DNA of 64,000 bases from Pontiella agarivorans (GTDB lineage Bacteria > Verrucomicrobiota > Kiritimatiellia > Kiritimatiellales > Pontiellaceae): the NCBI RefSeq assembly GCF_034531395.1, contig NZ_JARVCO010000010.1, positions 1,178,001 through 1,242,000 on the forward strand, in the 5' to 3' direction. This document shows, piece after piece, positions 1 to 64,000 of the stretch. The notes beneath the pieces are model-generated. The model ran no database searches, had not been told where the DNA came from, and was given only the letters and a program-made list of their open reading frames with translations. A program made the position numbers and the translations under genes. Each line of letters opens with the position of its first letter. Within the stretch, counting starts at the first letter, position 1.

Positions 1-764
1 GAACCGGTTCCTGCGAAGTCGGCGCCCTCACGGCGAAGCATCATCATGGCACCGTGACGTCGGGCATTGTGGCGGGTGACGGTTCCGGTGGGACGATTAC
101 GGGCGTCGCACCGCGGGCGCGGCTGATGCTGCTGGCGGGTGCCGGTGTCTATGCCTATCAATATGCTCTGGAGCACGGGGCGGATGTTCTGAGCATGTCA
201 TTCAGCATTCCCGGCCTGGGTGACGGGCGCGGATTGTGGCGGCTGATGTCGGAGCATGCGGTCTGTGCGGGGCTGGTGCTGGTTTCCGGTTGCGGAAATT
301 TTCAGCAGTCGGCGGAGATTCCGGAACAGATTCGTATTCCGGAAGGGATTCCCTGTGTTATCGGCGCGGGCGGAGTGGACCGGTCGCTGAAGGTGCCGGG
401 GTTCTGCTCGCTGGGTCCCGTAGAGTGGGGGACGGTAAAGTTCTATGGCGATCATCCGCTGCCGGAGGGCCTGATTAAACCCGATGTCTGTGCATTTCCC
501 GGCCCCGGTTATCCGCAGCTCGGGCCTGCCGGCGAAGATTATGGCAGCCAGCGCCGCGGCAACTCATTCAGCGGTCCGCATATTGCGGGAGTGGCGGCGC
601 TGATGCTCTCCGCCGCACCGGAGCTGCAGGCGTGGCGGATTCAGGAATTGATGGAGGCGACCGCGAAGGATACGGGACCTGCCGGCAAGGACTGCCGCAC
701 CGGCGCGGGTCTGATTGATGCCTGGGCCGCGGTTTCTGCGGCAGAGGCCGCTGCTAAAGAATAG
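1..764 (+). CDS. Subtilisin-like serine protease (S8), 3' part
   Basis: This is the C-terminal part of a peptidase S8 (subtilase) protein. The frame is open from base 3 at the window edge, so the true start and the catalytic Asp lie upstream. The catalytic His is in the HHHGTVTSGIVAG stretch (His codon about 45-47). The nucleophile Ser is in GNSFSGPHIAGVAALM, matching the family GTSMATPHVAG box, with Asn in place of the usual Thr. The oxyanion Asn region is near SGCGNFQQ. The protein ends shortly after the Ser box, with no C-terminal sorting domain. Whether it is secreted cannot be judged without the N-terminus. Confidence 0.88.
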   Translation, partial: TGSCEVGALTAKHHHGTVTSGIVAGDGSGGTITGVAPRARLMLLAGAGVYAYQYALEHGADVLSMSFSIPGLGDGRGLWRLMSEHAVCAGLVLVSGCGNFQQSAEIPEQIRIPEGIPCVIGAGGVDRSLKVPGFCSLGPVEWGTVKFYGDHPLPEGLIKPDVCAFPGPGYPQLGPAGEDYGSQRRGNSFSGPHIAGVAALMLSAAPELQAWRIQELMEATAKDTGPAGKDCRTGAGLIDAWAAVSAAEAAAKE

Positions 765-773
765 TCCTGCCGA

Positions 774-1817
774 TCAGGGGGTTTCGTTTTCGGGCGCTTT
801 TTTCAGTGCGTCCAGGCGTTCGGTGCCGGCCTGAATCTGTGCTTTCAGCACTTTTTTTTCTTCGCCCTCGGCGGACTTGGCCTGCAGCTGCAAATCTTCA
901 ATGTGGTTGAGCAGGGTTTCTTTTTCGGTTTCCTGCTGCGCGGCTTCTTCGGCTTTGTCGAAAATAATATCCTCGGCGGCGGGGGCGGCCGACGGGGTAT
1001 CGGCGGTGATGGACGGGGGCACGGCTTTCTGCTCATCGCCGAGCCGGCGCTGGTTCATATAGGCAGGGGACATGATTTCAATATTTTCGCCGTGTAGGGT
1101 GTCGAGGATGGCCTCGTGCAGGCGGGATTTGGCCGTGATCATACCCTTCACTTCTTCGAGCACACCGGACACCCGGTATGAAATCGAAAAGTTGCCCAGT
1201 TCGATAATGTGAATAAACGGATCTTTCAATCCGCTGCGCCCGGCGGCCCGGCCCAGCAGGTCTTGAATGCGCGTATGGTCGAGTTCGTATCCCAGGGAGA
1301 GCGTGGCCGAAACAATGGCTCCGGCGCTGTGCGTGGTAGCCACCGGATGGCGGACCAATACGGCATTGGGAATGGCAATCAGTTCGCGGGTTTCGGACTG
1401 AATTTCCGTGTCAAACAGGCCCAGCTCGGATACCCGGCCGAAGTGGTCCTGCACCCGGATGAAATCGCCGATGCGGAAGGGACGCGTTATGCGCAGCAGA
1501 AAACCGGCAATCAGGTTGGTCATGGCCGACGACGAGGAAAAGGCGATGGTCCCGGAGAGCAGAATGCCCAGCAGGCCGATCAGCTGATTGCGGGCTGATT
1601 CGCTGACGGGCAGCACCAGGATGATGCCGATGGTGCAGAACAGAATCACCAGCAGCATGGCGATCTGCCGGGGGAAGAGACGGGCCTGTTCCATATTCTT
1701 TTTCCGGCCCAGCAGCAACCAGTGCGCTCCGGCAATGATTCCGCCCGCCACAACGAAAGCCACGGCCATGGCCGCCAGTGTAAACAGATTGTCCTGAAGA
1801 TATTCCCATCCGCGCAT
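774..1817 (-). CDS. MscS-family mechanosensitive channel with C-terminal coiled coil
   Basis: A 347-residue inner-membrane protein of the small-conductance mechanosensitive channel family, expected to release solutes during osmotic downshock. It has about three hydrophobic segments, then the pore-lining and beta region with SSSSAMTNLIAGFLLRITRPFRIGDFI and the IPNAVLV motif. The last 80 residues are Ala/Glu/Lys-rich and look coiled-coil. I chose the ATG at 1817 (MRGWEYLQ) because GGAGG lies five bases upstream. An in-frame ATG at 1844 has no ribosome-binding site. It differs from the other two MscS proteins in this window, which lack the charged tail. Confidence 0.88.
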   Translation of the reverse strand: MRGWEYLQDNLFTLAAMAVAFVVAGGIIAGAHWLLLGRKKNMEQARLFPRQIAMLLVILFCTIGIILVLPVSESARNQLIGLLGILLSGTIAFSSSSAMTNLIAGFLLRITRPFRIGDFIRVQDHFGRVSELGLFDTEIQSETRELIAIPNAVLVRHPVATTHSAGAIVSATLSLGYELDHTRIQDLLGRAAGRSGLKDPFIHIIELGNFSISYRVSGVLEEVKGMITAKSRLHEAILDTLHGENIEIMSPAYMNQRRLGDEQKAVPPSITADTPSAAPAAEDIIFDKAEEAAQQETEKETLLNHIEDLQLQAKSAEGEEKKVLKAQIQAGTERLDALKKAPENETP

Positions 1818-1911
1818 AACAGCCTCCACCTGAATCCTGAGCATCCAACGTACATAGTGGCACGGGATGCTGCAGGGGTCAAACTATGTGCCGGGGGCGC
1901 GGCGGGTTGGG

Positions 1912-4212
1912 CTACAAATCGGCAAACGGATTGTTCACGAAGCCGCGGGGTTTGGAGTCGCGGTTTTTCTGCTGCTGATTGGGATTCCGGCGCGGGTTCT
2001 GTCTCGGGTTGCCGCGCGGTTTTTTCCGATCATTGGAATTTTTCGGGGCGCCTTTCTTTTTAGCCGAGAGGGAAATGCGTTTGCGCTTCAGATCGACTTC
2101 GAGGACGCGGACTTCGATGCGGTCGCCCGCCTGCACAACATCGGCCGGATCTTTCACAAACTGGTCGGAGAGCTGTGAAATGTGCACCAATCCGTCCTGA
2201 TGTACGCCGATGTCGACGAAGGCGCCGAAGGCGGTGACATTGGTGACAATGCCTTTCAGTTCCATGCCTTCCTTGAGGTCGTTCATGGTCATGACGTCTT
2301 CGCGGAAGCCGACGGCTTCAAACTGTTCCCGCGGGTCGCGGCCCGGTTTGTTCAGCTCGTCGATAATATCTTTCAGCGTCAGCTCGCCGACGTCGTCGGA
2401 AATATAGTTTGAGATCTTGATCTTTTTCACAACCTCGACGTTGCCGACCATTTTTTCCAACGGTTCGCCCAGATCTGCTGCAATCTGCTGAACGAGAGCA
2501 TACCGTTCCGGATGGACGGCGGAGGCATCGAGCGGATTTTCTCCGCCGCGTACGCGGAGGAATCCGGCGGCCTGTTCGAAGGCGCGCGGCCCGAGACCGG
2601 AAACCTTCAGCAGTTCTTCCCGGGATTTAAAGGCGCCGTGTTCGTTGCGGTAGTTCACAATTTTTTTGGCGAGGCTGTCGCCGATGCCCGCGACGCGGGA
2701 AAGGAGGGGGGCGCTGGCGGTGTTCAGTTCCACACCGACGTGGTTTACGCAACTGACGACCACTTCATCGAGTTTATCTTTGAGCAGCTGCTGATAGACG
2801 TCGTGCTGATACTGACCGACGCCGATCGATTTTGGATCGACCTTTACAAGTTCGGCCAACGGATCCTGCAGCCGGCGGGCAATGGAAATGGCGCCGCGGA
2901 TGGTGAGGTCCAGGTCGGGAAATTCTTCGCGCGCAATCGGCGAGGCGGAATAGACCGAGGCACCGGCTTCGCTGACGGATACCACGGAAATTTTCTGCTT
3001 CATTTCGCTGAGCAGGGATTTGACGAAGGCTTCGGTTTCGCGCCCGGCAGTGCCGTTGCCGACGGCGATGGCGAGCGGCGGGAATTTTTCGATAAATTCC
3101 GAGAGTTTGATTTTGGCCTGCTTCTCTTTTTCGGCGCCCTGGCCGAGATAGATCGTGATGGTGTCCAGATATTTTCCGGTGGCGTCGAGGGCCACGCATT
3201 TGCAGCCGGTACGCAGGCCGGGGTCGATGCCGATTACGGCCTTTTCGCCATACGGGGCTGCCAGCAGCAGGTTACGAAGGTTTTTCGCAAAGACCTCAAC
3301 GGCCGAACGATCGGCTTTCATTTTCATTTCAACCGATACGTCGATTTCGACGCTGGTGGTGAGCAGGCGTTTGTAAGCATCGTGAATGGCTTTTTCCAAC
3401 TCCTGGAAAAACGGGGACGCCGGGTTGGCCTGGGTCAGCTCTTTCATGCGTTCGATCTGTGGTTCGGCATCGATGCTCAGTTTGCGGCGCAGCACGCCTT
3501 CGGTTTCGCCGCGGCGGATGGCGAGGTAGCGGTGCGACGGGATGGCATCGATCGGCTGCGAAAAATCGAAGTAGTCTTTATATTTGGAGTTTTCATCTTT
3601 TTCGGATGAGAGGGCCGGCTGGGAAATGATGGAGCCGCTCTTGAAATAGGCCTCGCGGATCAGTGCACGGACTTCCGCCTTTTCGGCGATGAATTCAGCA
3701 ACGATGTCGCGCGCGCCCTGCAGTGCGTCTTCCAGCGTCGGGACTTCTTTTTCCTCGTTGATGAATTTGGCCGCCTCCGCTTCGACGTCGCCGGAAGCGC
3801 CCTGTTCGAGGATCAGGTCGGCCAGCGGCTCCAGACCTTTTTCCCGGGCGATCATGGCGCGGGTGCGGCGTTTCGGTTTGTAGGGCAGGTAAAGATCTTC
3901 GAGACCGGTTTTGGATTGGCACTCCTCAATTTTCAGCCGCAGGTCATCCGTGAGTTTGCCCTGTTCCTCGATGGAGTTGAGGATGGTCTGGCGGCGGGAT
4001 TCGAGCGTGTTGTAGTAAGAAAGCTTTTCCTGAATATCGGAGATCTGCACTTCATCAAGGTTGCCGTGCACCTCTTTGCGGTAGCGGGCAATGAAGGGCA
4101 CGGTGTTGCCTTCAGCAAAAAGTTTGGCGACTGCCGAGACCTGACGGGCGGAAATGCCGAGGTCTTTCGAGACAAACGGTACGGGATCGAACGCGGAGCT
4201 TTCTGTTGTCAT
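1912..4212 (-). CDS. tex: Tex-family RNA-binding transcription accessory protein
   Basis: A 766-residue Tex protein, a cytoplasmic nucleic-acid-binding factor related to eukaryotic Spt6. In order it shows the N-terminal helical region (SARQVSAVAKLFAEGNTVPFIARYRKE), the YqgF-like RNase H fold (VIGIDPGLRTGCKCVALD), the helix-hairpin-helix part (VAGIGDSLAKKIVNYRNEHG and SGLGPRAFEQ) and an S1 domain (GIVTNVTAFGAFVDIGVHQDG). It ends in a basic Asn/Arg/Lys-rich tail. The start at 4212 (MTTESSAFD) is preferred over an in-frame ATG at 4266, whose 18 extra residues do not resemble the family; AAGGA lies 11 bases upstream. It is divergent from the uracil permease. A copy of the dispersed palindrome lies inside the gene at 3394, encoding FQELE. 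Confidence 0.95.
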   Translation of the reverse strand: MTTESSAFDPVPFVSKDLGISARQVSAVAKLFAEGNTVPFIARYRKEVHGNLDEVQISDIQEKLSYYNTLESRRQTILNSIEEQGKLTDDLRLKIEECQSKTGLEDLYLPYKPKRRTRAMIAREKGLEPLADLILEQGASGDVEAEAAKFINEEKEVPTLEDALQGARDIVAEFIAEKAEVRALIREAYFKSGSIISQPALSSEKDENSKYKDYFDFSQPIDAIPSHRYLAIRRGETEGVLRRKLSIDAEPQIERMKELTQANPASPFFQELEKAIHDAYKRLLTTSVEIDVSVEMKMKADRSAVEVFAKNLRNLLLAAPYGEKAVIGIDPGLRTGCKCVALDATGKYLDTITIYLGQGAEKEKQAKIKLSEFIEKFPPLAIAVGNGTAGRETEAFVKSLLSEMKQKISVVSVSEAGASVYSASPIAREEFPDLDLTIRGAISIARRLQDPLAELVKVDPKSIGVGQYQHDVYQQLLKDKLDEVVVSCVNHVGVELNTASAPLLSRVAGIGDSLAKKIVNYRNEHGAFKSREELLKVSGLGPRAFEQAAGFLRVRGGENPLDASAVHPERYALVQQIAADLGEPLEKMVGNVEVVKKIKISNYISDDVGELTLKDIIDELNKPGRDPREQFEAVGFREDVMTMNDLKEGMELKGIVTNVTAFGAFVDIGVHQDGLVHISQLSDQFVKDPADVVQAGDRIEVRVLEVDLKRKRISLSAKKKGAPKNSNDRKKPRGNPRQNPRRNPNQQQKNRDSKPRGFVNNPFADL
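3394..3408. repeat. Dispersed palindrome TTCCA-N5-TGGAA, copy 1
   Basis: Exact copy inside tex, core ACTCC. On the gene strand it encodes FQELE. Confidence 0.85.
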
Positions 4213-4365
4213 GTTGCGGAGTATCCTTATGTAATTCAAAGGGGGCGAGATTCCAAAATGCGACAATGGTCGTCAAGCTTATGCGGGTTCAGAATTTGTG
4301 ATGCGGGCTTTTCCGGTGTGTTGGAATGTGTAGAATGCCGCGCAACTTTACAGGGGGTTTAAAAA

Positions 4366-5577
4366 ATGCACGAAATTAACACGTCCAAAAAACTGATTTT
4401 GGGCATCCAGCATGTGTTTGCCATGTTCGGGGCAACCGTTTTAATGCCGACACTGACGGGGATGGATCCGAGTGTCGCACTACTGGCGGCGGGGATCGGC
4501 ACCTTTATCTTTCATGGAGTGACCGGCGGTAACGTTCCGGTATTCCTGGGCTCGAGCTTTGCTTTTATCGGCGCGATCAAGGCCGTGGCCGGCGAGGACG
4601 GCAGCGGGTTGCCCGAAGCGCTGGGCGGTGTGATCTGCGCCGGTTTGGTGTATGTCATCATGGCGGGGATTGTACGACTCGGCGGGGCAGGAATTATCAA
4701 ACGTCTTTTTCCGCCGGTGGTCACCGGTCCGGTGATTATGGTGATCGGGTTGTCTCTGGCTCCGATCGGGGTGGGTATGGCCTCGTCGGACTGGCTGCTT
4801 TCCGGGGTCGCGATCCTGACGATCATCGCGGTTTCGTGCTTTATGAAGGGGTTCTTTAAACTGGTTCCGATTCTGATCGGGATTTTTGTCGGCTATGCCC
4901 TGGCTGCGGCGCTGGGGCGGGTGGACTATTCGGCGCTCACGGAAGGTTCCGGTCTCTTTATCGGTGCCGAGAACTTCACGTTTCCGAAATTCAGCGCCGG
5001 GGCGATTGCAGCGATTATGCCGATTGCCATTGTGTCGGTGATGGAACACATCGGCGACATTACCACCAATGGTGCGGTGGTTGGTAAAAACTTTTTTGAA
5101 AAGCCCGGTCTGCATCGCACGCTGCTGGGCGACGGTCTGGCCACGATGGTCTCCGGGCTGTTCGGCGGTCCGCCGAATACGACCTATTCTGAAAATACCG
5201 GCGTGCTGGCCGTAACCAAAAACTATAATCCGTCGGTCATCCGCATTGCTGCGGGTGTAGCCATTCTGCTGGGTATTTTCAGCCCGGTCGGCGCGTTCCT
5301 GCGGACGATTCCGGTGGCGGTAATGGGCGGGGTGAGTTTTATTCTGTTCGGTATGATTGCTTCGGTCGGTATCCGCACCATCTCCAATGCCCAGCTCAAC
5401 TTTAACCGCAGCCGCAATCTGATGATTGTGGCGTTGATTCTGGTTTGTGGTCTGGGCGGGGTGTCGTTCTCCATTGCGGGGGTGGAGCTGAAGGGCATCG
5501 GGCTGTCGGCACTTGTCGGCATGATTGCCAACCTGGTGCTGCACATCATTCTTCCGGACGATCCGGATAATGATTAA
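4366..5577 (+). CDS. uraA: Uracil/xanthine permease, NCS2 family (UraA-like)
   Basis: A 403-residue integral membrane transporter of the nucleobase:cation symporter-2 family. The N-terminus has the family stretch QHVFAMFGATVLMPTLTG. The substrate-site region is present as MEHIGDITTNGAVVG, followed by GGPPNTTYSENTGVLAVT. The protein is almost entirely hydrophobic helices. Uracil is the likely substrate, but xanthine cannot be excluded from sequence alone. AGGGGG lies about nine bases before the ATG. A strong intrinsic terminator follows, so it is probably monocistronic. It is divergent from tex. Confidence 0.9.
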   Translation: MHEINTSKKLILGIQHVFAMFGATVLMPTLTGMDPSVALLAAGIGTFIFHGVTGGNVPVFLGSSFAFIGAIKAVAGEDGSGLPEALGGVICAGLVYVIMAGIVRLGGAGIIKRLFPPVVTGPVIMVIGLSLAPIGVGMASSDWLLSGVAILTIIAVSCFMKGFFKLVPILIGIFVGYALAAALGRVDYSALTEGSGLFIGAENFTFPKFSAGAIAAIMPIAIVSVMEHIGDITTNGAVVGKNFFEKPGLHRTLLGDGLATMVSGLFGGPPNTTYSENTGVLAVTKNYNPSVIRIAAGVAILLGIFSPVGAFLRTIPVAVMGGVSFILFGMIASVGIRTISNAQLNFNRSRNLMIVALILVCGLGGVSFSIAGVELKGIGLSALVGMIANLVLHIILPDDPDND

Positions 5578-5600
5578 TATCCGATAATTCAGTCATGGCT

Positions 5601-5648
5601 AAACACAGATGAACCCGGATTTTATTCCGTGTGAATCTGTGTTTTTTT
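5601..5648 (+). terminator. Intrinsic terminator of the uracil permease
   Basis: AACACAGAT (5602-5610) pairs with ATCTGTGTT (5635-5643), with an inner CGGA/TCCG pairing, followed by a run of seven T. Confidence 0.9.
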
Positions 5649-5660
5649 ATGCCGGATCTT

Positions 5661-6122
5661 TTACAGGGAGGCGATCAGTTTGCGCTGTTGTTCGGATTCG
5701 GCTTTGCCGCCGGCATCGGTGACGAGCGTGAGGGATTGGCCGAGGGCCGCGACGATACAGCTGGCCAGCGTGCCGGTGCGGCCGACGCCGCCTTTGCAGT
5801 GGATCATGAAGCTGGATCCGTTTTTAAGCTGTTCGGCCGTTTCGCGGGCCAGGTTTAAAAATGCTTTCGTGTCCTCCGGTACGCCGCCGTTTCCGATGGG
5901 AAAATGGATGAAACCGCAGGGCAGGGTATTGTTTTTGACGGCTTCGGCATAGTCGGGCGATTTTGCCTGAATTTCCTCCATGGGATTCAGGCAGACGATG
6001 TAATCAACCGAAGCCTTTTCCAAGGCCTGGAAACATTCGGCAAGCGGCTCCTTTTTTCCGGGCATGCTGTGCAGATAGAGCGCGCCGGGCAGATCGAGTT
6101 TTACTTTGCGGAGCGGATTCAT
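5661..6122 (-). CDS. Dual-specificity / tyrosine phosphatase-like protein
   Basis: A 153-residue cytoplasmic protein with the cysteine phosphatase loop HCKGGVGRTGTLASC, in which the C-x5-R nucleophile and arginine are intact. The general-acid region would lie before it, around residues 65-85. The size fits small atypical dual-specificity phosphatases (CDKN3-like) rather than low-molecular-weight phosphatases. The substrate is unknown. It lies 76 bases downstream of glnS on the same strand, with a 13-bp stem-loop between them. No clear ribosome-binding site is seen before the ATG at 6122. The dispersed palindrome at 6018 encodes FQALE. Confidence 0.8.
   Translation of the reverse strand: MNPLRKVKLDLPGALYLHSMPGKKEPLAECFQALEKASVDYIVCLNPMEEIQAKSPDYAEAVKNNTLPCGFIHFPIGNGGVPEDTKAFLNLARETAEQLKNGSSFMIHCKGGVGRTGTLASCIVAALGQSLTLVTDAGGKAESEQQRKLIASL
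6018..6032. repeat. Dispersed palindrome, copy 2
   Basis: Exact TTCCA-N5-TGGAA inside the phosphatase gene, core AGGCC. Confidence 0.85.
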
Positions 6123-6144
6123 CGTTTTAAATACAGCCGAAGCA

Positions 6145-6185
6145 TCCAGCTCCGTTGCTGTTCAATGGTGTTCAACGGAGCTGGA
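6145..6185. other. 13-bp stem-loop between glnS and phosphatase gene
   Basis: TCCAGCTCCGTTG (6145-6157) is perfectly complementary to CAACGGAGCTGGA (6173-6185) with a 15-base loop. No T run follows on the transcribed (minus) strand, so it is not a typical intrinsic terminator. It may be an RNA-processing or attenuation hairpin. Confidence 0.7.
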
Positions 6186-6198
6186 AATATCGTCTGCG

Positions 6199-7854
<1,656 letters not shown>

Positions 7855-7886
7855 GACTGCGCTTTCTGTACTTCAAATTCCGGAAT

Positions 7887-7901
7887 TTCCACCCATTGGA
7901 A
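7887..7901. repeat. Dispersed palindrome, copy 3, upstream of glnS
   Basis: Exact TTCCA-N5-TGGAA, core CCCAT, 33 bases before the glnS start, in the presumed promoter/leader. Confidence 0.85.
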
Positions 7902-7946
7902 AAACAGCGCTCTTTATCCCTGATTCGGGCGGGTGAGGCAATCCAT

Positions 7947-7978
7947 AAAAAAAGCCGCCCTCAGCAGTTTCGGGCGGC
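7947..7978 (-). terminator. Terminator of the redoxin gene
   Basis: On the minus strand a GCCGCCC/GGGCGGC stem (7954-7960 with 7972-7978) is followed by seven T (plus-strand A run 7947-7953). Confidence 0.9.
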
Positions 7979-7997
7979 GTTTCCGGGGGCTGTAATT

Positions 7998-8585
7998 TTA
8001 CGGGCGGAAATCGATGCCGCAACCGATGGATTTGGTGACCGGTTTTTTTATTTCTTCGCCGGCGAGCAGAGCATCGAGTGCATCTTTGAGCCAGATTTCA
8101 TCGCCCACGGAACGACCGCCTTCCCCGACGGCACCTTTGTAGACGAGTTTGTCGTCAGCATCAAAAAGGAAAACTTCCGGGGTTTTGGTGGCGCCGAAAC
8201 TGCGGGCAACTTCGGAAGAGGAGTCGGCGAGGAAGGGGAATTGATAGCCTTCTTCCCGGGCCATTTTTTTCATATTTTCAAAGGTATCGCCCTTTGCGTC
8301 GGGATCATTGGAATTAATGAAAATAACGCCGATGCCTTTTTTGGAATAGGTGTTGCCGATGTCGACCATGGTTTTCTGCCAGCTGAGCACTACCGGACAG
8401 CGACTGCTGGAGAACACGACGAGCGTACCTTTTCCGCCCTTCAGCTCGGAGAGGGTGAGGGTGGCGTCGTCGATACTCTGCATTTTCACATGCGTGGCGA
8501 CAATTTCGTTGCCGATTTCCAGTGCCGCCGCGGAGGTGGCGATGCCCGCAGCGAGCAGAATTGCAGTCGTTGAACATTTAATCAT
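7998..8585 (-). CDS. Secreted redoxin (AhpC/TSA-like thioredoxin-fold) protein
   Basis: A 195-residue exported thioredoxin-fold protein. An N-terminal signal peptide (about 22 residues, ATSAAA before the mature part) is followed by the redoxin domain with SSSRCPVVLSWQ, where Cys is the likely peroxidatic or redox residue. It also has KTPEVFLFDADD and a C-terminal GCGID motif common to this redoxin subgroup. AAGGAG precedes the ATG at 8585. Its first codons overlap the stop of the upstream TlpA-like gene by eight bases, so the two are translationally coupled and probably work together in periplasmic thiol redox chemistry. Confidence 0.85.
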   Translation of the reverse strand: MIKCSTTAILLAAGIATSAAALEIGNEIVATHVKMQSIDDATLTLSELKGGKGTLVVFSSSRCPVVLSWQKTMVDIGNTYSKKGIGVIFINSNDPDAKGDTFENMKKMAREEGYQFPFLADSSSEVARSFGATKTPEVFLFDADDKLVYKGAVGEGGRSVGDEIWLKDALDALLAGEEIKKPVTKSIGCGIDFRP

Positions 8586-9087
8586 GTGATCTCCTTTCCT
8601 TATTGATCAAGGTTTCGATGGTTGTTTGATATATTTCAAAGGATCGTTTTCCTTCCCATTCCTGGACAAGTTTTCCGTTGAAATAGAAAAAGGTGGCAGG
8701 CAGTGAGCCAGACCAGTCGGGCGAAAAGGTTTCGATGAAATCCTGATTGAGCTGGGTTGAAACACGGCTGCCGACGGGCGAATCGTTTTCAATGAGAAAA
8801 CGGGTTACGGCCTGCAGGTCGTTGGGATCGTCGCCGGACACAAGCAGCACATCCAGTTCGGGATATGCCTTCATTACCTGTATCAACTCCGGAAATTCGT
8901 CTCGGCAGGGGGCGCACCAGGTGGCCCAGATGTGAACCATGGTGAGCGATTTTGAAGCACGTATTTCCGAGGCAATTTCGGCGGGGCTGGTGCGTGTTAC
9001 TTCGGGCGTCGCTGCTTTGCAGGATGCCAGTGTAAGCGCCAGAATAGCTGTGCCGAATACAGATAATGGGAGCCGTGCTCTCTTCAT
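8578..9087 (-). CDS. TlpA-like thioredoxin lipoprotein
   Basis: A 169-residue thioredoxin-fold protein with a lipoprotein signal (lipobox LASC) that should anchor it on the periplasmic side. The active site is WATWCAPCRDEF, a CxxC of the TlpA/ResA type, which usually acts as a thiol-disulfide reductant for cytochrome c maturation or oxidase copper sites. That role would fit the cytochrome-rich locus downstream, but the link is inference. AGAGGG lies upstream of the ATG. It is first of a two-gene operon with the redoxin gene. Confidence 0.88.
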   Translation of the reverse strand: MKRARLPLSVFGTAILALTLASCKAATPEVTRTSPAEIASEIRASKSLTMVHIWATWCAPCRDEFPELIQVMKAYPELDVLLVSGDDPNDLQAVTRFLIENDSPVGSRVSTQLNQDFIETFSPDWSGSLPATFFYFNGKLVQEWEGKRSFEIYQTTIETLINKERRSHD

Positions 9088-9163
9088 TGTTTAATCCCTC
9101 TTGACAGGCTGGAGTGTATCCGACTTCATCGCGCGTACAATTTTAATTAACGGAAATAAAAAC

Positions 9164-9937
9164 ATGAAAATTGCCACGTTTAACGCGAATTCCATCCGGT
9201 CCCGCCTTCCGATGCTGCTCCAATGGCTGGAAGACCATCAGCCGGATATTCTGGGGATTCAGGAAACCAAATGTCAGGATGAGGATTTTCCGCTGGAGGC
9301 GATTCGCGATGCCGGTTTCCATGTGGCGTTTAAAGGGGAGAAATCCTACAACGGCGTGGCGCTGATCTGCAAAAGCGAGCCGCAGGAGGTGCGGTTTGGT
9401 TTTGATGACGGCGGGCCGGCGGATGAGACGCGTCTGATTCGGGCGGTGGTGGACGGGGTTTCGGTGGTGAATACGTATGTGCCGCAGGGCCGGGCGATTG
9501 ATCATGTGATGTATAAATATAAGCTGGGGTGGTACCGTCGGCTGAAAAAAATGTTCGAGGCGGAATATTCCCCCGATCAGCCGCTGGCGTGGATCGGCGA
9601 TATCAATATTGCGGTGGAGCCGATTGATGTAAATAACCCGGCGGGCAAGAAAAATGATCCATGCTACCACATCGATGCGCACAATGCGTTTCTTGATGTC
9701 TGTTCGTTCGGGTTTACCGATCTGCTTCGGAAGCACCATCCGGATGAAGAGATTTATTCCTTCTTCGATTACCGCGTGAAAAATGCTGTAGAACGCAATA
9801 TGGGCTGGCGTATCGACTATGTGCTGACCACCGCTTCGCTCACGGAAAAGAGCCTGGCGTGCGACGTGGATCTGGAACCGCGAAAAATGGAGAAACCTTC
9901 CGACCACACGTTTGTGGTTGCAGAATTTGAGGGGTGA
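9164..9937 (+). CDS. xthA: Exodeoxyribonuclease III
   Basis: A 257-residue AP endonuclease/3'-5' exonuclease for base-excision repair. It begins MKIATFNANSIRSRL. Metal and catalytic motifs are visible: QETKCQDE (Glu), GDINIAVEPIDV (Asp/Asn), WRIDYVLTT and the final SDHTFVVAEF (Asp-His). Length is normal for the ExoIII family. An in-frame upstream start at 9101 adds 21 unrelated residues and was rejected; the chosen ATG has only a weak GGAA upstream. It is convergent with the TraB-like gene. Confidence 0.95.
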   Translation: MKIATFNANSIRSRLPMLLQWLEDHQPDILGIQETKCQDEDFPLEAIRDAGFHVAFKGEKSYNGVALICKSEPQEVRFGFDDGGPADETRLIRAVVDGVSVVNTYVPQGRAIDHVMYKYKLGWYRRLKKMFEAEYSPDQPLAWIGDINIAVEPIDVNNPAGKKNDPCYHIDAHNAFLDVCSFGFTDLLRKHHPDEEIYSFFDYRVKNAVERNMGWRIDYVLTTASLTEKSLACDVDLEPRKMEKPSDHTFVVAEFEG

Positions 9938-9988
9938 TGTTTTAGACGCGGCGCGCCGGTTCTGCATCTCCCCGTTGCTCAAGCGGCG

Positions 9989-10867
9989 TCACAGTTGCTC
10001 GACGATGAACCCTTTTTTACGGAGCAGGTTGATAACGCCTTGATCGCCGGGCAGGTGGCCGGCCCCGACGACAACCATGTAGGTTTCATCTTTTCCGGCC
10101 ATGGCAGACAGTTTTTTGGCCCAGGCCTTGTTCCGGTTGGTGATGAATTTTTTGTACTGTTCCGGATACGCCTTGAAGCTTTTGTTGATCAGAGTTTCCA
10201 GGGTCTGGAAATCGCCGGTTTCCCAGGCGGTGAGCAGGCGGTTTAAATCGTTTTCGAGCTGCTCCAGTTCCATAAGTGCGCGCCGTACAAATTCGTTAGG
10301 ATTTTCCTCGGACAGGCTGTCGAACAGAGAAATCTGAAAATCGATGGATTCGAGTCCGATCACTTTTCGTCCGTCCGCTTTGGCCTTTTCATAAAAATAG
10401 CGGTCGAGCCCGAGGCTTTCGTCGAGCCCCATTTTTTTTATCTTCATGATGGTGAGGGTCATGGTGGCAAACCAGGGCTTGAATTGCTGAACGGCGGCCA
10501 GCGGCAGGCCGGCATCGGCGGCCACGGATTCGAGCTGTTGATAGGTTTCCGGAGCGAGGACGCTTTTCAGGGTGTCGGTCGGCTGCAGCATGGCAATGTT
10601 CATGATGAGCTGCTGGGTTTTGGGCGACAGCATTTCGCCCATATCCACCTCCAGCACAAGGGCGGTGGAGTTGGAGTAGGCCTGCTCAATGGCCGGGGCA
10701 AGGGGATAGTTGTCGGCTTTCAGCACATGGGCAGATCCCTGTAGGTAAAGTGTGCCTTTTTCGGATGTAGCTTTCCACAGTGTGCTTTTCGCCTGAACGG
10801 ACTGCACAGACAGGATGAGAAGCAGGGTGAGTCCTGAAAGGATTGCGATCGGTTTGATGCGGTGCAT
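9989..10867 (-). CDS. TraB/GumN-family protein, exported
   Basis: A 292-residue protein of the TraB/GumN (Tiki-like) family, some members of which are metalloproteases. It has a signal peptide ending near VQSVQAKS. The N-terminal GSAHVLK box and the C-terminal GAGHLPGDQGVINLLRKKGF box hold the paired His/Gly motifs of the family. The start at 10867 (MHRIKPIAIL) has GGAGG seven bases upstream, so the longer frame to 11035 was rejected. Substrate unknown. A palindrome copy at 10196 encodes FQTLE. Confidence 0.85.
   Translation of the reverse strand: MHRIKPIAILSGLTLLLILSVQSVQAKSTLWKATSEKGTLYLQGSAHVLKADNYPLAPAIEQAYSNSTALVLEVDMGEMLSPKTQQLIMNIAMLQPTDTLKSVLAPETYQQLESVAADAGLPLAAVQQFKPWFATMTLTIMKIKKMGLDESLGLDRYFYEKAKADGRKVIGLESIDFQISLFDSLSEENPNEFVRRALMELEQLENDLNRLLTAWETGDFQTLETLINKSFKAYPEQYKKFITNRNKAWAKKLSAMAGKDETYMVVVGAGHLPGDQGVINLLRKKGFIVEQL
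10196..10210. repeat. Dispersed palindrome, copy 4
   Basis: Exact copy inside the TraB/GumN gene, core GGGTC. Confidence 0.85.
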
Positions 10868-10947
10868 GGGGGGGCCTCCATTGAAAAACAGAATAATACA
10901 GAATTCAAAGGTCGCGAAAAGGTCTAAGCGCGGAGTGGTGAGAGTTA

Positions 10948-10962
10948 TTCCAGGTGTTGGAA
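10948..10962. repeat. Dispersed palindrome, copy 5, upstream of mscS promoter
   Basis: Exact copy, core GGTGT, in the divergent region between the TraB-like gene and mscS, 11 bases before the candidate -35 box. Confidence 0.85.
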
Positions 10963-10973
10963 AATTTATATTC

Positions 10974-11001
10974 TTGCGTGCTTTGCTCATGTTTCTATAA
11001 T
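10974..11001 (+). promoter_or_regulatory. Candidate sigma-70 promoter of mscS
   Basis: TTGCGT (10974-10979), 16-base spacer, perfect TATAAT (10996-11001). This would give a leader of about 50 bases before the ATG at 11057. Confidence 0.6.
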
Positions 11002-11056
11002 TCCCATCATAAATGAGTGCGGCAGGCGCAGTCATGAATTAATGGGAGTTATTACC

Positions 11057-11908
11057 ATGGATACAAATGCAGTGGTAGCAGTACAAAACGATACCAGTTC
11101 GTTGATGGAGCAGGTGCAGACGATTGGTCTGGAATGGGGCGTGAAAATTATCACTTTCCTGCTCGTAATCATTATCGGGATGTGGATTGCAAAAGTGATC
11201 AAAAACTTCGTCGTGAAACTGATGCAGAAAAGGGATGTTGATCCAACGCTGACGTCGTTTCTGGCCAGTTTGCTACATTTCGCATTGAAAGCCTTTGTGG
11301 TCATTGCCGCGCTGGAAAAGCTTAATGTCAAAACGGCGTCCTTCATTGCGGTTCTCGGTGCCGCCGGCCTGGCGATCGGTTTGGCGCTTCAGGGTTCGCT
11401 GGCGAATTTTGCAGCGGGTGTACTGATGATTCTCTTCAAACCGATCAAGCTGGGTGACTTTGTCGAAGCCGGCGGTGCTATGGGCGGTGTTGAGGAAATC
11501 GGTATCTTCACCACGATTCTGAAATCACCGGATAACAAAAAGCTGATCGTTCCGAACTCCGCGGTCATGAGCGGTGTTATTACCAACTTCAATGCGAACG
11601 GCACCCGCCGTATCGAAATTGTTGCTGGAATCGGATATGACGATGATATTGATAAAGCTAAAAAGACCTTGGAAGATATTATTGCGGCTGATGACCGGAT
11701 TCTTAAAGATCCGGCTCCGCAGATTGCTTTGTCTGAAATGGCGGACAGCAGTGTGAACTTTGTCGTGCGGCCGTGGGTTGAAGCGGCGGACTACTGGGGT
11801 GTTTATTTTGACACCTCGGAAGCGATCAAGAAAAAGTTCGACGAGAACGGAATCTCTATTCCGTATCCGCAGCGCGATGTGCATATCTACGAGCACAAAG
11901 ATGGCTGA
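11057..11908 (+). CDS. mscS: MscS small-conductance mechanosensitive channel (paralogue A)
   Basis: A 283-residue MscS of E. coli-like length: three membrane helices and the pore helix LGAAGLAIGLALQGSLANFAAGVLMILFKPIKLGDF, then the beta domain with VPNSAVMSGVITNF and the C-terminal IPYPQRDVHIYE. The ATG at 11057 is chosen because GGGAG lies eight bases upstream and because the paralogue at 13019 starts with the same M-x-TNAV sequence; an in-frame ATG at 11042 lacks both. A palindrome copy follows the stop codon by two bases, then a bidirectional terminator. Confidence 0.93.
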   Translation: MDTNAVVAVQNDTSSLMEQVQTIGLEWGVKIITFLLVIIIGMWIAKVIKNFVVKLMQKRDVDPTLTSFLASLLHFALKAFVVIAALEKLNVKTASFIAVLGAAGLAIGLALQGSLANFAAGVLMILFKPIKLGDFVEAGGAMGGVEEIGIFTTILKSPDNKKLIVPNSAVMSGVITNFNANGTRRIEIVAGIGYDDDIDKAKKTLEDIIAADDRILKDPAPQIALSEMADSSVNFVVRPWVEAADYWGVYFDTSEAIKKKFDENGISIPYPQRDVHIYEHKDG

Positions 11909-11910
11909 TT

Positions 11911-11925
11911 TTCCAGTCATTGGAA
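11911..11925. repeat. Dispersed palindrome, copy 6, directly after mscS stop
   Basis: Exact copy, core GTCAT, beginning two bases after the stop codon of paralogue A. Confidence 0.85.
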
Positions 11926-11930
11926 AACGG

Positions 11931-11969
11931 AAAAAAAAGCCGGGGCATTGCTGCTCCGGCTTTTTTTTT
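11931..11969. terminator. Bidirectional terminator between mscS and homocysteine methyltransferase
   Basis: A-tract, AGCCGG stem (11938-11943) pairing with CCGGCT (11956-11961), then nine T. It works for both convergent genes. Confidence 0.9.
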
Positions 11970-11982
11970 ACGGAATTGTCTT

Positions 11983-12849
11983 TTAGAAGGCGGCTTTCAG
12001 AGCGCGGATGAAATTCGGATCCGTTCCGCAGCATCCGCCGATGAAATCGGCGCCGGCATCCACCAGCGGGCGGGCGAATGCGGCAAATTCTGCGGCGGTG
12101 GTTTTATACACCGCTTTTCCATCTTTCATTTCGGGCAATCCGGCATTGCCTTTAATCCAGACGGGGCGGTCGGTCGTCGTTTTCATTTTTTCGGCCAGCT
12201 TCACAAATCCGGCAATGCCCTGTCCGCAATTTGAACCGATGATGTCCGCACCGGCCGCGGTTAATTCTTCCGTAGCCTGTTCAACAGGGGTTCCCATCAT
12301 GGTGCGGTCCAGCTCGGCACCGGCGTCGTAGACCATCGAAACGCAGACCGGAAGGCCTGTTTCTTTCGCGGCCCGGAGTGCAATTTTTGCTTCTTCAAGA
12401 TCCGACATGGTTTCTATCACCAGTCCATCTGCTCCGCCCGTCGCCAGTGCTTTGGCCTGAACGGAGAATGCGTTGAAAAGTTCCTCTTCTGTAACGTCGC
12501 CCATCATGAGCATTTTTCCGGTTGGCCCCATGGAGGCGAAAACGAGGGCGCGATCACCGGCGGCCTTTTTCGAGCATTCCGCACCGATCCGGTTGACTTC
12601 CTCCACCCGGCCGGCGAGACCGTGGCGTTCGAGTGTGAAGCGGGTTCCGCCGAAGGTGTTGGTGATAATGATGCGGCTGCCGGCATCGACATAGGCTTTA
12701 GCGACTGCTTCGACAATTTCCGGTTTTTCAAGATTCAGCGCTTCCGGTGAGTCGCCCGGTTTCAGGCCCTGTTTTTGGAGTTCTGTTCCCCACGCTCCGT
12801 CAATCAATACCGGTTTTTCGCCCAGCAGGGCGGTGATGGTTTCATGCAT
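11983..12849 (-). CDS. Homocysteine S-methyltransferase family protein
   Basis: A 288-residue single-domain enzyme like the N-terminal domain of MetH or betaine-homocysteine methyltransferase, which bind homocysteine through zinc. It shows DGAWGTELQ near the N-terminus, IGSNCGQG (first zinc Cys) and GGCCGTDP (two further zinc Cys). No cobalamin or folate domain is attached, so it either has its own methyl donor or works with separate corrinoid proteins. The ATG at 12849 is preceded by AGGGG. Two palindrome copies (one exact, one with a single mismatch) lie upstream. Confidence 0.88.
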   Translation of the reverse strand: MHETITALLGEKPVLIDGAWGTELQKQGLKPGDSPEALNLEKPEIVEAVAKAYVDAGSRIIITNTFGGTRFTLERHGLAGRVEEVNRIGAECSKKAAGDRALVFASMGPTGKMLMMGDVTEEELFNAFSVQAKALATGGADGLVIETMSDLEEAKIALRAAKETGLPVCVSMVYDAGAELDRTMMGTPVEQATEELTAAGADIIGSNCGQGIAGFVKLAEKMKTTTDRPVWIKGNAGLPEMKDGKAVYKTTAAEFAAFARPLVDAGADFIGGCCGTDPNFIRALKAAF

Positions 12850-12917
12850 AATTTTCCCCTGGTTTCCAATGTTCGGAAGAAAAGTAGGGGAATCGGGCGG
12901 CAGAAACAATCGCGGGT

Positions 12918-12932
12918 TTCCAAGGGTTGGAA
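12918..12932. repeat. Dispersed palindrome, copy 7
   Basis: Exact copy, core AGGGT, between the methyltransferase and mscS paralogue B. A second, one-mismatch copy (CGGAA arm) lies at 12864-12878. Confidence 0.85.
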
Positions 12933-13018
12933 ACAATCACCATACTTCTTGCTATTATTTTTAAAGATCAATAGCTTCGCGCATGGTTTAAAAATAACGC
13001 TAAAATGAGGAGAGTAAG

Positions 13019-13876
13019 GTGAATACAAATGCTGTCGAAGTCGCGGATGTGACGCAGAGTAATACAACGATCGTCGAAACCGTGCAGAGTATGGGGGTTG
13101 AATATGCCTATCGGATTCTCGGTGCGCTGGCAATTCTGATCATTGGCTTCTGGATTGCCAAAATGGTTAAAACGCTGATTGTGCGCGGGATGAAACACCG
13201 CAAGGTGGATGAGACGCTGATCAGTTTTACTGCGACGCTGCTTTATGTCGGGCTTAAAATTGCCGTCATTATTGCGGCGCTTGAAGCGCTGCAGGTGAAA
13301 ACCGCATCGTTTATTGCGGTGCTCGGTGCCGCCGGTCTGGCTGTGGGTTTGGCGTTGCAGGGTTCGCTGTCGAATTTTGCGGCGGGTGTACTGATGATTA
13401 TTTTCAAGCCGGTCAAACTCGGGGATTTTGTAGAGGTGAACGGGGTTTCGGGAACGGTGAAGGAAATCGGGATTCTGACCACGGAACTGGATACGCTCGA
13501 TAACAAACATGCCGTGGTGCCCAACTCCAGCGTGATGTCCAATAATATTATTAACTACACCTATAATGATAAGCGGCGCGTTGATCTGGTGGCCGGCATC
13601 AGCTACGGCGATGATATTGATAAAGCCCGCTCAGCGATCGAAGAGGCGTTGGCGGAATTCGATGAAATTCTGTCCGACCCAAAACCGGATATTCTGGTGA
13701 AGGCCATGGCGGACAGTTCGGTCAATTTTGATGTGCGCCCGTGGTGTAAACCGGCCGATTACTGGACCATTTATTACGGGGTGACCGAGGCGATCAAAAA
13801 GAAATTTGATGAGCAGGGCATTGTTATTCCATTTCCGCAGCGTGATGTGCATATCTATGAGCACACAGCGGGCTGA
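13019..13876 (+). CDS. MscS mechanosensitive channel (paralogue B)
   Basis: A 285-residue MscS closely related to paralogue A. They share the N-terminal TNAV start, KTASFIAVLGAAGLA, the pore segment ALQGSLSNFAAGVLMIIFKP, NSSVMSN, ADSSVNF and the C-terminal PQRDVHIYEH. It starts with GTG, with GAGGAG seven bases upstream. The duplication flanks the oppositely oriented methyltransferase gene. The palindrome begins two bases after the stop codon, as in paralogue A, and a terminator follows. Confidence 0.92.
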   Translation: MNTNAVEVADVTQSNTTIVETVQSMGVEYAYRILGALAILIIGFWIAKMVKTLIVRGMKHRKVDETLISFTATLLYVGLKIAVIIAALEALQVKTASFIAVLGAAGLAVGLALQGSLSNFAAGVLMIIFKPVKLGDFVEVNGVSGTVKEIGILTTELDTLDNKHAVVPNSSVMSNNIINYTYNDKRRVDLVAGISYGDDIDKARSAIEEALAEFDEILSDPKPDILVKAMADSSVNFDVRPWCKPADYWTIYYGVTEAIKKKFDEQGIVIPFPQRDVHIYEHTAG

Positions 13877-13878
13877 TT

Positions 13879-13893
13879 TTCCAGCCATTGGAA
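13879..13893. repeat. Dispersed palindrome, copy 8, directly after mscS paralogue B stop
   Basis: Exact copy, core GCCAT. Its context (TGATTTTCCAG then CATTGGAAA) matches the copy after paralogue A except for one base. Confidence 0.85.
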
Positions 13894-13905
13894 ACTTGTA
13901 TGGGT

Positions 13906-13940
13906 CTGCCGCGCCGGTCACACTGCGCGGCAGTTTTTTT
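13906..13940 (+). terminator. Terminator of mscS paralogue B
   Basis: CTGCCGCGC (13906-13914) pairs with GCGCGGCAG (13925-13933), followed by seven T. Confidence 0.92.
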
Positions 13941-13953
13941 CGGGAGATTACAG

Positions 13954-14445
13954 ATGGTTGAAAAAGTCGGAGATGTGGATTGGGAAAACTGGGATCCGGT
14001 TGTGAAGGCTACGCTGCTTTTTGTGATTCAGGACGGACAGGTGCTGCTGATTCATAAAAAACGCGGTTTCGGGAAAGGAAAAATCAATGGTCCCGGCGGC
14101 AAGCTGGAAGCCGGTGAAACATGGCAGGAATGTGCTGTCCGGGAGACAGAAGAGGAGTTGTGCATCAAAGCACAGGGGGTGGAGTTTGCCGGAGAGCTTT
14201 TGTTTCAGTTCGCCGATATGTATTCCATTCACGGTTTTGTCTATACGGCTACGGGCTATGAAGGCGAACCGACCGAGACCGACGAAGCCGCGCCGATCTG
14301 GTGTTCGATCGATGATCTTCCGTTTGAGCACATGTGGGAAGATGATCATATCTGGTTCCCGTATATGCTCGAAGGGCGGCCGTTTACCGGCCGTTTTATT
14401 TTCGATGGCGACCGCATGCTTGATCATGTGATTGAGCTGGGGTAG
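13954..14445 (+). CDS. Nudix hydrolase, 8-oxo-dGTPase (MTH1)-like
   Basis: A 163-residue Nudix protein. The Nudix box reads GGKLEAGETWQECAVRETEEEL, with the catalytic RE-x2-EE residues present; the final Gly is replaced. HKKRGFGKGKINGPGGK before the box and WFPYMLEG after it resemble MTH1-type oxidised purine nucleotide hydrolases, suggesting nucleotide-pool sanitation. The start at 13954 (MVEKVGDVD) has GGGAG nine bases upstream; the longer frame from 13888 crosses the preceding terminator and was rejected. Confidence 0.88.
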   Translation: MVEKVGDVDWENWDPVVKATLLFVIQDGQVLLIHKKRGFGKGKINGPGGKLEAGETWQECAVRETEEELCIKAQGVEFAGELLFQFADMYSIHGFVYTATGYEGEPTETDEAAPIWCSIDDLPFEHMWEDDHIWFPYMLEGRPFTGRFIFDGDRMLDHVIELG

Positions 14446-14579
14446 ACCGGAAATCATTTATGGCACGGGAGTTGCTTTTTATTTTCTGGCAGCAGCGGGC
14501 ATGTGCCATATTTACGCATCAAATTCAGTTGCATGGATTTAGTTCGGGGGTAGGGTGCCCTCACTTTCGGGAGAATATG

Positions 14580-15011
14580 ATGAAAACATTTTTGAAAATA
14601 ACCAGTTTGGCCGTCAGCGGAGCGTTGCTGGCCGGGTGCGCCTCAATCAACGGAGCGGACGGCCCGCACGGACCGGAGCTGGTTTCCAGAGGTTATGCGA
14701 CCGATCGCGGATCGTATGCGGAAGTGGGTGTGAGTTTTTCCACGGCCGGCGATTTTTTTGCGGTGGTGAATCCGAACCGCTGGAAAAATCCGATCAAAAC
14801 CGGCGGCAGTCTTTCGTGGGTCAATCCGGTGGCGTGGAGCGATGACGCCGGACGAACCGGCCGTATTCTGCTGGGCGAAGCCGTAGTGGTCGGCGGAGTG
14901 GCTGCTGTTGCTGCCGGTGGCGGAGGTGGCGGCGGTGGTTCCAGCACCCCGTACGGTCCTGGCGAAAGTCCGGACGAGCCCGGAGGCGGTGGACGCCCGA
15001 CATCTAAATAA
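14580..15011 (+). CDS. Small Gly-rich lipoprotein, function unknown
   Basis: A 143-residue predicted lipoprotein (MKTFLKITSLAVSGALLAGCAS, lipobox LAGC). The mature part has an unrecognised region around residues 25-90, a short hydrophobic stretch (VVVGGVAAVAAGG) and a run of eight Gly followed by a Pro/Gly-rich tail. GGGAG lies just upstream; tandem ATGs at 14577 and 14580 are both possible, the second having better spacing. I do not recognise a family. Confidence 0.7.
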   Translation: MKTFLKITSLAVSGALLAGCASINGADGPHGPELVSRGYATDRGSYAEVGVSFSTAGDFFAVVNPNRWKNPIKTGGSLSWVNPVAWSDDAGRTGRILLGEAVVVGGVAAVAAGGGGGGGGSSTPYGPGESPDEPGGGGRPTSK

Positions 15012-15029
15012 TTTGCCCGAGGGCCGGCA

Positions 15030-15074
15030 CAAAAAAATCCAAGGGTTGGAAAACGGTTTTTCCAACCTTTGGAC
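15030..15074 (-). terminator. cspA terminator built from two near-copies of the dispersed palindrome
   Basis: On the minus strand a 16-bp stem (15/16 matched; 15038-15053 with 15058-15073) is followed by seven T. Each arm is itself a one-mismatch copy of TTCCA-N5-TGGAA (15037-15051 and 15060-15074). Confidence 0.85.
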
Positions 15075-15102
15075 GGTTTCGAATTAAGTTGCCGAACGAC
15101 GT

Positions 15103-15315
15103 TTAGTCTACGGTGACGTTGGTGGCCTGCGGGCCTTTCTGACCGGCTTCAACGTTGAAAGAAACGTTCTGGCCTTCGACCAGCGTACGGCGACCTTCCA
15201 TGTTGATGGCGGTGAAGTGAACGAACACATCGTCTCCGGTTTCGCGGGCAATGAATCCATAGCCTTTTTCATCATTGAACCACTTAACCGTACCGGTTTC
15301 GATTTGGTCTGACAT
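15103..15315 (-). CDS. cspA: Cold-shock protein (CspA family)
   Basis: A 70-residue single cold-shock domain that binds single-stranded RNA/DNA as an RNA chaperone. RNP1 is KGYGFI and RNP2 is [21 protein letters not shown] is the classical start. AAGGAG precedes the ATG. The upstream gap of almost 380 bases, with hairpin-forming sequence near 15399-15429, is compatible with the long structured leader known from cold-shock genes. The paralogue responsible for cold induction cannot be told from sequence. Confidence 0.96.
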
Positions 15316-15694
15316 ACTACTTTTACTCCTTGCGGCCGTTACCGGCCTGATTTTACGACCAATCCCCCTTTAAAGAACCGGTCACTCTCATTACTCAATG
15401 GATTACGATCAATCCATAGCCGAAGGCTAAAGACGTTCAATCCTAATATCCAGCACTGTTTTTACTTATTTGGTCAGGATTGTCAGCAGATTATGAGGCT
15501 TTTTCAGGGGGTGTAAATCTTTGGTGAGGGCGGAGAATGCGGCGGAACGGACTAAAACATGATTAAATTGGTATTTTAATACTGAATTAGAGTTGCAAGA
15601 GGACCAAAGCGGTGCGATAAATCTCCGACAGTGAAGACGTGACTAAATTGCGCATAATTAGTAATATGCGTTTATTCACGAGGAGGAACGTGCA
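15316..15694. promoter_or_regulatory. Divergent intergenic region between cspA and the respiratory operon
   Basis: This 379-base gap has no credible ORF. On the cspA side two adjacent hairpins can form: TGGATT/AATCCA (15399-15404 with 15411-15416) and TAGCC-GAA-GGCTA (15417-15429). On the operon side there is a weak promoter-like TTGCAA-N17-GATAAA (15593-15621) and an inverted repeat CGCATA/TATGCG (15652-15671), followed by GAGGAGG before the ATG at 15695. The rest is AT-rich and shows nothing else I can support. Confidence 0.5.
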
Positions 15695-17482
15695 ATGGCC
15701 TTTGAAAAAATTAAGATAGAGCTGCCGACGGATGAGTATTATGAAGCCGAGGTGAAATGCCGCAATTCCTGTCCGGTAAGTACGGACGCGCGGGGCTATC
15801 TGATGGCCACGGTGGCCGGAAAATATGAAGAAGCCTATGCCATTTCGCGCGCAACCAATCCTTTTGCATCGATTTGCGGAAAAGTATGTGGTGCCCCGTG
15901 TGAAAAAGGATGCCGCAGATCGGATGTCGACGAGGCGGTGGTGATTCGGAATATCAAAGGATTTCTAACCGATAAGCACGGACCTGAAGCGGGGGATCTC
16001 AAGACCCCGCTGACCTATTCGATTGCCCCGGGATCGGTTGAGCCCGAGCTGAACGGAAAGTCTGTGGGCATTGTCGGCGGCGGCTGTGCGGGTTACACGT
16101 GCGCGCACGATCTGGCGCGCCTGGGCTACGCGGTAACGATTTACGAGCGCTGGGAAAAATCCGGCGGACAATTGGTGCAGGGGGTTCCGGTCAACCGGCT
16201 ATCGCGTAAAGTGGTTGCCGATGAGCTGGCGTCTATTGAACTGTTTGAGAACATCGAAGTGAAAAACGGTGTGGATGTCGGTACGGACATCACGTTCCAG
16301 GAGCTGGAAGAAAAACACGATGCGGTTTTCATTGGTGTCGGCCTGGCCAAAGGTAAAAAAATCCCGCTTCCGGGAGCCGATCATGAAGATGTGCACATCG
16401 GTTTGCCGTTCCTGTTTGATTTTAATATGCGTGAAAAGTGGGACCTGACGCAGCACCGTTCGATTGTGATCGGCGGTGGTGATGTGGCTTTCGATGTGGC
16501 GCGCTCGGCATTGCGCTGCGGATCGCCGGATGTGCAGCTGGCGTGTCTTGAGCGCGAGCATCTGAACGAAATGACCGGATCGCTCGAAGAGCGCGAAGGC
16601 GGCCGCCGCGAGGGGGTAACCATTAACGACGGCTGGGGCCCGCGTGAAATTGTCATTGAAAACGGGAAGATTAAAGGCCTGCTGGTCAGCAAGGTGATTC
16701 GTGTTTTTGATGAAGATGGAAAATTTTCTCCGCAGATGGAGGACGAGACGCGCCTGATTGAAGGCGATAAGGTCTTTTTTGCCGTCGGTCAGGGTTCCGA
16801 TCTGGCTTTTCTTGAAAACTCGGGGGTTGAGATGACGCCTCAGGGTTGGGTGAAGGTTGAAAACGAGGAAACGCTGCAGACCAGTAAGCCGAATGTTTTT
16901 GTGGGCGGTGATATTGCGCACGGCCCGAAGCTGTTTATCGATGCGGTCGCTTCCGGCAGCAGGGCGTCGCAGGGGATCCATGCATATATTACCGGGCAGG
17001 CTCCGCAGTCGCTCAAACGTAAAATCACGTTCACGGATCTTCCGGAGTATGGAAGGCGTTCGGTGTATGTGGATGATGAGCGGGACGAGCGGGAGGAACT
17101 GCCGGTCAAGCCGGCGGAACAGCCCGAGTTTAATTCCACCGTTGAGTATCCGGACGAGGAAGCCAAAGAGCAGGCCGGCCGCTGTCTGGAGTGCCACATC
17201 CATCCGACCTTTGAAGGGGATATCTGCATTCTCTGCGGCGGCTGTGTTGATGTGTGCCCGTCCTATTGTCTGTCGATGAAGACGGTGGACCGCGTGGACG
17301 GGGGCGAGGATTTGAAAACGCTGGCGACGATGGAGTTCGGCAGTATGGAGGTGGCGGAGGCGGAAGGATCGGTCATGCTGTTTGATCCGCTGAAGTGCAT
17401 CCGGTGCGGCATGTGTGCACAGAAGTGCCCGACGGGCGCGTGCAAAATGTCGGTGAATGAATTTGAAGATTGTTTTGCGTAG
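15695..17482 (+). CDS. GltD-like FAD/NAD(P) oxidoreductase with C-terminal 4Fe-4S ferredoxin domain
   Basis: A 595-residue flavoprotein like the glutamate synthase small subunit. The N-terminal Fe-S region has CRNSCPV and ICGKVCGAPCEKGC. Then follow an FAD Rossmann motif (VGIVGGGCAGYTCAHDLARLGY), an NAD(P) Rossmann motif (IVIGGGDVAFDVARSA) and, at the C-terminus, two ferredoxin clusters (CILCGGCVDVCPS and CIRCGMCAQKCPT). No glutamate synthase large subunit is nearby. As the first gene of a bc/cbb3 operon it probably passes electrons between NAD(P)H or ferredoxin and the quinone/cytochrome system, which is inference. GAGGAGG precedes the ATG. A palindrome copy at 16295 encodes FQELE. Confidence 0.88.
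   Translation: MAFEKIKIELPTDEYYEAEVKCRNSCPVSTDARGYLMATVAGKYEEAYAISRATNPFASICGKVCGAPCEKGCRRSDVDEAVVIRNIKGFLTDKHGPEAGDLKTPLTYSIAPGSVEPELNGKSVGIVGGGCAGYTCAHDLARLGYAVTIYERWEKSGGQLVQGVPVNRLSRKVVADELASIELFENIEVKNGVDVGTDITFQELEEKHDAVFIGVGLAKGKKIPLPGADHEDVHIGLPFLFDFNMREKWDLTQHRSIVIGGGDVAFDVARSALRCGSPDVQLACLEREHLNEMTGSLEEREGGRREGVTINDGWGPREIVIENGKIKGLLVSKVIRVFDEDGKFSPQMEDETRLIEGDKVFFAVGQGSDLAFLENSGVEMTPQGWVKVENEETLQTSKPNVFVGGDIAHGPKLFIDAVASGSRASQGIHAYITGQAPQSLKRKITFTDLPEYGRRSVYVDDERDEREELPVKPAEQPEFNSTVEYPDEEAKEQAGRCLECHIHPTFEGDICILCGGCVDVCPSYCLSMKTVDRVDGGEDLKTLATMEFGSMEVAEAEGSVMLFDPLKCIRCGMCAQKCPTGACKMSVNEFEDCFA
16295..16309. repeat. Dispersed palindrome, copy 9
   Basis: Exact copy in the GltD-like gene, core GGAGC. 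Confidence 0.85.
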
Positions 17483-17491
17483 GATAAAGCC

Positions 17492-17671
17492 ATGCTGGTG
17501 ATGACGATCATTCTGCTGATTACGACGACCATTCTGGGCGGCATCTTTTTTGTGCTGTTCCGCTGGGCGGTCAAGGATGGCCAGTTTGATGATCCGGAGG
17601 AAGCCAAGTATGTCATTTTTCGCGAAGAGGAAAAACCCGCAGAGGGTGCCGTTGACGGAGGAAATAAATAA
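17492..17671 (+). CDS. ccoS: CcoS, cbb3 oxidase assembly protein
   Basis: A 59-residue protein with one N-terminal transmembrane helix ([17 protein letters not shown]) followed by [21 protein letters not shown]. The W-A-V-K-x-GQFDD signature identifies CcoS, needed to mature the heme/copper site of cbb3 oxidases. It lies nine bases after the flavoprotein gene, and its stop TAA overlaps the A of the Rieske ATG. Its presence ahead of the bc genes supports one operon for the whole cytochrome block. Confidence 0.88.
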
Positions 17672-18144
17672 TGTCAGAAGAAAAAAAAGAAGGTAAGAGC
17701 CGGCGCGAGCTGATCACCATGGGTTCGGCATTCGGCCTGATGGGGTTGGCGGCTGCCGGAGCGGGCGGTGCACTGTTTAAATATATGATGCCGGTGGTTT
17801 CATACGGGACCCCGCAGAAATTTCTGGTGCCGGTGAAAGATCTTCCGGATGTCGGCGATGAACTGATCTTTGATGATATGAAAGTGATTCTGCGGCGCGT
17901 GGATGAAAACAAAGTGGCCGCGATTTCGCTGGTCTGTACGCACCTTGGCTGCACCGTCAATGTGGTGGAAACCGGATTTCAGTGTCCCTGCCACGGTTCA
18001 CAGTATGACACCGACGGCATTGTGGTCGGCGGTCCGGCGCCCAAGACGCTGCCGTGGCTGGAGATCAAACCGGTCCCGGGCGGACAGCTGGAAATCGATA
18101 CCGGTACGGCGCTGCCTGAAGGTACAAATTTTGAGATAGCCTAA
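17671..18144 (+). CDS. Rieske 2Fe-2S protein of a cytochrome bc complex
   Basis: A 157-residue Rieske subunit taking electrons from quinol. The N-terminus has a twin-arginine-like SRRELITMG followed by a hydrophobic helix, typical of Rieske proteins exported folded. The cluster ligands are in CTHLGCTVN and [14 protein letters not shown] lies upstream of the ATG, inside the end of ccoS. It pairs with the cytochrome b gene 28 bases downstream. Confidence 0.95.
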
Positions 18145-18171
18145 TTGCTTCATCTTGTAAGGGGATAGCTG

Positions 18172-19515
18172 ATGGATGAATTGAAAAAACAGATGAAGGA
18201 ATTCGGGGATAAGCTGTATTATTCCTTTTTCCGGCATCGCATGGATAATACGGGTTTGACCAAATCCAAGATTATGTTCAGCAACGTGCTGCTGCATATT
18301 CAGCCGGTCAAAATTCACAAACGTTCGGTAAAGTTTAAAACCACGATGGGGCTGGGGCTGATTACCTTCTACCTCTTTCTGCTGTTGGCAACGACCGGTA
18401 TTCTGCTGATGTTCCACTATGTGCCGTCGACGGCGATCGGTCCCGACGGGCTGCCGGATGCCTACAGCCGCATGGTCAATCTGCGTTCGAATGTTTTCTG
18501 GGGTGATTTTCTGCGGAATATGCACCGCTGGTCGGCCCACGGAATGGTGGCTTTTGTTGCGCTGCATATGCTGCGGGTCTATCTGGCCGGTGCACACCGC
18601 GGCGGGCGGGAGTTCAACTGGGTGATCGGCTGTATCCTCGGTCTGCTGACCGTGTTCCTTTCCTATACCGGTTACCTGCTGCCGTGGGACCAGCTGGCCT
18701 TCTGGGGCGTCAAGGTCGGTACGGAAATTGCGAAAATTGCTCCGGGCGGGGCGTTGATCCGTGCCGTATTGCTGGGCGATACCGATGTGGGTGCTGAGGC
18801 GCTGATCCGTTTCTATGTGCTGCATGTCGCCGTGCTTCCGAGTGTGATGGGCTTTTTGATTGCCGTTCACTTTTTCCGCATCCGAAAAGACGGCGGGCTG
18901 GCCCGTCCGGCGGATACCTCGAAAGAAAAACAGATTCCGGATGAAGAGTTCGGCGAAGTGAAAAACAACTCGGTGTTTAAATCGGCCCGCAGTTACAAGC
19001 TGGTGGAGATCGTTAAAGGCAACGAGCCGAAGGTGAATGAAGAGGTTGATCAGATGATGTTCGCCTGGCCCAAACTCATTGTTCGCGAAGTGATGGTTTT
19101 TGCCGGCCTGATGGTCGTGATGAGCCTGATTTCCGTATTTTTTGATGCGCCGCTTGAAGGTCCGGCGGATCCGAATCATCCGACCAACCCGGCGAAAGCA
19201 CCCTGGTATTTCCTGGGCTTGCAGGAACTGACTTCCTACGACGGATTTATCGGCGGCGTTGTGATTCCGGGGATTCTGGCCGGCGGCGTGATGTTCCTGC
19301 CGTACATCGAAATTTTTCTCGAAACATTCACCAAAACCTATCGGAAGAATATTCCGGGGGTATGGTTTGCGCGTGAGCGCTGGATTGAGAATGCGCTCTT
19401 TATCGGCATGTATCTGTTTATGCTTACACTGATTATTATCGGCGTGTATTTCCGCGGTGAAAACTGGGCGATTGCTTATCCCTGGGTGGAACAGGCTGCC
19501 GGAGGAGGACACTGA
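18172..19515 (+). CDS. Cytochrome b of bc-type complex (fused b6/subunit IV form)
   Basis: A 447-residue integral membrane diheme cytochrome b. Heme-ligand histidines lie in HRWSAHGMVAFVALHM and FYVLHVAVLPSVMGFLIAVHF. The quinol-site equivalent of PEWY is APWYF, in KAPWYFLGLQELTSY. The N-terminal b6-like and C-terminal subunit IV-like parts are fused, with a charged linker (about residues 240-300). AAGGGG precedes the ATG. With the Rieske and heptaheme genes it forms the quinol-oxidising module. Confidence 0.94.
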   Translation: MDELKKQMKEFGDKLYYSFFRHRMDNTGLTKSKIMFSNVLLHIQPVKIHKRSVKFKTTMGLGLITFYLFLLLATTGILLMFHYVPSTAIGPDGLPDAYSRMVNLRSNVFWGDFLRNMHRWSAHGMVAFVALHMLRVYLAGAHRGGREFNWVIGCILGLLTVFLSYTGYLLPWDQLAFWGVKVGTEIAKIAPGGALIRAVLLGDTDVGAEALIRFYVLHVAVLPSVMGFLIAVHFFRIRKDGGLARPADTSKEKQIPDEEFGEVKNNSVFKSARSYKLVEIVKGNEPKVNEEVDQMMFAWPKLIVREVMVFAGLMVVMSLISVFFDAPLEGPADPNHPTNPAKAPWYFLGLQELTSYDGFIGGVVIPGILAGGVMFLPYIEIFLETFTKTYRKNIPGVWFARERWIENALFIGMYLFMLTLIIIGVYFRGENWAIAYPWVEQAAGGGH

Positions 19516-19516
19516 G

Positions 19517-21277
19517 ATGATTAAGGATTATCGTATTCTTCTGTTTATCGGTCTGCTGGGGATGGTGCTGCTCGGGCTGGCGATTCGTAAAGGGTTTGAT
19601 GAGGATTATATCCGCTATCAGAAAGCCTATTATGAAGCGCTCGGTGAAGATTTTCCGGGTCCCGTTGTTAAGCAGGTGAATGTAAAGACGCCTTCTTCTA
19701 TGCTGGTGGATCGCTGTCAGAGCTGCCATATCGGTGCCGCCAATCCCGAGGCCCGGGATTTCGAAATGCCGCTGACCGCTCACCCGCCGATCGTGCCGGG
19801 GGCTTCGGAAGACCCGCATGATTTCAATAAAATCGGCTGTGCGGTTTGTCACGATGGTTCCAGCCGCGATCTGGATGAGCATCTTGCCCACGGTGAAGCA
19901 CACGGCTGGATCGCTCCGCTGGTGAGTGGAAAAATTGCGCAGGCCAACTGCGTGCGCTGCCATGCGATGGAGAGCGGTCATCTGGCCGGAGCTGAACAGT
20001 TCGAAAAAGGGCGGGAGCTCTTTCTGGAAAAAGCCTGCTGGGGCTGCCATACCGTGGCCGGCGTTTCCACGTCGTCGCAGGCACCGGAGTTATCAAATGC
20101 GGGCGGAAAATTTACGTTTGATTATCTGTATGAATCGATCGTTCATCCGAAGGCCAATGACGCCAATTCAAAAATGCCCGAATTTGACTGGGTGCACGAC
20201 CATGAAACGGTTGTGGCGCTGGCAACCTATCTGAAAGGCTTGCAGGAAACCAAGTTGCGTTCCGAAGAAACGGCTCCGATCGGATATATTAAACCGAAAG
20301 CGGATGAAGTCCGGATTCAGGAAGCCAGTGTGGACGCCGGGCGGGCATTGTTTGCCGGTGTTCCGTACGAAGGTTCCATTAATCGCGGCGGCTGTGTCAA
20401 CTGTCATGCGTTTCGCAATGATGAAGGTCAGCTGGCCGGCGGTCATATCGGTCCGGAGCTGACCTGGTCGATCCGCAACCGCGGGAAAGACTATGTGCGC
20501 GATCATATCGTCAATGCCCGGGAGCATGTGGCCGATTCCATTATGCCGACCTTCAAGGACTATAATGACGCCGAGCTGGACAGCCTGGTGATGTTCCTTT
20601 CGAGTTTTGACTACAAACTCGCTTCGGATTCAAAGGCGCAGCTGCTGTATGATACGTACTGCATTTCCTGCCACGGCGAAGATCTCGACGGTCGCGGTGT
20701 GATTTCCGATATGCTGGATCCGCTGCCGCGCGATTTCAGCCGTCACCAGTTTGTGAGTGCCTATGAAGAGCGCTTCAAACATTCGATTCTTAATGGTGTG
20801 GCCGGTACGGCGATGCCGGCCTGGAAGAATACGCTGAGCGAAGACGATGTGGAACTGCTCGTTGGTTTTATCCACGAAAAGGCACTGGAAAACGCGCCCG
20901 ATAACTTCAGGCGTGTGGAGGCCGCCCTTCCGAAGGTTGGCGATGCCGACCGTCGCGACTGGAGAAATAAAGGTAAGGTGGTTAAGGCCGGTGACGTTGA
21001 AAACGGCGGCTCCGCATTCCAGCAGTACTGCACATCGTGCCACGGAAAACTGGCAAATGGAAAAGGTCCGAATGCATACAACCTGCACCATCCGCTGCCG
21101 CGGAATCTGCTGAATAAAGCATTTATGAATCAGGAAGGAATGACCGATGAGCGTCTTTATCAGTCGATCCTGCTGGGGGTTGCCGGCACACCGATGCCGT
21201 CGCACGATCATCTGTCGGATCAGACCATAATTGATATTATCGCCTACATCCGCGCGAATACCGAGGAGGCTGAATAA
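19517..21277 (+). CDS. Membrane-anchored heptaheme cytochrome c
   Basis: A 586-residue periplasmic c-type cytochrome with one N-terminal membrane anchor (ILLFIGLLGMVLLGLAI). Seven CxxCH sites are visible: CQSCH, CAVCH, CVRCH, CWGCH, CVNCH, CISCH and CTSCH. The last two belong to single-heme class I domains with GKGP- and GRGV-type follow-up. GGAGGAGG ends eight bases before the ATG at 19517. Its stop overlaps the ccoN start. It could replace both cytochrome c1 and CcoP as the wire between the b/Rieske module and CcoNO, which is inference from gene order. Confidence 0.9.
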   Translation: MIKDYRILLFIGLLGMVLLGLAIRKGFDEDYIRYQKAYYEALGEDFPGPVVKQVNVKTPSSMLVDRCQSCHIGAANPEARDFEMPLTAHPPIVPGASEDPHDFNKIGCAVCHDGSSRDLDEHLAHGEAHGWIAPLVSGKIAQANCVRCHAMESGHLAGAEQFEKGRELFLEKACWGCHTVAGVSTSSQAPELSNAGGKFTFDYLYESIVHPKANDANSKMPEFDWVHDHETVVALATYLKGLQETKLRSEETAPIGYIKPKADEVRIQEASVDAGRALFAGVPYEGSINRGGCVNCHAFRNDEGQLAGGHIGPELTWSIRNRGKDYVRDHIVNAREHVADSIMPTFKDYNDAELDSLVMFLSSFDYKLASDSKAQLLYDTYCISCHGEDLDGRGVISDMLDPLPRDFSRHQFVSAYEERFKHSILNGVAGTAMPAWKNTLSEDDVELLVGFIHEKALENAPDNFRRVEAALPKVGDADRRDWRNKGKVVKAGDVENGGSAFQQYCTSCHGKLANGKGPNAYNLHHPLPRNLLNKAFMNQEGMTDERLYQSILLGVAGTPMPSHDHLSDQTIIDIIAYIRANTEEAE

Positions 21278-22662
21278 TGAAACAAGATACTGCTGCAAAA
21301 ACGATGGTGATTGCATCGTGCGTCTACTTCGGTATGGCGCTGACTATGGGCCTGTTGACCGCGCTGAAATTTGTGGTACCAACGGTCGGGGAAATTGAAT
21401 ATCTCTCGATGCCGCGGGTCCGGATGATGCATACCAACCTCAATCTGTTCGGCTGGCTGCTGCAGGCGAATATGGGGATTCTGTTCTGGGTGCTGCCGCG
21501 CATTCTGCATACCCGTCTCTTTTCCGAAAAACTCGGGGTGGCGATGGGGGTGCTGTATAATATTGCCGTTGTCGGCGGCATTGTTTCCATTGTGCTCGGA
21601 AATGCGAAAAATGTTGAATACGGAGAAATTCCGCCGCCGTTTGATTACCTGATTGCAACCTGCTGGGTGATGTTTGCCATTAACGTTTTCGGAACGGTCA
21701 TGATCCGTAAAGTGAAATACCTCTACGTTACGGTCTGGTATACTCTCGGTGCCGTCATCTGGACGACGTTTGTCTATATTACCGGCAATATGTTCAGTCA
21801 GATGCCGATGGTGGCCGGTGTGAATCAGGCCAACCTGATCTGGTTCTACGTGCACAATGCGGTAGGCCTGATCTTTACCCCGCTGGGTGTGGCGATTGCC
21901 TATTACATGATCCCGAAACAGCTCGATACCCCGATCTATTCGCATAAACTTTCCATGGTCGGATTCTGGGTGATTTCTTTTGTCTATGTCTGGACCGGTG
22001 CTCACCACATGATTCACGGCCCGCAGCCGCACTGGCTGCAGACGGTTTCGATCATTTTCTCGTTCAGTCTCATCATTCCGGTAATGGCGGTCATCACCAA
22101 CTTCTTCGGGACCTTTGCCACCGCGCCGCGGGGCACCCGGATGAAAGGACCGATTCCGAAGCTGCTGATGATGGGGACGGTTTACTACATCTTCACCTGT
22201 CTGCAGGGACCGTTTCAGGCCATCCGTTCGGTTAACGAAATCACGAGTAAAACCGACTGGGTGGTCGGGCATGCCCATATGGCTCTGTTCGGGGCGTTCT
22301 CCTATTTTGCCATGGCGGGTATTTATTACGTTGCACCGAAATTGGCGGGGCGCAAACTCTATTCCGAAAAAATGGGCGATACCCAGTTCTGGCTCATGAC
22401 GCTGGCCAGCGTTCCGTTTTTTGCGGTGCTGTGGATCGGCGGGGTTATCCAGGGCTTTGCCTGGCTGAATCCGGAAAACACCTTTGTGGATACTTTGGCG
22501 GCATTGAAGCATGCCCACTGGATGCGTTTCTCAACCGGTGGACTGATCTTTATCGCGTACTTCCTGTTCCTGTATAACATTCTGCAGACGTTCTTCGGTA
22601 AATATCCGGAAGAGGCGGAGGAACAGGAAGCGGCAGAAGCAGAAACCGCAGCAGTGCAGTAA
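21277..22662 (+). CDS. ccoN: cbb3-type cytochrome c oxidase subunit I
   Basis: A 461-residue heme-copper oxidase catalytic subunit of the high-affinity cbb3 type. The low-spin heme His is in MMHTNLNLFGW. CuB ligands are in FYVHNAVGL and GAHHMIHGPQP, and the heme b3/b His pair in GHAHMALFGAFSYFAM. It has about 12 transmembrane helices. TAATGA-type overlap with the heptaheme gene argues for coupled translation. Confidence 0.95.
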   Translation: MKQDTAAKTMVIASCVYFGMALTMGLLTALKFVVPTVGEIEYLSMPRVRMMHTNLNLFGWLLQANMGILFWVLPRILHTRLFSEKLGVAMGVLYNIAVVGGIVSIVLGNAKNVEYGEIPPPFDYLIATCWVMFAINVFGTVMIRKVKYLYVTVWYTLGAVIWTTFVYITGNMFSQMPMVAGVNQANLIWFYVHNAVGLIFTPLGVAIAYYMIPKQLDTPIYSHKLSMVGFWVISFVYVWTGAHHMIHGPQPHWLQTVSIIFSFSLIIPVMAVITNFFGTFATAPRGTRMKGPIPKLLMMGTVYYIFTCLQGPFQAIRSVNEITSKTDWVVGHAHMALFGAFSYFAMAGIYYVAPKLAGRKLYSEKMGDTQFWLMTLASVPFFAVLWIGGVIQGFAWLNPENTFVDTLAALKHAHWMRFSTGGLIFIAYFLFLYNILQTFFGKYPEEAEEQEAAEAETAAVQ

Positions 22663-22675
22663 GAGGAAATGATTC

Positions 22676-23260
22676 ATGAAAATTGATGTAGAGAAAAGCT
22701 TACTTTGGACCTCGGTCGGGGCCTTTGCCATTTTTGCTGTCGGGGCTGTGTGCACCACGGTTCTTCCGCCGATCGTGTCGCCGCTGATGTATAAAACCGA
22801 TCACGATGTCCATGAATACACCGAGCAGGAACAGCGGGGCATAGCCATCTATAAACGCGAAGGCTGTGTATATTGCCACACGCAGCAGGTGCGTCATCTC
22901 GATTCCGATAAAAGGCGTTACGGATGGCGTCTGGTTGAAGCGCCTCCCTCCGAATCCTGGGAGTATGTCAACGACAAGCAGCATTTCCTCGGTACCAAAC
23001 GCACCGGGCCGGATCTGGCCCGTGTGGGGGGGAAATATTCCTCAGAATGGCATTATGCGCATTTCAAAAATCCGCGCGATATGGGGGATAAATTCCCCGA
23101 CCGCAAAGGGATTTTTGAAAAAGCCTCCATCATGCCGTCGTTTGCCTATTTAACCGATGAAGAGATCGCCGATCTGACGGCCTATCTCCAGACCCTCGGA
23201 AGAAATAAAAACTGGCGCGTGGATAAAGATGGAAATCCGCTGAACGACTACGAAAAATAA
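22676..23260 (+). CDS. ccoO: cbb3-type cytochrome c oxidase subunit II
   Basis: A 194-residue monoheme cytochrome c anchored by one N-terminal helix. The single heme site is CVYCHTQQVRHLDSDKRRYGW, a hallmark of CcoO, and PSESWEYV and IMPSFAYLTDEEIADL (distal Met) follow as in the family. It is 13 bases after ccoN. It would pass electrons to CcoN. Confidence 0.94.
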   Translation: MKIDVEKSLLWTSVGAFAIFAVGAVCTTVLPPIVSPLMYKTDHDVHEYTEQEQRGIAIYKREGCVYCHTQQVRHLDSDKRRYGWRLVEAPPSESWEYVNDKQHFLGTKRTGPDLARVGGKYSSEWHYAHFKNPRDMGDKFPDRKGIFEKASIMPSFAYLTDEEIADLTAYLQTLGRNKNWRVDKDGNPLNDYEK

Positions 23261-23282
23261 CGGGGGCTGAAAGGAGTACACG

Positions 23283-23426
23283 ATGGCTGAAGAAAAAAAA
23301 TACGATTTTGAGACGACCACAGAAATTAAACAGGGTCATGCGGATATCGGAAAATTCAATGTCGCAATTGAGATTATTCTGACCATCGTATGCATTGTTT
23401 ACCTGATCCTGAACTTCAATCCCTAG
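23283..23426 (+). CDS. 47-residue single-helix membrane protein in the CcoQ/CcoP position
   Basis: MAEEKKYDFETTTEIKQGH leads into a hydrophobic C-terminal helix (VAIEIILTIVCIVYLILNF). AAAGGAG lies eight bases before the ATG. It has no heme motif. Size and place fit a small oxidase subunit such as CcoQ, or the N-terminal anchor of CcoP without the cytochrome part. The sequence is too short to assign a family with confidence. Confidence 0.7.
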   Translation: MAEEKKYDFETTTEIKQGHADIGKFNVAIEIILTIVCIVYLILNFNP

Positions 23427-23451
23427 GCCCGGTCCGGTCGACGACGAATTA

Positions 23452-24207
23452 ATGGCTGGAGATCTTTATACGAAGCGGCGCAGACTCATTCAGACGCTCA
23501 GCGTTCTGGTGCTGCTGAGCATACCGTTTCGGTTTTTCTGTTTTGATCTCGATGGCGAATGTATTCGGCTCTTCGGAGCTGAGTTTGGGCTGGCCACGAT
23601 GTTTTATCCGCTGTTCGGCATTGTTGCTTTGCTGTTGTTGGTGGTGGGCATGGGGATGAAAAAGGGCCGGCTTTTCTGCTCCCACCTTTGCCCGATGCAC
23701 CTGTTTCTTGAAAAAGTAAACCGCCCGAAAAACGGGAGTGCATCCCATCGGAAAGGGATCGTTTGGCTTTGGTCGCTGCTTTTTTCGGTGATGCTGACTG
23801 AAGTGATTCTTTCATTTTTCCAGCCGCTGGAAAACCAGATTAAGCTGGCCGCTTCCGGAAATCTTCCAATCCTTGGAACCGGCGTTGCACTGTTCGGCGG
23901 TTTTATGTTCCTTTTTGTGGGGTATCAGGAACGGTTCTGTAAGAAAGGCTGTCCCTATGCGCTGATTCAGATGCTGCTGCAGTCGGATCTAACCCGGACG
24001 ATGAAATTTGCGAATCGGGAAAAAACCTGTACGAACTGCCGGAAATGCGAAGACATCTGCCCGATGAATTTACGGGCCCGTTTTGAAAGCAAAGGGCCCG
24101 ATTGTACCAACTGTAATCTCTGCGCGGAAGCGTGTACCACGGAGTTGGGGAAGGGCAATACGCTGTTCCATTTCCACGATCCGGAACCGGAAACTGCAGT
24201 ACAGTAA
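23452..24207 (+). CDS. CcoG/NapH-like membrane polyferredoxin
   Basis: A 251-residue membrane protein with four or five helices and several Cys clusters: CSHLCPMH, CKKGCPYA, CTNCRKCEDICPM and CTNCNLCAEACTT, the last two being 4Fe-4S ferredoxin motifs. The layout matches CcoG (RdxA/FixG) and NapH proteins; in a cbb3 operon CcoG is expected, where it reduces copper for oxidase assembly. It is shorter than typical CcoG, which carries an extra C-terminal Ig-like domain. No clear ribosome-binding site. It contains two palindrome copies 46 bases apart. Confidence 0.75.
   Translation: MAGDLYTKRRRLIQTLSVLVLLSIPFRFFCFDLDGECIRLFGAEFGLATMFYPLFGIVALLLLVVGMGMKKGRLFCSHLCPMHLFLEKVNRPKNGSASHRKGIVWLWSLLFSVMLTEVILSFFQPLENQIKLAASGNLPILGTGVALFGGFMFLFVGYQERFCKKGCPYALIQMLLQSDLTRTMKFANREKTCTNCRKCEDICPMNLRARFESKGPDCTNCNLCAEACTTELGKGNTLFHFHDPEPETAVQ
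23818..23832. repeat. Dispersed palindrome, copy 10
   Basis: Exact copy in the CcoG-like gene, core GCCGC; encodes FQPLE. Confidence 0.85.
23864..23878. repeat. Dispersed palindrome, copy 11
   Basis: Exact copy in the CcoG-like gene, core ATCCT, in a different reading frame (LPILG) from copy 10. Confidence 0.85.
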
Positions 24208-24279
24208 ATCAGCTCCGTTTTCCGGTGGCGCAGTCAAATTGCGTTGAAACCGAAAACACCATTAAGTCGGAGAAATGAC

Positions 24280-25161
24280 ATGAGATCGGGATATCTTTTC
24301 ATTGCCGGGCTGTTGCTGACCGGGTGCGTATACAAAGCCGGTCCGGACAAGGCCGGGCTGAAACCGACGGTCTGTACCGTTAATTATCCGCTGGCCTATT
24401 TTGCGGAGCGTATTGCCGGAGATCAGGTTGAACTGGTCTTTCCCGAAATGGATGGCGATCCCGCATTCTGGGAACCGAAACCTGCACAGGTTTCCGCATT
24501 TCAGAAAGCGGATCTCATTCTGCTCAACGGGGCGGACTATGCAAAATGGATTCCTGCGGCTTCGCTTCCGCAGGACCGCACGGTCAATACTGCTGCGGGG
24601 TTGGAGGCTGATTTTATTGCGCTCGATGGTACCGGAAGTCATGCCCATGGTGCGGGCGGGGCCCATGTGCATGGAGATATTGCATTTACGCTTTGGCTGA
24701 ATCCCGAATTGGCGATGCAGCAGGCCGAAGCGGTTTATGAGGCCCTCTCTCCGATTGTGGAACTGAGGGAAGAGGCGCTGGGAAAACTGATTGCCGATCT
24801 TGAAGAGCTCGATACAGAGCTGGCGCAGGTTTTCCAATCACTGGAAGACCGGCCGCTGTTGGGGTCGCATCCCGTTTATCAGTATCTGGCTGCGCGGTAC
24901 AACCTGACCATGGAGAGCGTGCACTGGGAGCCGGACAGTGAACCGGATCAGGCGATGTGGCGCGAGCTGGAGGATATTCTCGAAACGCATCAGGCCGATG
25001 TCATGTTCTGGGAGGACGAGCCGTTGCCGCAGGTGAAAAAAGCGCTGGCCGGAAAAGGCATAAAAAGTGTGGTCTTCAATCCTTGTGGAAACCGGCCGGA
25101 TGACGGCGATTTTATGACGGTAATGCACGCCAATCTCGCCGCGGTGAAAACGATAAAATAG
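24280..25161 (+). CDS. ZnuA-like metal-binding lipoprotein
   Basis: A 293-residue solute-binding protein of the cluster A-I metal ABC transporter family (zinc/manganese type). Lipobox is LLTGC. A His-rich loop (SHAHGAGGAHVHGD) lies where ZnuA proteins carry theirs, and GSHPVYQYLAARYNL and a C-terminal VFNPCGNRP segment are present. No permease or ATPase gene is adjacent, so it is orphaned here. Lying between oxidase assembly genes, it might handle copper or zinc for them, which is inference. The start at 24280 has GGAGA upstream. A palindrome copy at 24832 encodes FQSLE. Confidence 0.82.
   Translation: MRSGYLFIAGLLLTGCVYKAGPDKAGLKPTVCTVNYPLAYFAERIAGDQVELVFPEMDGDPAFWEPKPAQVSAFQKADLILLNGADYAKWIPAASLPQDRTVNTAAGLEADFIALDGTGSHAHGAGGAHVHGDIAFTLWLNPELAMQQAEAVYEALSPIVELREEALGKLIADLEELDTELAQVFQSLEDRPLLGSHPVYQYLAARYNLTMESVHWEPDSEPDQAMWRELEDILETHQADVMFWEDEPLPQVKKALAGKGIKSVVFNPCGNRPDDGDFMTVMHANLAAVKTIK
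24832..24846. repeat. Dispersed palindrome, copy 12
   Basis: Exact copy in the ZnuA-like gene, core ATCAC. Confidence 0.85.
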
Positions 25162-25213
25162 TCGGAGTTTGACGGCGATGCTATACTCACCCGGAAATCC
25201 GGAGGGATCGGCC

Positions 25214-25876
25214 ATGAAAAATCTGTTTATCGTTTTAATGCTGTTATGCGGTGTGGCCGGAGCCGGGCAACTGCAGCTGCAGGACGGAACCGTCTTTCGT
25301 AACGTTGCCATTATTTCCGCCCGCCCTGACCATATGCTGATTGTTCACGACGGTGGCGGCAGTCAGATTTATTTCAAGGATCTTACGGCGGATTCGCTTT
25401 CGGCCGCGCAGTGGGAAAAGGTGAAAACGGAGTTGCAGCGCTACGAGGCGCAACAGGCGCGCCTGGCGGAGGCGGAAGCCCGTCGCAGTGCCCAGCGCGA
25501 AAAAGGGTTGATTCAATTTGAAGGAACCTGGATGAGTCCGCAGGAAAAAGAAGAGCTGCTTCACCGCCGGGCGGAACAGCGGCTGCAACTTGAAAAACAG
25601 CGCATTCAGCTGGCGAGGGAACGGGCTGCTCTTGAAAGGGAAAAAATCGATACTGCGCGGGCTCGTTATCTTCTGGGTGAGGAGAGCCATCGGAGGACCA
25701 CCATTTCTTACGGTTATTCCACATCCTGCCGCGGTGATTTTTTTTACAGGTCTATGAAATCGGCACCGGTGAAGTCGCCGCATCGTCGAAATAGAATAAT
25801 CAGAACAGAAAAGAATAATCCCTACATCTGCACCGATACCGCGGCTTTTTATAACCGGACTCCGCTGAACCGCTGA
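25214..25876 (+). CDS. Exported protein with SLA1/SHD1-like N-terminus and charged helix
   Basis: A 220-residue protein with a signal peptide (MKNLFIVLMLLCGVAGA). Residues 20-65 (LQDGTVFRNVAIISARPDHM and YFKDLT) resemble the small beta domain found in many exported planctomycete and verrucomicrobial proteins (SHD1/SLA1-like). Residues 70-155 are a long Glu/Arg/Gln-rich helix, probably coiled coil. The C-terminus is basic. GGAGGG precedes the ATG. Function unknown. Confidence 0.7.
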   Translation: MKNLFIVLMLLCGVAGAGQLQLQDGTVFRNVAIISARPDHMLIVHDGGGSQIYFKDLTADSLSAAQWEKVKTELQRYEAQQARLAEAEARRSAQREKGLIQFEGTWMSPQEKEELLHRRAEQRLQLEKQRIQLARERAALEREKIDTARARYLLGEESHRRTTISYGYSTSCRGDFFYRSMKSAPVKSPHRRNRIIRTEKNNPYICTDTAAFYNRTPLNR

Positions 25877-25887
25877 GTCTTCCCTTT

Positions 25888-25902
25888 TTCCAAGGGTTGG
25901 AA
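25888..25902. repeat. Dispersed palindrome, copy 13
   Basis: Exact copy, core AGGGT, 11 bases after a stop codon and about 40 bases before the SafE-like gene. Confidence 0.85.
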
Positions 25903-25941
25903 TTGTATTTGCAGTGAAGGGTGATAGGGTTTCGCATAATT

Positions 25942-26619
25942 ATGGAACAGCTTATTGCCGCAATCATTCTCGGAGCCGGAATCGGTTTCACCGCCATCCC
26001 TCACTGCTATGCGATGTGCGGACCGTTACATGTCTCGGTTTGTGCTCTGCACCGGGAAAACAGCTTGAAAGCGTTATCGCTGTTCAATCTGGGTCGGATT
26101 GCGGGGTATACGCTCGCGGGCATTTTGTTTGGAGCATTCGGAGAGTTCATTAACATCGGTCCCGCACATTTCTGCTGTCAGGTTGGACTCAATCCGGTCC
26201 GCGGGGCTCTGCTGTCGCTGCTGTTTCCCGGTGTGATCATGTTTTTCATCGCGTTTTATGCCTTCCGCCGTAAAGGCCTCAAAGCGCCGAAAAGCAACTG
26301 GTTGTCGCGTTTTTTCAGCGGAGGGCTGGGGAAACTGACCGTCGGCGGTGCATGTACTTCGCTGATTCCGTGCGGGATGCTCTATGCCGCGTTTGCCATG
26401 GCGGTCGGGCAGGGCAGCTGGTGGAAAGGCGGAGCATTCATGCTGGCTTTTGTGGTCACTCAGACCTTCTTTATGCAGCTGGGTGTTTCGCTCGGCCGGC
26501 TGGTCGATAAAAAATGGGGGGCTCGTTTTGAAAAAGCGTTTCCCTGGATCTGCCTGATGATCGGTATTGTGTATTGCGTGCTTTTTGTGCTTCGAATCTC
26601 TCCGGCGGAAAATGGCTGA
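25942..26619 (+). CDS. SafE/TauE-like membrane protein in the CcoH position
   Basis: A 225-residue protein with about six helices of the UreH/SafE (DsbD-like transmembrane) family, very often encoded next to CcoI and involved in copper delivery to cbb3 oxidase. The N-terminus has GFTAIPHCYAMCGPLHV with two Cys typical of the subgroup; a second internal repeat begins GGACTSLIPCGMLYAA. Its end overlaps the ccoI start by eight bases. The upstream GTG at 25921 was rejected in favour of the ATG; neither has a strong ribosome-binding site. Confidence 0.82.
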   Translation: MEQLIAAIILGAGIGFTAIPHCYAMCGPLHVSVCALHRENSLKALSLFNLGRIAGYTLAGILFGAFGEFINIGPAHFCCQVGLNPVRGALLSLLFPGVIMFFIAFYAFRRKGLKAPKSNWLSRFFSGGLGKLTVGGACTSLIPCGMLYAAFAMAVGQGSWWKGGAFMLAFVVTQTFFMQLGVSLGRLVDKKWGARFEKAFPWICLMIGIVYCVLFVLRISPAENG

Positions 26620-28930
26620 TCACTGCATAGTCTGTAACCGAACCGTCCCGGGCGGCGAGGGCGACTTCTGCTGCCCCGGCTGTGCTGCTGTGCACGTCAT
26701 TATCGGTAAAATGGAGTTGGAAGGCGCCGAGCGGGATGAGCGGATTGCGCAGCTGCTGGAAGGGGTTTTTCCTGACGGGCGGGAAGTGGAATCGGAGGAG
26801 AAGGAGATCGAAAACGGTCAGGATCTCTGTTTTCTCGTGGGCGGCATGGTCTGTCCGGCCTGTTCCTGGCTGGTGCATAACAGCCTCGGAAAACTTCCAG
26901 GGGTTGGAAATGTGAACCTCAACTTTATTGCGGAAACGTGCACCCTTTCCTATGCCCCGATGCAGGTCGGTAAGGATACGATTCAGGAAAATATCGAAAA
27001 AATCGGCTATAAGTTTTACGAAGGCGAGGACGCTGAACGCGATTCATTTGATTATTTCCGTTTCGGCGCCGGCTGGTTTTTTGCGCTGAACAATATGATG
27101 ATTTCGTTTGTCGTCTATTCAGCCGAAAGCTGGGATGTGCCGTTTGCCATGCAGCTGGTCTGTTCCATTCTGCTTGCGGGATTCGGCACTCTGGTTCCGT
27201 TTTATGCCGCAAAAACCACGATGCTTATGGGCTGGCGTCAGATTGTTGCGCGTCAGTTCCGTATGGAGAGCCTCGTGGTGCTCTCCACTTCTGCGGCCTG
27301 GATTTATTCCGTGTATTCCATGGTCACGGGCGATTTTGCACATCTCTATTTTGATGTGGTCACATTGCTGCTGATGCTGATCGAGACGGGAAATCTGATT
27401 TCCGGTTCGTTTTACAAAAAGTTGAGCCGCCGTGTCAGTTCACTTTCCTGGCAGCTGCCGAAAAAAGCGCGGATTCCCAGTGTTGACGTAGACGAAGATT
27501 ATGCCGCGGTCGAGGCCCTGGAGCCCGGTGCTGAATTTCTGGTGAAACGCGGCGAGTTTGTTCCAACCGATGGAATTCTGATGGGACCGGCTGAGTTTGA
27601 TTTCAGTCTGATCACCGGAGAGTCGCACGGGGTCTCGCTGGAGCAGGGCCACTATGTCGGTGCCGGGGCCAAATTACTATCAGAACATTCCCGGCTGTCG
27701 GTGCCGGCCGGCGGGCAGAGCAACCTCATTAAAAAGATTGTTGAAAGCACCATTGAGGCTTTCAATACCCGCAAGAAGCAGTTGTCGTTCGGCGATAAAA
27801 TCAGCCAGTATTTTGTGCCGATTGTGGTGGTGCTGGCGTTGGCGGTGCTGGCGGGCAATTTGTTCTGGGGCGACCGTTCTGAAGCCATTATTCGTATGCT
27901 CAGTGTGCTCATTGTGGCGTGTCCGTGTGCTTTCGGGATTGCCGAGCCGCTGGTGCTGACGGCCGCCATTGAAAAAGTGCGCGGGCTGGGTATTCAGATT
28001 TTCAACGGAGCGGTGCTGGCGCTTAAACCGGCCGTGGCGGTTTTCGATAAAACAGGAACCCTGACCCGCGGGGCGCCTGAAGTGCATAAGATCGTCTGGC
28101 TCACGGAAAAGGATCCGGAAAAACTCGATCTGCTGGCTTCGCTTGAAAATGGAATTGAACATCCTATTGCCCGTGCACTCGCGGGGGTCGGAGCTCCGAA
28201 ACCGGTGGAGGAACGGACCATTGCGCGTACCGTGGTTTCGGGGAAAGTGGATGGAAAGCATTATGTTGCCGGCAGTGCCGATCTTTTTCCGGATGTCGGC
28301 ATTCCGCCGGATCTGCGGGATTCAACCCTTGTTATGTTCGGAACGGCGGAGCAGTGCGACTGCATTGTCGGACTTAAAGATACGATCCGGGATGAGTCCC
28401 GAAGCCTGATTGATGATCTCAAACGCAACGGCGTCAAACCGTACATTTTTTCCGGCGATCGAAAACCTGTTGTTGAGCAGGTGGCCGCCGAGCTGGGGAT
28501 TGAACACTATGTCGGTGAAATGGGCAGCGGAGATAAACAGAAAGAAATTGCCGCCCTTCAGGAGGGCGGAAACAGCGTGCTGATGGTCGGTGACGGGATT
28601 AACGATGCTCAGGCGCTGGCGGCGGCCGACTTCGGCCTCGCTGTATTTTCCGGACAGATTCCTGCGAAGATGAGTGCCGACGGGGTGTTCATGGTTCCGG
28701 AGATTGGAAAACTGTCGGACCTGCCTTTTATGCAGCGCAAGGTGCGGCATAAGATTCGTTTAAATTACGGCTGGGCGTTTGCGTACAATATCACCGGGAT
28801 GTTTCTTGCCGGTGTCGGCTGGCTGTCCCCGAAATACTGTGCCGTCGGGATGGTTTTTTCCAACCTGGTTGTCATCTTCAACTCGGTCTACGGCATGAAT
28901 CTGCCGAAAGCGGTTCATTCAAAAAAATGA
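26612..28930 (+). CDS. ccoI: CcoI/FixI-type copper-transporting P1B ATPase
   Basis: A 772-residue heavy-metal P-type ATPase. The Cys-rich N-terminus (CIVCNRTVP, FCCPGCAAVH) is typical of CcoI. Then follow an HMA domain with GGMVCPACSW (about residue 82), TGES, the membrane ACPCAFG motif (about 435), DKTGTLT with the phosphorylated Asp (about 478) and GDGIND (about 659). It exports copper needed to assemble cbb3 oxidase. The start at 26612 overlaps the preceding gene; an in-frame ATG at 26567 was rejected. Two palindrome copies lie inside. Confidence 0.93.
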   Translation: MADHCIVCNRTVPGGEGDFCCPGCAAVHVIIGKMELEGAERDERIAQLLEGVFPDGREVESEEKEIENGQDLCFLVGGMVCPACSWLVHNSLGKLPGVGNVNLNFIAETCTLSYAPMQVGKDTIQENIEKIGYKFYEGEDAERDSFDYFRFGAGWFFALNNMMISFVVYSAESWDVPFAMQLVCSILLAGFGTLVPFYAAKTTMLMGWRQIVARQFRMESLVVLSTSAAWIYSVYSMVTGDFAHLYFDVVTLLLMLIETGNLISGSFYKKLSRRVSSLSWQLPKKARIPSVDVDEDYAAVEALEPGAEFLVKRGEFVPTDGILMGPAEFDFSLITGESHGVSLEQGHYVGAGAKLLSEHSRLSVPAGGQSNLIKKIVESTIEAFNTRKKQLSFGDKISQYFVPIVVVLALAVLAGNLFWGDRSEAIIRMLSVLIVACPCAFGIAEPLVLTAAIEKVRGLGIQIFNGAVLALKPAVAVFDKTGTLTRGAPEVHKIVWLTEKDPEKLDLLASLENGIEHPIARALAGVGAPKPVEERTIARTVVSGKVDGKHYVAGSADLFPDVGIPPDLRDSTLVMFGTAEQCDCIVGLKDTIRDESRSLIDDLKRNGVKPYIFSGDRKPVVEQVAAELGIEHYVGEMGSGDKQKEIAALQEGGNSVLMVGDGINDAQALAAADFGLAVFSGQIPAKMSADGVFMVPEIGKLSDLPFMQRKVRHKIRLNYGWAFAYNITGMFLAGVGWLSPKYCAVGMVFSNLVVIFNSVYGMNLPKAVHSKK
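26895..26909. repeat. Dispersed palindrome, copy 14
   Basis: Exact copy in ccoI, core GGGGT; encodes LPGVG. Confidence 0.85.
27561..27575. repeat. Dispersed palindrome, copy 15
   Basis: Exact copy in ccoI, core ACCGA; encodes VPTDG. Confidence 0.85.
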
Positions 28931-28938
28931 TGCCCGGC

Positions 28939-29898
28939 TTATAACGAATCGTCTGTGTCTTCTTCGTCGTCTGCCGAGGTCTGTTCCGGGAGGCCGGCGG
29001 TTTCGAACGATTCCCATTTGTCGATCAGGGAAGAGGGGGAGGCGATATCGCGCCAGACCATTTTCCCGTCGAGTCCTTCAATGCCGACGCGGAACCATGC
29101 GCCCAGAACGCGTCCCTTACGGCGTCGGCCGTGGTCATCCCATTCGCCGAACCCTTCAATGTCTGTGGAGATTCCATCCGTGCTTTCCGTATCGCCGCCT
29201 TTCTTTGAAGGATTGAGGAGGCTCCGTTCGATCTGATGGTCGACGATAACGGCGGCTTCTGAGTTCAGGATGACCTCCTCGCGTGTCACCATGATGGGAA
29301 TAGTTTCCGAGCAATAACGGAATTTGTTGGTCAGAACGGTGTCGAAGTAGTCGTTCTCTGCACTGGAAAAAAGACTGTCGGGAATAATGTACTGTTCCTG
29401 TTCGTAGAAAATTTTGCTTTCAACGGTGATATTCTCTATCGGAAATAGATTCTGATTACGGAGCGTAATTTCATACCCTTCGGCTTGCAGATAAACGGCG
29501 TTATACTCTTCGTAATCCTCCAGAATAATCACGTTGTGGGTCGGAGTCCGTTTTCCGGGAATCTGGATGGCATCCATGTAATAGGGGGTAATGTTCTGCT
29601 CATGCTTTAGATTGGCCCAAGTCTCTTTTTTGAGTTTCATTTTAAAGCGCAGGAGGGAGCTGAATCCTTCGACCTGATTCCAGTGCAGCACATAGGCCTG
29701 ATCTGCCGCACTGAATGTTTCCAGCGGAACTTTTCCACTTTTTTCAAGCAATACTTCCTGGGTTAAGAAATCATATTTTGCGATGCGGTCGGTGAGGGTT
29801 TTCCCGGCGTTGTTGGTGAAGGTGCGGGGCTCCATTGAATCAAGCTGGGCGAAGACCGCTGATGAGCCGATGAGAAAACAGCCGAGGATACGTTTCAT
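28939..29898 (-). CDS. Exported protein with SHD1-like domain, function unknown
   Basis: A 319-residue protein with a signal peptide (MKRILGCFLIGSSAVFA). Residues 25-75 (RTFTNNAGKTLTDRIAKYDF and VLLEKSGKVPLETFSAADQ) resemble the SHD1/SLA1-like beta domain common in this phylum. The rest is acidic and ends in an Asp/Glu-rich tail. The ATG at 29898 overlaps the upstream vWA gene stop (TGATG), and GGGAG is seven bases before it, so the two are coupled. Three bases upstream an in-frame TTG is possible but less likely. Convergent with ccoI, eight bases apart. Confidence 0.72.
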   Translation of the reverse strand: MKRILGCFLIGSSAVFAQLDSMEPRTFTNNAGKTLTDRIAKYDFLTQEVLLEKSGKVPLETFSAADQAYVLHWNQVEGFSSLLRFKMKLKKETWANLKHEQNITPYYMDAIQIPGKRTPTHNVIILEDYEEYNAVYLQAEGYEITLRNQNLFPIENITVESKIFYEQEQYIIPDSLFSSAENDYFDTVLTNKFRYCSETIPIMVTREEVILNSEAAVIVDHQIERSLLNPSKKGGDTESTDGISTDIEGFGEWDDHGRRRKGRVLGAWFRVGIEGLDGKMVWRDIASPSSLIDKWESFETAGLPEQTSADDEEDTDDSL

Positions 29899-31364
29899 CA
29901 AAGTTCTCCCTCTTCGTCCTGCAAAATGGCATCCATGGCATCATCAATGGTCTGGTCGAGCAGATTGCTGATTCGAGGCATGCCTTTTAAAAACCGGAAC
30001 CGTCCGTCGACCATTTTGCTGAGGTTTTGAAATTTGATATCGGATGTCATCATGGAGGCTTTCTCAGCGGTATAATTTGCTGCGCCGTTCCCCTGAAGCA
30101 GCACAAAGTTGAAGCGGGGAAAACCGAGGTTGCGGTAGTTATCCATTACGATGACAAAAAAGGATTCGAGCACTTCGTCCAGCGTATAACGTGTCTCGGA
30201 GGGCATCATACCGACCGCCTGCTGATCCTCAGCCAGCGGGGCGGCCGGAAGCTCGACGTTGTTGTCATAAAGGATTTCATCCCAGTCGCGGACCACTTTG
30301 GGCTGCATTTCAGCTTCGTAGCGGGCCTGGTTTTCGAGTTCCAGCATTTTGATGGCTACGGTGCGCAGCTCATCATATTCCGCCAGATAGCCCTCCCATT
30401 CTTCCGCGAAGGTCTCATCTTCAAGAAAATATTTGATACGGCGCTTCTGGTACTCTTTAAACATGTCTTTTTTCAGGAAGTAGGAAAGGCCGTAGTTCAT
30501 CGAGGTGATGTTGCCCCAGTCGGCCGTCAGCAGAAAAATGATTTCCGGTTTCTGCTCGATGGCCGCCTGCATCCCTTTCATCCATCCGGTAATATCGTTG
30601 TTGGCCATGGGAATATCATAGGCCCGTTTAGGCGTGTAGTTTACAAATTCATTGGGGAGGCCGACAAAATCGAGGTTGGTATTGATTCCGCCGACCCATT
30701 CGATGACGTTGGTTTTGGCGGTGGGGGTGGCTGGAATCATATTGGCATTGAACAGGGCAACCTGTTCATCGTCGAAAAGGATGACGTTGAACAGGGTGGC
30801 GGAGCGCATGCTGCCGACCACTTCGCGTAAATCTTCGTGAACCATGTTATACGATTCAATTCCGCCGCGGTCGTCGAAGAGCATCGAACGGGATGCATCC
30901 ACCACGACCACCACTTTTTCGGCTTTGCCGCGCGTTCCGAAAAAGTCGACCGAAGAAATTCCGAAATTGACGTCGCGGTATTTTGAATTGAATTCCAGCG
31001 TCCGGTCCATCTGTACAAAGTTGGTATATCCGCTTTTGAACGTGGGCATTGGGGCCATTTTAACATATTCGCCCTGTTCAGGAATATTAACGAGCTGCGG
31101 CGCATTGGCGGTGATTCGGGTGGTCGTTCGGGATTTGGGTTTGGACATCTGCTCCATGAACGGTTGCGCTTTGACCGGCATCTGGAGTTTTCGGCGCTCC
31201 AGTTTCGGCCGCTGTTTCTCGACCTGAAAAGCGGCACCTTGCTTCTGGTAATATTTCAATGCAACCACGCCGCCTGCCACGAGAATGAGAATCGCATGCA
31301 GCGCAATACTGAGGATTGCCGCACTCGAATTCGCAATGCGTTTCTTTGTTTTCTGAACTTCCAT
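29898..31364 (-). CDS. Membrane-anchored von Willebrand A domain protein
   Basis: A 488-residue protein with one N-terminal membrane helix (AAILSIALHAILILVAGGVVAL), a basic linker and a vWA domain whose metal site starts KVVVVVDASRSMLFDD (DxSxS intact). FNVILFDDEQVALF matches the domain's later strand. The middle is a charged helical region. Such proteins often act in envelope complexes, but the partner here is unknown. The start at 31364 (MEVQKTKKR) has AGGGAG upstream; the ATG at 31385 is less likely. It is the first gene of a two-gene operon. Confidence 0.82.
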   Translation of the reverse strand: MEVQKTKKRIANSSAAILSIALHAILILVAGGVVALKYYQKQGAAFQVEKQRPKLERRKLQMPVKAQPFMEQMSKPKSRTTTRITANAPQLVNIPEQGEYVKMAPMPTFKSGYTNFVQMDRTLEFNSKYRDVNFGISSVDFFGTRGKAEKVVVVVDASRSMLFDDRGGIESYNMVHEDLREVVGSMRSATLFNVILFDDEQVALFNANMIPATPTAKTNVIEWVGGINTNLDFVGLPNEFVNYTPKRAYDIPMANNDITGWMKGMQAAIEQKPEIIFLLTADWGNITSMNYGLSYFLKKDMFKEYQKRRIKYFLEDETFAEEWEGYLAEYDELRTVAIKMLELENQARYEAEMQPKVVRDWDEILYDNNVELPAAPLAEDQQAVGMMPSETRYTLDEVLESFFVIVMDNYRNLGFPRFNFVLLQGNGAANYTAEKASMMTSDIKFQNLSKMVDGRFRFLKGMPRISNLLDQTIDDAMDAILQDEEGEL

Positions 31365-31555
31365 ACGCTCCCTACCGCAATACAAGGACTCAAGAACTGG
31401 AAAAGTTTACGCGAAGCCCTCCGCCAAAGTCAAAGCAATCGAAAAACAGGTTCCCATTTAACATGGGCGGACGGGGGAATAAATCGGCAGAGGGCTGCAT
31501 TTTCTTTTTGCTTCCAACCATCGGCGATTCGACCTATAAGTTCAGGCACTTTGAA

Positions 31556-31570
31556 TTCCAACCTTTGGAA
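31556..31570. repeat. Dispersed palindrome, copy 16, just before a start codon
   Basis: Exact copy, core ACCTT, ending nine bases before the ATG at 31580, where a ribosome-binding site would lie. Confidence 0.85.
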
Positions 31571-31579
31571 ATTGTACTT

Positions 31580-31912
31580 ATGGAACAGGATCAGAAATTC
31601 GAAAATGATGTGCTTTTTAAACCGGCGGTCGGCACCGGGTTTGCGGTGGCCTCGGGACTTTCCTTCTTTTTTCTCTGTATGATTCTGCCGCTGGTTGGGC
31701 CGGCGGGAAGCCGGGTGGAACATGCCGGTCAGAATAAAGTGGCATTTCTTGCTGTACTGATTCTTACGTTTGCACTGGCTTCCTTTTCCGTTTTTTCGAA
31801 AATGGGACGTCGAAAAATTGACGGCTCGCCATTGCCGCTGTTTTCATTCGGTTTGAGCGGGATCTGTCTTTTGATGCTGGTTATTCTGCTGTTCGACGGA
31901 TTCGCGATCTGA
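31580..31912 (+). CDS. Small membrane protein with three helices, function unknown
   Basis: A 110-residue protein with three hydrophobic segments (about residues 20-42, 55-72 and 85-105) and a Lys/Arg-rich loop. I do not recognise a family. The ATG at 31580 is the first plausible start; the frame is open further upstream, but that part (from 31316) overlaps the start of the opposite vWA gene and codes non-membrane low-complexity sequence. A palindrome copy occupies the expected ribosome-binding region. Confidence 0.6.
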   Translation: MEQDQKFENDVLFKPAVGTGFAVASGLSFFFLCMILPLVGPAGSRVEHAGQNKVAFLAVLILTFALASFSVFSKMGRRKIDGSPLPLFSFGLSGICLLMLVILLFDGFAI

Positions 31913-31941
31913 CTTTGAATTCGCTCGTGACCTGAAAAAGG

Positions 31942-32916
31942 TCAGGATGCCCGGGCGTTTCGAGGCATCGGCTCATCGAATGTTTCAAGGACAGAAACGT
32001 TCGTCTCTTTTTGTGCCGATGGACTTTCTTCAAGGGCCCGGCGCATGGCTTCGGCGGCCCGCTGCGGCTTAACCCGGAAACGATGGCGCGGCCGGTTGTT
32101 TTCGATTACCGTTGGGTTTTTCACGCCGGCGAGCAGGCGGCGGGCAAGGGTGTAGTTTACGGATGAAAAAAATGCGACCCAGTGGCTGCTCAGCCAAGGT
32201 GTAAGGACGGGAACGGGCAGCATCAGCCGGTGCAGACCGCGCAGTTTTGCATATTCTTTCATCAGGTCCCGATAGGAGAGGCAGTCTTCTCCGCCGATTT
32301 CAATGATTTCACTGTGCCAGATCGGAATTTCCAGGGATTGGAAAAGATAGGCGAGCAGATCGTCGATGCCGATGGGCTGGGCTTTGGTGCTTACCCAGCG
32401 CGGCATAATCATCAGCGGAAGATGCTCGGTGAGGTCGCGGATCAGTTCAAACGAAAGGCTGCCGTTGCCGAGGACAATGGAAGCGCGCAGTTCAAGGGTG
32501 GGAATGCCGGAGTGCCGCAGAATATAACCGACATCCTGCCGGCTGCGCAGGTGGGGGGATAGATTATCCTCACTGTTGCCCAGTGCGCCGAGATAGATGA
32601 TCCGTTTCACGCCGGCGCTGCGCGCCATATGGGCGAAATTTTCGGCGGCTTGGATCTCTTTTTCCTCAAAACCGCGGGTTTCATGAAGGAAATGGACCAG
32701 AAAATAGGCGGTGTCGACACCGCAGAATGCGCGCCAGAGGGAGGCGCGTTCGAGCAGGTCGCCTTTAAAGGCGGTTATATTCGGGGCTGAAACGTTTAAT
32801 CGTGAAGGATCTCGAACGATACACTTGATTTCATGACCGGCCGCGGCGAGTTCGGGGAGCAGTTTTGAACCGATGTAGCCTGTAGCTCCCGTCAACAGAA
32901 TCTTGTGTTTTTTCAT
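31942..32916 (-). CDS. NmrA-like NAD(P)-binding atypical SDR protein
   Basis: A 324-residue Rossmann-fold protein of the atypical short-chain dehydrogenase group (NmrA/complex I assembly-like). The nucleotide motif is LLTGATGYIGSKLL at the N-terminus. AYFLVHFLHE and KRIIYLGALG are family-like. No complete YxxxK is visible, so catalysis is uncertain; it may sense NAD(P). AGGAGG precedes the ATG. The C-terminus is basic. A palindrome copy at 32329 encodes FQSLE. Confidence 0.82.
   Translation of the reverse strand: MKKHKILLTGATGYIGSKLLPELAAAGHEIKCIVRDPSRLNVSAPNITAFKGDLLERASLWRAFCGVDTAYFLVHFLHETRGFEEKEIQAAENFAHMARSAGVKRIIYLGALGNSEDNLSPHLRSRQDVGYILRHSGIPTLELRASIVLGNGSLSFELIRDLTEHLPLMIMPRWVSTKAQPIGIDDLLAYLFQSLEIPIWHSEIIEIGGEDCLSYRDLMKEYAKLRGLHRLMLPVPVLTPWLSSHWVAFFSSVNYTLARRLLAGVKNPTVIENNRPRHRFRVKPQRAAEAMRRALEESPSAQKETNVSVLETFDEPMPRNARAS
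32329..32343. repeat. Dispersed palindrome, copy 17
   Basis: Exact copy in the NmrA-like gene, core GGGAT. Confidence 0.85.
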
Positions 32917-33042
32917 GTGATATCCTCCTGCTTTTTTATTCGTTCGGGCGATACGGCGGTTGCTTACAGATTAAGTGCCTGAGAGTGGAAGCAGTGGTTT
33001 CGGCGATTGCGCCGGCGTTTTGAAACGGTTACATTCTGAACC

Positions 33043-33903
33043 GTGAAAAAAATCGGTGTCATTGTGAATACGAAACGCCCGCGGGCGGAGCATGTGCTAA
33101 GTGAGCTGCGAGATCTTGCGGCAGCGTTTGATTTTCGGCTTTTTACAGAAAAGCCGGAAATGGCGGAGGCGTTGAACGCTGAACTGCTGCCGGCCTCTGA
33201 ATTCGGAAGACAGGTCGATGTGGCTCTGGCGCTGGGCGGGGATGGAACGGTGCTTTACACCGCACTGGCTCTGCACGGTTCCGGGGTGCCGATTATGGGC
33301 GTGAATCTCGGCAGTCTTGGATTTCTCACCAGCGTGAGTGATTCGGAAATTCGTCCGGCTCTGGAGGCCATAAAAAACGGGACGTGCAGTGTTTCCGTTC
33401 GGGATGTGGCGGAGTGCCGGGTTTTCCGAAACGATGAATTGATCGGCGTGCAACGTTCGCTGAATGATGTTGTGCTGGGCTGGGGGGCGTCGTCGCGCAT
33501 TAACACATTCAATCTGGTCATCGACGGTGAGAATGTCAGTTCGTTCATGTGCGACGGTATGATTGTTTCAACCCCTACGGGCAGTACCGCGCATTCGCTG
33601 TCGGCGGGCGGGCCGATCCTGCATCCCGGCGTGCTCGGATTCGGCATCAATGTAATTTGTCCGCATACGCTGGGTTCACGGCCGTTGGTGGTGCCGAATA
33701 CAAGTTGTATTGAGATCCGGGTGGTGAAGGCGGTAAAAGAACTGATTCTGTCTATTGATGGACAGGATGAGTTTTTAATGGAGCAGGGCGGACGGATTGA
33801 AATCCGGCGCAGTGAGCACGGCGTACAGTTCCTGCAGTTGGAAAACCACAGCTATTTTTCAGTCCTTGCCCAGAAGCTGCATTGGCGCGGTTCAAGTCTT
33901 TGA
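33043..33903 (+). CDS. nadK: NAD kinase
   Basis: A 286-residue ATP-NAD kinase making NADP. It has the GGDGTVLYTALALHG catalytic glycine/aspartate motif, the NLGSLGFLTS segment and the NE/D-box region (PTGSTAHSLSAGGPILHP). Length is typical. It starts with GTG (MKKIGVIVNTKRP fits the family N-terminus) and has no clear ribosome-binding site. Confidence 0.94.
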   Translation: MKKIGVIVNTKRPRAEHVLSELRDLAAAFDFRLFTEKPEMAEALNAELLPASEFGRQVDVALALGGDGTVLYTALALHGSGVPIMGVNLGSLGFLTSVSDSEIRPALEAIKNGTCSVSVRDVAECRVFRNDELIGVQRSLNDVVLGWGASSRINTFNLVIDGENVSSFMCDGMIVSTPTGSTAHSLSAGGPILHPGVLGFGINVICPHTLGSRPLVVPNTSCIEIRVVKAVKELILSIDGQDEFLMEQGGRIEIRRSEHGVQFLQLENHSYFSVLAQKLHWRGSSL

Positions 33904-34115
33904 GGAATCGCCGGGCGGTATCGGGGCTGATCGGTTTGTTCTCCTTTCCCTGAAAAAACGTAATGTCAAAACATGTAAATGGTGGTCATATTAATGGCTT
34001 ATTATTTATCGATAAATAGGTATTGAATTACTAAAATGGTCGGAGTATCTATTTAGTTTCAATTCATGTACAAGCATGTACATGTTTTAAAATTTCACCG
34101 AAACTGGAGAGATGA
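33904..34115. promoter_or_regulatory. cydA upstream region with two palindromic elements
   Basis: The AT-rich 212-base gap before cydA has no gene. It holds a perfect 16-bp palindrome TATTTATCGATAAATA (34003-34018) and a tandem 10-bp direct repeat CATGTACAAG/CATGTACATG (34065-34084), whose second unit is itself a perfect palindrome. These are candidate operator sites for oxygen or redox control of cytochrome bd; no matching regulator gene is in this window. Confidence 0.55.
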
Positions 34116-35474
34116 ATGGATGCTGTGTTACTGGCGCGTATACAGTTCGCGTTAACGATCATGTTCCACTATATCTTCCCGCCGCTGACGATTGGTCTGG
34201 GCTGGATGATTTTTATGTATAACACGCGTTATCAGGAAAACGGGAATCCCATTTTCCGACAACTGGCGCATTTCTGGACGAAGGTATTCGCAATTTCGTT
34301 CATCATCGGGGTGGCAACCGGTATCGTGATGGAATTCCAGTTCGGGACGAACTGGGCCGGCTATTCGCGTTTTGTGGGGGATATCTTTGGTGCTCCGCTG
34401 GCGGCGGAGGGTGTTTTCGCCTTTTTCCTGGAATCGAGTTTCCTCGGTATTCTGCTCTACGGCCGCAAGCGCGTGTCGCAGAAGCTGTACTGGTTCTCCA
34501 GTTTCATGGTGGCGCTGGGAGCAACGATGTCGGCCTTCTGGATTGTGGTGGCCAACTCGTGGCAGCAGACTCCGGCGGGATTTGAAGTTGTCACCGAAAC
34601 TGTGAACGGGGTGGTCATTCAGAAAGCCGTACTTACGAACTTCTGGGAGGCTGTGTTTAATCCGTCCACACTGCCGCGCTACTCCCACGTCATCACCGGT
34701 GCATTGACCGTTGGCGTATTTTTCATTCTCGGTACGTCCGCCTGGCAGGTCGTGAAAGAGCGCAATGTGGAGTTTTTCCGTACGTCTATGCGCACCGCCG
34801 TTATTCCGGCGTTTATGGTGATTATGATTACCATGTTTGTGGGACATAAACACGGCCACCAAGTCGCGGAAACCCAGCCGGCCAAGCTGGCGGCCTTCGA
34901 AGGAATCTGGGAAAGCGGCCCCAACGCGCCGCTCATGCTGTTCGGTCTGCCGGATCAGGATGCCGAGAAGAACCACTTTGCCATTCGGATTCCCGGGATG
35001 GTCAGTCTGATGGTCGGCGGTCGTTTTGATACGGAAATCCAGGGGCTGAAAGACTTTCCGAAAGAGGACCGCCCGCCGGTGGCCATTTCATTCTGGGCGT
35101 TTCACCTGATGTTCTACATGGGGATGTGGATGGCTTTTGTTGCATTCATCGGCGTCATTTTCTGGCTCAACAAGAAGCTGCTCGACCATCAGCTTTACCT
35201 GAAAATCTGTGCCATCACGGTGCCGATTCCATTCCTCGCCAACGAAGTGGGCTGGGTGGCTGCCGAAGTGGGGCGCCAGCCGTGGGTGGTTTATAATCTG
35301 TTGCGTACAAAAGAAGCTGTTTCCAAATCCGTTCCGGCGGGACAGGTGCTCGCTTCCATCATCATGTTTTCCATTATCTATGCGTTGCTTTTCGGCCTCT
35401 GGATTTATCTGCTGAAAAACCAGTTTGCCAAGGGGCCCGAATCCATTGAAGCCCTTGAAGGGGAGGTTGAATAA
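34116..35474 (+). CDS. cydA: Cytochrome bd quinol oxidase subunit I
   Basis: A 452-residue quinol oxidase subunit holding hemes b558, b595 and d. It begins with MDAVLLARIQFALTIMFHYIFPPLTIGLG, including the His ligand of heme d/b595, and contains the GRQPWVVYNLLRT signature. The length points to the short Q-loop type. GGAGAG lies upstream of the ATG. It is followed by cydB with a two-base gap. Confidence 0.96.
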   Translation: MDAVLLARIQFALTIMFHYIFPPLTIGLGWMIFMYNTRYQENGNPIFRQLAHFWTKVFAISFIIGVATGIVMEFQFGTNWAGYSRFVGDIFGAPLAAEGVFAFFLESSFLGILLYGRKRVSQKLYWFSSFMVALGATMSAFWIVVANSWQQTPAGFEVVTETVNGVVIQKAVLTNFWEAVFNPSTLPRYSHVITGALTVGVFFILGTSAWQVVKERNVEFFRTSMRTAVIPAFMVIMITMFVGHKHGHQVAETQPAKLAAFEGIWESGPNAPLMLFGLPDQDAEKNHFAIRIPGMVSLMVGGRFDTEIQGLKDFPKEDRPPVAISFWAFHLMFYMGMWMAFVAFIGVIFWLNKKLLDHQLYLKICAITVPIPFLANEVGWVAAEVGRQPWVVYNLLRTKEAVSKSVPAGQVLASIIMFSIIYALLFGLWIYLLKNQFAKGPESIEALEGEVE

Positions 35475-35476
35475 TC

Positions 35477-36478
35477 ATGGAAGCATTGCAAATTATCTGG
35501 TTTCTGCTCATCGGGATTCTCGTTATCGGGTATTCGATTCTCGACGGATTCGATCTGGGCGTTGGCTTTTGGCACCTCTTCGCCAAAAAGAAAGGGGAAC
35601 GCACGGCGTTCATTCATTCGATCGAGCCGTTTTGGGACGGTAATGAAGTCTGGTTGCTTACTGCCGGCGGTGCGCTTTTTGCCGCATTTCCGCCGGTTTA
35701 TGCCACCGTGTTCAGCGGGTTTTATCTGGCGATGATGCTGGTGTTGCTTGGGCTGATCTTTCGCGCGGTGGCCATCGAATTCCGCAACAAGATTGAATCC
35801 GAAAAATGGGTGAAGGCATGGGATATTGCTTTCTCGTTCGGCTCGATTCTGCCCTCCATTCTCTACGGCGTTGCCATTGGCAACATTCTCCAGGGACTGG
35901 AACTCAACGCCATTGGTGACTATACCGGCGGATTTTTCGCCCTGCTGAACCCGTTCGCGCTGTTCTGCGGGATTGTCGGTCTGGCCATGTTTGCGCATCA
36001 CGGTGCGCTTTATCTGGCCATGAAGCTCGAAGGCGAAACAGCAGAGCGGGCCGGGAAATGGGCGCAGAAAACCTGGTATATATTTCTGTTCACCTTTATG
36101 CCGACCCTGGCTTACGGCGTTAAATTCTGCATCAGCGGGGACTACAAGTTCGTCTGCATGCTTCTTATTGTTTTCGCGCTGATCAGCAATTTCCTGGCTT
36201 TTGCGTTCAACAAAAAAGGTAAAGCCGTAGCCGCTTTTCTGTCTTCCTCGGTTACGATCGGGCTGGTTATGCTGTCCGTTGCTGCGGCGCTTTTCCCGAA
36301 TATCGTGCCGTGCACCAACGAGCCGGACTGGGGACTCACCGTTTTCAATGCGTCCTCCTCGATGCGCACCCTCGGCTGGATGCTGGGCATTGCCCTCATC
36401 GGTATGCCGCTCGTGCTGGGCTACACCTGGTTCATTCACCATGTCTTCCGGGATAAGGTAAAAGTCCATAAAGATTAA
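35477..36478 (+). CDS. cydB: Cytochrome bd quinol oxidase subunit II
   Basis: A 333-residue membrane subunit of cytochrome bd. It begins MEALQIIWFLLIGILVIGYSILDGFDLGVG, which is diagnostic. It forms a two-gene operon with cydA. No cydX-like small gene is evident before the VanZ-like gene 39 bases downstream. The cydCD transporter genes are not in this window. Confidence 0.95.
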   Translation: MEALQIIWFLLIGILVIGYSILDGFDLGVGFWHLFAKKKGERTAFIHSIEPFWDGNEVWLLTAGGALFAAFPPVYATVFSGFYLAMMLVLLGLIFRAVAIEFRNKIESEKWVKAWDIAFSFGSILPSILYGVAIGNILQGLELNAIGDYTGGFFALLNPFALFCGIVGLAMFAHHGALYLAMKLEGETAERAGKWAQKTWYIFLFTFMPTLAYGVKFCISGDYKFVCMLLIVFALISNFLAFAFNKKGKAVAAFLSSSVTIGLVMLSVAAALFPNIVPCTNEPDWGLTVFNASSSMRTLGWMLGIALIGMPLVLGYTWFIHHVFRDKVKVHKD

Positions 36479-36517
36479 GTTCGGCATCTATTCTTCCGGT
36501 GGTATGTTTTCCGGTCG

Positions 36518-37639
36518 ATGGACGAAAGCCTGAACCAATTGAAAAAGCGGCTGCCGGCGTTAATTATGCTGGCAGCCACTTTGTTTGTCTGGCCGGCAAT
36601 TGATCCCTGCCGCCCGGCCGGTCAACCGTTGCTCGATCATCCGCAACTGGTTGCTGCTGACTTTGTTCACGGCGATTGTTCTGCAACGAACGGCATTATC
36701 CGCATCAATCAGCATGCCGCAGGCGATCATCCGGAAGTGATCTTTGATCTGGGGAATGTATCCCGTTATGAAATCATCCGTCTCAGCGGTTGTCTGCAGG
36801 CGGATCCGGTTCCGGATATTCATGCCGGGCATACCGTTTCGCTTCGTCTTGATCAACGGCTGGCCGACGGGCAGTTATTGCGCGGAAGCTGGCACCGGAT
36901 GTCGGCCGTTGGAACGCTGGAACGTTCTTTTTTCATTCAGGATTACATGCTGGAGAACGATGCCGTTGCTACGCAGGTGGTTCTTTCGCGCCACGGTTCA
37001 GTCGGTTCGGCGGCATTTGATTCGATTCAGGCGGTGCCTGTGGTGCGGAGCGGTTTTTACCCCTGGGTCCGCTGGAGTTTTATTCTGACCTGGTGTCTGC
37101 TCGGCATATTCTATTACCGGATCTGCCGTCTCCATGAGCGTCCGCTGCGTTACCTCATTCTGCTGAATGCGCTGGTGATACTTGTTGGCGTTATGCTGCC
37201 GACACGCTGGTTTCAGTACGGGCCGGGATTCCTGCGCTGGTTTTCCCAGCTCGAAATGCAGACATCGCCGGCTGTTTCTCCGGCATATGAATTGGTTGCA
37301 GCCGGGCTGGGCAGTGGTCTGCTGGACCATTTTGAATATATTATCGGACGCTCCACCGGACACTTTCTCTTTTTTGGATCGCTGGCTTTTTTAACCTTTC
37401 TTTCGGGGGCGCTGGAGTGTCGGGAATACCGTTTTTATCCGCGGGCCGGGCTCGACATTCTGCTCTTCGGTGCCGTAACGGAGTCGTTGCAGTATTTTGC
37501 TGTGGAACGCACGGTCGACATTCAGGATATGCTTTGCAATACATACGGCATGTTGGTTGCGTTGCTGTTGTTTATACTGCTCAGAAAAATATGGAGTTCG
37601 CTGAAGTGGGAACAGGCTGGTTCAATAAACTTAGATTAA
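36518..37639 (+). CDS. VanZ-like membrane protein with exported beta-rich domain (1)
   Basis: A 373-residue protein. An N-terminal helix (ALIMLAATLFVWPAI) anchors a periplasmic domain (about residues 40-185) that looks beta-rich. Four or five helices follow, forming a VanZ-type domain with GHFLFFGSLAFLTFL, AVTESLQYFAVERTVDIQDML and NTYG. VanZ domains occur in teicoplanin resistance and in exopolysaccharide/exosortase loci; the role here is unknown. No ribosome-binding site is seen. The next gene is a paralogue and overlaps by 49 bases. Confidence 0.72.
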   Translation: MDESLNQLKKRLPALIMLAATLFVWPAIDPCRPAGQPLLDHPQLVAADFVHGDCSATNGIIRINQHAAGDHPEVIFDLGNVSRYEIIRLSGCLQADPVPDIHAGHTVSLRLDQRLADGQLLRGSWHRMSAVGTLERSFFIQDYMLENDAVATQVVLSRHGSVGSAAFDSIQAVPVVRSGFYPWVRWSFILTWCLLGIFYYRICRLHERPLRYLILLNALVILVGVMLPTRWFQYGPGFLRWFSQLEMQTSPAVSPAYELVAAGLGSGLLDHFEYIIGRSTGHFLFFGSLAFLTFLSGALECREYRFYPRAGLDILLFGAVTESLQYFAVERTVDIQDMLCNTYGMLVALLLFILLRKIWSSLKWEQAGSINLD

Positions 37640-38778
37640 GGTTTCCCGCATTGGTGCTGCTGGGTATTACCCTGTTGTTCTGGGGGAATTATGACCGTTA
37701 TCAGCCGGTGGCTGAACCCTTGTTGCAGACCCCGCTCCTGGTAAATGCTTTGCGTACCCGCGGCGATGCCTCGCAAACCAACGACACCATTCGGCTGCAT
37801 GTTCCAACGGGTGGAAAAAACGCAGAGGCCCGTTTCCGGATTCTGGAAAAGCCCGCTTATTCAACCATCCGTCTTGAGGGCCGAATCCGGACTCAGAATG
37901 TGGTGCGTGGAAAATATCCCTGGAGCAGTGCGCGTCTGTTGCTGATCCAGCGTGATGCAAAAGGAAAATGGATTCCGGGAACGCATGGCCTGCTCGATGA
38001 GGAAGGGACAGTGCCGTGGACCTTTCAGCAACAGGAATTCGAGGTTTTTCCCGGTGCTGCCACGGTGGAAGTGGTGCTGCAGCAGATCGGGAAATCGGGA
38101 ACGGCCTGGTTTGATCAGATTATTGCGGTGCCGGTTGAACTTAAATCCACTTATCGTCCGGTTCAACTGCTGTTTCTGGCGGCGTGGCTGTGGATGGGTT
38201 TTCTCTATTTTCGGCGTTGCCGGCTGGACCGCCGTAAACTGCGTATTCTCATTCTGCTGAATGTCTTTGCCATTCTCTGTGGAACACTGGCACCCACTCT
38301 CTGGATCCAGAAGCCGGTCGACGGTTTAAAGCTGCGGCTGGAGCAGTTGCAGAAACGACTGGAGGCAAACGAGCCAAAGCCTGTGAAGGAGAAGCCGAAG
38401 GTTTCTGAGCAGAAATCTGAAAAATCATTTTCACCGAAACCGGTGGTTCGTGAAAAGGAGACGGTCGCCGTGAACGGGATGATTGAGGCCGTTGAACAGG
38501 TGCACCGCATCGGTCATTTTGCTCTTTTTGCAACACTCTGTTTTCTGGTCTATTGCTCGGCGGCACTTGAGGGGCAGAGCCGGGAATATTTTGGAAAGGT
38601 GGCCTTTGATATTCTGCTTTTTGCCGCCGTCACAGAGTCGTTGCAGTATCTCACGATGGACCGAACTCCGGGATTCAGCGACTGGATCATTGATGTCTGC
38701 GGAATGGTTGTGGCCTTTTTGCTGTTCGGTTTGGTTCGTTTCACCGTTCCGGTGTTTTCGGAGGTTGGAAAAAGTTGA
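37591..38778 (+). CDS. VanZ-like membrane protein with exported beta-rich domain (2)
   Basis: A 395-residue paralogue of the preceding gene: N-terminal anchor (FPALVLLGITLLFWGNYDRY), beta-rich domain, LRILILLNVFAILCGTLAPT (compare LRYLILLNALVILVGVMLPT in gene 1), then a Lys/Glu/Pro-rich insert (about residues 248-292) absent from gene 1, and the VanZ part with AVTESLQYLTMDRTPGFSDW. The ATG at 37591 lies inside the 3' end of gene 1; a later start such as GTG near 37609 is possible. A palindrome copy at 37802 encodes VPTGG. Confidence 0.72.
   Translation: MEFAEVGTGWFNKLRLRFPALVLLGITLLFWGNYDRYQPVAEPLLQTPLLVNALRTRGDASQTNDTIRLHVPTGGKNAEARFRILEKPAYSTIRLEGRIRTQNVVRGKYPWSSARLLLIQRDAKGKWIPGTHGLLDEEGTVPWTFQQQEFEVFPGAATVEVVLQQIGKSGTAWFDQIIAVPVELKSTYRPVQLLFLAAWLWMGFLYFRRCRLDRRKLRILILLNVFAILCGTLAPTLWIQKPVDGLKLRLEQLQKRLEANEPKPVKEKPKVSEQKSEKSFSPKPVVREKETVAVNGMIEAVEQVHRIGHFALFATLCFLVYCSAALEGQSREYFGKVAFDILLFAAVTESLQYLTMDRTPGFSDWIIDVCGMVVAFLLFGLVRFTVPVFSEVGKS
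37802..37816. repeat. Dispersed palindrome, copy 18
   Basis: Exact copy in the second VanZ-like gene, core ACGGG. A one-mismatch copy follows at 37834-37848. Confidence 0.85.
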
Positions 38779-38863
38779 TGCGGTTTCGGCGTTTGACTTG
38801 TGCTGTTGCAGTTTCTATCATCTTTCCCTTAATAAATGATCACTTTTAAAAGGAGCTCTTCCT

Positions 38864-40294
38864 ATGAAATTCCGTTGGTTTCTGTACTCAATTTCCGGTT
38901 TGGCTCTACTGAGCGGCTGTTCTTCGCTGCCCTCTGTGGGCCCGGACTATGAAAAACCTGAAGAGTCCGCTCCGGATGCCTGGCACAGTGCGGTACAAAA
39001 AGAATTCAAAAGCGGAACGCCGGATTTGAAGACCTGGTGGACGGCTTTTAATGATCCGACGCTGAATTCGCTGATCGAACGGGCTTCGACCAATAACTTC
39101 GACCTGAAAACTGCGGCGGCACGAATTGAGCAGGCGGCGTCATTGCGCGGTGTCAGCGCGAGCCGGTGGTGGCCGGAAATTATGGCCGGCGGATCCGCTT
39201 CCGCATATCAGACTACTGAGGCGAATACCCCTCTCGGGGAAAGCCGTACCGGCGAATTATACGATGCCTCTCTTTCCATGGCCTGGGAGCTGGACCTGTG
39301 GGGAAGGGTTCGCCGTTCTGTTGAATCCGCCGATGCTTCGCTTCAGGCGCAGGTGGAAAACTATCGGGATATTCTCGTCGTGCTTTATGCGGAAATTGCC
39401 CAGAACTATATCAGCTGCCGGACGCTGCAGGAGCGGATTTATTTTGCAGAAAACAATCTGGAAGCCCAGGGGGAAACGTTGGAGCTGACGCAGAACCGTT
39501 TCGATTCCGGACTGGTCCCGGCACTCGATGTATCGCAGTCGCAGTTGAATCTTTCGCGTACAAAATCCGCCATTCCGTCGCTGCGACAGGAGTTGGTGGT
39601 GGCTATCAACCGGCTCAGTGTGCTGGTGGGGGAAATGCCCTATGCGCTCGAGGAAGAGCTGAAAACACGTGCCCCGATTCCTGCGCCGCCCGAAGAGTTG
39701 CTGGTCGGGGTGCCGGCCGATCTGCTGCGTCAGCGGCCGGATATTCGCCGTGCGGAACGCGAGCTGGCAGCACAGCATGCATTGATCGGAGCAACTCAGG
39801 CGGAGCTGTATCCGACGCTGGCGCTGCCGGGTACACTGGCGGTGGAATCCACGGGTTCCGATCTCTTCAGCGGAGCAAATACCTTTTATAGTTTCGGACC
39901 TCAGTTGAAATGGAGTATTTTTAACGGTCGCCGTATCCGCAGTCAGGTCGATGCCGAGAAAGCAGGAACAAAAGCCGCTCTGCATACCTATGAACAGACG
40001 CTGCTGCTGGCCCTCGAAGAAGTTGAAGATAATATGTCGGCTTATGCCCATGAAAAAGACCGGATTGAATCGCTGGAAGTGGCGGCGGAGGCCGCTGAGA
40101 AATCGGTTGAACTTGTCACAGAACTTTACTCTTCGGGCCTGACCGATTTCCAGAATGTGCTGAACATGGAGCAGGCACTTTTGGAGCAACAGGATCAACT
40201 GGCCCGGAGCAAAGGTCTGGTGAGCGCTTACATGGTTGGTGTTTATAAAGCGCTGGGTGGCGGCTGGAGTCTTTCCGAAAAGGATGCTGAATGA
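38864..40294 (+). CDS. NodT/OprM-type outer-membrane efflux lipoprotein (TolC family)
   Basis: A 476-residue outer-membrane channel component of RND-type efflux pumps. Lipobox is LLSGC, followed by VGPDYEKP and DAWHSA typical of the NodT family; ADLLRQRPDIRRAERELAAQHALIG and the C-terminal TDFQNVLNMEQALLEQQDQLA are diagnostic repeats. AAAGGAG precedes the ATG. No membrane-fusion or RND pump gene is adjacent, so it is unpaired here. Its stop overlaps the channel gene start (ATGA). Confidence 0.92.
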   Translation: MKFRWFLYSISGLALLSGCSSLPSVGPDYEKPEESAPDAWHSAVQKEFKSGTPDLKTWWTAFNDPTLNSLIERASTNNFDLKTAAARIEQAASLRGVSASRWWPEIMAGGSASAYQTTEANTPLGESRTGELYDASLSMAWELDLWGRVRRSVESADASLQAQVENYRDILVVLYAEIAQNYISCRTLQERIYFAENNLEAQGETLELTQNRFDSGLVPALDVSQSQLNLSRTKSAIPSLRQELVVAINRLSVLVGEMPYALEEELKTRAPIPAPPEELLVGVPADLLRQRPDIRRAERELAAQHALIGATQAELYPTLALPGTLAVESTGSDLFSGANTFYSFGPQLKWSIFNGRRIRSQVDAEKAGTKAALHTYEQTLLLALEEVEDNMSAYAHEKDRIESLEVAAEAAEKSVELVTELYSSGLTDFQNVLNMEQALLEQQDQLARSKGLVSAYMVGVYKALGGGWSLSEKDAE

Positions 40295-40992
40295 GTCGTG
40301 CGCGGCCGATTATCAATGCTTTTTTGAAAGGGCGCTTTGGTCTCTTTCTGGCCACGATGATGGCCATGTTTTTCGTCATGCCGATGGCGGGAAAAAATCA
40401 GGGCGTGGTTGATAATGCACTCGGCTGGTTCAGTATTGCGGTGCTGCTTTCCTGTCTTCGGGCGATTTCCAGCACCCGGAAGTTTTTTATGTTCATGGCC
40501 TGTCTCACGCTGGTCAATGTGATGCTGACCGGGCTTGAAATGGCATGGACTGGAGAGGCGCACGGTTTTCTTTTAGCGGTAACCGGATTCAAGGTGGTTT
40601 ATTTTGTGCTCGTCTTCTACAGCATCATGCGGTTTGTCCTGATGAATGATGCGGTGACGGAAGATAAAATTTACGGAGCGATCTCCGCCTATTTCCTGAT
40701 GGGAGTGATCTGGTCTTTTGTATATACCGGATTTTTTATCCAGGATCCGACTTCTTTCAATGTGCCCGAAGCCTGGCTTTCGTCTGATGCCGTCAACTCG
40801 TTCTGGGCTGTTTATTTCAGTTTTACCACGCTGACCACTCTGGGGTACGGCGATATTACGCCGCAGACACCTCTTGCTCAGTCCTATGCGATGATGGAGG
40901 CGGTTATCGGTCAGGTTTTTCTGGCGGTGATTGTTGCTCGGTTGATTGCTCTGCATATTTCCCACGAACGGGAAAATGATCAAAAAGAGTAG
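40291..40992 (+). CDS. Two-pore-helix potassium-channel-like protein
   Basis: A 233-residue membrane protein with about five hydrophobic segments and a C-terminal ion-channel unit whose selectivity filter is TTLTTLGYGDITP (about residue 186). There is no cytoplasmic RCK domain. The filter predicts potassium selectivity. It is coupled by an ATGA overlap to the TolC-family gene, an unusual partner. Confidence 0.82.
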   Translation: MSRARPIINAFLKGRFGLFLATMMAMFFVMPMAGKNQGVVDNALGWFSIAVLLSCLRAISSTRKFFMFMACLTLVNVMLTGLEMAWTGEAHGFLLAVTGFKVVYFVLVFYSIMRFVLMNDAVTEDKIYGAISAYFLMGVIWSFVYTGFFIQDPTSFNVPEAWLSSDAVNSFWAVYFSFTTLTTLGYGDITPQTPLAQSYAMMEAVIGQVFLAVIVARLIALHISHERENDQKE

Positions 40993-41007
40993 CCGAACCC
41001 ATCGGGT

Positions 41008-42048
41008 TTATTCTAGCGGTGCTTTTTTCGGAAGCGAAGACACATCTACTTCTTCAATCCACTGTTTCAGGGCATTCCATCCCTTAAAACCTGCGATATC
41101 ATTGAAGAAACGATAGCCATCGCCATAGTCTGGATCTTTGCTGGTTTCAATAGTATCCAGTGCATCCAGATAGTTTTTTTTCCGGCAGTACTCTGCTGCG
41201 GCGAATTGTGAGATGCCTTCGTGGACCCAAAGCGGAGCATCCTCGAGTTTCGGAAAATGTTCGTGCACCATATCGTGCATCAGTTCGTGGACTGCGGCCA
41301 CCCGGAAGATCTCTTCATGCAGATGGTTTACAATATAAACAGATTCGGTTGACTGCTTTTCGTTTTTGCGCCAGCTGCCGAAAATTCCGCGTTTAACCAG
41401 CATGGTCTGGCGGCTGTAGAGTCCGCGGATGGTCACCGGTTCATCGGTTTTCCGAATGGTGCCGGAAAGCTCTTCCATCTCGGTGCGGTTTACCAGCTTC
41501 AGCTGCGGTATGGTCCGGAGCTGAAGCCCGGTCCAGGTTTCGAGCTCCCGGCGGGCGCGGTCATATTGTTCCAGCGCGGCGTCGTCTGTGTAAACCGACC
41601 AGCGGCGGCAGGTGCTGCACACGATGCGTCCGTCGCTGAGCTCAGTCGGATCTTTTGCCGGCAGGCCGCAGGAAAAGCAGGTCGGGCTGTTGCTCATGCA
41701 TTCATCGCAATAGTTGTGTCGGGTAATGCTGTAGCCTGATTCAATATGTGCTCCGCAGATTTCGCAGCGGGGCAGGGTGCTGTTGAAACACTTCTTTGAG
41801 CAATATATTTTCCCCTCGGACTCGATGTATTGGCCGTTGATGGGGCGGCCGCATTTGGCACATTTCGGCCGGAGTTTATCTACGCATTGTTGGGAACAGC
41901 AGGCGTGCCCTTCATAGTTCCAGTAGCGTCCAGGCAGGGTTTCGCCGCAGACCTCGCACACGGTCGGGTTTTCGTCCGCCAGCAGTTTTGTGCCGGGAAG
42001 CACGAACAGGATCTGCAATGCGCTTAACATGGATCGACGGGAAAACAT
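41008..42048 (-). CDS. Exported LIM-zinc-finger metallopeptidase, DA1-like
   Basis: A 346-residue protein with a signal sequence (MFSRRSMLSALQILFVLPGTKLLA). Residues 30-150 hold four treble-clef/LIM-like zinc sites (CEVCG..CSQQC, CAKCG..CSKKC, CEICG..CDEC, CFSCG..CSTC). The C-terminal half has a zincin site HELMHDMVH (HExxH) followed by WVHEGISQF with a likely third ligand Glu. LIM plus HExxH is the architecture of the plant DA1 peptidases, whose motif is AHEMMH. The predicted export suggests a periplasmic or extracellular protease. Substrate unknown. Confidence 0.8.
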   Translation of the reverse strand: MFSRRSMLSALQILFVLPGTKLLADENPTVCEVCGETLPGRYWNYEGHACCSQQCVDKLRPKCAKCGRPINGQYIESEGKIYCSKKCFNSTLPRCEICGAHIESGYSITRHNYCDECMSNSPTCFSCGLPAKDPTELSDGRIVCSTCRRWSVYTDDAALEQYDRARRELETWTGLQLRTIPQLKLVNRTEMEELSGTIRKTDEPVTIRGLYSRQTMLVKRGIFGSWRKNEKQSTESVYIVNHLHEEIFRVAAVHELMHDMVHEHFPKLEDAPLWVHEGISQFAAAEYCRKKNYLDALDTIETSKDPDYGDGYRFFNDIAGFKGWNALKQWIEEVDVSSLPKKAPLE

Positions 42049-42124
42049 AACGCAATGCTATGCCATCACCGTCGAAACGCAATACCGAAAAATTCCTTTC
42101 CCGTGAATAGAGCATTCTTTTTTG

Positions 42125-42139
42125 TTCCAATGGATGGAA
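42125..42139. repeat. Dispersed palindrome, copy 19
   Basis: Exact copy, core ATGGA, 40 bases before the ACT-domain gene. A degenerate relative (TTCAACCATTGGAA) follows at 42158-42171. Confidence 0.85.
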
Positions 42140-42179
42140 AAAGAGCGATAGTGTCTGTTCAACCATTGGAAAGGTAAAA

Positions 42180-42719
42180 ATGGCGAACAGAAACAATTTG
42201 GTAATTTCGGTAATGGATCGCGACCGTCCGGGCATAGTGGCCGAGGTGACGGAAGGCATCAGCTCTCTCGGCGGCAATCTGGCCGATCTGCGTGAATCAG
42301 TGCTCCGCGGGTACTTTACGATGATTCTTGTGGCCGATTTTCCGGCCGAAGTGACCGTTGAACAGGTGCAGGAAGCGCTGGCAACAGGAAAAACCTCCCA
42401 CGTTTCCGTGGAATCGGTTACGGGAACACTCGATGAAACCGAGCGTTCAGAGCAGGTGTACATTCTCTCGGCCGTGGCTAAAGACCGCGTTGGACTCGTG
42501 GCACAGGTTTCGCGTTTCTGTTACGACCGCAGCGTCAATATCCTCGACCTCGCATCGCATGTTGATGGCGATCAGTACACCATGATGCTTCAGCTGGAAT
42601 TTTCCGACACCCGGTCGGTGAAAAAATTCAGATCCGAACTTTCCCGGTTCGGTGAAAAAAGCGGGCTTAATCTGGTGTTGCAGCACAACGATATTTTCCG
42701 CGCAACCAACGAAATATAG
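42180..42719 (+). CDS. ACT-domain regulator (GcvR/UPF0237-like)
   Basis: A 179-residue cytoplasmic protein with two ACT domains: residues 5-80 (VISVMDRDRPGIVAEVTEGISSLGGNLADL) and 92-170 (VYILSAVAKDRVGLVAQVSRFCYDRSVNILDL). ACT domains bind amino acids and control enzymes or transcription. Paired with the UPF0210 gene 32 bases downstream, a conserved arrangement in many bacteria. GGAAAGG lies upstream of the ATG. Confidence 0.85.
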   Translation: MANRNNLVISVMDRDRPGIVAEVTEGISSLGGNLADLRESVLRGYFTMILVADFPAEVTVEQVQEALATGKTSHVSVESVTGTLDETERSEQVYILSAVAKDRVGLVAQVSRFCYDRSVNILDLASHVDGDQYTMMLQLEFSDTRSVKKFRSELSRFGEKSGLNLVLQHNDIFRATNEI

Positions 42720-42751
42720 TAAAAGTTAAAATTTTAAATTGGAAACCTGAC

Positions 42752-44131
42752 ATGATCCGCTCCGACCAGATTCTTAAAACCGTTGATATGATCCAGAAAG
42801 AAAATCTGGATGTGCGCGCTGTGACCATGGGCATCAGTCTGCTGGACTGCCGTACCGGCGATGCCGAAACCACGGCACAGAAAATACAGGAAAAGATCCG
42901 GCTGCTGGCCGGAAATTTTGTGGAAACCTGCGACCATATCGGCGGCATGTACGGTGTGCCGGTGGTGAATAAGCGGATTTCGGTCACACCGGTTGCTCAT
43001 GTGGGGGCCGGCTTTTCGCTGGACGGTTTTGTTCGTTTGGCTAAAGCGCTCGATGATGCCGCAGCGGAAGTGGGCATTGATATCATCGGTGGCTATTCCG
43101 CCAACGTTGAAAAAGGCATCAGCCAGGGCGATATGAACCTGATCCGTGCAGTGCCCGAAGCGTTGGCCTCCACCAGCCGCGTCTGTTCATCCATCAATGC
43201 CGGTTCTACACGACATGGTCTGAATATGGATGCCGTAGCGCTGCTGGGCGAAACCGTCAAAGCCGCCGCCGAAGCCAGTAAGGAATCCGGTGGTTTCGGT
43301 GCTGCAAAATTTGTGGTTTTTTCCAATCAGCCAGGTGATAATCCGTTTATGGCGGGGGCGATCCACGGACTCGGCGAGGCCGAAGCGGTGATTAATGTCG
43401 GGGTCAGTGGACCGGGTGTGATTGCCCGGGCGCTGGAACGAAAAATCGAAGCCGAAGGGGCCGAAAACCTTGGGTTGGATGATTTGGCGGAAGAGATCAA
43501 ACAGGCGACGTTCCGTGTGACCCGCTGTGGCGAGCTGATCGGCCGACAGGTCGCCGAAACGCTGGGGCTTCCGTTTGGTGTGGTCGATCTGTCTCTCGCG
43601 CCGACACCTTCCGTGGGGGATTCGGTCGGCGAAATTCTGAATATTCTCGGGGTGGACGATATCGGGGCACCCGGATCGACCGCGATCGTGGCGATGCTGA
43701 ACGATGCCGTGAAAAAGGGCGGTTCGTTCGCCTCTCAAAGTGTCGGCGGCTTGAGCGGGGCATTTATTCCGGTGATGGAGGATTCGGTGCTGGCCGATGC
43801 CGCCGAACGGGAGTGCCTGATTCTTGAAAAACTTGAGGCCATGACCTGTGTCTGTTCGGTGGGGCTCGATATGGTGCCGATCCCCGGAGACACCAGTCCC
43901 GAAACCATTGCGGCCATTATTGCCGATGAACTGATGATCGGGGTGATTAATTCAAAAACGACCGCAGCTCGGTTGATTCCGGTGCCTGGAAAAGCGGCGG
44001 GCGAATATGTTTCGTTCGGCGGTCTGTTCGGTGCCAGTGTTGTCCTGCCGGTTCGCAATACCGGGCGCTCTTCACGCTTTGTGAAGTTTGGCGGCCGCAT
44101 TCCGGCTCCGATTCACAGCTTGAAAAACTGA
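42752..44131 (+). CDS. UPF0210/DUF711-family protein
   Basis: A 459-residue protein of the UPF0210 (DUF711, PFL-like) family. It begins with MIRSDQILKTVDMIQKENLDVRAVTMGISLLDC and has the conserved VSVTPVAHVGAGF-like region, VCSSINAGSTRHGLN and GDTSPETIAAIIADE. Its biochemical role is not established. It follows the ACT-domain gene, which probably regulates it. Confidence 0.9.
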   Translation: MIRSDQILKTVDMIQKENLDVRAVTMGISLLDCRTGDAETTAQKIQEKIRLLAGNFVETCDHIGGMYGVPVVNKRISVTPVAHVGAGFSLDGFVRLAKALDDAAAEVGIDIIGGYSANVEKGISQGDMNLIRAVPEALASTSRVCSSINAGSTRHGLNMDAVALLGETVKAAAEASKESGGFGAAKFVVFSNQPGDNPFMAGAIHGLGEAEAVINVGVSGPGVIARALERKIEAEGAENLGLDDLAEEIKQATFRVTRCGELIGRQVAETLGLPFGVVDLSLAPTPSVGDSVGEILNILGVDDIGAPGSTAIVAMLNDAVKKGGSFASQSVGGLSGAFIPVMEDSVLADAAERECLILEKLEAMTCVCSVGLDMVPIPGDTSPETIAAIIADELMIGVINSKTTAARLIPVPGKAAGEYVSFGGLFGASVVLPVRNTGRSSRFVKFGGRIPAPIHSLKN

Positions 44132-44209
44132 GAACCGTAACCGCATTTCGGGAAGCCGCCTATTGAACGAAATACAGTAATGTCCCTCTAAACGGAACAG
44201 GAGGCCATC

Positions 44210-44761
44210 ATGACATTAAGGTTGTTCGTATTGTGTGCACTGGGGCTGGCTGTTGCGGCCGGCGCGGCGGAAAAGGAGTCGGAAATGGAAAAGGCAATTT
44301 TTGCGGCGGGATGTTTCTGGGGGGTTGAAGCCCTGTTTGAGGATCTCGACGGTGTGGAGTCGGCAACGTCCGGTTATACCGGCGGACATACAGAAAATCC
44401 CACGTACAAAGAGATCTGTTATAAAGATACCGGCCATGCCGAAGCGGTGGAGGTGATCTATGATCCCGGGAAAGTGTCGTATGAAGAGCTTTGTATTCAT
44501 TTCTGGCGCCTGCACGATCCGACCACAATGAATCGTCAGGGGCCCGATCGCGGGTCGCAGTACCGCTCCGCCATTTTTTATCTGAATGATGCGCAGAAGG
44601 CAGCGGCCGAAAAGGTACTTCCGGAGGCGCAGAAGCGATGGAAAAAACCGATTGTCACGGAAATCACGAAGGCCTCTGCATTCTATCGGGCGGAAGAGTA
44701 TCATCAGGATTATTTCAAAAAACACGGGCCGCACGGCTGCCACTATTTGCGTGATTGGTAG
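44210..44761 (+). CDS. msrA: Peptide methionine sulfoxide reductase A, exported
   Basis: A 183-residue MsrA that reduces methionine-S-sulfoxide in oxidised proteins. The active site is AAGCFWGVEALF and the resolving Cys is in HGPHGCHYLRDW; GYTGGHTENPTYKEICYKDTGH is conserved. A signal peptide (MTLRLFVLCALGLAVAAGAAE) suggests a periplasmic form. GGAGG precedes the ATG. An internal ATG (MEKAIFAAG) could give a cytoplasmic form, but the upstream start has the better ribosome-binding site. Confidence 0.94.
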   Translation: MTLRLFVLCALGLAVAAGAAEKESEMEKAIFAAGCFWGVEALFEDLDGVESATSGYTGGHTENPTYKEICYKDTGHAEAVEVIYDPGKVSYEELCIHFWRLHDPTTMNRQGPDRGSQYRSAIFYLNDAQKAAAEKVLPEAQKRWKKPIVTEITKASAFYRAEEYHQDYFKKHGPHGCHYLRDW

Positions 44762-44850
44762 GGAGGAGGCCGCCGGGTTCTGCGCGGCAGACTGCCGGTG
44801 AAATGATTCCGCCATGGGAAGAACATAAAACCTGAATTACAAAATATATC

Positions 44851-45492
44851 ATGGAGAAAAAAGATGATTACAGTGCCGGTGAAGAGCTGGCGAATGCGAT
44901 AACGCACGGGATCGGTTTTGTCATTGGTATTGCGGTGCTCGTGTTGCTGGTGGTTTTTTCCAGTCTTCGGAAAGGGCCGTGGGAAATCGTCAGCTGCGCC
45001 ATCTACGGAACGACGTTTATTCTGCTGTTTCTCGGCTCCACGCTTTATCACTCCGCCCGGAAACCGGGCGTGCGGCGGGTGATGAAGATTATCGACCACT
45101 CGGCGATCTATCTGTTGATTGCCGGAACCTATACCCCTTTCACGCTGGCCCCGCTGCGGGGTGCGCTGGGCTGGAGTATTTTCGGAGTGATCTGGAGCTG
45201 TGCGCTGATCGGGATACTGTTTAAAGCCTTTTTCACCGGTCGCTTTAAGTGGGTTTCTCTGGGGAGTTATCTGCTGATGGGCTGGCTTTGCGTGATTGCG
45301 GTGAAGCCGCTGTTTGAACAGCTCTCCACAACGGGGTTCGTGTTTTTTGTGGTCGGCGGCCTGTGTTATACCGTAGGTGCTGTGTTCTATGCCTGGAAAT
45401 CGCTGAAATGGTCCCATGCCGTCTGGCACCTGTTTGTTCTGGCCGGCAGTCTCTGCCACTTTTTCAGCATTCTCTTCGGTATTGCCTTGTAA
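44851..45492 (+). CDS. Hemolysin III family membrane protein (YqfA-like)
   Basis: A 213-residue protein with seven helices of the hemolysin III/PAQR-like family. It starts with EELANAITHGIGFVIG and has GSTLYHS, KIIDHSAIYLLIAGTYTPF and a C-terminal WHLFVLAGSLCHFFSI, where the conserved His residues may bind zinc. Role unclear; not necessarily a toxin. No strong ribosome-binding site precedes the ATG. Confidence 0.88.
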   Translation: MEKKDDYSAGEELANAITHGIGFVIGIAVLVLLVVFSSLRKGPWEIVSCAIYGTTFILLFLGSTLYHSARKPGVRRVMKIIDHSAIYLLIAGTYTPFTLAPLRGALGWSIFGVIWSCALIGILFKAFFTGRFKWVSLGSYLLMGWLCVIAVKPLFEQLSTTGFVFFVVGGLCYTVGAVFYAWKSLKWSHAVWHLFVLAGSLCHFFSILFGIAL

Positions 45493-45545
45493 AATCGCTC
45501 CTTTCCGCCCTGGCTGCATCATTTTTTTCGTCTGAAACTATCTTT

Positions 45546-45573
45546 TCTAACACCCACGATCGTGGGGGTTAGA
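45546..45573. promoter_or_regulatory. 28-bp near-perfect palindrome upstream of purH
   Basis: All but one of the 14 base pairs match around a central GATC; the core CCCACGATCGTGGG (45553-45566) is perfect and the flanks are TCTAAC and GTTAGA. There is no T run, so an operator is more likely than a terminator. A one-mismatch copy of the dispersed palindrome lies at 45594-45608. Confidence 0.65.
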
Positions 45574-45680
45574 TGATATACTTGAGCGAAAAGATCCAAG
45601 GATTGGAAAAAATGAGTGCAATCGGTTGGGTCTGTCGGTAAAAAACATGGTTTTGAGCCAACCCCAAGGGAGTAATTTGC

Positions 45681-47297
45681 ATGAACGTAAAGATTGAGCG
45701 CGCACTTTTAAGTGTATCCGACAAAGCGGGAATTCTGGACTTTGCCCGTCATCTGCATGAAATGGACGTGGAACTGCTGTCCACCGGCGGCACGGCGAAG
45801 GCCATTCGCGAGGCCGGTATTCCGGTGAAGGATGTTTCCGAATTTACCGGTTTTCCGGAAATGCTCGACGGCCGTGTGAAAACGCTCACTCCGCAGGTAC
45901 ATGCGGGGATTCTCTACATGCGCGATAATGAAGAGCATGTGAAAACGATGGAGGATCACGGGCTCGGCCAGATCGACCTCGTGTGTGTGAATCTTTATCC
46001 GTTCGAGGAAACCATCGCCAAAGAGGGCGTCACGTTGCCGGAAGCGATCGAACAGATCGATATCGGCGGTCCGACCATGATCCGCTCCGCGGCGAAGAAC
46101 ATGAAATTTGTGACGGTGGTCACGGATCCGGCGGATTATGCGCAGGTGATTGAGGAAATGAAGGCGAACGACGGCACCACCACCGAAGCCTTCCGTTTTG
46201 TGCTGGGTCAGAAAGTATATGCGCGAGTTGCGGAATACAACGCGGCGATCGCCACCTATCTGGCGGAGCAGGTGGCTGATCAGCAGCTGGCGAAGCCGTT
46301 TGTAAAAGCCTATTCCGACGGCAAAGAACTGCGTTACGGCGAAAACTCCCATCAGAAAGCCTGGCTCTACAAAGATGCCGACTCCCGTGAAGCCACGATT
46401 GCTCTGACTAAAGTGCTGCACGGAAAAGAAATGAGCTATAATAACTATGTGGATGGCGACGGCGCGCTTGAAGCGGTTAAAGATCTTGCCGGACGTCCCG
46501 GTGTTTCTGTCATCAAACACACCAATCCGTGCGGCTATGCCACCGGCGAAACGCTGGCCGAAGCTTTTGAAGCGGCGTGGGCCGGTGATCCGATCTCGGC
46601 TTTCGGTTCTGTGATTGCGGTCACTGAAAAGGTCGATATGGCGACGGCGTCCTGTCTTGATGGCCGTTTCATCGAAGCGATTATTGCTCCGGGTTACGAC
46701 GAAGATGCACTGGATCATCTGATGAAGAAAAAGAATCTGCGGATTCTGAAACTGAATGAGCCGATGGGTAAAGCGCTGCCGCAGCGGATGGTCAAGCAGA
46801 TCAACGGCGGCCTGCTGGTGCAGGATGTGGATACGGAAATTCTGGAAAGCTGGAGTGTTCCGACCGAGGTGCCATTTGCGGAAAACAAAAAAGAGCTCGC
46901 GCTCTTCGGTATTGCCGCAGCCAAGCACACCAAGTCCAACGCGATTGTGCTGGTGCAGGAATATAAGCCGGGTCAATTCCGCGTGCTCGGTATGGGGGCC
47001 GGTCAGCCGAACCGTGTGGATGCGCTGAAGAAGCTGTCGGTTTCCAAAGCCGTGGAAAACCTGAAGACGGAAAATCCGGATATCACCGAAGAGGAAATTC
47101 AGAAGATCATCGGCGAATGTGTCTTTGTTTCCGAAGCCTTCTTCCCGTTTGCCGACAGCATCGATGCCGCCAGCGAAATGGGCGCGAAGTTTATCGTCCA
47201 GCCCGGCGGTTCGATTCGCGACGACGAAGTGATTGAGGCCTGCAACAAATACGGCATTGCCATGGCGATGACCAATATGCGGCATTTCAAACACTAG
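45681..47297 (+). CDS. purH: Bifunctional AICAR transformylase / IMP cyclohydrolase
   Basis: A 538-residue enzyme for the last two steps of IMP synthesis. The N-terminal MGS-like cyclohydrolase part has [21 protein letters not shown] and [18 protein letters not shown]; the transformylase part has [23 protein letters not shown] and SDAFGS-like ISAFGSVIA, ending [15 protein letters not shown] is upstream of the ATG. It sits alone, away from purL. Long open frames on the opposite strand are shadows. Confidence 0.96.
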
Positions 47298-47303
47298 TAT
47301 GTA

Positions 47304-47325
47304 AACGCGGCTTCCGCCGCGTTTT
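47304..47325 (+). terminator. Terminator-like hairpin 1 after purH
   Basis: AACGCGG (47304-47310) pairs with CCGCGTT (47317-47323), followed by a short T run. Confidence 0.75.
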
Positions 47326-47329
47326 GCAC

Positions 47330-47396
47330 AAAAAGTCCGCCGGATAACGGGAACGGAGCTCGAAGCTTCATCGGTGTCTGTGCGGACTTTTTTTTA
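47330..47396 (+). terminator. Terminator-like hairpin 2, long loop
   Basis: AAAAGTCCGC (47331-47340) pairs with GCGGACTTTT (47382-47391) with a 41-base loop, then T run. Confidence 0.75.
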
Positions 47397-47420
47397 ATTT
47401 AATGGGTTGATAATAATTCT

Positions 47421-47448
47421 GAAGCGCGTATAACCGCGCTTCGTTTTT
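47421..47448 (+). terminator. Hairpin 3 before the DEAD-box gene
   Basis: GAAGCGCG (47421-47428) pairs with CGCGCTTC (47435-47442), followed by five T. It lies about 110 bases before the helicase start and could be an attenuator in its leader. Confidence 0.7.
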
Positions 47449-47557
47449 GCAGAACCACGGTAAAGTGTTCTGTTCATTCGGGGTCGAATTTCTGCGATGG
47501 GCGCGGAGAGCATGGCTTCGAGTCATGCGGTAAGTGTGCCGCCTATATAAGGAAATT

Positions 47558-49264
47558 ATGAACTTCTCCGATTTGGGGCTGAGCCCCGATACGCTTAAAT
47601 CTATCCAGCTCCTGGGATTTGAAACACCGACTCCGATTCAGGAACAGGCGATTCCAATCCTGCTGGAAGGGTCAAAGGACTTTGTCGGCCTGGCGTCGAC
47701 CGGTACCGGAAAAACCGCGGCTTTCGGTCTGCCGCTGCTGGAACGCGTAGACCCGTCGAACGATATGCCGCAGGGCATCATTCTTTCGCCGACCCGCGAG
47801 CTCTGCCTGCAGATTGCCGATGACCTGAAAAAATTTGCCCGGCATCACCACGTAAAAATTACGGCGGTTTACGGCGGCTCCAACATTTCCACGCAGATTC
47901 GCGATCTGAAGCGTGGCACACAGATTATTGTAGCGACTCCCGGTCGCCTGCTCGACCTGATCGAACGCCGCGCGGCAAAACTCGATCAGGTATCCGTAGT
48001 CGTTTTGGACGAAGCGGACGAAATGCTCAATATGGGCTTTAAGGATGAGCTGGACGCCATCCTGGAAAAGGCACCGGAAGATCGTGTTACCTGGCTGTTT
48101 TCGGCCACGATGGCCAAAGGGGTGGCGCGTATTGCCGCTAACTATCAGACCGATCCGGTTGAAGTCTCGGTGGGCGGCCGCAACGAAGCGGCGGCCAATA
48201 TTGAGCATTTCTGTTTTATGGTGCATGAAAAGGACCGCTACCCGGCGCTGAAGCGGATTCTGGATTATCTGCCGGAAATTTACGGCGTGATTTTCTGCCG
48301 TACCCGGGCCGAAACCCAGACGGTGGCGGAAAAGCTGATGGCCGACGGCTATTCGGCGGAGGCACTGCACGGAGAACTTTCGCAGGCGCAGCGCGATGCG
48401 GTGATGCGTAAATTCCGCACCAAGACGGTACAGATGCTGGTGGCCACCGACGTGGCGGCGCGCGGTATCGATGTGAACGACATTACCCACGTGATTCATT
48501 ATAAACTGTCCGACGAAACCGCTGCTTATACCCATCGTTCCGGTCGTACGGCGCGTGCCGGTAAATCCGGGGTTTCGATTGCGCTCATCAATATGCACGA
48601 GCGTCGACGGATCGGTGAACTTGAACGCCGGAACAATATCCGGATCAAACTGGAAAAAATTCCGGATGCAAAAGCGATCTGCGAAAACCAGCTGCTGGCC
48701 CTGATTCACCGGGTGGTGGATGTGAAGGTGAATGAGGAAGAGATTGCCGATTATCTGGCACCGGCCTATGAAGCGCTCTGTCATCTCGACAAGAAAGAGA
48801 TCATCAAGCGGTTTATCGGTATTGAGTTCAACCATTTCCTCGATTACTACCGCAATGCCGAGGATTTGAATGCCAAGTCCAAACCGCGCCGCGAGCGCCA
48901 GCCGGGGCAGCAGCGTTCGGAAAATTCCAAACGCAACCGCCGCATGGAAGCCTATGATACCAAGCGGTTTTCCATCAACGTGGGCCGCGTGCACGGCGTG
49001 AATGCCGGAGCCATTGTCCGCCTGGTCTGCGAACACAGCGGAATTAAATCGAATAAGATCGGTGCGATTGATCTGGGACGTGATACCTCCAATTTCGAAG
49101 TCGCCAAAGATGCGGCGAATGATATCCGCAAAGGGCTGCAGAACCTTAAGCTCGACGGCCGCAGTGTCAGTGTCCGCGCAGCCTCCGGCGGAAAACCCGG
49201 CGGCAGCAGTGGACCGGGCGGTCGTTCCGGCGGACCGCGCAGGGGCGGACGTCAGCGCGACTAA
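47558..49264 (+). CDS. deaD: DEAD-box RNA helicase (DeaD/CsdA-like)
   Basis: A 568-residue cold-type RNA helicase. It has the Q motif (FETPTPIQEQAIP), ASTGTGKTAAFGLP (motif I), PTRELCLQ, VLDEADEML (DEAD), SATMAKG (SAT) and HRSGRTARAG (VI). A DbpA-type RNA-binding domain follows (FSINVGRVHGVNAGAIVRL, with IGAIDLGRDTSNFEV) and the tail is Gly/Arg-rich. It resembles CsdA. The start at 47558 has AAGGAA upstream; the frame to 47534 is less likely. Three hairpins lie in the gap before it. Confidence 0.95.
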   Translation: MNFSDLGLSPDTLKSIQLLGFETPTPIQEQAIPILLEGSKDFVGLASTGTGKTAAFGLPLLERVDPSNDMPQGIILSPTRELCLQIADDLKKFARHHHVKITAVYGGSNISTQIRDLKRGTQIIVATPGRLLDLIERRAAKLDQVSVVVLDEADEMLNMGFKDELDAILEKAPEDRVTWLFSATMAKGVARIAANYQTDPVEVSVGGRNEAAANIEHFCFMVHEKDRYPALKRILDYLPEIYGVIFCRTRAETQTVAEKLMADGYSAEALHGELSQAQRDAVMRKFRTKTVQMLVATDVAARGIDVNDITHVIHYKLSDETAAYTHRSGRTARAGKSGVSIALINMHERRRIGELERRNNIRIKLEKIPDAKAICENQLLALIHRVVDVKVNEEEIADYLAPAYEALCHLDKKEIIKRFIGIEFNHFLDYYRNAEDLNAKSKPRRERQPGQQRSENSKRNRRMEAYDTKRFSINVGRVHGVNAGAIVRLVCEHSGIKSNKIGAIDLGRDTSNFEVAKDAANDIRKGLQNLKLDGRSVSVRAASGGKPGGSSGPGGRSGGPRRGGRQRD

Positions 49265-49276
49265 GGTCCGTCGGTC

Positions 49277-51184
49277 TCAGGTCAGCTGCTCCAGCAGATT
49301 CTTAAATGGAATATGGGTGCAGCTGCCGAAAAGGGCATTGCCCCGCAGGGACCGGTCGGCCGTTACCGCCGGGGAGTTCAGGCCGCAGAGAAAGCGTGCC
49401 TTCTGTCGCGCACTGCCCAGCGCATCCCGGTGTTCAGCGGCCAGCGCATGGATTTGTTTCAGGATGTCAGGATCGAGGTCCGGCGTCGGACGGCCGGGGA
49501 GTCTGACGGCTTTGTCGCCTTTGCAGATGCCGCAGTGTCCGCATGCTTCGATGGGTTCGCCGAAATAGGTGAGCAGGCGGCTGGTCAGGCACCGGGTCTC
49601 TTCTGCATAGGCCACCATGGTATTGATGCGATCAATTTCTAGTTGTTCATGTTGGCTGAAGAGATCGGTCAGTTTCCGGCATAATTCGGCGCGGTCGACG
49701 TTCTGTTCCAAACGTTTGAAGCGCTGACGGTATCCGGCCATTTTCAGGGTGATGAACCCTTTCTCCTGCAGATTCTCGAATGCGCGCAGCACGACATCCC
49801 GTGGTTGTCCGCCGCGTTCGACGGCGGCATCCATATCGAGCGTAATCCATTTGCGCGCCTTTTTACCGCAGGCAAACAGTTTGCGCAGAAACGCGGCCTG
49901 CTGTTCGGAATAAGAAGAAAGAATTTCCGCGCCGGATTTATGGGCTTCGAAGCGGATGTCGCTGTAGTAGTACCCGTCGAAAGCAATAATGCCGAAGAGT
50001 TCAAGGTGGGTCAGCAGGGTGCTGACCACCAGCGGGCGGATATCGTGTGTTTTCGACAGCTCCCGGGCGGTGATGTCGATGTTGTCGCCTTCATCGAGCA
50101 GCTCGTCAACCAGCGCGGAAATATGGGCTGCATCGGGCGTATCTCCATAGACAAAGTTTTCCAGCGTGGTGGTGTCGTCGGCACAGGCAAACAGTTCGCA
50201 GATAGCGGGTTGGCCGTCGCGCCCTGCGCGCCCGGTTTCCTGCAGATAGCTCTCGAAACCTTTGGCAAGGTGGAAGTGGTAGACATAGCGGATGTCCGCT
50301 TTATCGACTCCCATGCCGAATGCAATCGTTGCGCAGATGATCGGGATTTCGCCGTTCATAAACTTTTCCTGCGTTGCGCTGCGTCGTTCATTGGCCATAC
50401 CGGCGTGATAGGGCGCGGCATCAAAACCATTTTCGCTGAGGAGCTTTGCGGTTTCCTCGGCATCTTTCTGCAGATGCACATAAACAATGGTGGGGCCGGC
50501 GGGGCGTTCCCGCAGCCGCTGGATCAATAACCGGCCGCGATCCGTATTGCTGCATTCCGTTACCCGGAATTCGAGGTTGGGGCGGTAGAAGCCGGTGTTG
50601 ATTACATCGGCGGGCAGAATGCCGAAGGCCCGGGCCATATCGTCCGAAACCTTCGGCGTGGCGGTGGCGGTGAGGGCGAGCACGCGTTCGACGTTCAGCG
50701 ATTCAACGGCCTGGGCGAGTTTGAGATAGTCCGGTCTGAAGTTGTGCCCCCATGCGGAAATGCAGTGTGCTTCGTCGACCGCCAGGAGGCTGATCTGCTG
50801 CCCCCGGATCAAATTCAGGAAGCGTTCATTGGTCAGACGCTCCGGAGAAACGAAGAGCATTTTCAGTTCGCCGCGGCGTACAGCATTCGATACCTCGCGA
50901 TAATCCTCTTCGGTCAGGCTGGAATCCAGTCGCTCGGCGGCAATGTTCTGTTCCTGCAGTTTATCGATCTGATCCTTCATCAGAGCCAGAAGCGGTGAAA
51001 CCACGAGTGTCAGACCGGGCAGCATCAGCGCGGTGAGCTGGTAGCAGAGGCTTTTGCCGGACCCCGTGGGAAATATGGCCGCCGCACTGCGGCCGGCCAG
51101 GAGGGTTTCAATGGTTTCAAGCTGGCCTTTTCTGAACTGGTCGAAGCCGAAAATCTCTTTGAGTAATTCGCCGGGGGTGCTCAT
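49277..51184 (-). CDS. recQ: ATP-dependent DNA helicase RecQ
   Basis: A 635-residue RecQ helicase for recombination repair. It has [35 protein letters not shown] (motif I), [18 protein letters not shown] (DEAH-type), YHAGM and [18 protein letters not shown], then the RQC zinc site (CGHCGICKG) and C-terminal helices. The ATG at 51184 ([10 protein letters not shown]) follows AAAGGA; upstream in-frame starts to 51412 code for unrelated sequence. Convergent with deaD. Confidence 0.94.
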
Positions 51185-51315
51185 ATCGGAATCCTTTTGA
51201 GTAATCTCTTCAGTATGGGGAAGCGGGGCTTCGGGAAAAGAATTCTTTTCAATTTGCAGAATGCTTATGAGGTCATCATGATTTCGGTTCTTTATTGACC
51301 GTGTTGGAGGGTGTG

Positions 51316-52092
51316 ATGAAACGATGGGCTGTGTGGAGTGTTTTGTGCATATTGCTGTGCGTTTCCTGTAAAACTTCGATGAAGGAGATTCCTGAAATTG
51401 AAGGTATCGCATGGGAGCTTTCCGGAATCCTTGCTTCGGATGGACAATGTGTTCCGCCGGTTCACAACTCGCTGGTCTGGTTTAAACTGTCCGAGGGTCA
51501 AATTACGGGTAATGCGGGGGCGAACCGTTTTTTCGGTGAGTATGTCCTCAAGGGGCAGAAGATACATTTTTCGCTGATGGGCTCGGGCATGATGATGGGG
51601 ACCCCGGAACTGATGGCGCAGGAGAATCAATTGCTGAAACGGCTGGGTGAGGCTGTTGATTATCAGGTGGTCGGAGAAGAACTGCAGCTGCGGAATGAAA
51701 ATCAGCGCGTCGTTGTGCAGATGAAGCCGCGTCTGGAGCCGGCCCTGTTTTCCGGAGTCTGGAAAATGACGGGGGTGAATAACGGAAAGGGCGGCGTAAC
51801 CAGTTTGTTGGCCGGGACTGAAATCTCCCTTGAGTTTACGCCGGATGGTGCTGTGTCGGGATCGACAGGATGTAATGTGCTCACCGGAAGCTGCACGTTG
51901 AAAGGTGAGACGATCAGGTTCAATCCGTTGGCGACCACCCGCAGGTTTTATTCGCAGCCTGAAGGGGTTATGGAGCAGGAATCGGCCTTTCTTCAGGCGC
52001 TGGAAAATTCCAGGGTCTGGAAAATCGAAGCGGATGTTCTTGAGTTGCGGGACGAATCCGGTGCGTTGCAGGTGAAGGGTGTGTTGAAGTAG
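51316..52092 (+). CDS. Lipoprotein with two META (HslJ-like) domains
   Basis: A 258-residue predicted lipoprotein (lipobox CVSC). Two META-type repeats are visible: residues about 30-120 ([46 protein letters not shown]) and 135-250 ([39 protein letters not shown]). Homologues of HslJ are heat-inducible in E. coli and affect novobiocin resistance. The ATG at 51316 has GGAGGG upstream; the frame from 51295 is less likely. A palindrome copy lies at 52008. Confidence 0.86.
52008..52022. repeat. Dispersed palindrome, copy 20
   Basis: Exact copy in the META lipoprotein gene, core GGGTC; encodes SRVWK, the third reading frame used. Confidence 0.85.
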
Positions 52093-52096
52093 GAGC

Positions 52097-52111
52097 TTCC
52101 AATCACTGGAA
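52097..52111. repeat. Dispersed palindrome, copy 21, after a stop codon
   Basis: Exact copy, core ATCAC, four bases after the META lipoprotein stop; a perfect TATAAT follows at 52117-52122. Confidence 0.85.
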
Positions 52112-52176
52112 TAATTTATAATAGCAGAAGCGGACGGCCTCTGGGACTATGTCTGCACAACATAAAGGAGCATGGT

Positions 52177-53868
52177 ATGAAATGGAGTAAAATGACGGCT
52201 GTGGCTGTATGGGCTGTGGCGATCGGTGTGCAGGCTCAGGTGGAAAAGCCGGTGGTGATGGAAGAGGCCATGCTGTCGGTGTCGATTCCGGGGGTGCATG
52301 GATTTATTGATGAAGTCGGACTGGTGGCATCGAAAGCATCGCCGATGATGAACGGGGCGATGCTGAAGAGTATGCTCGGTATGCAGCTGGGCGATATGAG
52401 TCTGGCGGGAATTCCGTCGGATGGCGGCCTTTCGATTGTGGCGCTGGACCCGACGAATATTTTTGCCGTGCTTGAGGTTTCGGAAGCGCAGTCCTCGGCC
52501 TATCTGAATATGGCTAAAGCCAAAAAGCTGCAGGCGGTGTATCTCGACGGCGCTGTGGTGGTGGCCGGCGATGACGGTGCACTGAAAACGGGAAAAAGCA
52601 AGCTGGGTGCGGTTAAGGCGGAGTTGCTGGCGGGAAATGCGCCGGTGCTGAGTTTGGCGATGCAGCCGGCGGACGTTATCGAGCGCAATCGCGAGGCGGT
52701 TGACGGATTTATGCAGATGATGCCGGCGATGCTGGGTATGAGCATGATGCAGCAGCCGGGGGCCTCGTTGGATTCGACGCAGAGCATCACTAAACTGCTG
52801 CAGGGCGAACTTCTTGTGTTGCTCTCTCTTTCCGAACAGTGTTCGGATGCGGAGGTGAGGCTGGCGCCGGAAAACGGTTCGCTGGTGCTGAGCGAAACGT
52901 TTGTTCCAAAGGCTGGAACTGCGTTGGCCAAGGCGGTGAATGCACCGGTGGTTCATCAGGAAAACCCGGCACTCCATTCCGGACTGCTGGGAGAGGGGGC
53001 TGTGCGGATGGATATGGTATTTTCCAATCCGGAGGCGCTTTCAGAATTCATTTCCGCAGAAGCGGTTAAAACCGTCAAGGCGATGGATCTGGTTGATGTT
53101 GATGCGGCCGCAGTGGCGGACATCATCACTAAGTGGGTTCAGATTTATGCAGGCACAGGATGTGAAGCTGTTTCCTTCGGTGAAGATGGTTTTTCGGTGT
53201 GCTATGTGATGGAGCTGACGGATGAAAACCGAACGCTTGAAGTGCTGCGCGGTATGAATGCCGATATGACACCGTTCCTGAAAATGTATGAATCTCTGGG
53301 GATGCCGTTATCGATGGCCTTTAAAGAAAATGTCCGGGAGGCTGACGGGCTGAACATTCATGAGTTCGGTTTTGAATATGACCTCTCGGCCATGCCGGAG
53401 GAGCAGCGGGTGCAGATGGAGGCTATGGGAGTGCAGAAAATGGCGTTCGATTTGGCGATTACCGACGGCATGCTTTTCTATGCGGAAAAAGGCGGGGTCG
53501 AAAAACTTGTTGCTGCAGTGAAGGCCGGGAAGACCGCGCCGAAAATCAAAGCCCGTTCCGTTTATCCTGAGGGTGGTTTCTATTATCTGGACTGGGATAT
53601 GGGAAAATATATGGCATTCGTTGCTGAATCCCTTCCGGCCGATCCTTCCACGGCGATGATGAAGCAGCAGATGAGTACGCTGTTCAAAGGCACTGCTCCG
53701 GTGACCTCGGCCGGCTTCAGAAAAGATGGCATGGTCAACTGGAGTTTAACCATTCCGGGTGACCTGATCGCAAAATGCGGTCAGATGATTATGATGGCCC
53801 AGATGCAGAGTTTACAGCAGCCGCAACCCGGTGCTCCGGGATTCGCGCCGGTTGTGCCGGGAGAGTAA
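52177..53868 (+). CDS. Large exported protein, function unknown
   Basis: A 563-residue protein with a signal peptide ([21 protein letters not shown]). The mature part is Met-, Glu- and Ala-rich with mixed alpha/beta composition and no membrane helix. The C-terminus ends in a Gln/Pro-rich stretch ([18 protein letters not shown]). I do not recognise a family. AAAGGAG precedes the ATG, and the AIM24-like gene follows 14 bases after the stop. A copy of the dispersed palindrome at 52904 encodes VPKAG. Confidence 0.7.
52904..52918. repeat. Dispersed palindrome, copy 22
   Basis: Exact copy in the unrecognised exported-protein gene, core AAGGC. Confidence 0.85.
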
Positions 53869-53882
53869 AAGGAGAAAGAATC

Positions 53883-54668
53883 ATGAAATGCCACGAAGTG
53901 GATTATACGATTATCGGTGATGACCTCCAGACGGTGGAAGTCGAACTTGATCCCGGCGAAACGGTGGTGGCCGAAGCCGGGGCCATGAACTGGATGGATG
54001 ACGGTATCCTGTTCGAAGCTCGAATGGGGGACGGATCGCAGGCCAATGAAGGGCTGATGGGTAAACTGTTCAGTGCCGGAAAACGGGCCATTACAGGCGA
54101 AAGCCTGTTCATGACCCATTTCACCAATCAGAGCGGCGGCAAACGATCCGTAACTTTCGGCGCGCCTTATCCCGGAAAAATTGTTCCGCTCGATATGGCG
54201 CAGTGCGGGGGTGAAATGCTCTGCCAGAAAGATGCTTTTCTATGTGCCGCCAAGGGCACATCGATTGGTGTTGCTTTCACCAAAAAGTTCGGTGCCGGAT
54301 TTTTCGGCGGGGAAGGGTTTATTCTCCAGCGGCTGCAGGGGGACGGTATGGCCTTTTTGCACGCCGGCGGAACCATTGTGGAGAAAAAACTGAGTCAGGA
54401 TATCCTCAAGGTGGACACCGGCTGCATTGTCGGGTTTACGCCGGGAATTGATTACAACATCGAGCGGGTGGGATTAAAGTCCGCCTTTTTCGGTGGGGAA
54501 GGACTTTTCTTGGCGACCCTGCGCGGAACCGGCACTGTATATCTGCAGAGCCTGCCGTTCTCCCGTCTGGCGGACCGGATTATCGCACATGCGCCGTCGG
54601 TCGGTGGTGAGCGTCAGGGCGAAGGCTCTGTGCTGGGTGGCCTCGGCGATCTGATCGGCGGGCGCTGA
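53883..54668 (+). CDS. AIM24/TIGR00266-family protein
   Basis: A 261-residue beta-rich protein of the AIM24 (DUF124) family. It starts [42 protein letters not shown], and contains [22 protein letters not shown] and [22 protein letters not shown], the repeated family motif. Role in bacteria unknown. AAGGAG precedes the ATG, and a terminator follows. Confidence 0.92.
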
Positions 54669-54700
54669 GTTACTTTTCATCCATTGGGAAACTGAATCCA

Positions 54701-54725
54701 TCCCGCCGATTCCGGCGGGATTTTT
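54701..54725 (+). terminator. Terminator of the AIM24-family gene
   Basis: TCCCGCCG (54701-54708) pairs with CGGCGGGA (54713-54720), followed by five T. Confidence 0.88.
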
Positions 54726-54808
54726 CATTTCTGGGTTTCACCGGCTCGCCTTTATGGCTATGGTCCCCGTTTTACTTGAGAAAAACCTAAATCGGGTGGA
54801 GCTGGACT

Positions 54809-57778
54809 ATGATTTATCGCATTGAAATCGGATTGAAAGACGGGGTGCCGGACGCGCGAGGCCGCGGGGTGATTCATCGGGCGGCGGGCGCGCTGAAAAT
54901 GGATATTGCCGAATGCCGCACGCGCGACGTGTATAAAGTGGTGGCGAATATCGACGAGGCGAAAGCGGCGGAAGTCCAGAAGGCCTTTGCCGATCCGGTC
55001 GTTGCCGAATCCGCTATGGGCCGTCTGCCGGCACCGGAAAATTTTGACTGGATGCTCGAAGTCGGCTTCAAACCGGGCGTGACCGATAACGTCGGCCGTA
55101 CGGCCCGCGGGGCACTGCAGGACGAAGTCGGCCGCGAACTCGAATGGGAAGAACAGGTGTATACCTGCATTCAGTATTTTCTGACCGGAAACCTGACCCG
55201 TGAAGATGTGGAGCATCTCGGCAAAGACCTGCTGGCCAACACCCTGATCCAGACGATTCAGGTGTTCTCCAAAGACGAATGGCTTGCCGCTGCGCCGGAT
55301 ATGACTGCCCCGATCTTTGACGACCATCCGGAAATCAAGGTGAATGTCATTGAGCTGCCCGACGATGATGAAGCGCTGATGAAGATTTCTTCGGAAGGGA
55401 TCCTTTCGCTGTCGCTCGAAGAGATGCGTACGATCCGCGCCCACTATCTGCGCGACGATGTGAAAGCGCACCGCAAAGCGCTGGATCTGCCGGAATGGCC
55501 GACTGATATCGAGCTCGAATGCATTGCCCAGACCTGGTCGGAGCACTGCTCGCACAAGATTTTTTCCGGTACGGTTGAATACAAAGACGAAGAGACCGGC
55601 GAAACGGAAACCATTCATTCGCTCTACAAAACCTATGTGAAAGCCTCCACCAAGAAAGTGGAGGAATCCATCGACTGGCTGATTTCGGTTTTCACCGACA
55701 ACGCGGGCATCGTGAAATTCAACGAAGACCTGCACCTGGTCTATAAAGTCGAAACCCATAACTCGCCGTCAGCGCTGGATCCGTACGGCGGCGCCATGAC
55801 CGGCATCGTCGGCGTGAACCGCGATCCGCTGGGCACCGGTATGGGGGCGGCTTTGGTTTCCAATGTCTGGGGCTACTGTCTCGGTTCACCGTTCTACGAC
55901 AAGGAAGTGCCTGAAGGCCTGATGCATCCGCGCCGTATCCGCGACGGTGTGCACGAAGGGGTGATCGATGGCGGTAACCAGTCGGGTATTCCGTACAGCC
56001 GCGGTTTTGAGTGTTTTGATGAGCGCTACCTCGGCAAGCCGCTGGTTTACTGCGGCACGATGGGCACGATTCCGGTGGAAGTAACCGGCGGTCCGTCCGA
56101 GCGCAAAGAGATTGAAGTGGGCGACTGGACTGTCATGTGCGGCGGCCGGATCGGTAAAGACGGCATTCACGGCGCCACCTTTTCATCGGAAGAGCTTCGC
56201 ACGGAATCGCCGGCGCAGGCGGTGCAGATCGGCGATCCGCTGACGCAGCGCAAGCTGTATGAATTCCTGATCGAAGCGCGCGACCTCGGCCTGTTCCGCT
56301 GCATCACCGACAACGGCGCGGGCGGTATCTCCTGCTCATTCGGCGAAATGGGTAAATATTCCGGCGGCTGCGAGTGCGAACTTGCCGGCGCACCGCTGAA
56401 ATATGAAGGCCTCCAGCCGTGGGAAGTGCTTGTTTCTGAGGCGCAGGAACGCATGACGCTTGCGGTGCAGCCCGAAAAACGCGAAGAATTTGAAGCGCTC
56501 GCGAAGCAGCGCGATGTCGATGTGGCCTTTATGGGCAAATACAACGACTCCGGTTACTTTACCGTTAAACAGGACGGTAAAGTGATTGCCAGCCTCGATA
56601 TGGATTTTCTTTATGAAACCGGCTGTCCGACACTGGTCATGCCCGGGGTCTGGAAAAAGCCGAGCATTCCGGCGCCGGTGGTTGAACAGCAGGAAGATTA
56701 TTCGGAAACGCTGACGAAGCTGATGGGCGATCTGAACATCTGTTCGCGTGAATACAAGAGCCGGATCTATGACGGCGAGGTGAAAGGCCTCTCTGTTGTG
56801 AAACCGTTCGTTGGTGTGAATGCTGATGTTCCATCGGATGCGACGGTGATGCGCGTGGAATACGACAAGGATCGCGGCGCGGTACTGGCCGAAGGTATTA
56901 ATCCGTGGTTCTCGGATATCGATACCTACGATATGACCGCATCGGTGATCGATGAAGCGGTCCGCCGCGTCATTGCGGTCGGCGGCGATCTGGAGCGTAT
57001 TGCGATTCTGGACAACTACTGCTGGCCGGATCCGGTGGAATCGGACAAGACGCCGGACGGTGCGTATAAAATGGCGCAGCTGGTTCGCTCCAATAAAGCG
57101 CTCTACGACTACACCACGCTTTACAAAACACCGGCGGTTTCCGGTAAAGACTCGTGTAAAAACGACTCCACCCGCGGCGGTAAGAAAATTTCGATTCCGC
57201 CGACGCTGCTCATTTCCTCGATCGGTCAGATTGACGACGTGAAAAAAGCGGTCACCATGACGCTGAAAGATGCCGGCGATGTGATCTATGTGATCGGCGA
57301 TACCAAAGAAGAGCTCGGTGCCTCGGCCTACTACCGCCTGCTGGCGGAGGAGCAGGGCACACCGCTCAACTATGGCGGTACAGTTCCGGCGGTGGACGGC
57401 GAAAAGGCGCTTGAAATCTACGCGGCCATGAACAAGGCAACGGATGCCGGCCTGCTGAAATCGGCTACGACTCCCAATAAGGGCGGTCTGGCGGTTTCAC
57501 TGGCACTGACGGCGATCGGCGGACAGCTGGGTGCGGATGTGGATCTGTCCGGTCTGGGTGTTGATGCTGAAACGGCACTGTTCTCGGAATCCAACAGTCG
57601 GTTCGTTGTAACCGCTGCTCCGGAAAAAGCGGCTGAGCTGGAAGCGCTCTTCGACGGACTGCCGATCACTAGGGTCGGTGCGGTGACCGAAGATAAAGTG
57701 CTGAAGGTTGCCGGGGCAGTGAACGTGGACATTGATGCCCTCGTTAAACCGTTCAAAGAAACGCTGTACGGCGTTTAA
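54809..57778 (+). CDS. purL: Phosphoribosylformylglycinamidine synthase, PurL with two N-terminal PurS-like modules
   Basis: A 989-residue ATP-dependent enzyme converting FGAR to FGAM in purine synthesis. Residues 1-72 (YRIEIGLKDGVPDARGRG) and about 80-158 (WMLEVGFKPGVTDNVGRT) are related PurS-like repeats. The catalytic PurL part follows, with TWSEHCSHK, ETHNSPSALDPYGGAMTG, GAGGISCS and KDSCKND. It stops at GVETLYGV-like VKPFKETLYGV, with no glutaminase (PurQ) domain, unlike the long E. coli enzyme. A separate PurQ must exist elsewhere. A terminator follows. Confidence 0.94.
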   Translation: MIYRIEIGLKDGVPDARGRGVIHRAAGALKMDIAECRTRDVYKVVANIDEAKAAEVQKAFADPVVAESAMGRLPAPENFDWMLEVGFKPGVTDNVGRTARGALQDEVGRELEWEEQVYTCIQYFLTGNLTREDVEHLGKDLLANTLIQTIQVFSKDEWLAAAPDMTAPIFDDHPEIKVNVIELPDDDEALMKISSEGILSLSLEEMRTIRAHYLRDDVKAHRKALDLPEWPTDIELECIAQTWSEHCSHKIFSGTVEYKDEETGETETIHSLYKTYVKASTKKVEESIDWLISVFTDNAGIVKFNEDLHLVYKVETHNSPSALDPYGGAMTGIVGVNRDPLGTGMGAALVSNVWGYCLGSPFYDKEVPEGLMHPRRIRDGVHEGVIDGGNQSGIPYSRGFECFDERYLGKPLVYCGTMGTIPVEVTGGPSERKEIEVGDWTVMCGGRIGKDGIHGATFSSEELRTESPAQAVQIGDPLTQRKLYEFLIEARDLGLFRCITDNGAGGISCSFGEMGKYSGGCECELAGAPLKYEGLQPWEVLVSEAQERMTLAVQPEKREEFEALAKQRDVDVAFMGKYNDSGYFTVKQDGKVIASLDMDFLYETGCPTLVMPGVWKKPSIPAPVVEQQEDYSETLTKLMGDLNICSREYKSRIYDGEVKGLSVVKPFVGVNADVPSDATVMRVEYDKDRGAVLAEGINPWFSDIDTYDMTASVIDEAVRRVIAVGGDLERIAILDNYCWPDPVESDKTPDGAYKMAQLVRSNKALYDYTTLYKTPAVSGKDSCKNDSTRGGKKISIPPTLLISSIGQIDDVKKAVTMTLKDAGDVIYVIGDTKEELGASAYYRLLAEEQGTPLNYGGTVPAVDGEKALEIYAAMNKATDAGLLKSATTPNKGGLAVSLALTAIGGQLGADVDLSGLGVDAETALFSESNSRFVVTAAPEKAAELEALFDGLPITRVGAVTEDKVLKVAGAVNVDIDALVKPFKETLYGV

Positions 57779-57814
57779 AGCAAAGCGGGCATCTGGCTCG
57801 TTTAGGTGAAGAAG

Positions 57815-57850
57815 AACCCTGTCTCGGAATTCCGAAGCAGGGTTTTCTTT
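57815..57850 (+). terminator. Terminator of purL
   Basis: AACCCTG (57815-57821) pairs with CAGGGTT (57838-57844) around a palindromic TCGGAATTCCGA, followed by T-rich sequence; a palindrome copy begins at its end. Confidence 0.9.
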
Positions 57851-57865
57851 TTCCAGTCATTGGAA
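57851..57865. repeat. Dispersed palindrome, copy 23
   Basis: Exact copy, core GTCAT, immediately behind the purL terminator T run. Confidence 0.85.
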
Positions 57866-57997
57866 AAGCGATGAAGCATTCTCAATATAAAATGAATGCA
57901 GGTCATTGTTGCCCTGAGTCCACACCGCTGTTCGGGGTTGGACGGCTGGGGCGGGGCTGAAGCCGGGCGGAAATGGATAGAGATTCCGATATACGGA

Positions 57998-58579
57998 CTA
58001 AGCCTGCCGGCTCGTGTGGTTCCACGGCAGCCAGGGTAGGCCCTGGCGCAGACTTTCGCGCATGCGTTCCGCTGCTTCAGCTTTGTAACCGTACACGCGC
58101 AGTCCGAAAATATGAACCATAATGGAGGCGGCACGTTTCCTTGCGGTTTCGGTGTCGAATTCCTGTTCGAGGTAACTGCGGAAGAGAGCCTCGATTTCAT
58201 CGAGTTTTTCCGAGGCCAGTTCGTGCAGCGAGTTGCCTTCGGCGGCCAGTTCGAGCTGCGTTTTGATCAGGAAACAGCTGTTATAATCTTCCTGCGTGGA
58301 TTGCTCGATCATCGATTCCAGCACCGTGCAGATGCCTTTGAGCATGCCGTCCGGCCCCTCAAGTGCGGTTCTGATCCGTTTTTTTGAGTTTGCGGCATAG
58401 GTGTCGAGTGCTTCCCGGTAGAGGCCCTCTTTGTTTTTGAAGGCCAGGTAGATGGAGCCCGGCTGAAGACCGGTGGTTTTGACCACCTGCTGCATGGACG
58501 ATGCGCTGTAGCCGTGCTGCCAGAACAGCCGGATTGCATTCTCTATGACTTCGTTCCGATCAAATTGCGCCTTGGCCAT
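57998..58579 (-). CDS. TetR-family transcriptional regulator
   Basis: A 193-residue repressor. The N-terminal DNA-binding part (AKAQFDRNEVIENAIRLFWQHGYSASSMQQVVKTTGLQPGSIYLAFKNKEGLY) has a classical TetR helix-turn-helix; the rest is the ligand domain. Two Cys (CTVLES, SCFLIK) could react with electrophiles. The start at 58579 has AAAGGAG upstream; the frame to 58657 is unlikely because it reads into an operator. Divergent from the oxidoreductase operon, with three operator-like palindromes between. Confidence 0.92.
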   Translation of the reverse strand: MAKAQFDRNEVIENAIRLFWQHGYSASSMQQVVKTTGLQPGSIYLAFKNKEGLYREALDTYAANSKKRIRTALEGPDGMLKGICTVLESMIEQSTQEDYNSCFLIKTQLELAAEGNSLHELASEKLDEIEALFRSYLEQEFDTETARKRAASIMVHIFGLRVYGYKAEAAERMRESLRQGLPWLPWNHTSRQA

Positions 58580-58647
58580 CGTATACTCCTTTGTCTTCCG
58601 AATTTTGTTTATCCGGGCATCTGATGAGTAATATAGCAGATCGGATT

Positions 58648-58659
58648 GAATAGTCATTC
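58648..58659. promoter_or_regulatory. Putative TetR operator 1
   Basis: GAATAGTCATTC; flanks extend it to TTGAAT-N4-ATTCAA. One of three related sites in the gap. Confidence 0.75.
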
Positions 58660-58713
58660 AAAAAGTTTATTCATTGTAAACGACGTAAAATAAAGTGATT
58701 AGATATTTATATG

Positions 58714-58725
58714 GAATGGTCATTC
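58714..58725. promoter_or_regulatory. Putative TetR operator 2
   Basis: GAATGGTCATTC, 24 bases before site 3. Confidence 0.75.
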
Positions 58726-58737
58726 AAAATTAAACTT

Positions 58738-58749
58738 GAATGATCATTC
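58738..58749. promoter_or_regulatory. Putative TetR operator 3
   Basis: GAATGATCATTC, a perfect 12-bp palindrome, 77 bases before the first gene of the operon. Confidence 0.78.
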
Positions 58750-58826
58750 TATGAGGTCTATAACCCGGACGTATTGATACGGAACGGTCTGGAAGGGCCG
58801 ATAGTAAACCCCGAATGGAGAGAACA

Positions 58827-59381
58827 ATGAGTGCTTTTAAAATTCACACAATCGAGTCCGCGCCGGAAGAGAGTAAGCCGATGCTGGAAGATTCACTTCA
58901 ATCGTTCGGCATGGTGCCGAATCTGCTGGCGGTACTGGCGGAGGCGCCTGGTGTGCTGGATGCGTACAAACTGCTGCACGAGCGGTTTGAAAACTCTTCC
59001 TTCAATGCGGAGGAGCTCACGGTGGTCTGGCAGACCATCAATGTGGAGCACGAGTGTCACTACTGTGTCCCGGCGCATACGGCGATTGCGGGCATGATGC
59101 AGGTTGATCCGGTCATTACGGAGGCGCTGCGGAACGAGACTGAGCTGCCGACTGAAAAACTGCAGGTGCTTCGTGAGACCACGTTGTCCATGGTTCGGAA
59201 CCGCGGACGGCTGACCGATGCGGAAAAGGACACCTTCTTTGCTGCCGGTTACACGCCGCGTCAGCTGCTGGAAGTGGTACTCGGTCTGTCGCAGAAAATC
59301 ATCAGCAACTATGTAAATCATCTGGCGGATACCCCGGTCGATGAACCGTTTCAGAAGCTGGTCTGGGAGAAGAAAAAATAA
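58827..59381 (+). CDS. AhpD/carboxymuconolactone decarboxylase-like protein
   Basis: A 184-residue protein of the AhpD-like/CMD family. The redox pair is in ECHYCVPAHTAIAG (CxxC plus His), the proton-relay site of AhpD, which suggests a peroxidase or alkylhydroperoxidase-type role. The start at 58827 has GGAGAG upstream; an ATG at 58815 overlaps that site. First gene of the TetR-controlled operon. Confidence 0.87.
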   Translation: MSAFKIHTIESAPEESKPMLEDSLQSFGMVPNLLAVLAEAPGVLDAYKLLHERFENSSFNAEELTVVWQTINVEHECHYCVPAHTAIAGMMQVDPVITEALRNETELPTEKLQVLRETTLSMVRNRGRLTDAEKDTFFAAGYTPRQLLEVVLGLSQKIISNYVNHLADTPVDEPFQKLVWEKKK

Positions 59382-59467
59382 TCGGCAGTCCTGTTTCAGG
59401 TCGGGCTGGACGGGAGCGGTGCCGGACCGGCACAGTGAGCACATATATTGAATGGAGGAAGTGAATC

Positions 59468-60202
59468 ATGGGGATTTCTATTGAAGATAAAGTCGCGCTG
59501 GTGACCGGGGCCAACCGGGGCATCGGCAGGGCGGTTGTGGAATCATTTATCAACCACGGTGCAAAGAAGGTTTATCTGGCGGTTCGTCGGCCGGAATCGG
59601 CCGCGGAGCTGGAAGCGCAGTATGGCGACAGGGTGGTCACCATCCGTGCGGATGTGGCTGATAAGGTTTCGATCGAGGCGCTGGCCAAACAGGCCGCGGA
59701 TGTGGATGTGGTGGTCAACAATGCCGGGATTGCGATTCCGAACAGCCGGGTGCTTGATGAACGCGCCGAACCCAATCTGGTTGATGAGCTGCAGGTCAAT
59801 GTATTCGGTCTGCTGAATGTGGCACACGCTTTTGCCGGCATACTGGAAAAAAATAACGGGGCGCTGGTTCAGTTGAATTCGGTGGCGTCGTTCCGCGACT
59901 TTGCCGACATTGCAACCTATTCCGCCTCCAAGGCGGCGGCGTATTCGCTGACCCAGGCGCTGCGTGAAGACCTGAGCAAAAAGGGCGTACAGGTGGTCAG
60001 TGTGCACCCCGGCGGCGTGGTAACGGATATGGCGGAAGCCTGCGATGTGACGACCTCAACCCCGGCTTCGGTGGTCGGCGAAGCCTTGGTGGATGCGCTG
60101 GCCAACGGCGACTTTTTCGTCTACCCCGACCCGGGAGGGCAGATGATCGGCGCGGCCTATCAGCACTTTGCGGACGAAATCGTGATGGCCGACTTTTCAT
60201 AG
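59468..60202 (+). CDS. Short-chain dehydrogenase/reductase
   Basis: A 244-residue classical SDR. The cofactor motif is TGANRGIGRAVVE, NNAGIA follows, and the catalytic Ser and YSASKAAAYS (Tyr/Lys) are intact. GGAGG precedes the ATG. It probably reduces a carbonyl compound; the substrate is unknown. The stop lies 80 bases before the next gene. Confidence 0.9.
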   Translation: MGISIEDKVALVTGANRGIGRAVVESFINHGAKKVYLAVRRPESAAELEAQYGDRVVTIRADVADKVSIEALAKQAADVDVVVNNAGIAIPNSRVLDERAEPNLVDELQVNVFGLLNVAHAFAGILEKNNGALVQLNSVASFRDFADIATYSASKAAAYSLTQALREDLSKKGVQVVSVHPGGVVTDMAEACDVTTSTPASVVGEALVDALANGDFFVYPDPGGQMIGAAYQHFADEIVMADFS

Positions 60203-60282
60203 GCGGCCGTGAAACGGATCTGAACATGGTGAATGTCCGCCGCCGGGAACGGTACGGCGCAATAAGCAAAACGGGAAAACTT

Positions 60283-61221
60283 ATGAAAATCGGAATCATT
60301 GGAGCGGGTGCGCTCGGCTGTTATTACGGTGCGAAACTGGCGCGCTGCGGAGCGGCTGTTCATTTTATCGCCCGGGGAGCAACGCTTCAGGCACTGCGCT
60401 CGAAGGGCGTGACGGTTCATCGCGATGACGGATCGTTTAGCGTTTCCGATTTCCATGCGACCGACCGGGCGGATAACGTCGGGCCGGTGGAGTTATTGAT
60501 CGTTGCGACCAAAAGCTATGCCTTTGAAGCAATCGCCCCGGCGTTGCGCGCACTCAAAGGTCCCGACACCATTGTTCTTCCCCTGCAGAACGGAGTCGAC
60601 AGCGCCGAACGCCTTGGCGTGCTCGCGGATCCCGAACATATTCTGGGCGGACTGACTTATTTACCCGTCTCAGCCATAGCTCCCGGCGTGGTGCGGCAAT
60701 CAGGCGTCGAAAAACCGATACTGCTCGGTCCCCTGAACGAGGCCGATGAAGCGGCCGCCCGGACCACGCTGTCCGTATTGCAAAAAGCGGACATCGCGGC
60801 CGAACGCCCCGCCGATATTCGCGTTGCGCTCTGGATGAAATACATGCTGGCCATTTGCACCATGGGCGTCCAGTCGGTCACCGGATGCCCCATTGGACCA
60901 ACCCGCGAAGATCCCGACACGCGGGCGCTGTATCTCGCCTGCCTGCGTGAAGTGGACACCGTCGCCCGGGCGGGCGGCGTCAACCTGCCGGACGGCGCAC
61001 AGGAAAACGCGATGCGCGCCATCGATTCATATCCCGCCGCAGTCAAAGCGTCCATGCTTCAGGATCTGGAATGCGGCAAGCCGCTGGAACTCGAAGCGAT
61101 GCACGGAACGCTGGTACGGCTCGGTAAAACATACGGTGTAGAAACGCCTGTGAATCAGTTTATTTATGCTGCTCTCAAACTCCGAGCCGGCGGTTCTGTC
61201 GGCAGCGCAGCAGGCGATTAA
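60283..61221 (+). CDS. 2-dehydropantoate 2-reductase family (PanE/ApbA) protein
   Basis: A 312-residue ketopantoate reductase-like protein. The Rossmann motif is MKIGIIGAGALGCYYGAKLA, followed by LPLQNGVDSAERLG, the family Asn region, and a helical C-terminal domain with DLECGKPLELEAMHG. It may make pantoate or reduce another 2-oxoacid; this operon context suggests the latter. Start at 60283; the longer frame from 60226 was rejected. The ribosome-binding site is weak. Confidence 0.87.
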   Translation: MKIGIIGAGALGCYYGAKLARCGAAVHFIARGATLQALRSKGVTVHRDDGSFSVSDFHATDRADNVGPVELLIVATKSYAFEAIAPALRALKGPDTIVLPLQNGVDSAERLGVLADPEHILGGLTYLPVSAIAPGVVRQSGVEKPILLGPLNEADEAAARTTLSVLQKADIAAERPADIRVALWMKYMLAICTMGVQSVTGCPIGPTREDPDTRALYLACLREVDTVARAGGVNLPDGAQENAMRAIDSYPAAVKASMLQDLECGKPLELEAMHGTLVRLGKTYGVETPVNQFIYAALKLRAGGSVGSAAGD

Positions 61222-61281
61222 AAGAACAGCCCCGGCATTATTACGGCCGGGAAACTTATACGAAGTAAGCAGGAGATAAAA

Positions 61282-62091
61282 ATGATTCAGTCACGATTAA
61301 CCCCCGGTTTGGCCGGTGTCTTTTTTGCCGCCGCATTAACCGTTGCCCGTGCTCAGATAACCCCGGAAAATCAGGAGAACAATATGCCGCCCCCCAAGGT
61401 CATTATTTTTGATGTTAACGAAACGCTGCTGAGTTTGGATCCGCTGAAGGAATCAGTGGGCGAAGCCCTCGGCAACCGGGAGGATCTGCTGCCGCTCTGG
61501 TTTTCCACGATGCTGCACTATTCGCTGGTGGAAACGTTGTCGGATTCCTATCACAGTTTTGGAGAAATCGGGACGGCGGCGCTGATGATGGTGGCTGAAA
61601 CCCAGGGCATTGAAATGACGGTTGATGAAGCCCGGGAGGCCATCATTCCCCCGTTGCGCTCTTTGCCGCCGCATCCGGATGTGCCGGAAGGATTGGAGGC
61701 GCTCAAGCAGGACGGGCGGTTTAAACTGGTCACACTGACCAACTCCAATGATGCCGGAGCACGAACCAAATTAACCAAAGCCGGTTTAGTCGATCAATTT
61801 GACACGCTCTACACCATTGAGGCGCTCCGGAAATATAAACCCCATCCGGATGCGTATCGTATGGTGCTCGACGATCTCGGCCTGCAACCGGAAGACGTAC
61901 TGATGGTGGCCGCGCATGCCTGGGATCTGGCGGGTGCGGATAACGTCGGCCTGCAGACCGCTTTTATCGCGCGGCCGGGAAAGACCCTTTATCCGAATGC
62001 CGCGCGGCCGGATTATGTCGTGAACGATCTGTCAGAACTCGCGTCTATCTTTCTGGAAACAACATTAACACAAGGAGACCTCGATGAATAA
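61282..62091 (+). CDS. Haloacid dehalogenase type II-like HAD hydrolase with signal peptide
   Basis: A 269-residue HAD hydrolase. The nucleophile Asp is in IIFDVNETLLSLD (about residue 45), the Ser/Thr in TLTNSND and the Lys and acid region in KYKPHPDAYRM and VAAHAWDLAGADN, as in 2-haloacid dehalogenases. The first 33 residues form a signal-like peptide (AGVFFAAALTVARAQ). A second start at 61384 (MPPPKVIIFD) has its own AGGAG and would give a cytosolic form. It overlaps the next gene by eight bases. Confidence 0.87.
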   Translation: MIQSRLTPGLAGVFFAAALTVARAQITPENQENNMPPPKVIIFDVNETLLSLDPLKESVGEALGNREDLLPLWFSTMLHYSLVETLSDSYHSFGEIGTAALMMVAETQGIEMTVDEAREAIIPPLRSLPPHPDVPEGLEALKQDGRFKLVTLTNSNDAGARTKLTKAGLVDQFDTLYTIEALRKYKPHPDAYRMVLDDLGLQPEDVLMVAAHAWDLAGADNVGLQTAFIARPGKTLYPNAARPDYVVNDLSELASIFLETTLTQGDLDE

Positions 62092-63247
62092 TTTTGATTT
62101 TTACAACCCGACCCGGATTCTTTTCGGTGAAAACCGCACGGCCTCGATCGATGAACATATTCCGGGTGACGCCCGTGTGATGGTGCTTTACGGCGGCGAG
62201 AGCGCGCGTCGTACCGGCACGCTTGATGAAGTGCGTCAGGCACTGGGAGATCGTACGGCAGTCGAGTTCGGCGGCATCGAAGCAAACCCGAAGTTTGAGA
62301 CTCTGATGCGGGCCGTGGAAACCGCCCGGGCGGAGCATGTCGATTTTCTGCTGGCGGTCGGTGGCGGTTCCGTGATTGACGGCACCAAATTTGTGGCTGC
62401 GGCCATTCCGTTTGAAGGTGATCCCTGGAGCATTCTGACCGAGCACGGCGCCAATGTGCATTCGGCTATGCCTTTCGGTACTGTGCTGACTCTGCCTGCC
62501 ACGGGTTCGGAAATGAATCACGGAGCGGTAGTTACCCGGGCGGAACTTCATGCCAAACTGGCTTTTATGAGTCCGCATGTGTTTCCGCAGTTCTCCGTGC
62601 TGGATCCGACCAAAACCTACACGCTGCCGCAGCGGCAGCTGTCTAACGGGGTGGCAGATGCGTTTGTACATATTATGGAGCAGTATCTGACCCGGCCCGC
62701 CGGGGCCATGGTGCAGGATCGTTTTGCCGAAGGACTGCTGCAGACCTTGGTCGAACTGGCTCCGCAGGTCAACGAAGGCGAGAATGACTACGCCGTTCGG
62801 GCCAACTTTATGTGGACCACCACCTGGGCGCTGAACGGTATGATCGGTGCCGGTGTGCCGCAGGACTGGGCCACGCATATGATCGGTCACGAGCTGACGG
62901 CACTGTACGATATCGATCACGCCCGGACGCTGGCGATTGTTCTTCCGTCGCTGCTGCGCGAACAGCGTACCGTCAAAGCGGAAAAACTGCTGCAGTATGC
63001 TGAACGGGTATGGCATATCACTGAAGGCGATGACGAGGCCCGCATCGATGAAGCCATCGCAAAAACAGAAGCTTTTTTCGAAGGCTTAGGACTTTCTACG
63101 CATCTGGGTGCATATGATCTCGGTGAAGAGGCGATTGATGCTGTTGTTGAACAGCTGGAAGCGCACGGCATGACTTCGCTGGGCGAACAGCAGGACATTA
63201 CACCTGCCGTCAGCCGTCGGATTCTCCAGCGCAGCCTGAAAGCATAA
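62084..63247 (+). CDS. yqhD: Iron-containing alcohol dehydrogenase, YqhD-like
   Basis: A 387-residue group III alcohol/aldehyde reductase. It starts MNNFDFYNPTRILFGE and has VGGGSVIDGTKFVA, ATGSEMNHGAVVT and the metal-binding LSNGVADAFVHIMEQYL (Asp, His) with ATHMIGHELTALYDIDHARTLA (His ligands). YqhD uses NADPH to detoxify short-chain aldehydes. AAGGAG precedes the ATG. Confidence 0.93.
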   Translation: MNNFDFYNPTRILFGENRTASIDEHIPGDARVMVLYGGESARRTGTLDEVRQALGDRTAVEFGGIEANPKFETLMRAVETARAEHVDFLLAVGGGSVIDGTKFVAAAIPFEGDPWSILTEHGANVHSAMPFGTVLTLPATGSEMNHGAVVTRAELHAKLAFMSPHVFPQFSVLDPTKTYTLPQRQLSNGVADAFVHIMEQYLTRPAGAMVQDRFAEGLLQTLVELAPQVNEGENDYAVRANFMWTTTWALNGMIGAGVPQDWATHMIGHELTALYDIDHARTLAIVLPSLLREQRTVKAEKLLQYAERVWHITEGDDEARIDEAIAKTEAFFEGLGLSTHLGAYDLGEEAIDAVVEQLEAHGMTSLGEQQDITPAVSRRILQRSLKA

Positions 63248-63267
63248 CCGATCGGGGAAAATCTATT

Positions 63268-64000
63268 ATGACACAAAGCAAAACATCCAACCGCCGTATC
63301 CTCTTGAATGCCCGCCCGCACGGTGCCCCCAAACCGACGGACTTTCGTTTGGAAGAAACAGAAGTTCCAACGCCTGGAAAAGGGGAGGTGCTGTTGCGCA
63401 CCCTTTATCTGTCGCTGGATCCCTACATGCGCGGCCGGATGAGCGAAGGGCCGTCTTATGCGCCGCCGGTTGAGCTCAATGCCGTCATGGTCGGCGGCAC
63501 GGTCAGCCGTGTGGAACAGTCCCGGCATCCGGATTATAGTGAGGGCGATCTCGTGCTCGGCTACAGCGGCTGGCAGGACTATGCTGTTTCGGACGGTACC
63601 GGGCTGGTGAGGCTCGATTCGGGGATGGAGCGCCCGTCGCTGGCGCTCGGTGTGCTGGGTATGCCGGGTTTCACCGCCTATATGGGTCTGCTCGATATCG
63701 GACGGCCGCAGCCCGGCGAAACCGTGGCTGTGGCTGCTTCCACCGGTGCGGTCGGATCGGTCGTCGGACAGATTGCCAAACTCAAGGGCTGCCGTGTGGT
63801 CGGCATTGCCGGCGGCGCTGAAAAGTGCAGCGTCGCTGTTGAAGAACTCGGATTTGACGCGTGTATCGATCATCGCGCTGACGATTTGAACGAACAGCTT
63901 GCCGCAGTCTGTCCGGACGGGATCGATGTCTATTTTGAAAATGTCGGCGGCAGAGTTTTTGATGCCGTTCTTCCGTTACTTAATGCGAAAGCACGCGTTC
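63268..64000 (+). CDS. NADP-dependent medium-chain oxidoreductase (CurA-like), 5' part
   Basis: The first 244 residues of a zinc-independent MDR enzyme of the CurA/leukotriene B4 dehydrogenase type, which reduces electrophilic enones. DPYMRGRMSEGPSYAPPVELNAVMVGG is characteristic, and the cofactor motif is VAASTGAVGSVVGQIAKLKGC, with GIDVYFENVGG following. The gene runs off the window. It is 20 bases after yqhD. A palindrome copy at 63365 encodes VPTPG. Confidence 0.9.
   Translation, partial: MTQSKTSNRRILLNARPHGAPKPTDFRLEETEVPTPGKGEVLLRTLYLSLDPYMRGRMSEGPSYAPPVELNAVMVGGTVSRVEQSRHPDYSEGDLVLGYSGWQDYAVSDGTGLVRLDSGMERPSLALGVLGMPGFTAYMGLLDIGRPQPGETVAVAASTGAVGSVVGQIAKLKGCRVVGIAGGAEKCSVAVEELGFDACIDHRADDLNEQLAAVCPDGIDVYFENVGGRVFDAVLPLLNAKARV
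63365..63379. repeat. Dispersed palindrome, copy 24
   Basis: Exact copy in the CurA-like gene, core ACGCC. Confidence 0.85.

What the first reader, a model, noticed from the sequence alone, without database searches (positions are those of the whole stretch)
41008..42048. Bacterial, exported DA1-like peptidase with four LIM-type zinc sites
Zinc fingers followed by HELMH and a downstream conserved WVHEG give the architecture of plant DA1 peptidases, which are intracellular and ubiquitin-activated. Here a signal sequence suggests export, so activation and targets must differ. The first residues (SRRSML) may be a Tat signal.
Basis: partly seen in the sequence, partly recalled or inferred. Interest (0 to 1): 0.6.

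Follow-up and report, generated by a model that had tools for sequence, protein, structure and literature searches.

The report
Exported bacterial relative of plant DA1
A bacterium makes a small zinc-cutting enzyme of the same family as the plant growth regulator DA1, but carries it out of the cytoplasm and lacks the ubiquitin-binding parts that control the plant enzyme, so it must be regulated in another way.

Summary
Window 41008-42048 (minus strand) encodes a 346-aa protein: an N-terminal export signal with a twin-arginine motif, four Cys4 sites, a HELMH-X18-E active site (HELMH...WVHEG) and an invariant C-terminal YGxG(Y/F)R. It is under purifying selection (dN/dS 0.09). Relatives occur in 82 of 387 genomes of the phylum. 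On its own the window protein misses the Pfam DA1-like model, but 42 of 52 relatives match it (best 1.3e-12), so membership is shown through relatives. The predicted structure (pLDDT 91.5) has LIM-like tandem treble-clef fingers followed by a gluzincin domain of the M1/LTA4H type. Two corrections: the four zinc sites are not canonical LIM domains (spacers between sites 7/7/6 residues, not 2), and bacterial DA1-like proteins were already noted (Burroughs 2011, cited by Dong 2017). What I did not find described is that this branch looks exported: 49 of 52 members have a hydrophobic N-terminus, with a Tat-type motif in 7 of 8 genus members. The genome has TatC but no detectable DsbB or VKOR. Most likely it is an exported zinc endopeptidase acting on envelope or extracellular proteins. 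Substrate and trigger are unknown; activity and zinc are inferred, not shown.

The parts
41008..42048 (-). Gene for the DA1-like exported zinc peptidase, 346 aa
   Evidence: ORF; homologues in 82/387 genomes of the phylum; dN/dS 0.09
41974..42048 (-). Residues 1-25: N-terminal export signal (n-region, hydrophobic core, ...LLA)
   Evidence: Max Kyte-Doolittle over 11 residues 2.37, against 0.1-1.6 for five presumed cytoplasmic window proteins; 49/52 members have such a segment before the first CxxC
42028..42042 (-). SRRSM, residues 3-7: twin-arginine-type motif
   Evidence: (S/T/P)RRx(F/M) in 7 of 8 genus members, not seen in the other 44 members; TatC in the same genome, E 1.2e-53
41884..41958 (-). 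Zinc site 1, C31-C34-C51-C55 (CX2C-X16-CX3C)
   Evidence: 44/52 members keep all four ligands
41788..41862 (-). Zinc site 2, C63-C66-C83-C87 (CX2C-X16-CX3C)
   Evidence: 48/52 members keep all four ligands; L24e-like treble clef, rmsd about 2 over 35 residues
41698..41766 (-). Zinc site 3, C95-C98-C114-C117 (CX2C-X15-CX2C)
   Evidence: 51/52 members keep all four ligands
41608..41679 (-). Zinc site 4, C124-C127-C144-C147 with the L-x-DGR loop; the site next to the peptidase
   Evidence: 51/52 members keep all four ligands; C124 and P130 invariant
41026..41589 (-). Residues 154-341: gluzincin (clan MA) peptidase domain
   Evidence: AlphaFold2 model pLDDT 91.5; VIA-align Z 10.7 to insulin-regulated aminopeptidase, Z 10.3 to LTA4 hydrolase
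41275..41289 (-). HELMH, residues 254-258: two zinc ligands and the general base
   Evidence: H254, E255, H258 invariant in 52 members
41215..41229 (-). WVHEG, residues 274-278; E277 is the presumed third zinc ligand (HExxH-X18-E)
   Evidence: E277 and G278 invariant in 52 members; spacing counts
41110..41133 (-). PDYGDGYR, residues 306-313: C-terminal motif, presumed part of the active-site cleft
   Evidence: Y308, G309, G311 invariant, R313 98%

Best explanation
The gene encodes an exported zinc metallo-endopeptidase of the DA1-like family (Pfam PF12315, MEROPS M102), in a lineage without ubiquitin-interacting motifs. Proposed course: the protein is translocated by the N-terminal signal, probably in folded form through Tat in this genus and by Sec in relatives. 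The signal is removed. The four Cys4 treble-clef fingers each hold a structural zinc and form an arm joined directly to the peptidase. H254, H258 and E277 hold the catalytic zinc, E255 activates water, and Y308 or R313 help to stabilise the transition state. The fingers present or select protein substrates and may gate the cleft, as the LIM-like domain of plant DA1 is needed for its activity. The enzyme then makes limited cuts in envelope or extracellular proteins. Shown here: the sequence motifs, their conservation, homology to PF12315 proteins, the predicted fold, the signal-like N-termini and the presence of TatC. Inferred: zinc, activity, export, endopeptidase mode, the role of the fingers. 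Unknown: substrate and trigger.
For: 42/52 family members match PF12315, best 1.3e-12; nearly all places that PF12315 finds in the phylum are genes that the window protein also finds. Invariant HExxH, EG and YGxG. Confident model with LIM-like tandem fingers (E 1.1e-5) and a gluzincin domain (Z 10.7). Signal-like N-terminus in 49/52; Tat-type motif in 7/8 genus members and TatC present. No DsbB or VKOR found, so an envelope less prone to oxidise 16 zinc-binding cysteines is plausible. Plant DA1 is an endopeptidase with HEMMH-X15-EE, and a Cys mutation in its LIM-like domain abolishes activity (PMC5322733).
Against: The window protein alone does not reach PF12315, and a profile of its genus alone does not recognise a plant DA1 fragment above shuffled controls. 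No signal-peptide predictor was available; hydropathy and motif are crude. No operon partner or substrate candidate was found. Cys4 zinc fingers are unusual outside the cytoplasm. Absence of DsbB and VKOR was tested with two models only.
Confidence: 0.7

Rival explanations
1. It is a gluzincin of another lineage (M1-like or DUF1570-like) that gained treble-clef fingers on its own, so the likeness to DA1 is convergent.
For: The window protein's only Pfam peptidase hint is DUF1570 at E 0.09; it has the X18 spacing of M1 peptidases rather than the X16 of most relatives; VIA-align's best matches are M1 enzymes.
Against: Similarity through fingers, linker, active site and C-terminal motif links it to proteins that match PF12315 above the cut-off; the window clade and the PF12315-positive clade share the Cys positions, the L-x-DGR loop and YGxG(Y/F)R.
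Confidence: 0.12
2. It is a DA1-like peptidase held in the membrane by an uncleaved N-terminal segment, facing the cytoplasm or periplasm, rather than a released exported enzyme.
For: The region before the first finger is short (about 20-45 residues) and the -3 residue of the putative cleavage site in the window protein is Leu, not small.
Against: Positive n-region followed by a hydrophobic core and often an AxA-type end just before the fingers, in most members; a conserved Tat-type motif makes most sense for export.
Confidence: 0.15
3. It is not a peptidase in practice but an exported zinc-binding or adaptor protein whose HExxH domain is a scaffold.
For: 16 cysteines with zinc-site spacing occupy a third of the protein; no substrate or partner is known.
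Against: HExxH, the glutamate and YGxG are 100% conserved over 52 divergent members while the number of fingers varies from 1 to 5, the reverse of what a finger-centred function predicts.
Confidence: 0.03

Closest known systems
Plant DA1/DAR peptidases (Pfam PF12315; MEROPS M102)
   Same: Zn-finger (LIM/LIM-like) region followed by HExxH...EG peptidase domain; relatives of the window protein match PF12315
   Different: No UIMs, no canonical LIM domain, export signal, HExxH-X18-E instead of the described HEMMH-X15-EE, bacterial, ubiquitin activation cannot apply
Bacterial DA1-like proteins such as those of Roseiflexus (Burroughs et al. 2011, as cited in PMC5322733)
   Same: Bacterial proteins similar to DA1, with CxxC/H pairs of LIM type
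   Different: Four CxxC/H pairs are described there, eight here; their location is not stated in the text I could read and their sequences could not be fetched
M1 aminopeptidases / LTA4 hydrolase (gluzincins)
   Same: Catalytic fold (Z 10.7-10.3, 11-13% identity) and HExxH-X18-E spacing
   Different: No sequence match beyond the active-site stretch, much smaller, finger arm instead of the M1 N-terminal domain
Tandem LIM proteins (PINCH1 LIM4-5, paxillin LIM2/3)
   Same: Row of treble-clef zinc fingers; best Foldseek matches of the finger region (E 2.8e-6)
   Different: No two-residue spacer within finger pairs; poor overall superposition (Z 4.5, rmsd 7.1 over 99)

Membership tests
DA1-like (PF12315 / M102) | Match to the family profile | tested here: inconclusive
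   Window protein alone: no match at E<=1. Its relatives: 42/52 at E<=0.1, best 1.3e-12, many over the curated cut-off. Membership rests on the relatives.
DA1-like (PF12315 / M102) | HExxH with a downstream Glu in an E-G motif (clan MA) | tested here: met
   H254, E255, H258, E277, G278 invariant in 52 members; spacing X18 here, X16 in 36 members
DA1-like (PF12315 / M102) | Cys-rich LIM/LIM-like region directly before the peptidase domain | tested here: met
   Sites 3 and 4 kept in 51/52 members
Plant DA1 subgroup | Ubiquitin-interacting motifs | tested here: not met
   No UIM match in the Pfam scan at E<=1; only an export signal precedes the fingers
LIM domain (PF00412) | Match to the LIM profile | tested here: inconclusive
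   Window protein: none; 11/52 relatives match, best 3e-8
LIM domain (PF00412) | Two zinc sites joined by a two-residue spacer | tested here: not met
   Spacers 7, 7 and 6 in the window protein; 5-8 (11 in five) in the family. The two-residue rule is from general knowledge.
Tat substrate | (S/T)RRxFLK-type motif before a moderate hydrophobic core, and a Tat system in the cell | tested here: met
   SRRSM, and SRRIF/SRRWF/TRRIF/PRRIF in genus relatives; TatC E 1.2e-53. Actual transport not tested.
M1 aminopeptidase | GxMEN exopeptidase motif upstream of HExxH | tested here: not met
   No such motif in the translated sequence
DA1-like (PF12315 / M102) | Peptidase activity requiring zinc | not testable with these tools
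   Needs purified protein

The most novel reading that the evidence does not exclude
DA1-type peptidases arose in bacteria as exported enzymes with a variable finger arm that serves as substrate receptor or built-in switch; plants later took one into the cytoplasm and put it under ubiquitin control by adding UIMs and a true LIM domain.
Probability: 0.25. Interest if true: 0.65.

Novelty: new variant of a known kind. Interest (0 to 1): 0.4.

Why it matters
[quoted passage not shown] An exported bacterial branch that cannot use ubiquitin gives a simpler form in which to ask what the peptidase and its zinc-finger arm do by themselves, and how the plant control was added. No DA1-type peptidase came up among solved structures by sequence; a small exported bacterial member may be an easier target.

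Tried and rejected
The alignment A1 was too diverse for that tool. tblastn against plasmids and phages found nothing. One viral contig hit (L061) is a phage-type protein sharing only a finger, HNH-like by eye, rejected. BFVD gave no match at E<=0.001. Other phyla could not be searched by family, because only handles of this phylum were available. The recalled plant fragment was checked to be a true PF12315 member (3.2e-56); a profile of the genus alone did not detect it (3.7 bits against 3.3 for a shuffle), the wider clade did weakly (13.8 against 3.2) and the whole family clearly (37.4 bits, 1.3e-8). Promoter and terminator scans gave nothing above shuffles. Burroughs et al. 2011 is not held. 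Operon partners were considered: none, since the gene stands alone between a convergent ion-channel gene and a divergent ACT-domain gene.

Full report
Observation. The ORF lies at 41008-42048 on the minus strand and encodes 346 residues. The four cysteine quartets, HELMH, WVHEG and the SRRSML start are all there as described. The gene is real: against the nearest relative (83% protein identity) dN/dS is 0.09 and 145 of 214 nucleotide differences fall in third positions.

Distribution. A search with the protein finds relatives in 82 of 387 genomes of the phylum. In its genus 8 of 10 genomes have it. Elsewhere in its class it is nearly absent: among 136 further genomes only one has a full relative (G056) and one has a finger-only match. 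None of the six listed genomes from another family of its order has it. The gene tree has two well-supported clades: one of 13 rows with the window genus and members of five other families, and one of 39 rows. Such patchiness suggests transfer or repeated loss; I did not test which.

Family. Against Pfam the single protein matches nothing above a cut-off. But a search of the same genomes with PF12315 (DA1-like) hits 36 genomes, and nearly all of the places found are genes that the window protein also finds. Of 52 aligned members, 42 match PF12315 (best 1.3e-12), 17 match Peptidase_M1 and 11 match LIM. So the window protein belongs to the DA1-like family by way of its relatives and is a divergent member.

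Active site. H254, E255, H258, E277, G278, Y308, G309 and G311 are invariant in all 52 members. The spacing is HExxH-X18-E in the window protein (11 members X18, 3 X19) and X16 in 36 others. Plant DA1 is described as HEMMH-X15-EE (PMC5322733). X18 is the spacing of M1 enzymes (general knowledge). The GxMEN exopeptidase motif of M1 is absent, and plant DA1 is an endopeptidase (PMC5322733), so I infer an endopeptidase.

Structure. AlphaFold2 on the family alignment gave mean pLDDT 91.5, pTM 0.82. Foldseek's best matches to solved structures are tandem LIM proteins, led by PINCH1 LIM4-5 at 1.1e-5. VIA-align places residues from about 153 to 346 on gluzincins: insulin-regulated aminopeptidase Z 10.7 (3.6 A over 150), LTA4 hydrolase Z 10.3. 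The finger region modelled alone again finds LIM proteins first (2.8e-6), but overall superposition is poor (Z 4.5, rmsd 7.1 over 99), and the second finger alone fits L24e-type treble clefs at about 2 A.

Are the fingers LIM domains? Not in the strict sense. The spacers between successive zinc sites are 7, 7 and 6 residues here and 5-8 (11 in five) in the family, whereas a canonical LIM domain joins its two fingers by two residues (general knowledge). Each spacer looks like the link between two LIM domains instead. The number of sites varies from 1 to 5. Sites 3 and 4, next to the peptidase, are kept in 51 of 52 members; in plant DA1 a cysteine of the LIM-like region is essential for activity (PMC5322733). 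This suggests a conserved coupling of the last fingers to the peptidase.

Export. In 49 of 52 members a hydrophobic stretch precedes the first finger. The exceptions are one borderline value (L008) and two cases where my choice of start or of first finger may be wrong (L014, L050). Five presumed cytoplasmic proteins of the window give 0.1-1.6 on the same measure, against 2.37 here. In the window genus 7 of 8 members carry (S/T/P)RRx(F/M). The genome has TatC. DsbB and VKOR were not found in a genome 97% complete, while the same searches rang in control genomes. That makes reduced cysteines outside the cytoplasm less surprising, but other oxidants are not excluded.

Neighbourhood. In the genus the order cydA-cydB, VanZ-like, outer-membrane efflux protein, ion channel, then the DA1-like gene on the other strand, then ACT-domain and DUF711 genes is kept in several genomes. 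The gene is tail to tail with one neighbour and head to head with the other, so it is probably transcribed alone. In the other clade nine genomes of four families have it divergent from HPr and, where the contig reaches, PTS enzyme I. Neither context names a substrate.

Known and new. DA1-like proteins of bacteria were reported before (Burroughs et al. 2011, cited in PMC5322733; that paper is not held), and DA1 is MEROPS M102 (PMC8643629). I found no paper in the held library that describes exported members or members in this phylum; most subscription journals are not held. I rate it a new variant of a known kind.

Limits. Zinc, activity and export are inferred. No other phylum could be searched by family.

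Noticed in passing
L073 7788-11046, L075 7414-10899, L079 7088-10371; also L016, L018, L020, L024, L028, L038: In nine genomes of four families the DA1-like gene stands divergent from, and next to, the gene for HPr and (where the contig reaches) PTS enzyme I, a pairing kept across families that the window genus does not share.
   Followed up: partly
L081 5528-7576 (-): A 683-residue protein with about eight tandem CX2C-CX3C fingers like those of the DA1-like family, no export signal and no HExxH, followed by a region without Pfam match.
   Followed up: partly
L055 196-1206 (-) and 1333-2142 (-): Two adjacent DA1-like genes in one genome, with different finger numbers (4 and 2 by pattern); further genomes of that genus show the same doubled matches.
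   Followed up: no
window 34116-36478: Genes that read by eye as cytochrome bd oxidase subunits, in a genome without detectable DsbB or VKOR.
   Followed up: no
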